A stretch of 33,292 bases of DNA from Lachnospiraceae bacterium (GTDB lineage: Bacteria > Bacillota > Clostridia > Lachnospirales > Lachnospiraceae): positions 1 through 33,292 of the forward strand of contig JAJQDE010000063.1 in assembly GCA_021202335.1 (NCBI GenBank). Direction: 5' to 3'. Of the stretch, positions 1 through 33,292 are shown one piece after another (the first letter of the stretch is position 1; every line of letters starts with the position of its first letter). The position numbers and the translations under genes are program-made. The notes under the pieces are model-generated. The model worked only from the letters and a program-made list of their open reading frames with translations, was not told the origin of the DNA and searched no databases.

Positions 1-25
1 AAGCTCGATAGCTTATTTTTCATAC

Positions 26-125
26 GGCTATTTGTGCCGGAGCGTCACAAATAGCCTTGATGGCAGACGAAAATCTGACATTTGCGTCGCCCCGTCGCGT
101 AAAACGCTCCGGAATGGGGATTAAA
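26..125 (+). promoter_or_regulatory. Structured 5' leader with candidate pseudoknot, before the alpha-galactosidase
   Basis: Bases 26-36 and 46-56 form a perfect 11-bp stem. Its 9-nt loop (CCGGAGCGT, 37-45) is the exact reverse complement of ACGCTCCGG at 104-112, which runs into the purine-rich ribosome-binding region GGAATGGGGA (111-120) before the ATG at 126. A second imperfect stem (GGC-GACG-AAA near 62-71 with TTT-CGTC-GCC near 81-91) lies between. The layout resembles a cis-regulatory pseudoknot that would cover the ribosome-binding site. A sibling hairpin with the same loop lies before cheW (8799). The pairing is directly visible; a regulatory role and any ligand are inference. I do not recognise it as a known riboswitch class. 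Confidence 0.55.
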
Positions 126-2315
126 ATGGGAATTATATTTGACGAAAAGGAAAAAACGTTTACGCTTCATACAGAGCATACGACTTATCAGATGCAGGTG
201 GACAGATATGGTTTTCTGCTGCATTTGTACTATGGAAAGACAGCGCAGGGATGCATGGATTATCTGCTGACCTATGCTGACCACGGTTTTTCGGGAAATC
301 CGTATGATGCGGGTATGGATAGAACATATTCCATGGATGCGCTCCCGCAGGAATTTCCAACGCTTGGCACGGGGGACTACAGAACCGTGGCGTGCATCAT
401 AAAAAACGCGGACGGCAGCTTTGCCTGTGATTTCCGCTATGAGAGTCACAGCATCAGAGAGGGAAAATATGCCCTTCAGGGGCTTCCTGCGGTATATGCC
501 GGGAAAAACGAAGCACAGACATTGGAAATAGTGCTTTCGGATCATGCATCAGGAGTAAAGGCACAGCTTCTTTATGGCGTATTGCCGGAGCTTGATATCA
601 TAACAAGAAGCGTCAGAATTTTAAACGCCGGCGAGGGAAGCATTACGCTGGAAAAGCTTGCGCCTGCCTGCCTTGATTTTGTCACGGGGAAATTTGACTT
701 TATTACATTTTACGGTCGTCATGCCATGGAGAGGAATTTCCAAAGAATTCCGATTGCGCATGGAATTTCTAAAATAGGAAGCTTTCGCGGCGCCTCAAGC
801 CATCAGTATAACCCTGCGGTCATTGTGGCGGAAAGGAGCGCGACTGAGGACGCGGGGCAGTGCTATGCGCTCGCGTTTGTATACAGCGGCAGCTTCCAAA
901 GCGAGGCGCAGAGAGACCAGTTCGACCAGACGAGAGTGCTGATGGGGCTTCAGGAGGAGATGTTTTCCTATTGCCTGAAAGCGGGTGAGGAATTTGCCGC
1001 TCCGGAGGTAATCATGAGTTACTCATCTGAGGGGCTTGCACCATTGTCGCAGAATTTGCACCGCTGCATGAGAACGCATCTGTGCAGGGGAAAATACAGA
1101 GATGTCAGAAGACCGATTCTTATCAACAGTTGGGAGGCGGCATACTTTGACTTTACGGGGGAAGCTCTTTTAAAGCTTGCGGCTGAGGCAGCCGATTTGG
1201 GGATGGAAATGTTCGTGTTGGACGACGGGTGGTTTGGAAACAGGGACAATGACCTTAAGGCGCTGGGCGACTGGCAGGTCAACGAAAAAAAGCTTGGCTG
1301 CACGCTGGGAGAACTGATTGCCGGGATAAACGGCATGGGACTGAAATTCGGCTTGTGGATTGAGCCGGAAATGGTAAACGAGGACAGCAATTTGTATCGG
1401 GAGCATCCGGATTGGGTACTGGCAATTCCGAAAAGAAAGCCGGTCCGCTCAAGGTATCAGCTTGTGCTGGATTTTTCAAGAAAAGACGTGGTGGATTATG
1501 TGTTCGGACAGATTTGCGGAGTGCTTGACCAGGGAAATATTGAATATATAAAATGGGACATGAACAGAAGCCTGTCCGATATTTTTTCGGCGCAGACGGA
1601 CTGCCAGGGAAAGGTTTTGTACGATTATGTGCTGGGCGTGTATGATTTTTTGGAACGTCTTGTTAAAAGATATCCTGATTTGCTGATTGAGGGCTGCTGC
1701 GGCGGCGGCGGACGTTTTGACGCGGGTATGCTCTACTATACGCCGCAGATTTGGTGCAGCGACAACACGGATGCGGCAGACCGGGTAAGAATACAGTACG
1801 GCACATCATTTGTCTATCCGGTATCGGCGGCAGGCTCGCATGTTTCGGCAAGCCCAAACCATCAGACGGGAAGAAAAACTCCGCTGCATACAAGAGGCGT
1901 GGTCGCGATGTCGGGCACCTTCGGATATGAATTGAATTTGGGAATGTTGACGGCAGAGGAGAAGGATGAGATACGGGCGCAGATTAAGAGCTATTGCGCA
2001 TATGCTGATTTAATACAAAAGGGCTTGTACTATCGCCTGTCATGTCCGAGCGAGGATGAAGTTGGGGCGTGGATGTTTGTTTCCGAGGACAAATCCGAAG
2101 CCTTAGTGTGCGCAGTCAGTCTGGCGCAGCATGCAAATATGCCGGCAAATTATGTCCGGCTTAAAGGCCTTAAGGAGAACACCGCATACAGGGAAGCTGC
2201 GGGCGGAAAAATATATAACAGCACGGCGCTTATGGAAACAGGCATTGCGCTAAAGGGCGCGGAATGTGAATATCAGGCTTACCAAATGCATTTTGTGGAA
2301 TGTTGTCACTTTTAG
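126..2315 (+). CDS. Alpha-galactosidase, glycoside hydrolase family 36
   Basis: Retaining exo-glycosidase that releases terminal alpha-1,6-linked galactose from raffinose-family sugars and galactomannan fragments. The 729-residue length is typical of bacterial GH36. It has an N-terminal beta-sandwich, a (beta/alpha)8 barrel and a C-terminal beta domain. The nucleophile Asp478 sits in KWDMNR and the acid/base Asp546 in WCSDNTDA; FVLDDGWFG and LWIEPEMVN are further GH36 barrel motifs. No signal peptide is present, so it should act in the cytosol on imported oligosaccharides. I chose ATG 126 because GGAATGGGGA lies just upstream and the protein then begins at the usual family start; the frame is open back to an ATG at 57, but that stretch is the structured leader. 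The gene ends in a 13-bp tandem duplication across the stop codon. No sugar transporter or regulator is adjacent within the window. Confidence 0.95.
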   Translation: MGIIFDEKEKTFTLHTEHTTYQMQVDRYGFLLHLYYGKTAQGCMDYLLTYADHGFSGNPYDAGMDRTYSMDALPQEFPTLGTGDYRTVACIIKNADGSFACDFRYESHSIREGKYALQGLPAVYAGKNEAQTLEIVLSDHASGVKAQLLYGVLPELDIITRSVRILNAGEGSITLEKLAPACLDFVTGKFDFITFYGRHAMERNFQRIPIAHGISKIGSFRGASSHQYNPAVIVAERSATEDAGQCYALAFVYSGSFQSEAQRDQFDQTRVLMGLQEEMFSYCLKAGEEFAAPEVIMSYSSEGLAPLSQNLHRCMRTHLCRGKYRDVRRPILINSWEAAYFDFTGEALLKLAAEAADLGMEMFVLDDGWFGNRDNDLKALGDWQVNEKKLGCTLGELIAGINGMGLKFGLWIEPEMVNEDSNLYREHPDWVLAIPKRKPVRSRYQLVLDFSRKDVVDYVFGQICGVLDQGNIEYIKWDMNRSLSDIFSAQTDCQGKVLYDYVLGVYDFLERLVKRYPDLLIEGCCGGGGRFDAGMLYYTPQIWCSDNTDAADRVRIQYGTSFVYPVSAAGSHVSASPNHQTGRKTPLHTRGVVAMSGTFGYELNLGMLTAEEKDEIRAQIKSYCAYADLIQKGLYYRLSCPSEDEVGAWMFVSEDKSEALVCAVSLAQHANMPANYVRLKGLKENTAYREAAGGKIYNSTALMETGIALKGAECEYQAYQMHFVECCHF

Positions 2316-2338
2316 TTGTCACTTTTATAATATTTGAC

Positions 2339-2366
2339 TTGAAATTCTTTTTCAAAGTGATATAAT
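2339..2366 (+). promoter_or_regulatory. Promoter of the tRNA-Val/tRNA-Ala unit
   Basis: TTGAAA (2339-2344), a 16-nt spacer and TATAAT (2361-2366) preceded by TG at -15/-14 form an extended -10 sigma-A promoter. It ends 20 nt before tRNA-Val. An overlapping TTGACT at 2334 has a 21-nt spacer and fits less well. Confidence 0.7.
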
Positions 2367-2386
2367 CAATAATATATGAATGGAAC

Positions 2387-2460
2387 GGAAGCATAGCTCA
2401 GCCGGGATGAGCGTTCGCCTCACACGCGAGAGGTCACGGGTTCGAGCCCCGTTGCTTCCA
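2387..2460 (+). tRNA. tRNA-Val (anticodon CAC)
   Basis: Full cloverleaf: acceptor GGAAGCA (2387-2393) with TGCTTCC (2453-2459), D arm GCTCAGCCGGGATGAGC, a 5-bp anticodon stem with loop CTCACAC giving CAC at 2421-2423, and a T arm with GGGTTCGAGCCCC. The discriminator is A2460. CCA is not encoded. It is the first of two tRNAs sharing a promoter and terminator. Confidence 0.95.
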
Positions 2461-2465
2461 TTCAT

Positions 2466-2538
2466 GGGGATATAGCTCAGTTGGGAGAGCGACGCGTTCG
2501 CAACGCGTAGGTCAGGGGTTCGAGTCCCCCTATCTCCA
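2466..2538 (+). tRNA. tRNA-Ala (anticodon CGC)
   Basis: Acceptor GGGGATA (2466-2472) pairs with TATCTCC (2531-2537) and includes the G3-U70 wobble (G2468/T2535) that identifies alanine tRNA. The anticodon stem ACGCG/CGCGT holds loop TTCGCAA with CGC at 2499-2501. The T arm is canonical and the discriminator is A2538. It lies 5 nt after tRNA-Val, so the two are co-transcribed. Confidence 0.96.
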
Positions 2539-2540
2539 CT

Positions 2541-2559
2541 GCCCTAAAGGGCTTTTTTT
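2541..2559 (+). terminator. Rho-independent terminator after tRNA-Ala
   Basis: GCCCT (2541-2545) and AGGGC (2548-2552) form a short GC-rich hairpin followed by seven T (2553-2559). Confidence 0.85.
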
Positions 2560-2563
2560 ATGT

Positions 2564-2631
2564 ATAGGAAAGTTCGTCCTATCAAAGCTATCTGATAGCA
2601 TGTAAAAGTATTTGACCGATGCATGGGTCAA
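2564..2631 (+). repeat. Small palindromes between tRNA-Ala and tRNA-Leu
   Basis: Three inverted repeats in succession: ATAGGA-AAGTTCG-TCCTAT (2564-2582), GCTATC-T-GATAGC (2588-2600) and TTGACC-GATGCATG-GGTCAA (2612-2631). The first shares its arms and its AAGTTCG loop with the longer hairpin at 2810-2846, so it belongs to the same repeat family. I see no clear sigma-A promoter for tRNA-Leu here. Confidence 0.6.
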
Positions 2632-2639
2632 TTCTTTAT

Positions 2640-2719
2640 GCGGATATGGCGGAATTGGCAGACGCGCCGGATTTAGGTTCCGGTGGGCAACCGTGCAGGT
2701 TCAACTCCTGTTATCCGCA
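2640..2719 (+). tRNA. tRNA-Leu (anticodon TAG)
   Basis: Acceptor GCGGATA (2640-2646) pairs with TATCCGC (2712-2718), discriminator A2719. The anticodon stem CCGGA/TCCGG holds loop TTTAGGT with TAG at 2674-2676. A long variable arm (about 2684-2694) fits a class II tRNA, and the T arm is GCAGG-TTCAACT-CCTGT. CCA is not encoded. Confidence 0.95.
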
Positions 2720-2723
2720 TTGT

Positions 2724-2755
2724 AAAAAGGTTGGACTGATATAGTTCAACTTTTT
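2724..2755 (+). terminator. Terminator after tRNA-Leu
   Basis: GTTGGAC (2730-2736) pairs with GTTCAAC (2744-2750) with one G-U. The stem is flanked by AAAAA and TTTTT, which extend it past a bulged G and give the U tract. Confidence 0.75.
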
Positions 2756-2770
2756 CTTCATATAGGGAAA

Positions 2771-2937
2771 CGCGCTTAGGCGCGGGAATGTGCCGCCGGC
2801 ACATTCTTTTTTTATCGTATAGGAAAGTTCGTCCTATACGATAAAACGCTCCGCGTGGATGCGCACTTGCGCGAAGATGAAATATGTCGCAAGCGACCGC
2901 GCTCGGCGCGGGAATGTGCCGCCGGCACATTCTTTAT
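2771..2937. repeat. Composite hairpin repeat cluster upstream of thymidine kinase
   Basis: This stretch is almost wholly made of palindromic modules. Module A (CGCGC..GCGCGGG then GAATGTGCC-GCC-GGCACATTC) occurs at 2771-2806 and again at 2898-2932; the first copy is followed by seven T and can terminate transcription. Module B is a 15-bp perfect stem at 2810-2824/2832-2846 with loop AAGTTCG, also found in shorter form at 2564-2582. Between the A copies lie further small stems: CGC-TCC-GCG (2847-2855), TGCGC-ACTT-GCGC (2859-2872) and GTCGC-AA-GCGAC (2886-2897). It encodes no credible protein. It looks like an intergenic interspersed repeat (REP/BIME- or MITE-like); multiple genomic copies are inferred, not shown. 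Confidence 0.7.
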
Positions 2938-2981
2938 AATATGGAGGAAAAAGCGGGCTGTTGACAGCAGGGGAGGCTTTT

Positions 2982-3572
2982 ATGGCAAAGCTGTATTTTT
3001 ATTATGGAGCGATGAACAGCTCAAAGACGGCAAACGCGCTTATGACGCATTTCAACTATGAGGAGGTCGGGCAGAAGGCGCTGCTTTGCAAGACGGAGGC
3101 TGACACGAGAGATGGCGAGCGGATAATCCGCTCAAGAATCGGGCTTGAGATGGAATGTGTTCTTTTATCCGAACTTATGGATATGCCCGAAAGCGAGATA
3201 AAAAAATATAACTGCATTATCGTCGACGAGATACAGTTTGCGACAAAGACTCAAATTGATTTTCTCTCCGATATCGTGGACTTTATGGAGGTGCCTGTCG
3301 TGTGCTACGGTTTGCGGGCTGACTTCCAAAACAATCTTTTTCCGGGGAGCGAAAGGCTGATTGCGATTGCAGACACGATACAGGAAATAAAGACAGTGTG
3401 CTGGTGCGGAAGGAAAGCAACAGCAAATGCGCGATTTAACAGCGCGGGAATTGTGCGCGACGGGCAGCAGGTTGTGCTTGGTGCAAACGACAGTTATGTC
3501 GCGCTGTGCAGAAAACATTTTAAGCTGGGAATGTTGGGACCCGATTTGAGCGATAAGCGGAATGGGGAATAG
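2982..3572 (+). CDS. tdk: Thymidine kinase (type II)
   Basis: Phosphorylates thymidine with ATP to dTMP in the salvage pathway; cytosolic, usually a tetramer. The 196-residue protein has the P-loop GAMNSSKT at residues 9-16, the DEIQF Walker B/catalytic region, and a C-terminal zinc-ribbon/lasso part with CWCGRKA and a later CRKHF that can supply the remaining ligands. ATG 2982 is chosen because GGGAGG lies 5-10 bases upstream; the frame is open further 5' only through a TTG. The hairpin cluster at 2771-2937 sits directly upstream, so its second module A is in or next to the leader. The next gene, an exchanger, follows after 21 nt and is probably co-transcribed. Confidence 0.95.
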   Translation: MAKLYFYYGAMNSSKTANALMTHFNYEEVGQKALLCKTEADTRDGERIIRSRIGLEMECVLLSELMDMPESEIKKYNCIIVDEIQFATKTQIDFLSDIVDFMEVPVVCYGLRADFQNNLFPGSERLIAIADTIQEIKTVCWCGRKATANARFNSAGIVRDGQQVVLGANDSYVALCRKHFKLGMLGPDLSDKRNGE

Positions 3573-3593
3573 TGTGCAAGAAAGGGGATTATT

Positions 3594-4538
3594 ATGATTA
3601 TTTTACAGTTTGTCCTGCTTGTGGTTGGCTTCGCACTGCTGATGAAGGGTGCGGACTGGTTTGTGGACGGCGCTTCAAAGATTGCGGATAAATTCGGAAT
3701 ACCGCATCTTGTCATCGGACTTACCATCGTGGCGTTCGGAACAAGCGCTCCCGAGGCGGCGGTGAGCATCAGCGCGGCGCTCAAGGGAAGCGTGGATTTG
3801 TCAATCAGCAACGTTTTGGGAAGCAATATCATGAATGTGCTGCTGATACTGGGGCTGTCCGCAGTGATTTATCCTTTGGCAGTGAAAAAATCAGCCATTC
3901 GTTTCGATATACCGTTTGTGTTTCTTGTCACACTTCTGATGCTCGCGTTTGGAGTGGCTGACGGAAACATCGGGAGAAGTGACGGGCTTATTTTTTGGGC
4001 GCTTTTAGTGCTGTATATCGGCTATATGATACGGCTCACAAAGAAAGGGCAGGCTGACGGCGAAGACTTTGAAGCCGCAGGCGAGGCGGATAAGCTTTGG
4101 AAGCTAGTGCTCCTAATCCTTGTTGGAATTGTGATGATTGTCGTTGGCTCCGATGTGACAGTCGACGCAGCGTCAAACATTGCGATGGAGTTTGGAATGA
4201 CCGAGCGGCTTATCGGGCTTACCATCGTGGCGTTCGGCACCTCGCTGCCGGAGCTTGTGACCTCCTGCATTGCGGCAAAAAGAAAGGAAACAGATATTGC
4301 CGTCGGAAACATTGTCGGCTCAAATCTGTTCAATATCCTGTTTGTGCTCGGTTCAAGCGCGGTCATTACTCCCGTGGCATACACGTCGGAATTTATTTTT
4401 GACAATGTGGCAGCCGCCCTTGTGATGGTGGTTCTGTGGCTTTTGGTGTTGCGAAAGCAGCGCTTAAACCGATTTGGAGGAATTCTGATGCTTGCGCTGT
4501 ACGCGGTTTACTTTGTAAATCTGCTGATGCAGGCTTAA
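3594..4538 (+). CDS. Calcium/sodium antiporter (CaCA family, YrbG-like)
   Basis: Integral membrane cation exchanger of 314 residues with two homologous halves in inverted topology. The alpha-repeat signatures are visible: GTSAPEAAVS with SNVLGSNIMNVLLILG in the first half, and GTSLPELVTS with GNIVGSNLFNILFVLG in the second. About ten hydrophobic segments are expected, with a charged central loop (KKGQADGEDFEAAGEADK). Family members exchange Ca2+ for Na+ or K+; the exact ions cannot be read from sequence. AAAGGGGATT upstream supports ATG 3594. The 3' end overlaps the convergent CYTH gene by four bases. Confidence 0.9.
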   Translation: MIILQFVLLVVGFALLMKGADWFVDGASKIADKFGIPHLVIGLTIVAFGTSAPEAAVSISAALKGSVDLSISNVLGSNIMNVLLILGLSAVIYPLAVKKSAIRFDIPFVFLVTLLMLAFGVADGNIGRSDGLIFWALLVLYIGYMIRLTKKGQADGEDFEAAGEADKLWKLVLLILVGIVMIVVGSDVTVDAASNIAMEFGMTERLIGLTIVAFGTSLPELVTSCIAAKRKETDIAVGNIVGSNLFNILFVLGSSAVITPVAYTSEFIFDNVAAALVMVVLWLLVLRKQRLNRFGGILMLALYAVYFVNLLMQA

Positions 4539-5032
4539 AATACCTGCCGGGACATATTTGAGTTATGATATTTTGAGTCTAAGGTCACATCCTTATCAAA
4601 CCACGCGGGCGGTATAAATGCGTTTGCCGTCTGCTCGTCAGGAAATTCGACCTCTGCCATCACAAGCGGCGCGAAGGGCGGCTCAAAAATATCAAGCTCA
4701 ATCTCAAGCGAAAGACCGTCCTTGGGCGTGAAACCTTTGGCAAAGCGCGGATTTTCGAGAGGCAGGATATAGCGCCTCTTTGATATGACGTTGCCGTCAG
4801 CTTTTTTTAAAAGGTGATTGTAGGATTTTTCGTCCAAAGGAAGATTGTATTCCGTGCGGGCCATCATCCCGCTGCCCTTGTAGGTGAGGGTGTACGTGTC
4901 GTTTGCTCTGCGCACGCGCACCACGGGCGAGGTATTTAAATACGCCTGTTCTATGACCTTGCAGGGGTAATCTTCAAGCCGCGAAGGCATATTCGTTATT
5001 GTATATTTTCTCTCAATTTCCATATTTTCCAT
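4535..5032 (-). CDS. CYTH-domain protein (triphosphate tunnel metalloenzyme family)
   Basis: CYTH/TTM proteins bind triphosphates in an eight-stranded beta tunnel and include class IV adenylate cyclases, thiamine triphosphatases and inorganic triphosphatases. The N terminus carries the defining ExExK motif as EIERKYTI, followed by alternating charged strands: VVRVRR, YTLTYKGSG, KRRYILP, SLEIELDIFE and MAEVEFPDE. The length of about 165 residues matches a stand-alone CYTH domain. Three in-frame ATGs lie close together (5044, 5032, 5023); GAGGG fits 5032 best. It lies downstream of the CmpB-like gene on the same strand and probably shares its transcript. Substrate is unknown; a tripolyphosphatase or nucleoside-triphosphatase role is the likeliest guess. 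Confidence 0.85.
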   Translation of the reverse strand: MENMEIERKYTITNMPSRLEDYPCKVIEQAYLNTSPVVRVRRANDTYTLTYKGSGMMARTEYNLPLDEKSYNHLLKKADGNVISKRRYILPLENPRFAKGFTPKDGLSLEIELDIFEPPFAPLVMAEVEFPDEQTANAFIPPAWFDKDVTLDSKYHNSNMSRQVF

Positions 5033-5110
5033 GTTTTCCCTCATTTCCGCGAACTTGGGTTCGCTGATGCTTCTTTGAGCAGGCGCTTTAGACTGATTCC
5101 ATTTCCCATT

Positions 5111-5668
5111 TTACTGTATTGCCGCAAAAAAACAAGTAATATTTCTTCCCGTATTGGGATTTATGCTTGAATAGGCAGCGTCTGCGGTAAAAAGCACGAT
5201 TAAGATAATGCATATCAAAATGCATACACGGCGGGGCGTTTTGTGGTACAGCCTGTTAAAAAACGGCTGGAAAATACATATGAGCAGCACGCCGCCCGCT
5301 CCGAAGCCTATGCTGCATAAAAGACAGATTTTTCCGTCCAAATTCATAAAAAGGCTGCTGTAATCCCACCAGCGGACATTCCACTTATATTCAAGCCATG
5401 CGGCGGCAGCGTATTCGATTGCGGTGCAGATGGCGGCAGAAACAGCGAAAACCAACAGCGGCTGTTTCCTTTTCGCGTGCAAAAGCAGCATCAAAAAAAG
5501 CCCTCCGATTCCGTAAATGGGAAGATACGGACCATAATATACGCCGCGGTTGACGAAAACGCCGCTGCCCAACAGGTAGAGGACAACCTCCCAAAGCCAG
5601 CCCGCAAACGAGATACAGAAAAATAAAAGTACGTAATAATCAAAAGAGCGTATATTTAAATGTTTCAT
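5111..5668 (-). CDS. CmpB-type (DUF1113) integral membrane protein, putative ABC transporter permease
   Basis: Protein of about 185 residues with five hydrophobic segments, matching the PF06541 'ABC_trans_CmpB' family, which despite its name has no proven transport function. Characteristic features are GWLWEVV near the first helix, NRGVYYGPYLPIYG, and a middle segment AAAAWLEYKWNVRWWDYSS. No ABC ATPase gene is nearby. ATG 5668 is preferred over an upstream TTG, but no good ribosome-binding site precedes it, so the start is less certain than elsewhere. The gene diverges from the DJ-1 gene across a region holding a 16-bp tandem repeat, and runs into the CYTH gene after a 78-nt gap. Confidence 0.8.
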   Translation of the reverse strand: MKHLNIRSFDYYVLLFFCISFAGWLWEVVLYLLGSGVFVNRGVYYGPYLPIYGIGGLFLMLLLHAKRKQPLLVFAVSAAICTAIEYAAAAWLEYKWNVRWWDYSSLFMNLDGKICLLCSIGFGAGGVLLICIFQPFFNRLYHKTPRRVCILICIILIVLFTADAAYSSINPNTGRNITCFFAAIQ

Positions 5669-5695
5669 GCACGTAGTATGTACTGTTATCAAAAA

Positions 5696-5727
5696 AATAT
5701 GAATTTGCTAAAATATGAATTTGCTAA
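5696..5727. repeat. Exact 16-bp tandem repeat in a divergent intergenic region
   Basis: AATATGAATTTGCTAA occurs twice head to tail at 5696-5711 and 5712-5727, between the divergent CmpB-like and DJ-1 genes and upstream of the promoter at 5743. One and a half helical turns per unit would put successive copies on opposite faces of the DNA. It may be a transcription-factor site or only a small duplication. Confidence 0.6.
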
Positions 5728-5742
5728 AATTTTAAATACTAA

Positions 5743-5771
5743 TCGACAGATATAAAATTCAATGTTAAAAT
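5743..5771 (+). promoter_or_regulatory. Probable promoter of the DJ-1 gene
   Basis: TCGACA (5743-5748), a 17-nt spacer and TAAAAT (5766-5771) preceded by TGT give an extended -10 promoter. The leader of about 100 nt contains a perfect 8-bp hairpin GAACCAAC-TTT-GTTGGTTC (5821-5839), preceded by a related half copy GAACCGGCTTTGTT at 5806-5819. Confidence 0.5.
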
Positions 5772-5876
5772 ATAGTCAATGATGATACGCGGAACACGAA
5801 GGAAGAACCGGCTTTGTTTAGAACCAACTTTGTTGGTTCCGCAAATATTGTGCTTGTGCAGGAATGGAGGTTTAAA

Positions 5877-6425
5877 ATGAAAAAAGCAGCAGTATTTTTT
5901 GCAACAGGTTACGAGGAAATAGAGGCGCTCACCGTGGTGGATCTGCTCCGCCGCGCCGGAATAGAGGTGACATGCGTTTCAATCGACAATGAAAAGAGCG
6001 TGACGGGAGCGCACAAGATATCCGTGGAGATGGACGCGGGCATATCCGGGCTTGATTTTGAAGGCTTTGACGTCCTTGTATGTCCGGGCGGAATGCCGGG
6101 AACCAAAAATCTTGAGGCATGTGAAGAATTGAAGGCTCAGCTTCGAGCGTTTTATGATGCCGGAAAGCTCATCGGAGCAATCTGCGCCGCGCCGGGCATT
6201 TTCGGGCATATGGGGCTTTTAAAGGGCAAGAGGGCATGTATCTACCCGGGAATGGAGGCGGAGCTTGAAGGCGCGCAAGTCGTTTACGACAAGGTAGTCA
6301 GAGCAGACAACGTGATTACAAGCCGCGGAATGGGTACGGCGATTGAATTTGCGCTTGCGCTTGTGGAGAGCCTCATTGATGGTGAAACAGCCAAAAAGCT
6401 TGGGAAAAGCATTGTTTACGCATAA
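5877..6425 (+). CDS. DJ-1/PfpI family protein (ThiJ/YajL-like)
   Basis: Small flavodoxin-fold protein of 182 residues in the DJ-1 branch. It has the conserved acidic residue in YEEIEAL near residue 15 and the nucleophilic cysteine in the elbow GAICAAPGI, plus the VCPGGMPGTKN loop typical of DJ-1/YajL. Members act in protection from oxidative or carbonyl stress; the deglycase activity once proposed is disputed. ATG 5877 follows GGAATGGAGG; the frame is open upstream only through the hairpin-bearing leader. It is flanked by its own promoter and the strong cheR promoter, so it is probably monocistronic. Confidence 0.9.
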   Translation: MKKAAVFFATGYEEIEALTVVDLLRRAGIEVTCVSIDNEKSVTGAHKISVEMDAGISGLDFEGFDVLVCPGGMPGTKNLEACEELKAQLRAFYDAGKLIGAICAAPGIFGHMGLLKGKRACIYPGMEAELEGAQVVYDKVVRADNVITSRGMGTAIEFALALVESLIDGETAKKLGKSIVYA

Positions 6426-6457
6426 TCGCGGCGATGTATGCCCCCGCTATAAACATT

Positions 6458-6486
6458 TTGACAATATTTGTACACAATGCTATAAT
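6458..6486 (+). promoter_or_regulatory. Strong sigma-A promoter of the che-like operon
   Basis: TTGACA (6458-6463), exactly 17 nt, then TATAAT (6481-6486), with TG at the extended -10 position. Both hexamers match consensus perfectly. It lies about 50 nt before cheR. Housekeeping rather than flagellar sigma-28 (SigD) control is suggested. Confidence 0.85.
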
Positions 6487-6536
6487 GAACGGTGTATCTA
6501 TATTTATTGGAGAATATTTGTAAATTGAGGCTATAA

Positions 6537-7340
6537 ATGATTACGGATCAGGAATTTCAAAGGATAGTGCGGTATGTAAAATGCAAAGCAGGCATTAATT
6601 TGAGTGAAAAAAAGGTATTGGTGCAGGGCAGGCTGGATAATTATATGCAGCGCAAGGGCTATCATTCCTATCACGAGTTTATGGATTTGGTAGAGAAATT
6701 TCCAAACGGAGCGGAGGCGGAGGACTTGCTTAATGCGCTCACGACCAACCATACATACTTTTGGAGAGAGCATGAGCAGTTTGAATTTTTAAAGCGCGAG
6801 GTGTTTCCCGAGCTTAAAAAGCATACGCAGAACACAAAGGATTGGAGAATATGGTGCGCGGCTTCATCGACAGGTGAGGAGCCATACACGCTTGCGATGC
6901 TCTGTATGGATTTTTTGGGGCTTGAGCATCCGCAGTGGGATACGACCGTGCTTGCGACGGATATCGACACAAGGGTCATCGAAAAGGCAGTCCGCGGCGT
7001 GTATGCAAAGGACTCCGTGGAACAGCTTCCGCAGCAATATGTGAGGCGTTTTTTCAGGCAGATTGGCGAAAATGAATATCAGGTTAAGGAAGAGCTGAAA
7101 AAAGAGGTGCTTTTCAGAAAATTTAATCTTATGCATCAGCTCCCGTTCAGAAAACCGCTCCATATCGTATTTATCAGAAATGTGATGATTTACTTTGACG
7201 AAGAAACAAAGGAAAAGATTTTAAATAATATATATGAAAAGATGGAGCCGGGAGGATATCTGTTTATTGGCTCGACCGAGGCAATGAGCCAAAGCAATAC
7301 CCGTTTTAAATATATAAGACCTTCAATATACAGAAAATAG
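6537..7340 (+). CDS. cheR: CheR-type chemoreceptor glutamate methyltransferase
   Basis: Methylates glutamates on methyl-accepting chemotaxis proteins using S-adenosylmethionine, the adaptation arm of chemosensory systems. The 267-residue protein has the all-helical N-terminal domain (about 1-75, with LTTNHTYFWRE leading into the catalytic part) and a Rossmann methyltransferase domain with motif CAASSTGEEPYTLAM and the acidic SAM ribose binder TDIDTRVI; FIRNVMIYFD is the usual late catalytic-domain signature. GAGG 8 nt upstream supports ATG 6537. It heads a six-gene unit with cheB, a receiver, cheW, a histidine kinase and HD-GYP; no receptor is encoded here, so it must act on MCPs elsewhere. 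Confidence 0.94.
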   Translation: MITDQEFQRIVRYVKCKAGINLSEKKVLVQGRLDNYMQRKGYHSYHEFMDLVEKFPNGAEAEDLLNALTTNHTYFWREHEQFEFLKREVFPELKKHTQNTKDWRIWCAASSTGEEPYTLAMLCMDFLGLEHPQWDTTVLATDIDTRVIEKAVRGVYAKDSVEQLPQQYVRRFFRQIGENEYQVKEELKKEVLFRKFNLMHQLPFRKPLHIVFIRNVMIYFDEETKEKILNNIYEKMEPGGYLFIGSTEAMSQSNTRFKYIRPSIYRK

Positions 7341-7359
7341 TGTTGGGAATGAGTGTATA

Positions 7360-8379
7360 ATGGAAAGATTAAAGGTGCTGCTAGTCGCCGGCAGTCTGGA
7401 AATGAGCATGGGGCTTAGGAAAATTCTTGACGACGATGCGGAAATAGAGCTTGTGGCGGAGGTCAATAACGCTTATTCCGCGAGGGATAAAATAATAGAA
7501 TGTAATCCCGACGTAATGCTTTTGTGCAACAGCCTTCCGAGAATGACAGGCATCAGCTTCCTGCAAAAGCTTATGCCGCAAAGGGCGGTCAATACAATCG
7601 TGCTGGGAGCCTCAGAGCTGGAAAAAAGCGCGTATTTGGCAGGAGCAAGGGCATTTATCGCCACGGATGCCGGTATAAATGCTCTGACGCAGGAAAATAT
7701 CTGCAAGATGATTAAGGCGGTAGCGGACATAAAACGGAAGGGATTTTCTCAAAACACGGTAAAATCAGACAATGCAAAAATTCCCGTAAGGGAAAACGCA
7801 AACGACTGCGGCATGGTAATTGCGATAGGGGCCTCCACGGGGGGCACGGAGGCAGTGGCGGCTGTCATAAGGGATATGAAAAAAGAAACTCCGGGAGTGG
7901 TCATGGTGCAGCATATGCCGGAGGGGTTCACGCAGATGTATGCGCAAAGGCTTGACAACGAAGGCGAGCTTACCGTAAAGGAAGCGAGGACGGGAGATGT
8001 GGTGAAGCCCGGACTGGTGCTTTTGGCTCCGGGGGATAAGCATATGCGCCTTATCAAGGTAAACGGCACATATCAGGTGGAATGTCGCACGGGCGAAAAG
8101 GTGAGCGGGCATTGCCCGTCGGTGGATGTGCTGTTTGAGTCCGTGGCGAAGGCTGCCGGAAAGGACGCCATAGGAGTGCTGATGACAGGCATGGGAAGCG
8201 ACGGCGCGGCAGGGCTTTTGTCCATGAAAAAGGCGGGAGCGCGCACCATAGGGCAGGACAGGAATACATGTGTGGTGTACGGTATGCCGAAGGTGGCATA
8301 TGAGCTTGGAGCGGTCGACTATCAGGTGCCGTTGGAGCAGATTGCAAGGAAGCTGTATTATATAATGGAAAAGAAGTAA
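7360..8379 (+). CDS. cheB: CheB methylesterase with a degenerate receiver domain
   Basis: Removes methyl groups from, and deamidates, chemoreceptors. The C-terminal catalytic domain (about residues 150-335) is intact: Ser in GASTGGTEA, His in VQHMPEGF and Asp in GMGSDGAAG. The N-terminal receiver fold (1-115) is recognisable, but its phosphorylation site is gone: the acidic pair after VLLV is Ala-Gly instead of Asp-Asp, the phosphoacceptor Asp56 is Cys (LLCNSLPRM), and the conserved Lys is replaced in FIATDAG. The enzyme should therefore not be switched on by aspartyl phosphorylation and may be constitutive or controlled by protein contacts. The start is ATG 7360 with a weak GGGAATGAG region; the gene lies 19 nt after cheR. 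Confidence 0.93.
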   Translation: MERLKVLLVAGSLEMSMGLRKILDDDAEIELVAEVNNAYSARDKIIECNPDVMLLCNSLPRMTGISFLQKLMPQRAVNTIVLGASELEKSAYLAGARAFIATDAGINALTQENICKMIKAVADIKRKGFSQNTVKSDNAKIPVRENANDCGMVIAIGASTGGTEAVAAVIRDMKKETPGVVMVQHMPEGFTQMYAQRLDNEGELTVKEARTGDVVKPGLVLLAPGDKHMRLIKVNGTYQVECRTGEKVSGHCPSVDVLFESVAKAAGKDAIGVLMTGMGSDGAAGLLSMKKAGARTIGQDRNTCVVYGMPKVAYELGAVDYQVPLEQIARKLYYIMEKK

Positions 8380-8399
8380 ATAAAGCAGGAGGAGCGACT

Positions 8400-8792
8400 A
8401 TGAGAATATTAATAGCAGAGGACGATTTTGCCAGCAGGAAGGTAATACTTAAATTCCTTTCCCTGTATGGAGAATGTGACGTGACGGTCGACGGCATGGA
8501 AGCGATTGACGCGTTTATGATGGCGCTTGAAGAGGATGAGCCGTACGACCTCATCTGTCTGGATGTGATGATGCCTATTATGGACGGCTATCAGGCGCTT
8601 AAAAATATCCGCGATATTGAAAAGGAGCATAACATACCCGACGATAAGCAGACTAAAATCATTATGACGACGGCGCTGAACGAGGAAAAGAATGTGAAGA
8701 AGGCGTTTGAGCTTGGCTGCACGGTGTATTGCGCAAAGCCTATTGATATGGACAAGCTCAAGAGCACGATTGAAAAGCTTGAATTGATATGA
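8400..8792 (+). CDS. Stand-alone CheY-like response regulator receiver
   Basis: Single receiver domain of 130 residues with every phosphorylation residue present: acidic pair in IAEDD (residues 7-9), phosphoacceptor Asp55 in CLDVMMP, Thr/Ser in IIMTTA and Lys113 in CAKP. It has no output domain. GGAGGAG upstream of ATG 8400 is a strong ribosome-binding site. It follows the phosphorylation-dead cheB by 20 nt and precedes cheW and the PAS kinase, so it is a natural phosphoryl acceptor for that kinase or for CheA encoded elsewhere. Whether it binds the flagellar switch like CheY or only relays phosphate cannot be decided from sequence. Confidence 0.9.
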   Translation: MRILIAEDDFASRKVILKFLSLYGECDVTVDGMEAIDAFMMALEEDEPYDLICLDVMMPIMDGYQALKNIRDIEKEHNIPDDKQTKIIMTTALNEEKNVKKAFELGCTVYCAKPIDMDKLKSTIEKLELI

Positions 8793-8798
8793 TATTTT

Positions 8799-8908
8799 GG
8801 TTATTTGTGCAGGAGCGTCACAAACAGCTTTGCCGGCATCCCATTGCTGATGCTTTGGAATTGGGGATGGACGGCGAATTTGTGCTTGCGTAAGAATGGG
8901 GGATTACA
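8799..8908 (+). promoter_or_regulatory. Structured leader before cheW, second copy of the GGAGCGT-loop hairpin
   Basis: Bases 8799-8809 and 8819-8829 pair over 10 of 11 positions (two G-U, one A-C mismatch) around loop CAGGAGCGT. Loop and stem closely match the hairpin at 26-56. Downstream, both leaders share TTG, then GGCA, then GCGTAA and GAATGGGG-ATTA before the start codon. This copy lacks the stretch that base-pairs with the loop in the first leader. Instead, ATTTGTGC is repeated at 8877-8884, so CACAAA of the hairpin could alternatively pair there. The region is an intra-operon spacer of 116 nt, unusually long for this cluster. Function is inferred only. Confidence 0.5.
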
Positions 8909-9430
8909 ATGGAAGAAAACTTAGACGATTTAGAGCTGATGCTTGAGGAAGAAGCGGATACAAGACTGGGAAAGTATATGACCTTCGGATTAGGTGCGGA
9001 CGTGTTTGGCATTGAGCTGAAATATGTCAATGAAATTATTCAGATGCAGCAGATAGCTCCAATTCCGGAGGTTGAGCATTTTATAAGGGGTCTTATCAAT
9101 CTCAGGGGAAAGATTGTTCCCGTAATTGATGTGGCTGACAGGCTCGGCAAGGAGCCTTTTGACTATAATGACCGCACATGCATTATCGTGATAGAGGTGC
9201 AGGGAGTTGTGGTCGGGCTGATTACCGAGAGGATTTCAGAGGTGGTGTCCATTGAAGAGGAGGACATTCTGCCGCCGCCCAACACATCGAAGGGATATGT
9301 AAACGGGAAGTTCATAAAGGGGATAGGCAAGGTTGGAGATACGGTAAAGCTTCTGTTGGACCCGATAAAGCTTATAAGTGACAATATATCGGATTTTGCA
9401 GATAAATCGGAGGATGACGAGGAAGAGTAA
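8909..9430 (+). CDS. cheW: CheW-type chemotaxis coupling protein
   Basis: Scaffold that links receptor tips to the kinase CheA in chemosensory arrays. The 173-residue protein has the CheW fold from about residue 20 on, with typical strands and motifs: MTFGLGADVFGIEL, VNEIIQ, PEVEHFIRGLINLRGKIVPVIDV, then VVGLITERISEVV and KGIGKVGDTVKLLLD. An acidic N-terminal extension (MEENLDDLELMLEEE) and an acidic tail flank it. GGGGGATT precedes ATG 8909. It is preceded by the structured leader at 8799. The stop codon abuts the next ATG with no gap, implying translational coupling to the kinase. Confidence 0.93.
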   Translation: MEENLDDLELMLEEEADTRLGKYMTFGLGADVFGIELKYVNEIIQMQQIAPIPEVEHFIRGLINLRGKIVPVIDVADRLGKEPFDYNDRTCIIVIEVQGVVVGLITERISEVVSIEEEDILPPPNTSKGYVNGKFIKGIGKVGDTVKLLLDPIKLISDNISDFADKSEDDEEE

Positions 9431-10888
9431 ATGTCGAAGAACCGCGATGAAAGATTTTATTTTATTTTAAATCACAGCCAGGAGTGCATTATCAGATATG
9501 ACAGCCACGGGATTATAGATTACAGCAACGACAGAGTTTTGGAGCTTACGGGGTATAGCGCGGGTGAGTTGATCGGCGCTTATATGGGTGAGCTTTTTCA
9601 AAATGTGTTTGTTTTGAAGGATAACCGGATAGACTTGGAGGACGAGCTTAAGGATAAGGAGATTATCCGCACCTCTATATACAGGAAAAATAAGACATGC
9701 TTTCCCGTGGAGGTAAAGCTTATCACTGAAAATGTTGACGGAGTGGAGGTCTGCGTCTGCACGGCTGTGGACATGACGCGCTATGAGGAAAGCATCCGGC
9801 GGCTTGAGGAAATGAGCTTTGAAATGAAGGAGTCCATGAAAGCAAGGGACGCCTTTGTGGCAAACGTGACACACGAGCTGCGCACGCCCGTCAACGGCAT
9901 CAAGGGTCATGCGGAGATATTGATGGAGCAGGAGCAGGATTTCCAAAAATCAAACAATCTCAAAATGATATTGGATTGCTGTACCACGATGGAAGGCATT
10001 ATCAACAACATTCTTGATTTTTCAAAGCTTGAGGCGGGAAAGTTCCAAATAGAGGAAAAACCGTTTTCCTTCTACAATTTCATGTCAAAAATGGAAAAAA
10101 TGTTTACAATGCTGACAATGCGCAAGGGGCTTCGCTTTATGGTCAACATAGCGCAGGGAATCCCCGACGGTCTGATAGGCGATGAGTTGCGCCTTACGCA
10201 GATATTGAATAATCTGGTGTCGAATGCGGTAAAATTTACTGAGCAGGGCTATGTGGGAATAGAGGTTGCGTTGAATACGAAGATAGACGATGAGGTGGAG
10301 CTGTTTTTCATTGTTGTCGATACCGGAATAGGTATTTCTCCCGAGGATAAGAATAAGCTTTTCAAGAGCTTTTCGCAGGCAGATGTTTCCATCACGAGAA
10401 AATACGGCGGAACAGGTCTTGGGCTTTCCATCACAAAGCAGCTTGTGGAAATGATGCACGGCAGAGTGTGGGCGGACGGAGAAAAGGGAAAAGGCTCCCG
10501 CTTTTCTTTTACGGTCAGGCTGAAGCTTCAGGAAACCGATGAGCCGGAGGAGGAGCTTTTGATAAGGCGGTGGCGTCCGTCTGCGGTGCTTAACAGGTTT
10601 GCGGGCGAGCAGGATTTGATGAATGAGTTCGGAAGTGACGTGAATGTCCGCGAGATTAAAAAATATTTTGAAAAGCTTTGTATCAGCATGGATATGGAAA
10701 ACTGGCAGAAGGCGGAAAGCTTTGTGTCAACGCTAAAACAGCTTATGAGCGGAGGCTCGAAGGAGCTGCAAAGGGCAGTGTTCCGTATGGAGATGGCTGT
10801 CAGAAAGTCCGATATCGGGAAGGTCAGGGACAAGGCTGAAACCGTAAAGGAGCTGCTTTGCAAAGAAATAGAAGGACTGGTGATCTGA
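9431..10888 (+). CDS. Soluble PAS-domain sensor histidine kinase with an Hpt-like tail lacking histidine
   Basis: Cytosolic kinase of 485 residues with no membrane segment. The domains are PAS (about 8-115, with GIIDYSNDRVLELTGYSAGEL), HisKA with phospho-accepting His148 in NVTHELRTP, and HATPase_c (about 245-365) with N box NNLVSNAVKF, G1 DTGIGIS and G2 GGTGLGLSI. It is the hybrid-kinase type but has no receiver. The last 110 residues are helical and contain VSTLKQLMSGG at 432-442, which lines up with the AHTLKGSA core of Hpt domains but with Ser433 where the histidine would be. The PAS domain may sense a cytoplasmic signal. It directly abuts cheW and is followed after one base by the receiver-HD-GYP gene, its likely partner. 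Confidence 0.9.
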   Translation: MSKNRDERFYFILNHSQECIIRYDSHGIIDYSNDRVLELTGYSAGELIGAYMGELFQNVFVLKDNRIDLEDELKDKEIIRTSIYRKNKTCFPVEVKLITENVDGVEVCVCTAVDMTRYEESIRRLEEMSFEMKESMKARDAFVANVTHELRTPVNGIKGHAEILMEQEQDFQKSNNLKMILDCCTTMEGIINNILDFSKLEAGKFQIEEKPFSFYNFMSKMEKMFTMLTMRKGLRFMVNIAQGIPDGLIGDELRLTQILNNLVSNAVKFTEQGYVGIEVALNTKIDDEVELFFIVVDTGIGISPEDKNKLFKSFSQADVSITRKYGGTGLGLSITKQLVEMMHGRVWADGEKGKGSRFSFTVRLKLQETDEPEEELLIRRWRPSAVLNRFAGEQDLMNEFGSDVNVREIKKYFEKLCISMDMENWQKAESFVSTLKQLMSGGSKELQRAVFRMEMAVRKSDIGKVRDKAETVKELLCKEIEGLVI

Positions 10889-10889
10889 C

Positions 10890-11984
10890 ATGGCTTTAAG
10901 AGCGCAGGATAAGGATGAAATCAGAATACTCGTTGTCGATGATGTGGAGGTCAATCTGATTATCCTTGAGGAAATAATTAAAAATATGGGATATCAGCCG
11001 ATCCTTGCGCAGAGCGTGAAGGAGGCTTTGACCATACTTGAGGAGGCGGAGTTTTTGCCTCAGCTTGTGCTGTCCGATATCTCAATGCCGAATATTGACG
11101 GATATGCCTTTTGCTCCACCCTAAAGAAGAATCCGTATACAAAGGATATCCCCGTGATTTTCATATCCGCGATGGACAGCTCGGACGATTTGAGCAAGGG
11201 CTTTTCGCTGGGGGCGGTCGACTATATTCCAAAGCCGTTTGACAAGACTGAGGTGGAAATGCGCATTTCCACACATTTAAAGATTTACTCCATGCAGAAG
11301 GATTTGGAGGAAAATAACAGAAGGCTTAGCGTCGTGGTGGCAAGCCAAATGGAGAAGCTGCGCTTGGAGCAAAAGAACATTATCACGGCGCTTGCAAGGC
11401 TCATTGAAAATAAGGAAAACAACAACGGCTCGCATTACATTAATGTCCTGCATAACAGCAGAATACTTGCGCAGGGAATGCAGCTTTCGCCCAAATTTGA
11501 GGACAGGATAACGGATGACTTTATTGATACGATAGAGTCAAGCTCAGGACTCCATGACATCGGAAAGCTTATGATACCCGACGCGATTCTTCTTAAAAAT
11601 ACAGCCTTAAACGAGGAGGAGCGCAAAATCATGTGTACCCATGCGGAGCTTGGCGCACGGACGCTTATTGATATCTATAAAAACGGCGAAAAAAATGATT
11701 TTATAGATATGGCGATAGACATTGCATGGTATCACCATGAGTGCTGGGACGGCTCGGGATATCCAAAGGGCTTAAAGGGAGAGGAAATACCGCTTTCGGC
11801 AAGAATTGTAAAGGTGGTTGACGTGTTCGACGCCATGATAAGCGAAAGACGCTATAAAAAGCCTATTCCGCTGGATGAAGAGCTTGCCTATATGGAAAAG
11901 AAAGCGGGCACGGAGTTCGATCCTGAAATCATCCGTGTGCTGCTGCGGATATACAGAAATTTCAGCGGGCTTCCAAATGATTAA
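10890..11984 (+). CDS. Response regulator with HD-GYP domain, probable cyclic di-GMP phosphodiesterase
   Basis: The 364-residue protein joins a receiver (acidic pair Asp17-Asp18, phosphoacceptor Asp63 in LSDISMP, Lys115 in YIPKPFD) through a coiled-coil helix (about 128-165) to an HD-GYP domain. The metal-site and signature residues are present: GLHDIGK at 221-226, HHECWDGSGYP at 282-292, then GEEIPLSARIVKVVDVFDA. HD-GYP proteins hydrolyse c-di-GMP to pGpG or GMP, and the intact motif suggests activity. The preceding PAS kinase ends one base before its start, so phosphorylation by it is likely. This gives the che-like operon an output into c-di-GMP, which controls the switch between motile and attached life. 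Confidence 0.93.
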   Translation: MALRAQDKDEIRILVVDDVEVNLIILEEIIKNMGYQPILAQSVKEALTILEEAEFLPQLVLSDISMPNIDGYAFCSTLKKNPYTKDIPVIFISAMDSSDDLSKGFSLGAVDYIPKPFDKTEVEMRISTHLKIYSMQKDLEENNRRLSVVVASQMEKLRLEQKNIITALARLIENKENNNGSHYINVLHNSRILAQGMQLSPKFEDRITDDFIDTIESSSGLHDIGKLMIPDAILLKNTALNEEERKIMCTHAELGARTLIDIYKNGEKNDFIDMAIDIAWYHHECWDGSGYPKGLKGEEIPLSARIVKVVDVFDAMISERRYKKPIPLDEELAYMEKKAGTEFDPEIIRVLLRIYRNFSGLPND

Positions 11985-12046
11985 AATCAGCATTTGAGTA
12001 AAAATATACCATTCATAAAACCTTTGTCAAAGCTAATAATAGGATT

Positions 12047-12072
12047 AAGATAAGCGACAAAAAGCTTATCTT
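12047..12072. terminator. Perfect hairpin between the HD-GYP and SASP genes
   Basis: AAGATAAGC (12047-12055) and GCTTATCTT (12064-12072) form a perfect 9-bp stem with an 8-nt loop. The U tract is poor, so it may be a weak terminator for the che-like operon, an mRNA-stabilising 3' end, or an operator for the spore gene. Confidence 0.45.
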
Positions 12073-12116
12073 TGAAAATAGATTTGAAATAAAGAATTTT
12101 ATGGAGGTGTATGAAT

Positions 12117-12323
12117 ATGTCATCACAGAACAGATCATCAAACAGAGTGGAAGTGCCTGAAGCAAAGGCAGCAATGGACCGTTTTAAGACTGAGGTAGCA
12201 TCGGAGCTTGGCGTAAACCTTAAGGAAGGCTACAATGGCGACTTAACCTCGCGCGAGGCAGGCTCAATCGGCGGCGAAATGGTAAGAAGAATGGTTAAGA
12301 GCTATGAGGAGTCAATTAAATAA
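12117..12323 (+). CDS. Alpha/beta-type small acid-soluble spore protein (SASP)
   Basis: DNA-coating protein of the forespore that changes DNA towards an A-like form and protects it from UV and heat; amino acids are released from it at germination by the protease Gpr. The 68-residue sequence has both family blocks: VPEAKAAMDRFKTEVASELGV, which contains the Gpr recognition region, and DLTSREAGSIGGEMVRRMV. ATG 12117 lies 8 nt after GGAGGT; an ATG at 12111 is too close to that site. Its promoter should be read by sigma-G, but I could not identify a convincing match. It is monocistronic, with a terminator at 12359. It shows that the organism can form spores. Confidence 0.95.
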   Translation: MSSQNRSSNRVEVPEAKAAMDRFKTEVASELGVNLKEGYNGDLTSREAGSIGGEMVRRMVKSYEESIK

Positions 12324-12358
12324 TTCCCCATTAGCGGAAAAGCATTAAGGCAATTAAA

Positions 12359-12399
12359 AAACCGGGCAGGAAATTCCTAAAGAATGACCTGCTCGGTTT
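12359..12399 (+). terminator. Terminator after the SASP gene
   Basis: AAACCGGGCAGG (12359-12370) pairs with CCTGCTCGGTTT (12388-12399) over 12 bp with one G-U, with a 17-nt loop. The T-rich stretch GTGTTTTT follows at 12404-12411. Confidence 0.75.
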
Positions 12400-12440
12400 A
12401 TCCGTGTTTTTCTGATATTTATAAAATCGGTATTTTTTAT
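12394..12440 (+). repeat. Terminator-like repeat, copy 1 (before the LytTR gene)
   Basis: CGGTTTATCCGTGTTTT, then CTGAT (12412-12416) pairing with ATCGG (12426-12430) around AT-rich sequence, then a T run. The same succession recurs at 19071-19129, with a 9-nt insertion in the loop. The two copies bracket the 12.4-19.1 kb accessory block. The first part overlaps the 3' arm of the SASP terminator. Confidence 0.6.
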
Positions 12441-12476
12441 TTTAACGGTAAAACCGAGGAGTGGAGTGTAGGGCAT

Positions 12477-13193
12477 ATGCTCAGAATTGGAATTTGCGAT
12501 GATATAGCGCAGCAGCTTTTGGCGCAGGAGAAAATGGTCAGGGATATTATGCTTTGTCTGTGCATTAATGCTGAAATTAAATGCTTTAAAAGCGGGGAAG
12601 ATTTACTGTGTGAAATTGAGCAAAAGGGCGACATGGATTTAATCCTTTTGGATATTGAGATGGGCGGGATAAACGGGGTTGAAGCCGCAAGGATTATCAG
12701 GGAGAAGGACAGCAGGGCAATTCTGATTTTTATTTCCTCACATGACCAGTATTTTAGGGAGATGATAAGCGTGCAGCCCTTTGCGTTTATCGACAAGCCT
12801 GTTTCAAAGGAACAGCTTGAAGCGGCTTTAAAACGAGCAATCCACGTTTTGGGCGAAAGGGAGGAGCTTTTTGAGTACGCGTACAAAAAGGTTTTTTATA
12901 AAATGCCGATAAGGAAAATACGCTATTTTGAGAGCGATAAAAGGAAAATTTATATTCACGGGACAGAGGAGATGAATACATTTTATAAAAAGCTGGATGA
13001 GGTGGAAAAGCAGCTTGCGCGGATGGATGCGAAATTTTTGAGAATAAGCAAATCCTATCTGATAAACGCGAGCCATATCAGGGAATTTCGGTATGAAAAA
13101 ATCGTCATGGACGACGGCAGGGAGCTAAGTATCGGTTCGGGGTACAAGGGAAAAATAAGACAAAGCTATATGGAGCTTATGCAGGAGAGTTAA
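12477..13193 (+). CDS. LytTR-family response regulator (AgrA/VirR type)
   Basis: Transcription regulator of 238 residues: receiver with Asp8-Asp9, phosphoacceptor Asp59 in LLDIEMGG and Lys107 in FIDKP, followed by a LytTR DNA-binding domain (about 140-236) with IRYFESDKRKIYIH, FLRISKSYLINASHI and the C-terminal DGRELSIG. LytTR proteins bind imperfect direct repeats in target promoters and are normally paired with GHKL kinases. ATG 12477 matches the family start (MLRIGICDD); the frame is open upstream to 12384. It ends in its own perfect terminator, while the likely partner kinase lies 4.5 kb downstream at 17739, behind three unrelated genes. The direct targets are unknown. Confidence 0.92.
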   Translation: MLRIGICDDIAQQLLAQEKMVRDIMLCLCINAEIKCFKSGEDLLCEIEQKGDMDLILLDIEMGGINGVEAARIIREKDSRAILIFISSHDQYFREMISVQPFAFIDKPVSKEQLEAALKRAIHVLGEREELFEYAYKKVFYKMPIRKIRYFESDKRKIYIHGTEEMNTFYKKLDEVEKQLARMDAKFLRISKSYLINASHIREFRYEKIVMDDGRELSIGSGYKGKIRQSYMELMQES

Positions 13194-13196
13194 AGG

Positions 13197-13223
13197 ATGC
13201 GCCAAATTTGGCGCATTTTTTTT
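13197..13223 (+). terminator. Terminator of the LytTR gene
   Basis: A perfect 20-bp palindrome, ATGCGCCAAA with TTTGGCGCAT (13197-13216), is followed by a T run to 13223. It separates the regulator from the block downstream. The A/T ends of the palindrome allow bidirectional function. Confidence 0.85.
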
Positions 13224-13280
13224 AAAATGTTACAGATAAACCGCCTATTTTTGACATTTGGGATTTTTTTCGCTGAAATA

Positions 13281-13289
13281 TGCTATGAT
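13281..13289 (+). promoter_or_regulatory. Extended -10 promoter of the YD-repeat gene
   Basis: TGCTATGAT (13281-13289) is an extended -10 element 26 nt before the start codon. A consensus TTGACA is at 13251-13256, but its spacer to this -10 is 27 nt, so it is either unused or serves a weaker -10 further upstream. Confidence 0.45.
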
Positions 13290-13315
13290 GGAAAAAGGAA
13301 AAGGTGGGAAATACA

Positions 13316-15538
13316 ATGGATATGACACTGAAAGAGATTTATTATAGCGCATTGTATGACAGCGAGGGCCCATGCGATAATTATTGGCTGGCAAAGACAT
13401 TAGATGAATTAGCAATTGTGGCAAAGGAACAGCAGGACAAAGCTGCGATGTGCCTGCTTGCCGCCTGTTATGTCACTGGAATCCGGGGTAAGAGAAATCC
13501 GTGGATTAAGAGAAATCCGCGGATGGCAAGGCAGCTCGTTGAAAAAGCAGACCTTGACTGCGATGACGCGAAGTTTGTGTGGGGCGTGCTGTATACGGAG
13601 GGGCTGGCGGGTCTTACCATTGATGTTTCCAAGGGCTTAAATTACTGGAAAAGGATTGAGAAAAAAGAAAATTATCCTTTGTTGGAGCAGAAGATAGAAG
13701 AATACAAGCGCATCCGCCATCGTTTCCGGATTGCGGTTTTGTCATCAGCGGGAATGACTCTTGCTGCGCTTGTCCTGTACCTTGCAATCCATTCGATCCA
13801 TTTTCTTGCCAATCCGGCGCAGACGGCAGATGCGCTGCTGAAAAGGCATATCCTATGGTATCGGATATTGATTGCAGGCGACGCCCTGTCTTTGGCGATC
13901 GCGGTTCTTTCCAGTGTTATGATCATTTATTTTGGCATAAAAAGCTTTCCGTATATAGCAGACAGGATGAAAAAATTTATCCTGCTGTTATGGTTCTATT
14001 CCATCGCTCTTATAGGGATATTTGCGGTTGTAATACACGGAGACATGATTATGGGTGACGACGTACCGGGAAACTTAGAGCAGGCAAAGGAAGACCTTGC
14101 GCAGATTGAGAGCGGCGAACCAGAGCAGATTACGGTATGGCTGCACCCGGACACAAGACAGACGCATCTGCCGGGACCGCTGATTGACGGGCAGCTTGAC
14201 GTGGTGACGAGATATGCTGCCATCGGAGAGGAAACAAATCATGAATGGACTTGGTTTTATGTGCCCTTGTCCATGGATTTTTCGCCGGATGAGGATACCC
14301 TGTACAATGAAAATCAAATGGTAGAGTGGAACGAGGTAAACACGGCGAAATATGTTCTCACCTACACCTCGAATTTCCATCTTGTCCTTTCTGTGGAGGA
14401 AGAAATGCCTGCCATGAGCGAGGACATTATTGCCCATACGGTGATTACGCGGGAAACGTATGAAAGCAGCGATGGCGACAGCCATGAATACACCTATGAA
14501 TATGACGACGATGGAAATTTAATTCGGGAAACGTTGGAATATGGTGACGGCTATGAATACACCTGCGAATATGACGATAATGGGAATTTACTTTGGGAAA
14601 CGTCCGATTATGGCGACGGCGATGTAGACGAGCGCGTTTACGAATATGACAGCGACGGAAATTTACTTCGTGAAACGTTTGAAAGCAGCGATGGCTATAG
14701 CAGTGAACTCACCTACGAATACGACAGCAATGGAAATCTGCTTTGGGAAGCGTATGAAAACAGCGATGGCGACAGCCATGTATGTACTTATGAATACGAC
14801 AGCGGTGGAAAGCCGATTAAGGCAACGAATGACGCCAATGATGACTATAGCAGTGAACATACTTATGAATATAACAGCGCAGGGAATCTGCTTCGGGAAG
14901 TATACGAAAGATACGAAAGCAGCAATGGGGTTAGCTATGAATATACCCATGAATACGATGATGATGGGAATTTGCTTCGGGAGGTATACGATGACGGCGG
15001 TGTGGTTAGCCATGAATATACCTTTGAATACGATGGTGATGGGAATTTGCTTCGGAAAACATATGAAAATGTTGAATATAGCGCAGAAAACACATATGAA
15101 TATGACAGCGCAGGGAATCTGCTTCGTGAAACGTATGAAGACAGCGATGGGGATATTTATAGCTATGAACGTATTTATGAATATGACAGCGCAGGGAATC
15201 TGCTTCGTGAAGTATACGAAAGCAGCGGTTTGGGTAGCCATGTATATACCTGCGAATACGACAGCGCAGGGAATCTGCTTCGGGAGATGTATGAAGGCAG
15301 CAATGGGGATAGTTGTTATAGCTGGAAACGTATTTATGAATACGACAGCGCGGGGAAGCCGCTTCGGGAAATACATGAAAGCAGTTATGGCTATGACAGG
15401 AACTACGAAAGAACCTATGAATACGACAGCATGGGCAATCTGATTCAAAAGACAGAGGTTAGGAATGGTGAGGAATATGTGGAAACGTATACCTACGAAT
15501 ACGCTTATTATGCGAACAGGGAAATAGAGGAAACATAA
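13316..15538 (+). CDS. Membrane protein with Sel1-like N terminus and YD-repeat C terminus
   Basis: A 740-residue protein of unusual architecture. Residues 1-135 look like two degenerate Sel1/TPR helical repeats (AAMCLLAACYVTG; AKFVWGVLYTEGLAG..DVSKGLNYW). Three hydrophobic helices follow at about 139-163, 183-208 and 221-240. A linker (240-390) leads to 13 acidic YD repeats (394 to about 725) of the form YEYDxxGNLLRE about every 24 residues, plus a degenerate last copy. An odd number of helices would put the YD part outside if the Sel1 part is cytosolic. YD repeats are known from Rhs and teneurin shells, but no Rhs core or toxin domain follows here. ATG 13316 follows AAGGTGGG; a GTG at 13304 is within that site. 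Likely an operon with the next gene. Function unknown; a surface-binding or sensing role is a guess. Confidence 0.75.
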   Translation: MDMTLKEIYYSALYDSEGPCDNYWLAKTLDELAIVAKEQQDKAAMCLLAACYVTGIRGKRNPWIKRNPRMARQLVEKADLDCDDAKFVWGVLYTEGLAGLTIDVSKGLNYWKRIEKKENYPLLEQKIEEYKRIRHRFRIAVLSSAGMTLAALVLYLAIHSIHFLANPAQTADALLKRHILWYRILIAGDALSLAIAVLSSVMIIYFGIKSFPYIADRMKKFILLLWFYSIALIGIFAVVIHGDMIMGDDVPGNLEQAKEDLAQIESGEPEQITVWLHPDTRQTHLPGPLIDGQLDVVTRYAAIGEETNHEWTWFYVPLSMDFSPDEDTLYNENQMVEWNEVNTAKYVLTYTSNFHLVLSVEEEMPAMSEDIIAHTVITRETYESSDGDSHEYTYEYDDDGNLIRETLEYGDGYEYTCEYDDNGNLLWETSDYGDGDVDERVYEYDSDGNLLRETFESSDGYSSELTYEYDSNGNLLWEAYENSDGDSHVCTYEYDSGGKPIKATNDANDDYSSEHTYEYNSAGNLLREVYERYESSNGVSYEYTHEYDDDGNLLREVYDDGGVVSHEYTFEYDGDGNLLRKTYENVEYSAENTYEYDSAGNLLRETYEDSDGDIYSYERIYEYDSAGNLLREVYESSGLGSHVYTCEYDSAGNLLREMYEGSNGDSCYSWKRIYEYDSAGKPLREIHESSYGYDRNYERTYEYDSMGNLIQKTEVRNGEEYVETYTYEYAYYANREIEET
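14495..15450 (+). repeat. Intragenic tandem repeats (YD-repeat coding)
   Basis: About 13 units of roughly 66-78 bp. The later units are nearly identical in DNA: GACAGCGCAGGGAATCTGCT recurs near 15111, 15185 and 15261, with close variants elsewhere, pointing to recent duplication or recombination. Repeat number probably varies between strains. The repeats keep two other frames open, but those are not genes. Confidence 0.8.
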
Positions 15539-15590
15539 TTCCGGGTGCGCATAGGAAATATAAAATTTCAATGGAAAGAGGAAGAAAGCT

Positions 15591-16067
15591 ATGAAAGAAA
15601 AGAAATGGTATGTGACTGCGGACGGAGCGCAGCACGAAATTGTCTACAAAAGGAGAAAACTGTTCGTGGACGGTATGCGGTATGAGGTGAAAAACATGAA
15701 CCTGTTCGCCGTCATGGTTGACTGTGATCTTGAGTTTTCGGATGTGCAGTGCCGTTTCGTCGCGCTTGGAAACAAGGCGGATGTGTCCGTAAACGGTATC
15801 TTTTTGGACAGCAAAGAGGAGTATGTTCCCCTTGCCCGTGTTCCGAAGTGGGTGACGGCGCTTGAGATTCTTTCCGTAATATACGGCTTTTTATTGAACT
15901 CATGGCTTGGAGCCGCCCTCGGAGCAGCGTTCGGCGTGTGGTATGTCAACGTCTGGATCAAAAAGCAGAAAGCCGACAGCGTGATTTTAGCCTTTCTTTT
16001 GGCGAGCGTAGCTCAGACGATAATCGCTATATTTGTATATATTGTGCTGGTTGGAATGTGGGGATAA
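15591..16067 (+). CDS. Small membrane protein with a possible FAIM-like beta domain
   Basis: A 158-residue protein not assigned to a family with certainty. Residues 1-80 are beta-rich (KKWYVTADGAQHEIVY, KLFVDGMRYEV, KADVSVNGIFL) and their spacing of W-V-DG-H, a VDG turn and a final V-NG strand recalls the FAIM1 (Fas apoptotic inhibitory molecule) beta fold; this is a visual impression only. Residues 87-121 and 132-157 form two or three hydrophobic helices, so the beta domain is probably tethered to the inner membrane face. GAGGAAG precedes ATG 15591. It follows the YD-repeat gene after 52 nt without a terminator, so the two products may work together at the membrane. Confidence 0.6.
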   Translation: MKEKKWYVTADGAQHEIVYKRRKLFVDGMRYEVKNMNLFAVMVDCDLEFSDVQCRFVALGNKADVSVNGIFLDSKEEYVPLARVPKWVTALEILSVIYGFLLNSWLGAALGAAFGVWYVNVWIKKQKADSVILAFLLASVAQTIIAIFVYIVLVGMWG

Positions 16068-16093
16068 GGAATGTGGGCATAAAAATTTCCTCA

Positions 16094-16122
16094 TTGAACG
16101 CCGCTTGCTGTTGTGTTAAACT
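16094..16122 (+). promoter_or_regulatory. Probable promoter of the AAA-ATPase-like gene
   Basis: TTGAAC (16094-16099), 17 nt, and TAAACT (16117-16122) preceded by TGT (extended -10), about 40 nt before ATG 16162. Confidence 0.45.
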
Positions 16123-16161
16123 GAAGAAAAACGGCATGAGCAAAGAGTAAAGGAGCGGCGT

Positions 16162-17742
16162 ATGGGAATTTATTTAAATCCGGGAAATGAGGGCTTTAAG
16201 GCGATAAGAAAAGGTATATATGTTGACAAGACAGGCTTGATTGATTATATAAACGGAACAATTGGCGACGCTTCATGTAGAATGACCTGCTTTAGCCGTC
16301 CGCGTCGTTTCGGAAAATCCTATGCAGCAAAAATGCTCTGCGCATACTATGACAAGAGCTGCGACTCGCATGAACTGTTTGAAGATTTGGAGATTGCGGG
16401 GAAGCCGTCGTACGAGGAGCATTTGAATCAATATGATGTGATTTATTTGGATATCACCTATTCAATTATCTGCGCCAAGAGTAAAGGGAAAAACATTTTG
16501 CAGGATATGCAGGAGTCTGTGATAGAGGAGCTTAGGGCGGCATATCCCGGTTGCGTTAAAGAAGGTGAAAAATATTTCGCGAATGCGCTTGTGGGTGTTT
16601 CAGGCAAAACGGGCGGTAAATTTATTGTAATTATCGACGAGTGGGATGCGCTTTTCCGCGAGGCGAAGGATGATGCTGCGCTGCAAAGGGAGTATGTGGA
16701 GCTTTTGCGCGGGCTTTTCAAGGGAGGTCCCGCAACGGATTTGACAATTGCCGCCGCGTATATGACGGGCATTTTGCCAATCAAGAAGTATGGTACGCAG
16801 TCAGCAATGACGGATTTTATTGAGTTTACCATGGCGAACCCCGACGAGCTTGCTCAATATGTAGGCTTTACGCAGGACGAGGTGAAACGGCTCTGTGAGG
16901 ACAATCAAATGGATTTTGAGGAAATGCGTGTATGGTATGACGGGTATTCAACTGCCAACATGCAGCATATATATAACCCTAATTCCGTGATGAAGGCTTT
17001 GCAGAGAAAAAGCGTCCGCAACTATTGGACAATGTCGGAAACATTCGAGGATTTGAAAAAATATATCGGCATGAATTTTGACGGCTTAAAGGATGCGATT
17101 ATCGCAATGCTGGGCGGGCAGCGGCAGCGTGTGGATGCGGACTATTTCCAAAATGACCTCACAAGCCTTACAAGCAGGGATAATGTGCTTACCCTGCTGA
17201 TACATTTGGGTTATTTGGCGTATGATTCAAAGCGGGGGGAGGCATATATCCCGAACGCGGAGGTTTCCGACGCATTCAAGCTCGCCGTGCGCGATATAGG
17301 CTGGGATGCAATCGGAGCGGCTCTGGCGGACTCAGACCTGCTGCTTGAAAACACAATCGGTGGCGACTGCGAGGCGGTCAGCCGCGCGCTTGACGCGATA
17401 CACGAATCGAGCACATCGGTGCTTCAGTATAATAATGAAATTTCTCTCTCCTGTGCAATCACAATCGCCTACTACACAGCGCGGCGTTTTTATGAAATCA
17501 TTCGCGAGCTTCCGACAGGCAAGGGCTTTGCGGATTTGGCGTTTGTTCCGAGGAAAAATGTGGATAAGCCCGCGCTGGTTGTGGAGCTGAAATACAATAA
17601 GGACGCAGACAGTGCGATAAAACAGATACACGAAAAGAGGTATGAGGGTGCGCTTAAGGGCTGCGCGGGAAATATGCTCCTTGTCGGGATAAATTATGAT
17701 AAGGAAACAAAGAAGCATAGCTGTGTGATTGAGAAAGCGTGA
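16162..17742 (+). CDS. AAA-ATPase-like protein with C-terminal PD-(D/E)XK nuclease-like domain
   Basis: A 526-residue protein of the PF09820 (AAA-ATPase_like) plus PF08011 (PDDEXK_9, formerly DUF1703) family, common in several copies in gut Firmicutes and Bacteroidetes. The N terminus shows YVDKTGLI, the P-loop variant RPRRFGKS (46-53) and Walker B FIVIIDEWDAL (154-164). The C terminus shows ADLAFVP with Asp458, then VVELKY with Glu475 and Lys477, the D-ExK pattern of a nuclease active site. The family has no settled function; roles in defence, DNA transactions or mobile-element upkeep have been suggested. AAGGAG precedes ATG 16162. Its stop overlaps the GTG of the next gene, which ties its translation to the GHKL kinase. 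Confidence 0.9.
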   Translation: MGIYLNPGNEGFKAIRKGIYVDKTGLIDYINGTIGDASCRMTCFSRPRRFGKSYAAKMLCAYYDKSCDSHELFEDLEIAGKPSYEEHLNQYDVIYLDITYSIICAKSKGKNILQDMQESVIEELRAAYPGCVKEGEKYFANALVGVSGKTGGKFIVIIDEWDALFREAKDDAALQREYVELLRGLFKGGPATDLTIAAAYMTGILPIKKYGTQSAMTDFIEFTMANPDELAQYVGFTQDEVKRLCEDNQMDFEEMRVWYDGYSTANMQHIYNPNSVMKALQRKSVRNYWTMSETFEDLKKYIGMNFDGLKDAIIAMLGGQRQRVDADYFQNDLTSLTSRDNVLTLLIHLGYLAYDSKRGEAYIPNAEVSDAFKLAVRDIGWDAIGAALADSDLLLENTIGGDCEAVSRALDAIHESSTSVLQYNNEISLSCAITIAYYTARRFYEIIRELPTGKGFADLAFVPRKNVDKPALVVELKYNKDADSAIKQIHEKRYEGALKGCAGNMLLVGINYDKETKKHSCVIEKA

Positions 17743-19055
17743 AAATAACAAAAATGAGCATAATTTTGGCATTGGCGGAGATATTTACCGTTGTGATGCA
17801 GCAGAATGTCTGCAAGAGGGTATTCGACAAAAAGAAAAAGAGCGCAGCGGTTTATGCCGCAGTATGGATTGCGTTTTATGTGATTTGCAATGCAGCCACC
17901 TATTTTTTTACACTGCTGCCTTACATAAATATGCTCATTTTTGCCGTGCTGTTTTTCGGGGTGCTGTCATTCTTATATGAGGGAACGATTAAAAACCGAC
18001 TGGTTTTAGTGGTGTTTTTATATCTGCTTGGGATGCTCTCGGAGGTCATTGTGTATTTTGCAGCGCTGCTTTGCGGCATCGACCTTTTGCGTATGGCGCA
18101 GAATACGGAAATGCTGCTTATGTACACGGTTTTGTCAAAGTTGATCTGGTTTGTCGAAATAAAGCTTGCGCTGCTGTTCTTAAAAAAGAATAAAAATATG
18201 CCGATTTATGGCATGGACTGGCTGGAGGTATTTATGGTGCCGCTTGGCAGTATTTTTATTGTTGCGGCAATCTTTGTGCCGCAGGGGGAATCCTACATAT
18301 GGATGAAGCTTGCCGCGTCGATTTTGGTTCTGATTATCAATCTGTTTGCTTTCTATAATTATAATGAAATGCAGGAAAAAGCGCTGTATCGTGCCAAACA
18401 GCAGTTTTTGACACAGCAGATACAAAGCTATGCGGCGCAGCTGCGTGAGATGAGCGGCGCATGGCAGCAGGCGGCGCACTACCGCCACGATCTGAAGCAA
18501 AGGTATCTTTTGATTGACTCCTATTTAAATAATAATGAATACGAAAAAATAAGGGAGCTTTACAGACAGAGCATTGATATTCCGACAGACGGGGAGAATA
18601 TATGTAAAACCGGGAATGTAAGCTTTGATACGATTGTAAACTATAAAGCCGCCGCGGCAAAAAAGCATGGGATAGAGGTGGATCTGCATATGATCGTTCC
18701 CTGTGACGCCCACATGGACGATGTGGATTTATACAGCTTGCTGGGAAATCTGTTTGACAACGCGATTGAAGCCGCCGCAGGGGTTACGCCAGAGCGGCGA
18801 AAAATCAGTCTGACAGCAAAAATGTCGGGAAATAATCTGTATCTGGAAATGAAAAATCCTTACGCCGGAGATTTGAAAAAGCAGGGCGATAATTACCTCA
18901 CGACAAAGGAAAATCCGAAGGAGCATGGGCTGGGGCTTAGGATTATCGAAAATATCGTGAACCGCCACAGCGGTCAGATGATTATTGATGATAAGGAGCA
19001 ATGCTTTCGGGTAAAGCTGCTGCTCTATGATATTGAAAAAAATAGGTTAAGATAA
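17739..19055 (+). CDS. GHKL-family sensor histidine kinase (AgrC-like)
   Basis: Membrane kinase of up to 438 residues with about six N-terminal helices (residues 1-205), a coiled linker and a cytosolic catalytic part. The H box is YRHDLKQRY with His250; the ATP site has N box LLGNLFDNAIEAA (Asn337, Asn341) and G box HGLGLRIIENIVNRHSG. AgrC-type kinases often sense secreted peptides, but no AgrB or AgrD is nearby. The start is GTG 17739, overlapping the previous stop, or ATG 17754; neither has a strong ribosome-binding site, which favours translational coupling. The natural partner is the LytTR regulator at 12477, 4.5 kb upstream. Confidence 0.9.
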   Translation: MKITKMSIILALAEIFTVVMQQNVCKRVFDKKKKSAAVYAAVWIAFYVICNAATYFFTLLPYINMLIFAVLFFGVLSFLYEGTIKNRLVLVVFLYLLGMLSEVIVYFAALLCGIDLLRMAQNTEMLLMYTVLSKLIWFVEIKLALLFLKKNKNMPIYGMDWLEVFMVPLGSIFIVAAIFVPQGESYIWMKLAASILVLIINLFAFYNYNEMQEKALYRAKQQFLTQQIQSYAAQLREMSGAWQQAAHYRHDLKQRYLLIDSYLNNNEYEKIRELYRQSIDIPTDGENICKTGNVSFDTIVNYKAAAAKKHGIEVDLHMIVPCDAHMDDVDLYSLLGNLFDNAIEAAAGVTPERRKISLTAKMSGNNLYLEMKNPYAGDLKKQGDNYLTTKENPKEHGLGLRIIENIVNRHSGQMIIDDKEQCFRVKLLLYDIEKNRLR

Positions 19056-19070
19056 GCTTTCAGCACTCTC

Positions 19071-19129
19071 CGGTTTATCTGTGTTTTCCGATATTTATTG
19101 ATAATTTATAAAATCGGGCTTTTTTTTTT
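19071..19129 (+). terminator. Terminator after the GHKL kinase; copy 2 of the terminator-like repeat
   Basis: CCGAT-A-TTTAT (19088-19098) pairs with ATAAA-ATCGG (19108-19117) with one bulged A, followed by ten T (19120-19129). The segment from CGGTTTATC to ATCGG matches 12394-12430 except for a 9-nt loop insertion and three substitutions. Confidence 0.8.
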
Positions 19130-19139
19130 GAAATGGCTA

Positions 19140-19148
19140 TGCTATAAT
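19140..19148 (+). promoter_or_regulatory. Extended -10 promoter of the tig operon
   Basis: TGCTATAAT (19140-19148) is a perfect extended -10. No good -35 lies at the right distance because the T run of the preceding terminator occupies that place. The leader to tig is about 80 nt. Confidence 0.55.
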
Positions 19149-19233
19149 TATGAAATGATTGTGTAGCCGGTATCGGCTCGCGGATTATCAGAAAAAGAGA
19201 ATAGGCAATATTCGCAAGGAGGAAATGAAACAA

Positions 19234-20520
19234 ATGAGTTTACAGGTAGAAAAGTTAGAAGGAAATATGGCTAAGCTTACGATAGAGGCGCCGGCGGAGG
19301 ATTTTGAGGCGGCAATCGAGAAGGCTTATCAGAAGAATAAGAACAGATTGAGCATCCCGGGCTTTCGCAAGGGCAAGGCGCCGCGGAAAATGATAGAGCA
19401 GATGTATGGAAAGGAAGTCTTTTTTGAGGATGCCGCAAATAATCTGATTCCTTCAGCTTATGCGAATGCCGTTGACGAGTGTACTGAGGAAATCGTATCT
19501 CAGCCCACAATAGACGTGGTGCAGATGGAGGCAGGAAAGCCGTTTATATTCACCGCAGAGGTGGCGTTAAAGCCGGAGGTTACTCTCGGAAAGTATAAGG
19601 GAGTAGAGGTTGAAAAGGCTGATACGGCTGTCACGGAAGAGGAAGTGGACGCGGCAATCGGGCAGGAAAGAGAAAACAGTGCGAGAACAATTTCCGTGGA
19701 GGACAGGGCTGTTAAGGACGGCGATATGATTACGCTTGACTTTGAGGGCTTTGTCGACGGAGTCGCTTTTAAAGGCGGAAAGGGCGAGAATTATCCTTTG
19801 ACAATTGGCTCAAACGCTTTTATCCCGGGCTTTGAGGAGCAGCTTATCGGCGCAGAGGCAGGCAAGGAGGTTACTGTCAGCGTAACCTTCCCCGAGGACT
19901 ATCAGGCGCAGGAGCTTGCGGGAAAGCCGGCGGAATTTAAGTGCACGGTAAAGGAAATCAAGGAAAAGCAGCTTCCCGAGCTTGACGATGAGTTTGCAAG
20001 CGAGGTTTCGGAGTTTGAAACCCTTGCGGAGTACAGGGAAGATGTAAAGAAGAACCTTGAGAAGAAAAAGCTTGAGGAAGCAAATGATGAGAAGCAGGAT
20101 AAGATAGTCGATGCGATTATTGCCGACGCGAAGATGGACATTCCCGATGCAATGATTGCCACACAGCAGCGTCAGATGGCGGATGATTTCGCGCAGAGAA
20201 TACAGATGCAGGGGCTTTCCATCGACCAGTATTTCCAATTTACGGGTCTGACAAGGGAAGCGTTCCTGGAGCAGATGAAGCCTCAGGCCGAGAAGAGGAT
20301 TCAGTCAAGGCTTGTGCTTGAAGCTATAGCTAAGGCTGAAGGCTTGGAGGCAGGCGATGATGAGTATGATGAGGAAATCAAAAAGATGGCGGACTCATAT
20401 CGTATGGATATAGAGCAGCTTACCGACATGATCGGCGAATTTGAAAAGAAAGCGATCAAAGAGGATATCTGCATTAAAAAGGCGGTTGATTTTGTGGTTG
20501 AGAATGCCGTTGAAGTATAA
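19234..20520 (+). CDS. tig: Trigger factor (ribosome-bound chaperone and peptidyl-prolyl isomerase)
   Basis: First chaperone met by nascent chains at the ribosome exit. The 428-residue length is standard. The N-terminal ribosome-binding domain has the signature GFRKGKAP. The FKBP-type PPIase domain (about 150-245) shows [29 protein letters not shown] and the VTFPEDY loop. The C-terminal arms form the helical substrate cradle. ATG 19234 follows AAGGAGG at a workable distance of 11 nt; an in-frame ATG at 19225 is too close to that site and the frame is open further to a GTG at 19159. It begins the tig-clpP-clpX-lon block typical of Firmicutes. Confidence 0.97.
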
Positions 20521-20567
20521 ATCCTATTGCGATAAATCCGCGTGATACGGTAGAATGGAGGACTATC

Positions 20568-21167
20568 ATGAGCTTAGTACCATATGTCATTGAACAGACA
20601 AGTCGTGGGGAGCGTTCCTACGATATTTATTCCAGACTTTTAAAGGAGCGGATTATCTTCCTGGGCGAGGAAGTAAATGAAACGACAGCAAGCCTTACGG
20701 TGGCGCAGCTTTTATTTTTGGAGGCAGAGGATCCCGATAAGGATATTCAGCTCTATATCAACAGCCCGGGCGGTTCGGTTACTGCAGGTATGGCTATCTA
20801 CGACACGATGAAATACATAAAGTGTGACGTTTCCACTATATGTATAGGTATGGCGGCAAGTATGGGCGCGTTTTTGCTTGCCGGCGGCACAAAGGGCAAA
20901 AGACTGGCGCTTCCCAATGCGGAAATCATGATACATCAGCCGTCCGGAGGTACGCAGGGACAGGCGACGGAAATCGAAATCGCCGCAAATCATATTCTGC
21001 GCACAAAGAAGAAGTTAAACACCATTTTGGCGGAAAACTGCGGTCAGCCGTACGATGTGATTGCGGCGGACACGGAGCGCGATAATTGGAAGTCGGCTGA
21101 CGAGGCCTTGGAGTACGGTATTATAGATAAGGTGATTGCCGAGAGGGCGGAGCAAAAAAAGGATTAG
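20568..21167 (+). CDS. clpP: ATP-dependent Clp protease proteolytic subunit
   Basis: Serine protease that forms a double heptameric ring and degrades proteins fed by ClpX. The 199-residue protein has the catalytic triad Ser98 ([10 protein letters not shown]), His123 (IMIHQPSGG) and Asp172 ([11 protein letters not shown]), and the family motif [10 protein letters not shown] short N-terminal propeptide is possible, as in other ClpPs. TGGAGG before ATG 20568 is a good ribosome-binding site. It follows tig by 47 nt without a terminator and precedes clpX, its unfoldase partner. I see no CtsR-like operator upstream. Confidence 0.98.
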
Positions 21168-21224
21168 CCCCAAAGTGATGTGAATGGATAGTGAAATAGA
21201 AGAGATTTAGAGGGAGAAAAAGGG

Positions 21225-22496
21225 ATGGCAGGAAAAAACACCGAGGGAAAGATAAGATGCTCTTTCTGTAAAAAAACTCAGGATCAGGTCAGAAAGCTGA
21301 TAGCAGGGCCGTCCGGTGTTTACATCTGTGACGAGTGCGTGGATATCTGTGCCGATATTATTGAGGAGGAGTATGAGGACGAGGAAACCGCGGAGAGCGA
21401 GTTTGACATCAACCTCTTAAAACCGGTGCAGATAAAGGAATTTCTTGATGATTATGTGATTGGTCAGGAGGAAGCTAAAAAGGTGCTTTCGGTGGCGGTT
21501 TACAACCACTACAAGCGTGTCACGGCAGATAAGGATTTGGATGTGGAGCTGCAGAAAAGCAATATTATCATGATAGGACCGACAGGCTCGGGCAAGACCT
21601 ATTTGGCGCAGACACTCGCAAAGATTATCAATGTGCCGTTTGCCATTGCGGACGCCACGACTCTTACGGAAGCAGGATATGTGGGCGAGGACGTCGAGAA
21701 TATTCTGTTAAAGCTTATTCAGGCGGCAGATTATGATATAGAGCGCGCTCAATACGGTATTATCTATATCGATGAAATTGACAAGATTACCAAAAAGAGC
21801 GAGAATGTTTCCATCACAAGAGATGTGTCGGGAGAGGGCGTGCAGCAGGCGCTTTTGAAGATTGTCGAAGGTACGGTGGCAAGCGTGCCGCCTCAGGGCG
21901 GCAGGAAGCATCCGCATCAGGAGCTGCTGCAGATAGATACGACCAACATTCTGTTTATCTGCGGGGGCGCTTTTGACGGGCTTGACAAGATTGTTGAGAG
22001 CAGGCTCGACAAAAAATCCATAGGCTTTAATAAGGACATTGCGGAAAAATCCACCAAAGATATCGGCGCAGTGCTCAAGCAGGTGACGCCGCAGGATTTG
22101 ACAAAATACGGACTTATTCCGGAGTTTGTGGGACGTGTGCCGATAAATGTGTCGCTTGACGGACTTGACAAGGAGGCGCTGGTGCGTATTTTAAAGGAGC
22201 CAAAGAGCGCTATTATCAAGCAGTACCAAAAGCTTTTTGAATTTGACGAGGTGAAGCTCAGCTTTGAGCCGGATGCGATAGACGCGATAGCCGAAAAGGC
22301 GCTTGAGAGAAAGACTGGGGCAAGAGGGCTGCGTTCTATTATGGAAAGTATCATGACGGATGTAATGTATGAAATTCCTTCCGATGATACAATAGAGGCT
22401 TGTGTCATCACGAAAGAGGCAGTTGAGGGAACAAGTCAGCCTTTAATAGTGCATCGCGAGGCAGTGCGCACTGAACGGGAGAAAAAGGCGAGATAG
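21225..22496 (+). CDS. clpX: ATP-dependent unfoldase ClpX
   Basis: Hexameric AAA+ unfoldase that recognises tagged substrates and threads them into ClpP. The 423-residue protein starts with the C4 zinc-binding domain (Cys12, Cys15, Cys35, Cys38), followed by Walker A GPTGSGKT (118-125), Walker [10 protein letters not shown], pore loop [13 protein letters not shown] and a sensor 2 motif GARGLRSI. The ClpP-docking region before the [11 protein letters not shown]-like stretch is present. ATG 21225 follows GAGGGAG. A terminator after the gene partly separates it from lon. Confidence 0.98.
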
Positions 22497-22507
22497 TGCA
22501 TGAAATA

Positions 22508-22538
22508 AAAGGGCAATCCGCTTATGGATTGTCCTTTT
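22508..22538 (+). terminator. Terminator between clpX and lon
   Basis: AAAGGGCAATCC (22508-22519) pairs with GGATTGTCCTTT (22526-22537), 12 bp with one G-U and a 6-nt loop; only four T follow. It probably acts as a partial terminator, since lon starts 22 nt later with no obvious promoter. Confidence 0.65.
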
Positions 22539-22559
22539 GTCACATAGGAAGGTTAGCGG

Positions 22560-24920
22560 ATGGATATGTTAGAATTACCAATGGTTGCGTTGCGGGGGCT
22601 TACGGTAGTGCCCAATATGATTATACATTTTGATTTGAGCAGAGATATGTCAAAAAAGGCAGTAGAGCAGGCGTTGAGTGAAGATCAGAGGATATTTTTG
22701 GTTCCGCAGAGAAATGAAAACGAGGAAAAATCCACGCTTGAAACGCTTTTTGGCATAGGGACGATTGCGATTATACGGCAAGTTACCAGACTGCCAAACA
22801 ATATAGAGCGTGTCATGGTTGAGGGAGTGTCAAGGGCAAGGCTGACGGAGCTTTCCGACAATGACGGCGAATATTTCACGGCGTATGTCGAGGAGATAAA
22901 CGACGATGAAGGCTGTGTTGACGAAATCAGAGAGGAGGCGCTCAGGCGTTCTCTTCAGGAGGCGTTTGCCGCTTACGTGAAATTTTATCCCAAGGTCGGC
23001 AAAAGCATAGGAAGATATTTTAATGAGGATAATACGCTTGGCTTTTTAGTCAATCAGGTGCTTATCAACACACCCTTTACCTACGAAAAAAAGCAGGAAA
23101 TTCTTGAAATAGAGGATTTGGCGCAGCAGTGCGAGGAGCTGGTGTGCCTTATCATGAATGAAGCGCAGATAGCGGCAGTACGCTCGCAGCTTGCAATGAA
23201 GGTAAAGGAAAAAATAGATAAGAACCAAAGGGATTATGTGCTGCGCGAACAGCTTGAATATATTCAGGATGAACTGGGCGACGGAGGAACCGATTCGGAT
23301 GTTGAGCAGTTTAGCAAGGCGCTGGATAAGCTGAATGCAGGCAGGGAAGTAAAGGATAAAATAAATAAGGAAATCGCGCGATTTAAGAGAGTCGCAAATT
23401 CAAGCTCGGAGAGCGCCGTGGAGCGCGCATATATAGAAACGCTGCTGGAGCTTCCATGGGATAAGGCGTCGAGGGATAACTATGATATTGAGCGCGCGGA
23501 GCAGATACTTGAGCGCGACCATTACGGGCTTGATAAGGTGAAGGAGCGCATTATAGAATACCTCGCGGTGAGGAGCCTTACGCATAAGGGGGATGCACCT
23601 ATACTCTGCCTTGTGGGTCCTCCCGGAACCGGAAAAACATCGATTGCGAAATCCATTGCGGAGGCGCTTCAAAGGAAAGATGTGCGGATTTGCCTTGGCG
23701 GTGTGCGCGATGAGGCGGAGATACGCGGGCACAGGAGAACCTATGTGGGAGCCATGCCGGGGCGCATTGCCGCAGGCTTGAAGCAGGCAGGCGTATGCAA
23801 TCCGCTGATGCTGCTTGACGAGATTGACAAGGTGAGCAGCGATTACAGGGGAGATACGCAGTCGGCGCTGCTTGAGGTGCTTGACCCCGAGCAGAATTGC
23901 CGCTTTAGAGATCATTACGTAGAGCTGCCGCTTGATTTGTCAAAGGTTTTGTTCATCGCCACGGCAAACGATGCGGGAAAAATTCCCCAGCCGCTGCTCG
24001 ACCGCATGGATATCATAGAAGTGTCAAGCTATACGGCAAATGAGAAGTTCCATATTGCCAAAGAGCATTTATGGAAAAAACAGCTCGACAGAAACGGGTT
24101 AAAACAGAACAGGCTGACCATAAGCGACAATGCCATAAAAGCCGTAATATCGGAATACACCAAAGAGGCGGGAGTGCGAAGCCTCGAAAGGATGCTTGGC
24201 GCCGTATGCAGGAAGGCGGCGCTGGAAATACTGAAAAGTAAGGACAAAAAGGAAAAGTGCGTGCGGGTTGATACGAGGCGTCTTGAGAAATACCTTGGAA
24301 AGCCAAAGTACAGTGCGGATTTGGCAAATGAGCAGGATGATGTCGGCATTGTGCGCGGGCTTGCGTGGACCGGCGTCGGAGGCGTGACGCTTGAGATAGA
24401 AGTCAACGTAATGCCGGGAAAGGGCGAGCTGGAGCTTACCGGAAAGCTTGGCGACGTTATGAAGGAATCGGCAAAGACGGGATTGAGCTATATCCGCTCC
24501 ATCGCTTCAAGGTATAAGATTGCGCCGGAGTTTTTCAAGGAAAATGATTTTCATATCCACATACCCGAGGGCGCTGTGCCAAAGGACGGACCGTCGGCAG
24601 GAATTACCATGGCGACGGCAGTGCTTTCCGCAGTCACAAAAACGCCTGTCAGGGCAAAGGTGGCTATGACGGGAGAGATTACGCTAAGGGGCAGAGTGCT
24701 TGCAATAGGAGGCCTGAAGGAAAAGCTTTTGGCAGCCAAAATGGCAGGGATTAAGACGGTCCTTGTGCCAAAGGAAAACGAGAGGGATGTTGCCGAGCTT
24801 GCAGGCGAGATAAAGGCGGATATGGAGATTTGCTTTGTGGAGTCGATGGACGAGGTAATACAGAAGGCTTTTGCGGAGAGCGGGAGAAAATCGAATGGTA
24901 ATAAAAAATGTAAGTCTTGA
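22560..24920 (+). CDS. lon: ATP-dependent protease Lon
   Basis: Single-chain AAA+ serine protease that degrades misfolded and regulatory proteins. The 786-residue protein has the N-terminal substrate-binding domain (LPMVALRGLTVVPNM to about 200), a coiled-coil middle (about 200-300), the AAA+ module with GPPGTGKT and LLDEIDKV, and the LonA protease domain with the Ser679-Lys722 dyad (KDGPSAG; GGLKEKLL). AGGAAGG before ATG 22560 is a good site. The C-terminal tail is short and basic (KSNGNKKCKS). Its last 26 bases overlap the start of engB, the usual neighbour in Firmicutes. Confidence 0.98.
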   Translation: MDMLELPMVALRGLTVVPNMIIHFDLSRDMSKKAVEQALSEDQRIFLVPQRNENEEKSTLETLFGIGTIAIIRQVTRLPNNIERVMVEGVSRARLTELSDNDGEYFTAYVEEINDDEGCVDEIREEALRRSLQEAFAAYVKFYPKVGKSIGRYFNEDNTLGFLVNQVLINTPFTYEKKQEILEIEDLAQQCEELVCLIMNEAQIAAVRSQLAMKVKEKIDKNQRDYVLREQLEYIQDELGDGGTDSDVEQFSKALDKLNAGREVKDKINKEIARFKRVANSSSESAVERAYIETLLELPWDKASRDNYDIERAEQILERDHYGLDKVKERIIEYLAVRSLTHKGDAPILCLVGPPGTGKTSIAKSIAEALQRKDVRICLGGVRDEAEIRGHRRTYVGAMPGRIAAGLKQAGVCNPLMLLDEIDKVSSDYRGDTQSALLEVLDPEQNCRFRDHYVELPLDLSKVLFIATANDAGKIPQPLLDRMDIIEVSSYTANEKFHIAKEHLWKKQLDRNGLKQNRLTISDNAIKAVISEYTKEAGVRSLERMLGAVCRKAALEILKSKDKKEKCVRVDTRRLEKYLGKPKYSADLANEQDDVGIVRGLAWTGVGGVTLEIEVNVMPGKGELELTGKLGDVMKESAKTGLSYIRSIASRYKIAPEFFKENDFHIHIPEGAVPKDGPSAGITMATAVLSAVTKTPVRAKVAMTGEITLRGRVLAIGGLKEKLLAAKMAGIKTVLVPKENERDVAELAGEIKADMEICFVESMDEVIQKAFAESGRKSNGNKKCKS

Positions 24921-25521
24921 AACAGTAATAGGAGTAAAGAGCAAAATTCCGGAAAATCAATTGCCGGAGCTTGTATTTGCGGGAAAAAGCAATGTGGGAA
25001 AATCCTCGCTGATAAATTCCCTGATGAACAGAAAATCCCTGGCGCGCATCAGCGCACAGCCCGGGAAAACGCAGACAATCAATTATTATAATATTAATCA
25101 GGAATTGTATTTTGTGGATTTGCCCGGCTACGGCTATGCGAAGGTCAGCCTGGAGGAAAAGCAGAGATGGGGCAAAATGGTTGAGAGGTATCTTAGGACA
25201 TCCAAACAGATTCGGGCGGTGTTTCTGCTTACGGATATAAGGCACGAGCCGTCCGCAAATGACAGGCAGATGTATGAATGGATTCTTTCAAACGGATATC
25301 ATCCTATCATAGTGGCAACTAAATTGGATAAGATAAAGCGCAGTCAGCTTCAAAAGCATTTGAGAATGATAAGCAAAGGCCTTGGCGCGGATAAGCAGAC
25401 AATCCTTATCCCCTTTTCAGCAAGCTCAAATCAGGGAAGGGACGAGATATATGCGCTGATTGACAGGCTTATGTCAGATGCCGGAGCTGCCTCGGAAGGT
25501 ACAGGGAAGGAAGAGCTGTAA
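24895..25521 (+). CDS. engB: Ribosome biogenesis GTPase EngB (YsxC/YihA)
   Basis: GTPase needed for late assembly of the 50S subunit. The protein of about 208 residues has all G motifs: G1 GKSNVGKSS, G2 region with PGKTQTIN, G3 DLPGYGYA, G4 ATKLDKIK and G5 FSASS. ATG 24895 follows GGAGAGCGGGAG and gives the normal N terminus (MVIKNVSLET); the open frame reaches back to a TTG at 24871, deeper inside lon. The start lies 26 nt before the lon stop, in another frame, so the two are translationally coupled. The TAA shares its last A with the ATG of the following gene. Confidence 0.96.
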   Translation: MVIKNVSLETVIGVKSKIPENQLPELVFAGKSNVGKSSLINSLMNRKSLARISAQPGKTQTINYYNINQELYFVDLPGYGYAKVSLEEKQRWGKMVERYLRTSKQIRAVFLLTDIRHEPSANDRQMYEWILSNGYHPIIVATKLDKIKRSQLQKHLRMISKGLGADKQTILIPFSASSNQGRDEIYALIDRLMSDAGAASEGTGKEEL

Positions 25522-26687
25522 TGAAGCAAAATACCAAATCCATTATCAAGGCGCTGATTAATCTTTTGTTTTCACTGGCAGTGCTGCTGATATGCATATT
25601 CGCGGTGCCGAGATTAATCGTTTTATTTATGCCTCTTATTATCGGCTGGTTTATATCGTGCCTTGCAAACCCGCTGGTGCTGTTTTTGGAGAGCAAAATC
25701 AAAATTCGCCGAAAAGCCGGGACGGTGGTTGTGATCATGGCAGTAATCGCTGCCGTCAGCAGTCTTGTGTATTTAGCGTGCTCCATTTTAATCCGGCAGA
25801 TATACGGCTTCGTTAAGGAGCTGCCGGGAATGTGGGATGCGCTCTTGCATGACCTCGACCGTATTGGAGCGCTTGCAAACCGGGATTTAGGGGGAATTGC
25901 GCCAAATCTTACGGAATTTTTTAATAATCTCGGCGTTTCCATAGGAGATGCGATTGCGAGCCTGCCGTCACAGGTGGATTTGGACGCATTTGGCGGCATG
26001 AGCTCGATGGTAGGGAGCATTGCGAATATTGTATTTTATGTGATTATGGTAATGCTTTCCGCGTTTTTTTTTATAGCGGAAAGGGATTGGCTTTATGAAA
26101 AGCTTGCGGTCATGATGCCGAAGGGAATAACTCAAAAATATGAAGTGTTTTATGAGAGCTTAAAGCGGGCTGTCGGCGGATATTTTAAGGCGCAGCTTCA
26201 TATTGAGGTATGGATGTATATTCTGATTCTTTTGGGACTTACGTTTTTACAGGTCAGATATGCGCTGCTGATTGCGCTGCTGATTGCGGTCATCGACATT
26301 CTGCCCTTTTTTGGCAGTGGGATTGTGTTCCTGCCTTGGGCAATTGTGACAGCGCTTGGAGGCGACTATGTGCGCGCGCTTGGATTTCTCATCATATGGG
26401 GAGTCGGGCAACTGGTCAGACAGCTTATTCAGCCTAAGATTATGGGGGATTCAATCGGGATGGAGCCGATTCCGACAATAGTTCTGCTGTTTTTGGGGTA
26501 CAGGCTGGCAGGGGTGTTTGGCATGCTGATAGCCGTGCCTTTGGGTATCATTATCGTGAATATGAACGATGCCGGCTTTTTTGACACGCCAAAGCTTAGC
26601 CTGAAAATACTGATATCGGCGTTCAATAAATTCAGGAAGCTGAATGAGGGCGACATGAGGATATTGGAAAAGAATGATGAGAGGTAA
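25521..26687 (+). CDS. AI-2E family transporter (YtvI-like membrane protein)
   Basis: Polytopic protein of 388 residues with about eight hydrophobic segments, matching PF01594. The N-terminal pair of helices, a central soluble part (about 90-155), and the C-terminal signature DILPFFGSGIVFLPWA and QPKIMGDSIGMEPIPTI are typical. Members include TqsA (AI-2 export), Na+/H+ antiporters and the sporulation protein YtvI; in a spore-former the last is a reasonable candidate, but sequence alone cannot choose. The first ATG overlaps the engB stop by one base and truA follows after 4 nt, so it is within the operon. Confidence 0.85.
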   Translation: MKQNTKSIIKALINLLFSLAVLLICIFAVPRLIVLFMPLIIGWFISCLANPLVLFLESKIKIRRKAGTVVVIMAVIAAVSSLVYLACSILIRQIYGFVKELPGMWDALLHDLDRIGALANRDLGGIAPNLTEFFNNLGVSIGDAIASLPSQVDLDAFGGMSSMVGSIANIVFYVIMVMLSAFFFIAERDWLYEKLAVMMPKGITQKYEVFYESLKRAVGGYFKAQLHIEVWMYILILLGLTFLQVRYALLIALLIAVIDILPFFGSGIVFLPWAIVTALGGDYVRALGFLIIWGVGQLVRQLIQPKIMGDSIGMEPIPTIVLLFLGYRLAGVFGMLIAVPLGIIIVNMNDAGFFDTPKLSLKILISAFNKFRKLNEGDMRILEKNDER

Positions 26688-26691
26688 GCAA

Positions 26692-27432
26692 ATGCGGAAT
26701 TTTAAAATCATACTTCAATATGAAGGGACGCGTTATCAGGGCTGGCAGCGCCAGATTACCACAGGCAATACCATACAGGGAAAGCTTGAGGCTGTTCTCG
26801 GGAAAATGACGGGGCAGGATGCCGTGCAGGTGAACGGCTCCGGGCGCACGGACGCGGGAGTGCATGCGCTTGGACAGGTGGCAAATTTCAAGATTGAAAC
26901 TGATATGACGCCGCAGGAAATTATGGATTATATCAACCGGTATCTGCCGGAGGATATAGGAGTGATTGACATTCGGGAGGCCGCAGAACGGTTTCACAGC
27001 AGGCTCAACGTAAGGGAAAAGGTATACAGATATCGGATATGGACGGCCCCTGTTCCCTGCGTGCTCGAGCGAAGATATGTGTATGAGCTTAGAGCGGAGC
27101 TTGATGTGGAGGCGATGGAAAGAGAGGCTGCCATGCTTTTGGGAAAGCATGATTTTAAAGCGTTTACGTCAAATAAAAAAAGTAAGAAGTCCACAATACG
27201 CACGCTTCGGGAGATTAATTTGGAAAGCGTGGGAAATGAGCTGGTGCTTACTTACCGTGGAGACGGCTTTTTGTACCATATGGTGCGGATTATGACGGGG
27301 ACGCTGATAGAGGTCGGATTGCACGAGAGGGATGAGCAGTCCGTGACCCGGCTTTTGGAAAACGGCACAAGGGACATGGCGGGAGCGCTTGTTCCGGCAA
27401 AGGGTCTTTGCCTTGTGGAGGTAGTGTATTGA
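26692..27432 (+). CDS. truA: tRNA pseudouridine(38-40) synthase TruA
   Basis: Converts uridines 38-40 in the anticodon arm of many tRNAs to pseudouridine. The protein of about 246 residues has the catalytic Asp in GSGRTDAGVHALGQVANF and family blocks YEGTRYQGWQRQ, HSRLNVREKVYRYRI, HDFKAFTS and GDGFLYHMVRIM. ATG 26692 follows GAGAGGT and gives the common start MRNFKIILQYEG; the frame is open to an ATG at 26674 that would overlap the previous gene. It ends the tig-to-truA gene series. Confidence 0.97.
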   Translation: MRNFKIILQYEGTRYQGWQRQITTGNTIQGKLEAVLGKMTGQDAVQVNGSGRTDAGVHALGQVANFKIETDMTPQEIMDYINRYLPEDIGVIDIREAAERFHSRLNVREKVYRYRIWTAPVPCVLERRYVYELRAELDVEAMEREAAMLLGKHDFKAFTSNKKSKKSTIRTLREINLESVGNELVLTYRGDGFLYHMVRIMTGTLIEVGLHERDEQSVTRLLENGTRDMAGALVPAKGLCLVEVVY

Positions 27433-27442
27433 AGCTGTGTGC

Positions 27443-27470
27443 TTGCACTATCCGTACATTTTGGTATACT
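27443..27470 (+). promoter_or_regulatory. Promoter of the YcxB/tsaE gene set
   Basis: TTGCAC (27443-27448), 16 nt, TATACT (27465-27470) with TG at the extended -10 position. It lies 36 nt before the YcxB-like gene. Confidence 0.6.
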
Positions 27471-27506
27471 GATATTGACACAACGGTCGGAAAGGTGGAA
27501 ATGTGA

Positions 27507-27986
27507 ATGGAGCTTGAAGTTGACGTAAAAATAACATCATCGGAGCTGTACGATTATCTGCTGTATCATACATACACAGGCTTTTCGGGTATTTTTGGAA
27601 CGCTGGCGGGTGTTTTTCTGATTATGCTGTTTGTATCATCAAGATACGTGATATATCTGATTGCGGGAGCGGCGCTTATAATATATCTGCCAGGCTCGCT
27701 GTTTTTAAAGGCAAAGCAGCAGATGTTAAATAACCCGGTCTTTAAGAAGCCGCTTCACTATAAAATGACTGATGACGGCATAAGCGTTTCACAGGGGGAG
27801 AATGAGGAAACACAGAGCTGGGAAAGCTGTGTGAAGGCCGTTTCGACGGGAAAAAGCATCATTCTTTATACTTCAAAAAGAACAGCCTCCATTTTTCCCA
27901 AAAAAGAGCTGGGGGATAAAAAGGAGGCGCTGATTCGGATGATATCAACGCACATGCCTCCCAAAAAGGTAAAAATACGCTCCTGA
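27507..27986 (+). CDS. YcxB-like membrane protein
   Basis: A 159-residue protein with a short N-terminal cytosolic part, two close hydrophobic helices (about 25-45 and 46-68) and a C-terminal domain of about 80 residues. That domain has the YcxB pattern: KKPLHYKMTDDGISVSQ, then QSWESCVKAVSTGKSIILYTSKRTASIFPKK ending near the C terminus. YcxB-like proteins are widespread in Firmicutes; their function is unknown. AAAGGTGG precedes ATG 27507. It is the first gene after the promoter at 27443 and precedes tsaE by 25 nt. Confidence 0.75.
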   Translation: MELEVDVKITSSELYDYLLYHTYTGFSGIFGTLAGVFLIMLFVSSRYVIYLIAGAALIIYLPGSLFLKAKQQMLNNPVFKKPLHYKMTDDGISVSQGENEETQSWESCVKAVSTGKSIILYTSKRTASIFPKKELGDKKEALIRMISTHMPPKKVKIRS

Positions 27987-28011
27987 TATTTTGTATAAGG
28001 AAGATAATTCA

Positions 28012-28461
28012 ATGATGGAAAATAAGAATTTGCCGATAACCATGGAAACCCTTAGCGCTGATGAAACCTTTGAGGCAGGCAGACAACTGGGGCTTTGCGC
28101 AAAAGCAGGCGACATTTATACTTTGGACGGGGACTTGGGCGTGGGAAAGACCGTGTTTACACAGGGCGTGGCTGCGGGGCTTGGAATTACGGAGCATGTC
28201 AACAGTCCGACCTTTACGATTGTTCAGGTCTATGAGAGCGGACGGCTTCCTTTCTATCACTTTGACGTGTATCGGGTGGGAGATATTGAGGAGATGGACG
28301 AGATAGGCTATGAGGATTATTTTTTCGGAGATGGCGTCTGCATCATTGAGTGGGCAAAGCTGATAGAAGAGCTCATACCTGCAAACGCGCAAAGAATCAT
28401 AATGGAAAAAGATTTGGAAAAGGGCTTTGATTACAGAAAAATTAGTCTTGAACAATTTTAA
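28012..28461 (+). CDS. tsaE: tRNA t6A-synthesis ATPase TsaE
   Basis: P-loop ATPase that drives turnover of the TsaB-TsaD complex in making N6-threonylcarbamoyladenosine at tRNA position 37. The protein of about 149 residues has Walker A GDLGVGKT near residue 40, the conserved VNSPTFTIVQVY strand, FYHFDVYR and the C-terminal IEWAKLIEELIP. ATG 28012 follows AAGGAAG; an adjacent ATG at 28015 is possible, and an upstream in-frame TTG (27991) is not needed. tsaB follows closely, and tsaD is in the same gene run; the Sua5/TsaC enzyme is not in the window. Confidence 0.96.
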   Translation: MMENKNLPITMETLSADETFEAGRQLGLCAKAGDIYTLDGDLGVGKTVFTQGVAAGLGITEHVNSPTFTIVQVYESGRLPFYHFDVYRVGDIEEMDEIGYEDYFFGDGVCIIEWAKLIEELIPANAQRIIMEKDLEKGFDYRKISLEQF

Positions 28462-28506
28462 AAAATGCGGCGGGCGTTTTGCATGCAGAGAGGTAGAAAT
28501 ACAGGA

Positions 28507-29226
28507 ATGAGAATTTTAGCGTTGGACAGCTCGGGACTTGTGGCGTCGGCTGCGCTTGTCGAGGATAATGTCACAGTTGCGGAGTATACCATAAATTATA
28601 AAAAAACACATTCGCAGACTCTGCTCCCCATGCTCGATGAAATCAGGCGCATGACGGAGCTTGACCTTCAGACGGTCGATGCAATCGCAATCGCATCCGG
28701 TCCCGGGTCGTTTACGGGGCTGCGGATAGGCTCCGCGACGGCAAAGGGGCTGGGCTTTGTGCTGGATATCCCGATTATCCCGGTGCCTACGGTGGATTCG
28801 CTGGCATACAATCTTTACGGCAGTGAAAAGCTGATATGCCCGCTGATGGATGCAAGAAGAAATCAGGTTTATACAGGACTGTACACTTTTGAGGGCGGGG
28901 AGCTTATCACCATACAGCCCCAGTGCGCGGTTGATATTTCGGAGATAATAAGCAGGATAAACAGTATGGGCAGAGATGTCATTTTCCTTGGGGACGGCGT
29001 CCCGATTTACATGGAAAAGCTGGAGGAGCTTGTGCGGACAGGATTTTATTTGGCGCCTGCCTGCTGCAACAGACAGCGTGCCGCGTGCGTCGCGGCATTG
29101 GGAGAAAAGCTGTACGAACAGGGTAAATTCCAAAGCGCCGCGGAGCATGCTCCGGATTATCTGCGATTATCTCAGGCGGAGCGGGAGAGAAATCAAAAAG
29201 CTCATGAAGCGGTGGGGAGAGGATAG
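28507..29226 (+). CDS. tsaB: tRNA t6A-synthesis protein TsaB
   Basis: ASKHA-fold partner of TsaD that lacks catalysis but is required for t6A formation. The 239-residue protein starts with the typical MRILALDSS, then VAEYTINYKKTHSQTLLPM, GPGSFTGLRIG and the central CPLMDARRNQVYTGLY. ATG 28507 gives the family N terminus; GAGAGG lies 13 nt upstream, a little far, and an ATG at 28483 is the alternative. rimI follows after 3 nt, an arrangement common in Firmicutes. Confidence 0.95.
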   Translation: MRILALDSSGLVASAALVEDNVTVAEYTINYKKTHSQTLLPMLDEIRRMTELDLQTVDAIAIASGPGSFTGLRIGSATAKGLGFVLDIPIIPVPTVDSLAYNLYGSEKLICPLMDARRNQVYTGLYTFEGGELITIQPQCAVDISEIISRINSMGRDVIFLGDGVPIYMEKLEELVRTGFYLAPACCNRQRAACVAALGEKLYEQGKFQSAAEHAPDYLRLSQAERERNQKAHEAVGRG

Positions 29227-29229
29227 CGG

Positions 29230-29688
29230 ATGCCTGAACAGACCCGGAATTATTACATACGTGAAATGCGGCGGGAGGATTTGGAAAAGGTTACGGCGCT
29301 TGAGGCGGCGTGCTTTTCGATGCCGTGGAAGTACAGGGATTTTGAGGAGGCTCTGCTCAATCAGCATCGGGTGTATCTGGTGGCGGAAACAGACCGGCAT
29401 GGGATTATAGGCGGCTGTAGGCTCACGGATATAGCGGGCGAGGGCGACATTTCCAATGTAGCGGTGTATGAAAGCTTTCGCGGACGAAAAGTCGCGACGG
29501 CGCTTTTAAACAGCCTGCTCGAATATGGGGAAGAGCGATACGGCATAACTGCGTTTACGCTTGAGGTCCGCAGCAAAAATACGGCTGCGATCAGGCTTTA
29601 TGAGAATGCAGGCTTTCGCTCTGAAGGCGTCAGACCCGGTTTTTATGACAGACCAAAGGATGATGCCATAATAATGTGGAAGAGGTGA
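29230..29688 (+). CDS. rimI: Ribosomal protein S18 alanine N-acetyltransferase
   Basis: GNAT-fold enzyme that acetylates the N-terminal alanine of ribosomal protein S18 with acetyl-CoA. The 152-residue protein has the N-terminal IREMRREDLEKV and FSMPWKYRDFEEAL blocks, the acetyl-CoA binding motif with FRGRKVATALL, and the later ENAGFRSEGVRPGFYDRPKDDAIIM typical of RimI. It is placed between tsaB and rnz, the common tsaB-rimI-tsaD order interrupted by two genes. The stop overlaps the start region of rnz. Confidence 0.93.
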   Translation: MPEQTRNYYIREMRREDLEKVTALEAACFSMPWKYRDFEEALLNQHRVYLVAETDRHGIIGGCRLTDIAGEGDISNVAVYESFRGRKVATALLNSLLEYGEERYGITAFTLEVRSKNTAAIRLYENAGFRSEGVRPGFYDRPKDDAIIMWKR

Positions 29689-30617
29689 TTGATATACTTG
29701 ATATATGTTTATTGGGAACAGGGGGAATGATGCCGCTTCCGTATCGCCGGCTGACCGCCCTTATGGCGCGCTATAACGGCAGCAGTATACTGATTGACTG
29801 CGGCGAGGGGACACAGATAGCCATGAAGGAAAAGGGCTGGAGTCCGAAGCCGATAGATATTATGTGCTTTACGCATTATCACGCTGACCATATTTCGGGG
29901 CTTCCCGGAATGCTGCTCACGATGGGGAATGCGGAAAAGACAACTCCATTGATCATGATAGGGCCCAAGGGACTTGCGAAAGTTGTAAACTCCCTGCGGG
30001 TAATCGCTCCCGAGCTTCCGTTTGAAATTAAATTCATGGAAATTTCCGAGAGCGAACAGAGCTTTACCTTTGACGGCATCCGCATAGAAGCGTTCAGTGT
30101 AAACCATAATGTGATATGCTATGGCTATAATCTGGTTATAGAGCGGAGAGGAAAATTTCAGCTTGACAAGGCAATGGCTTTGGGGCTGGACAGAAGATAC
30201 TGGGGACGGCTCCAAAAGGGTGAAACCGTAGAGCTTGACGGAAAAATCTACACTCCCGATATGGTTATGGGCGAACAGAGGAAGGGCTTAAAGCTAACCT
30301 ACTGTACGGATTCAAGACCTACGGAGGGTATTATCAAAAATGCTGAAAATGCCGATTTATTTATATGTGAGGGTATGTATGGCGAGCCGGATAAAAAAGA
30401 GAAGGCAAAGGAATACAAGCACATGACCTTTTACGAGGCGGCAGAAATGGCGAAGCGCGCAAGAGTCGCTGAAATGTGGCTCACACATTACTCTCCATCG
30501 CTTACGCATCCCGAGGAATATAAAAAGGAAGTGCAGGCGATATTTCCTCAGACCTTTATCGCAAGGGACGGCTGGAGCAGAGAGCTCAGGTTTGAGGATG
30601 AAAAGCAGGAGCCATAA
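29685..30617 (+). CDS. rnz: Ribonuclease Z (tRNA 3' endonuclease)
   Basis: Metallo-beta-lactamase-fold endonuclease that trims 3' trailers of tRNA precursors lacking encoded CCA, as all four tRNAs in this window do. The protein of about 310 residues has the zinc motif FTHYHADHISG, an N-terminal LLGTGGMMPLP, the flexible-arm region RKGLKLTYCTDSRPT and the later MTFYEAAEMA and WLTHYSPSL. The start is uncertain: there is no ATG at the family start, and GTG 29685, overlapping the rimI stop, is the best choice; GTG 29676 is possible. Confidence 0.93.
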   Translation: MIDILDICLLGTGGMMPLPYRRLTALMARYNGSSILIDCGEGTQIAMKEKGWSPKPIDIMCFTHYHADHISGLPGMLLTMGNAEKTTPLIMIGPKGLAKVVNSLRVIAPELPFEIKFMEISESEQSFTFDGIRIEAFSVNHNVICYGYNLVIERRGKFQLDKAMALGLDRRYWGRLQKGETVELDGKIYTPDMVMGEQRKGLKLTYCTDSRPTEGIIKNAENADLFICEGMYGEPDKKEKAKEYKHMTFYEAAEMAKRARVAEMWLTHYSPSLTHPEEYKKEVQAIFPQTFIARDGWSRELRFEDEKQEP

Positions 30618-30637
30618 AAAGATAAGGAGGAATCAGT

Positions 30638-31195
30638 ATGGGGAAAGTGAAAGGCGCAATCATCGTGGTTGTTTTGGCGGTTTTGGTAGGGGGATATTAT
30701 TTCTATATTTCCAATATGGAAAAGGAGAGTGAGGAAACAACGATTTCTGCAGTTCAGGATGTCCTGTTAAGAAATCTTGACAACGATTATCCGTCTACCC
30801 CTAAGGAGCTTCTCAGGTATTACTGTGAAATCACAAAATGCCTCTATAACGAGAATTATACGGACAATCAGTTGGAGCAGATGGCGGATAAGCTGCTTGC
30901 GCTTTATGACGAGGAGCTTGCGCAAAATAATCCGCGCGAGCAGTATATTGATGATTTAAAGGAGGATGTTCAGGAATTTTTGGACAGCAATTACTCCATC
31001 GTAAGCTACACGACCTCCTCAAGCACGGATGTCGAGGAGTACACATATGATGGCAGAACATGCGCAAAGCTGTACTGCACCTATTCAATAAAAAGCGGCT
31101 CCGACTATGTGTCATCAAGGATGGTATTTATATTACGAAAAGAAACCGGTTCAGGGCATTGGAAAATACTTGGCTTTGAGCCTGTGACAGAATAA
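30638..31195 (+). CDS. Hypothetical single-pass membrane protein
   Basis: A 185-residue protein with a basic N terminus (MGKVKG) and one strong hydrophobic helix at about 7-24. There is no lipobox cysteine, so it is a membrane anchor or uncleaved signal. The rest is an acidic extracytoplasmic domain: a helical part (TISAVQDVLLRNLDNDYP to about 115) and a beta-rich C-terminal part (EEYTYDGRTCAKLYCTYSIK to HWKILGFEPV), with an arrangement that recalls NTF2-like cystatin-type folds. I do not recognise the family for certain. AAGGAGG precedes ATG 30638. It lies between rnz and tsaD, co-oriented, and is probably co-transcribed. Confidence 0.7.
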   Translation: MGKVKGAIIVVVLAVLVGGYYFYISNMEKESEETTISAVQDVLLRNLDNDYPSTPKELLRYYCEITKCLYNENYTDNQLEQMADKLLALYDEELAQNNPREQYIDDLKEDVQEFLDSNYSIVSYTTSSSTDVEEYTYDGRTCAKLYCTYSIKSGSDYVSSRMVFILRKETGSGHWKILGFEPVTE

Positions 31196-31229
31196 TTCCT
31201 GCGATTAACGATTGGAAAGGCTGAAAAAC

Positions 31230-32258
31230 ATGAGTGTGAAAGAGGACATACTGATACTTGCAATCGAAAGCTCCTGTGACGAAACGGCGGCGTCAGTCGT
31301 AAAAAACGGAAGGGAGGTATTATCCAATATTATCTCCTCGCAAATTGAGCTGCACACGCTCTATGGCGGCGTGGTGCCTGAAATAGCGTCAAGAAAGCAT
31401 ATCGAAAAGATTAATCAGGTTATCGGTGAGGCTTTGGAAAAGGCGGACGTGACCTTGAAAGACATAACGGCGATTGCAGTGACATACGGCCCCGGGCTTG
31501 TGGGCGCGCTTTTGGTCGGCGTTTCGGCGGCAAAGGCGATAAGCTTTGCGTCAGGAAAGCCGCTGATAGGAGTCCATCATATAGAAGGTCATATAAGCGC
31601 CAACTATATTGAAAATAAGGATTTGGAGCCGCCCTTTGTATGCCTTGTGGTGTCGGGAGGGCATACACATCTCGTTGTGGTAAAGGATTACGGTGTCTAT
31701 GAAATATTAGGATATACAAGAGATGACGCGGCAGGGGAGGCGTTTGACAAAGTCGCGCGTGCAATAGGTCTGGGCTACCCCGGCGGTCCTAAGATAGATA
31801 AGCTGTCAAAGGAAGGGAATCCGGAGGCAATAAGCTTTCCGCGCGCAAAGGTAGGCGGTTCAGGCTATGATTTCAGCTTTAGCGGTTTAAAATCAGCGGT
31901 TTTAAACTATCTTAACTCATGTGAAATGAAAGGGCTTGAGATAAATAAGGCTGATGTGGCTGCGTCCTTCCAAAAGGCAGTCATAGACGTGCTGGTGGAA
32001 CATTCGCTTCAGGCCGTGAAGGAGTACGGCTTAAAAAGGTTTGCCATAGCCGGCGGAGTGGCGTCAAACTCGTCGCTGCGCGCCGCGATGAAAGAGGAAT
32101 GTGCAAAGAGAGAAATAGAATTTTACTATCCGGCGCCTGTTTTGTGTACGGATAATGCGGCAATGATAGGTGCGGCAGGATATTATGAATATATAAGAGG
32201 CGTAAGGAGCGGTTATGATTTAAATGCTGTTCCCAATTTGAGGCTGGGTGAGAGATAA
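31230..32258 (+). CDS. tsaD: tRNA t6A-synthesis transferase TsaD
   Basis: Catalytic subunit that transfers the threonylcarbamoyl group to A37 of ANN-decoding tRNAs. The 342-residue protein has [10 protein letters not shown] at the N terminus, the metal-binding His117 and His121 in [25 protein letters not shown] and the C-terminal [13 protein letters not shown] with [16 protein letters not shown] 31230 follows GGAAAGG; the upstream TTG at 31212 is not needed. It shares its gene run with tsaE and tsaB, so the whole bacterial t6A complex is made from one locus apart from TsaC. Confidence 0.97.
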
Positions 32259-32279
32259 AACGCCGGGAAAGAGGCTTAA

Positions 32280-33011
32280 ATGAAGAAATTAAAGACAACC
32301 GCCATTGTGCTGGCGGCAGGGCGGGGAAAGAGAATGAACAGCTCCGTGCAGAAGCAGTATTTACTTATAGGCGACAAGCCGGTGCTGTATTATTCCTTAA
32401 AAGCGTTTGAGGAGAGCTCAGTCAGCGATATCGTGCTTGTCACCGGGGAAAACGAGATTGACTTCTGCCAAAGGGAAATAGTTGAAAAATATGGAATACA
32501 TAAGGTGCGGACAGTGGTGGCAGGCGGAGAGGAGCGCTATCATTCGGTTGCGAGAGGGCTTTCGGCCATAAATCGTGAGTGCGATTATGTATTCATTCAT
32601 GACGGCGCCCGCCCTCTTGTCGATGCCGATATTATAGAAAGAGCGCTTATTGCAGTGCGGCAGAACTCGGCATGTGCTGTGGGAATGCCTGTCAAGGACA
32701 CCATAAAGCTTGCCGATGCGGCCGGATATGTGCAGGCGACGCCTGAACGTTCGCTTGTATGGCAGATACAGACTCCGCAGGTGTTTGAAAGGGAGCTGAT
32801 AACAGGGGCATATAAAAAGCTGATTTCGGAGGAAGCAATGCTGAAAGCCGCAAATGTTTCGATAACGGATGATGCGATGGTGGTTGAGCGATTTGCTGAT
32901 GTACCCGTAAAGCTTGTGGAGGGAACATACAAAAATATTAAAATTACCACGCAGGAGGATTTAAAACTGGCAGAGATATTGCTGGGGATTGATAGTCAGA
33001 AAAAAAATTAG
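32280..33011 (+). CDS. ispD: 2-C-methyl-D-erythritol 4-phosphate cytidylyltransferase
   Basis: Third enzyme of the MEP isoprenoid pathway; it joins CTP and methylerythritol phosphate to give CDP-ME. The 243-residue protein has the nucleotide-binding LAAGRGKRMNSSVQKQYL, the central FIHDGARPLVD, VKDTIK, the TPQVFERELI motif and the C-terminal SITDDAMVVE with VEGTYKNIKITTQEDL. GAAAGAGG precedes ATG 32280. It is the last protein gene of the run that starts at 27507 and is followed by the tRNA-Ser promoter. It shows that the cell uses the MEP rather than the mevalonate route. Confidence 0.96.
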   Translation: MKKLKTTAIVLAAGRGKRMNSSVQKQYLLIGDKPVLYYSLKAFEESSVSDIVLVTGENEIDFCQREIVEKYGIHKVRTVVAGGEERYHSVARGLSAINRECDYVFIHDGARPLVDADIIERALIAVRQNSACAVGMPVKDTIKLADAAGYVQATPERSLVWQIQTPQVFERELITGAYKKLISEEAMLKAANVSITDDAMVVERFADVPVKLVEGTYKNIKITTQEDLKLAEILLGIDSQKKN

Positions 33012-33030
33012 AAAAATATTGAAAAAGTTG

Positions 33031-33059
33031 TTGACAAATAAAGCCCACATGCATATAAT
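33031..33059 (+). promoter_or_regulatory. Perfect consensus promoter of tRNA-Ser
   Basis: TTGACA (33031-33036), 17 nt, TATAAT (33054-33059); both hexamers are perfect. It fits a stable RNA gene starting at 33112. Confidence 0.9.
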
Positions 33060-33111
33060 AAATATTGTCGCTGCGAGTTACGAGTCGAGCGGCAAACTGA
33101 ATACAGCGTAT

Positions 33112-33197
33112 GGAGAGGTATCGAAGTGGTCATAACGAGGCGGTCTTGAAAACCGTTTGTCCGCAAGGGCGCGTGGGTTCGAATCCCACCCTCTCCG
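33112..33197 (+). tRNA. tRNA-Ser (anticodon TGA)
   Basis: Acceptor GGAGAGG (33112-33118) pairs with CCTCTCC (33190-33196), discriminator G33197. The anticodon loop CTTGAAA gives TGA at 33147-33149. A long variable arm (TTGTCCGCAAGGGCGC region) fits a class II tRNA. The T arm is GTGGG-TTCGAAT-CCCAC. CCA is not encoded. Confidence 0.96.
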
Positions 33198-33199
33198 TT

Positions 33200-33236
33200 T
33201 TTATTTCTGCCATTTACAGACTTTGGCTGAAATAAA
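33200..33236 (+). terminator. Possible hairpin after tRNA-Ser
   Basis: TTTATTTCTGCC (33200-33211) pairs with GGCTGAAATAAA (33225-33236), 12 positions with one mismatch. No U tract follows, so it is a weak terminator candidate or a processing end. The rest of the window to 33292 shows no feature. Confidence 0.35.
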
Positions 33237-33292
33237 TAAAGAATGAACTTTGACAAATAAACAGTAATGCAGCCCTGAAAATTCAGAAAAGA

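Follow-up and report, generated by a model that had tools for sequence, protein, structure and literature searches.

In pseudoknot translational riboswitches a loop pairs with a strand beside the Shine-Dalgarno (SD) sequence, and in REP/RAYT and IS200/IS605 elements the hairpins at the ends base-pair with end sequences. The element described here, which precedes a GH36 alpha-galactosidase gene in a Lachnospiraceae bacterium, shares with the former a loop predicted to pair with an SD-adjoining strand, but no aptamer core is seen, the genes behind it have no theme, and Rfam holds no match. It resembles the latter in hairpins that base-pair to end sequences, but the Y1 transposase is absent from its own genome and is rarer in element-rich genomes. 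Among repeats, the BOX elements of Streptococcus pneumoniae are, in the excerpted text of PMC3049150, short, modular and many-copy sequences with predicted stem-loops, reported to alter the expression of neighbouring genes, and their terminal inverted repeats resemble those of ISSpn2. The present element is likewise short, modular, present in many copies and predicted to form stem-loops, whereas no terminal inverted repeats joining the two ends were found in four intact copies; its placement between SD and start codon and its loop-to-SD-strand pseudoknot are not among the BOX features in that excerpt. MITEs, as the same excerpt (PMC3049150) defines them, are similarly non-coding, dispersed and highly base-paired; they are flanked by a duplication, to which the likeness of the SD regions on both sides of the element may correspond, and again have the terminal inverted repeats that the four copies lack. 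The excerpt of PMC11109978 describes MRSC-65-2, a mobile or repeat motif with a single long stem found in diverse phyla; it and the element both have dozens of copies per genome and a covarying stem, but the element has several hairpins, a putative pseudoknot, start-codon placement and, in the draws made, a range of one order only.

Rfam gave no match above the gathering cut-off over the element in the window, with nothing credible at E up to 5, and none over the copies at 20 loci that represent diverse subfamilies, where the sole match was a T-box; full-text literature searches found no description of the element. The best explanation, given a probability of about 0.6, is a modular interspersed element that came by insertion to lie between SD and start codon of its host genes, with a fold that would keep those genes translatable.

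The GH36 leader and its repeat family

The window (the whole stretch of DNA analysed, 33,292 nucleotides) begins inside the element. The contig end removes most of the 5' arm of hairpin A, the missing remainder of which reads GTATGAAAAAT in sibling copies, and the model match is flagged as 5'-cut. The features are as follows.

1..25, + strand: module A hairpin, incomplete; innermost 5' arm 1-5, loop 6-9, 3' arm 10-25
26..56, + strand: module B hairpin, 11 bp, loop 37-45 (CCGGAGCGT)
66..88, + strand: module C hairpin, optional in the family, A70/G84 mismatch in this copy
97..107, + strand: alternative stem D (GCGT/ACGC), which cannot form while the 5' end of the pseudoknot strand is paired with the loop
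104..112, + strand: pseudoknot strand ACGCTCCGG, predicted partner of loop 37-45
113..120, + strand: 3' SD copy (AATGGGGA), serving the GH36 start codon
126..2315, + strand: GH36 alpha-galactosidase gene (melibiase)
5822..5876, + strand: probable short remnant; alternative A hairpin (AACCAACTTTGTTGGTT), CGCAAATATTGTGC..., GGAATGGAGG, then ATG at 5877
8799..8868, + strand: decayed second copy; hairpin B 8799-8828, loop 8810-8818
8869..8908, + strand: probable remnant of a different subfamily, nested within the old tail; its 3' end is the SD of a cheW-like gene at 8909

An earlier note on this DNA had read the leader as a pseudoknot riboregulator of the GH36 gene. The geometry that it described is borne out by the letters: 26-36 (GGCTATTTGTG) and 46-56 (CACAAATAGCC) form a perfect 11-bp hairpin, 104-112 (ACGCTCCGG) is the exact reverse complement of loop 37-45 (CCGGAGCGT), and the SD region lies directly 3' of that strand (AATGGGGATTAAA, then ATG at 126). 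The judgement that such a match is unlikely by chance also holds, since none of 1500 dinucleotide shuffles of positions 1-200 combined a stem of 11 bp with a loop match of 9 nt; an 8-bp stem with a 7-nt match likewise occurred in none, and a 7-bp stem with a 6-nt match in 15. Folded without the pseudoknot, the stretch has an unremarkable minimum free energy, slightly more stable than shuffles (z -1.16). The second, bulged stem seen earlier is module C (66-88), which is bulged in this copy because position 70 is A where most aligned subfamily copies have C. Stem D is missing in many copies. Pfam identifies the downstream gene as GH36.

The leader is one of about 80 copies of a dispersed, modular repeat and is not specific to alpha-galactosidase genes. 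A DNA search of its own genome (2.74 Mb) gave 48 matches to the element. A pattern (hairpin A, a short loop core of GAGC, GAAC, AAGC or GGGC, and an SD) found 40 copies, of which 35 form alignment A1 (L017, L019, L088, L092 and the first copy of L016 were left out), and a covariance model built from these 35 gave 109 matches in that genome at E <=0.01 among 150 scored candidates. From these, 83 were taken as separate, non-overlapping sense-strand copies; the remaining 26 comprise 24 reverse-strand matches over hairpin A and two partial pieces of counted copies. A further set of 28 loci excluded L157, a duplicate of L073, and later counts on it did not use L177, L180 and L182. Among the 82 copies fetched (C19:36724 was left out), an ORF of at least 40 aa starts at the element's 3' end in 76, with ATG in 71 and an SD in 74, while an ATG with such an ORF fell in the same span at 695 of 5000 random positions of the same loci, a comparison biased towards gene starts because the model (R1) itself includes SD and ATG.

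Elements are mostly 110-160 bp long and run in the order hairpin A, hairpin B with its pairing loop, optional hairpin C, pairing strand, SD and start codon. Hairpin A reads GTATGAAAAATAAGCT-cgat-AGCTTATTTTTCATAC and is at times joined or replaced by a GAACAAAC...GTTTGTTC palindrome, and hairpin C comes in several unrelated versions, so that the alternative A modules and optional C modules give a modularity of the BOX type. Many copies within single genomes are near-identical, and nested and tandem copies are present.

The downstream genes in this genome have no common theme. Pfam, applied to at most the first 250 aa of each of 76 downstream proteins, returned 102 families, none with more than three members, and on this spread a gene-theme regulon was rejected for the genome. 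Core genes are among those led by the element (a der-type GTPase, a parA-type gene and luxS). A same-strand ORF of at least 300 nt ends within 50 nt upstream in 19 of the first 40 copies, and therefore many copies are probably intercistronic. Given that the element stands before 76 ORFs from unrelated families, that 19 of 40 copies trail a same-strand ORF, and that the paired SDs and empty sites described below mark an insertion, the proposal of GH36-specific regulation, perhaps by sugar status, is unsupported. What stands of the earlier reading is its pseudoknot-type pairing, on the strength of compensatory change.

Compensatory change in the stems and the loop/strand helix

Compensatory changes in the hairpins and in the loop/strand helix, which the earlier note had put forward as the means of checking its claim, are present in the 35-copy alignment. 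Across stems A, B and C and the loop/strand helix, 97.9% of cells are paired, against 35-45% in slid controls, and 17 of 43 pairs have changed on both sides (0/500 shuffles as good), although these counts overstate the number of independent events because the copies share recent ancestry. The loop/strand helix taken alone has 97.1% of cells paired (0/500 shuffles) and 28 both-sided cells (0/500), with both-sided change in four of its eight pairs, a number matched by 43 of 500 shuffles. Its variants include CCGGAGCGT/ACGCTCCGG, TTCTGAGCGA/TCGCTCAGAA, GTCAGAGC/GCTCTGAC and CCGCAGGCGC/GCGTCTGCGG, and it keeps its position beside the SD.

A wider set of 106 copies was read by a rule that took no account of complementarity; 99 were readable, and 88 of these have a helix of at least 7. 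Among distinct loop/strand combinations, 55 of 66 give such a helix, where permuting the strands gave a mean of 29.8 and a maximum of 41 (300 permutations). The helix is absent, or the SD unreadable, in 14 of 120 copies. Compensatory change thus supports the long-range loop/strand pairing as real. Stem D, which would compete for the 5' end of the pseudoknot strand, covaries as well, with 93.6% of cells paired (0/500 shuffles); both-sided change in three of its five pairs is matched by 88 of 500 shuffles, and its number of pair types is not above that of shuffles. By hand count, G-U cells outnumber A-C cells by 45 to 10 in stems A and B and columns 55-62/169-176, an excess that hints that the sense strand acts as RNA, and is only suggestive because the alignment rows are related.

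Paired SDs, empty sites and spread

Of 97 copies, 78 carry an SD-like word no more than 13 nt 5' of hairpin A, compared with 13 that carry one in a control stretch about 20 nt further out; nine of the 106 copies had been dropped from this set since no hairpin A stood at the expected place by rule (L025 and L173 carry a variant hairpin A). The 8 nt 5' of hairpin A resemble each copy's own 3' SD region, such that none of 5000 within-genome permutations were as alike in the 97 copies, and none of 1000 in a set of 122 (seven dropped) that took in 23 of 40 extra copies from the element's own genome. Unusual letters are common to both flanks in several copies, namely GGAGAGTA (L216), TGGAGATCA (L217), CGAGGATTA (L201) and GGAGGAAA (L170). 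The length of the repeat is not sharp, a few copies repeating 20-26 nt inclusive of the pairing strand, the longest outward match being the 26 nt of L190, again with the pairing strand. In 10 of 122 copies at least 11 of the next 16 positions match (permutation mean 5.7, maximum 10), and a duplication of 20-25 nt found no support as a general rule, 46 of 1000 permutations reaching the observed mean. The long-repeat copies L213, L215 and L362 are nested on an older copy, and none was seen upstream of L190, L203, L337 and L339; the long repeats may stem from duplications of greater length, from gene conversion or from reinsertion into the tail of an older copy.

Empty sites were found at two genes. 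At der, identified by two GTPase stretches (Pfam), genome G010 has a single SD, TAG-AAATGGAG-ctatgga-ATG, where the element's own genome has TAG-AAATGGAGATTA, the element, and then AATGGGAGATTATAAA-ATG. Either AAATGGAG or AAACGGAG stands close before the der ATG in 13 of 14 same-genus relatives, and by eye no element is present at der in 13 of the 14. The site is not clean in every relative, as G003 has A- and B-like hairpins between stop codon and SD and may carry another subfamily there. At uvrA, G012 has the single SD GGAGGGATTATAAAG-ATG, where G009 has GGAGGATTA, the element, and GAAATGGGGTTTAGG-ATG; GGAGGATTA sits in the 3' end of uvrB in G009, as does its counterpart in G012 (uvrA and uvrB by Pfam). 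The element's own genome has only the tail-like GCTCAGAAATGAGG at uvrA, and by eye neither element nor tail is present at the other 16 readable loci, one of 19 (L395) being unreadable. At these two genes the upstream SD is concluded to be native and the element the later arrival. Paired SDs and empty sites together mark the element as an insertion. A third comparison, at pyrE, failed because the upstream genes differ among relatives.

Tails also occur without bodies. The tail word GCTYCGGAATGGNG has 50 occurrences in the element's own genome and none in a backwards control. Seventeen lie outside the 83 matches, one of them being the 5' flank of copy L355, and an ORF of at least 75 aa follows directly in 12 of the other 16. 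Those at L401, L409 and L410 retain more of an element, and several bodiless tails hold a small hairpin, such as GGAGCGTAAAACGCTCC, where the body would be. Such tails may be scars left by excision, copies that have decayed or a minimal form of the element.

The element is present in 5 of 30 relatives and in 33 of 392 genomes of the order, its own included in both counts (the latter at E 0.001 with seven candidates scored per genome), and in a phylum-wide draw of 398 genomes only in its own (E 1e-6). A pattern scan of named genomes found at least 114 stretches; the 80 matches listed are mostly from Lachnospiraceae-type MAGs, with Roseburia, Acetatifactor, Lachnospira and others among the names, and stray names among them may reflect chance or binning errors. 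The plasmids searched for the element gave no match, one 18-base pattern had no exact counterpart in viral contigs, and a phage search matched three unannotated faecal contigs. Neither candidate mover tracks the element. The Y1 transposase that would drive it as in REP/RAYT systems (Y1_Tnp) is present in 4 of 15 element-rich and 11 of 20 element-poor genomes, with no match in G000 and G009, and reverse transcriptase (RVT_1) in 9 of 15 and 15 of 20, being missing from six element-rich genomes including G317 and G159. "Element-poor" here means without a match in the order scan, where few candidates were scored per genome. No autonomous copy was seen, the enzyme screens covering Y1_Tnp and RVT_1.

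A possible role in translation and the rival explanations

On arrival, the element would separate an SD from its start codon and leave two SD versions, the upstream one spent and the downstream one translating the gene. The mRNA would then fold as hairpins A and B and, where present, C, with loop B pairing with the last 8-10 nt of the element, which directly adjoin the 3' SD on its upstream side. Most probably this helix would serve to make the leader compact and to occupy the CUCC-bearing strand, which if free could pair with the SD, so that the gene could still be translated; by eye, CUCC/SD pairing is weak or missing in several subfamilies. In a thermodynamic model, holding the loop/strand helix raises SD accessibility from 0.14 to 0.56 in the window copy and from a mean of 0.31 to 0.42 in the 106 of 120 copies with a helix, a set that took in 13 of 40 extra copies from the element's own genome; accessibility rises by more than 0.1 in 46 of the 106 and falls in 18. 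Divergence from consensus was counted in 18 of 19 hand-picked, mostly older copies (the misaligned row of the window copy was omitted) and amounts to 52 of 360 sites in linkers, 26 of 396 in hairpin arms, 12 of 144 in loops, 9 of 180 in pairing strands and 5 of 126 in SDs, a weak test because the copies were found by similarity. It is on account of the modelled accessibility and this divergence pattern that an inserted element with a translatability-keeping fold is favoured. Control of translation by the element is plausible, and regulation by a signal possible.

The strongest rival, with somewhat less than an even chance, is a purely selfish MITE-like repeat, whose structure, as RNA or as single-stranded DNA, would serve mobility only and which would strike gene starts through an SD-like target. 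Such a repeat accords with the SD-like sequence 5' of the element and the likeness of the SDs across both flanks, with near-identical copies within single genomes, with nested and tandem copies and with downstream genes that have no theme. It accords less well with the better preservation of structured segments than of linker in old copies and with a G-U strand bias favouring sense RNA, and neither a mobilising enzyme (Y1_Tnp and RVT_1 screens) nor terminal inverted repeats (four copies) were found.

Less probable, and on balance unlikely, is a regulatory RNA, either a translational riboswitch or a protein-controlled switch, that would have placed some 80 genes under one signal and spread since the regulation was useful. 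The covariation that conserves both the helix and its adjacency to the SD, the alternative stem D competing for the pseudoknot strand, structured segments diverging about half as much as the linker, and the 45 to 10 excess of G-U over A-C cells, as expected of an RNA-acting strand, would all suit a switch. Against it, the 76 proteins fall into 102 Pfam families, none above three members, no conserved unpaired aptamer core appears among the 35 aligned copies, module A is swapped or lost in many copies, the distribution is patchy among close relatives, and decayed copies still lead intact-looking genes, as at 8771-8914 of the window. That site, taken earlier (as 8790-8908) for a second example of the leader, is indeed a copy (8771-8914, E 1.1e-7), but a decayed one whose pairing strand is no longer beside a working SD; its old tail at about 8849-8858 could still pair through G-U pairs (-5.5 kcal/mol). 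The stretch at 8869-8908 is probably a nested remnant of another subfamily, judging by its likeness to L344, L361 and L369, and the stretch at 5822-5876 is probably a short element remnant (model match E 0.016).

Two further readings are very improbable. A translated leader peptide that attenuates or couples translation would fit the upstream SD with ATG, GTG or TTG at the foot of hairpin A in many copies, and one G009 frame readable to a stop that overlaps the next ATG, but frame-shifting indels (L016, L095, L101, L103), a frame of only three codons at der, families with no start codon there (L168, L170) and copies without module A show that neither a start codon nor an open frame is conserved. 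The strong stem with a T-run would likewise suit an intrinsic terminator or attenuator formed by the A/T-rich hairpin A, but many copies lack module A or have another in its place, and 19 of 40 lie closely behind a same-strand ORF, a position in which termination would be at the expense of the following gene.

If the favoured reading of an inserted, translatability-keeping element is right, a repeat has rebuilt the ribosome-binding sites of perhaps 3 per cent of genes in some gut Lachnospiraceae, a figure resting on 83 copies and an estimated rather than counted gene number. Such a repeat would combine RNA structure with a start-codon address, and would offer a natural experiment on how well genes tolerate a leader placed between their SD and start codon. 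More doubtful is the wider proposal of an SD-specific mobile element class with a pseudoknotted translation-initiation module, a movable and evolvable ribosome-binding site that would bring dozens of unrelated genes per genome under shared translational behaviour at the RNA level. A warning also follows for annotation, in that a riboswitch-like leader at one gene may be a repeat. Finally, the element probably explains some contig breaks in the Lachnospiraceae assemblies that carry it.

Contig ends within copies of the element

Three contig ends lie inside copies of the element, a dispersed modular repeat of hairpins and a pseudoknot between two Shine-Dalgarno (SD) sequences: a DNA search of the organism's own genome (G000) places them at window position 1, at position 1 of contig C14 and at position 14251 of contig C60. 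Given that the first 39 nt of the window match the end of C60 exactly, the repeats themselves probably broke the assembly at these ends.

Subfamilies and reduced forms

A second subfamily is present in the same genome (loci L354, L355, L357, L359, L362, L365 and L372), with the hairpin GAGTGAAAAATAAATTTTTCACTC, a loop resembling ACTGCGCGCTGC and a tail, AGCAGCGCAG, for which, by eye in these own-genome copies, each half of the loop is a possible pairing partner. Upstream of der in a same-genus relative (G003, locus L134), hairpins resembling A and B (ATGTGAAATCTCCGATTTCACAT and GGCAAATTTGTGCAAAGGCACAAATTCGC) follow the stop codon, precede the SD and perhaps represent another subfamily; a DNA search of relatives returned no match to them. 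In the subfamily of genome G009, as at L085, one frame can be read across the entire element and its stop overlaps the following ATG; this frame is not conserved in other subfamilies.

Reduced forms also occur, and one site in the window is a possible scar of the element, judged from its sequence:

3558-3593: CGGAATGGGGAATAGTGTG, which is the 5' SD and the opening bases of hairpin A, then CAAGAAAGGGGATTATT, without the body of the element; ATG at 3594

Minimal forms at L399, L404, L407 and L411 consist of one hairpin, such as GGAGCGTAAAACGCTCC, followed by a second SD, and the 5' arm of this single hairpin may be the native SD.

Neighbouring RNAs and contigs deposited as phage

The window carries four tRNA genes, three of them clustered 3' of the GH36 gene:

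2387-2719 and 33112-33197, + strand: tRNA genes

In genome G159, a T-box leader (L204, 234-518) lies near a copy of the element. Further, the element query matches, over 98-99% of its length at 74-75% identity, three contigs from human faeces that lack annotation and are entered as Bacteriophage sp. (H1-H3: MT836788.1, MT837007.1 and MT838414.1).
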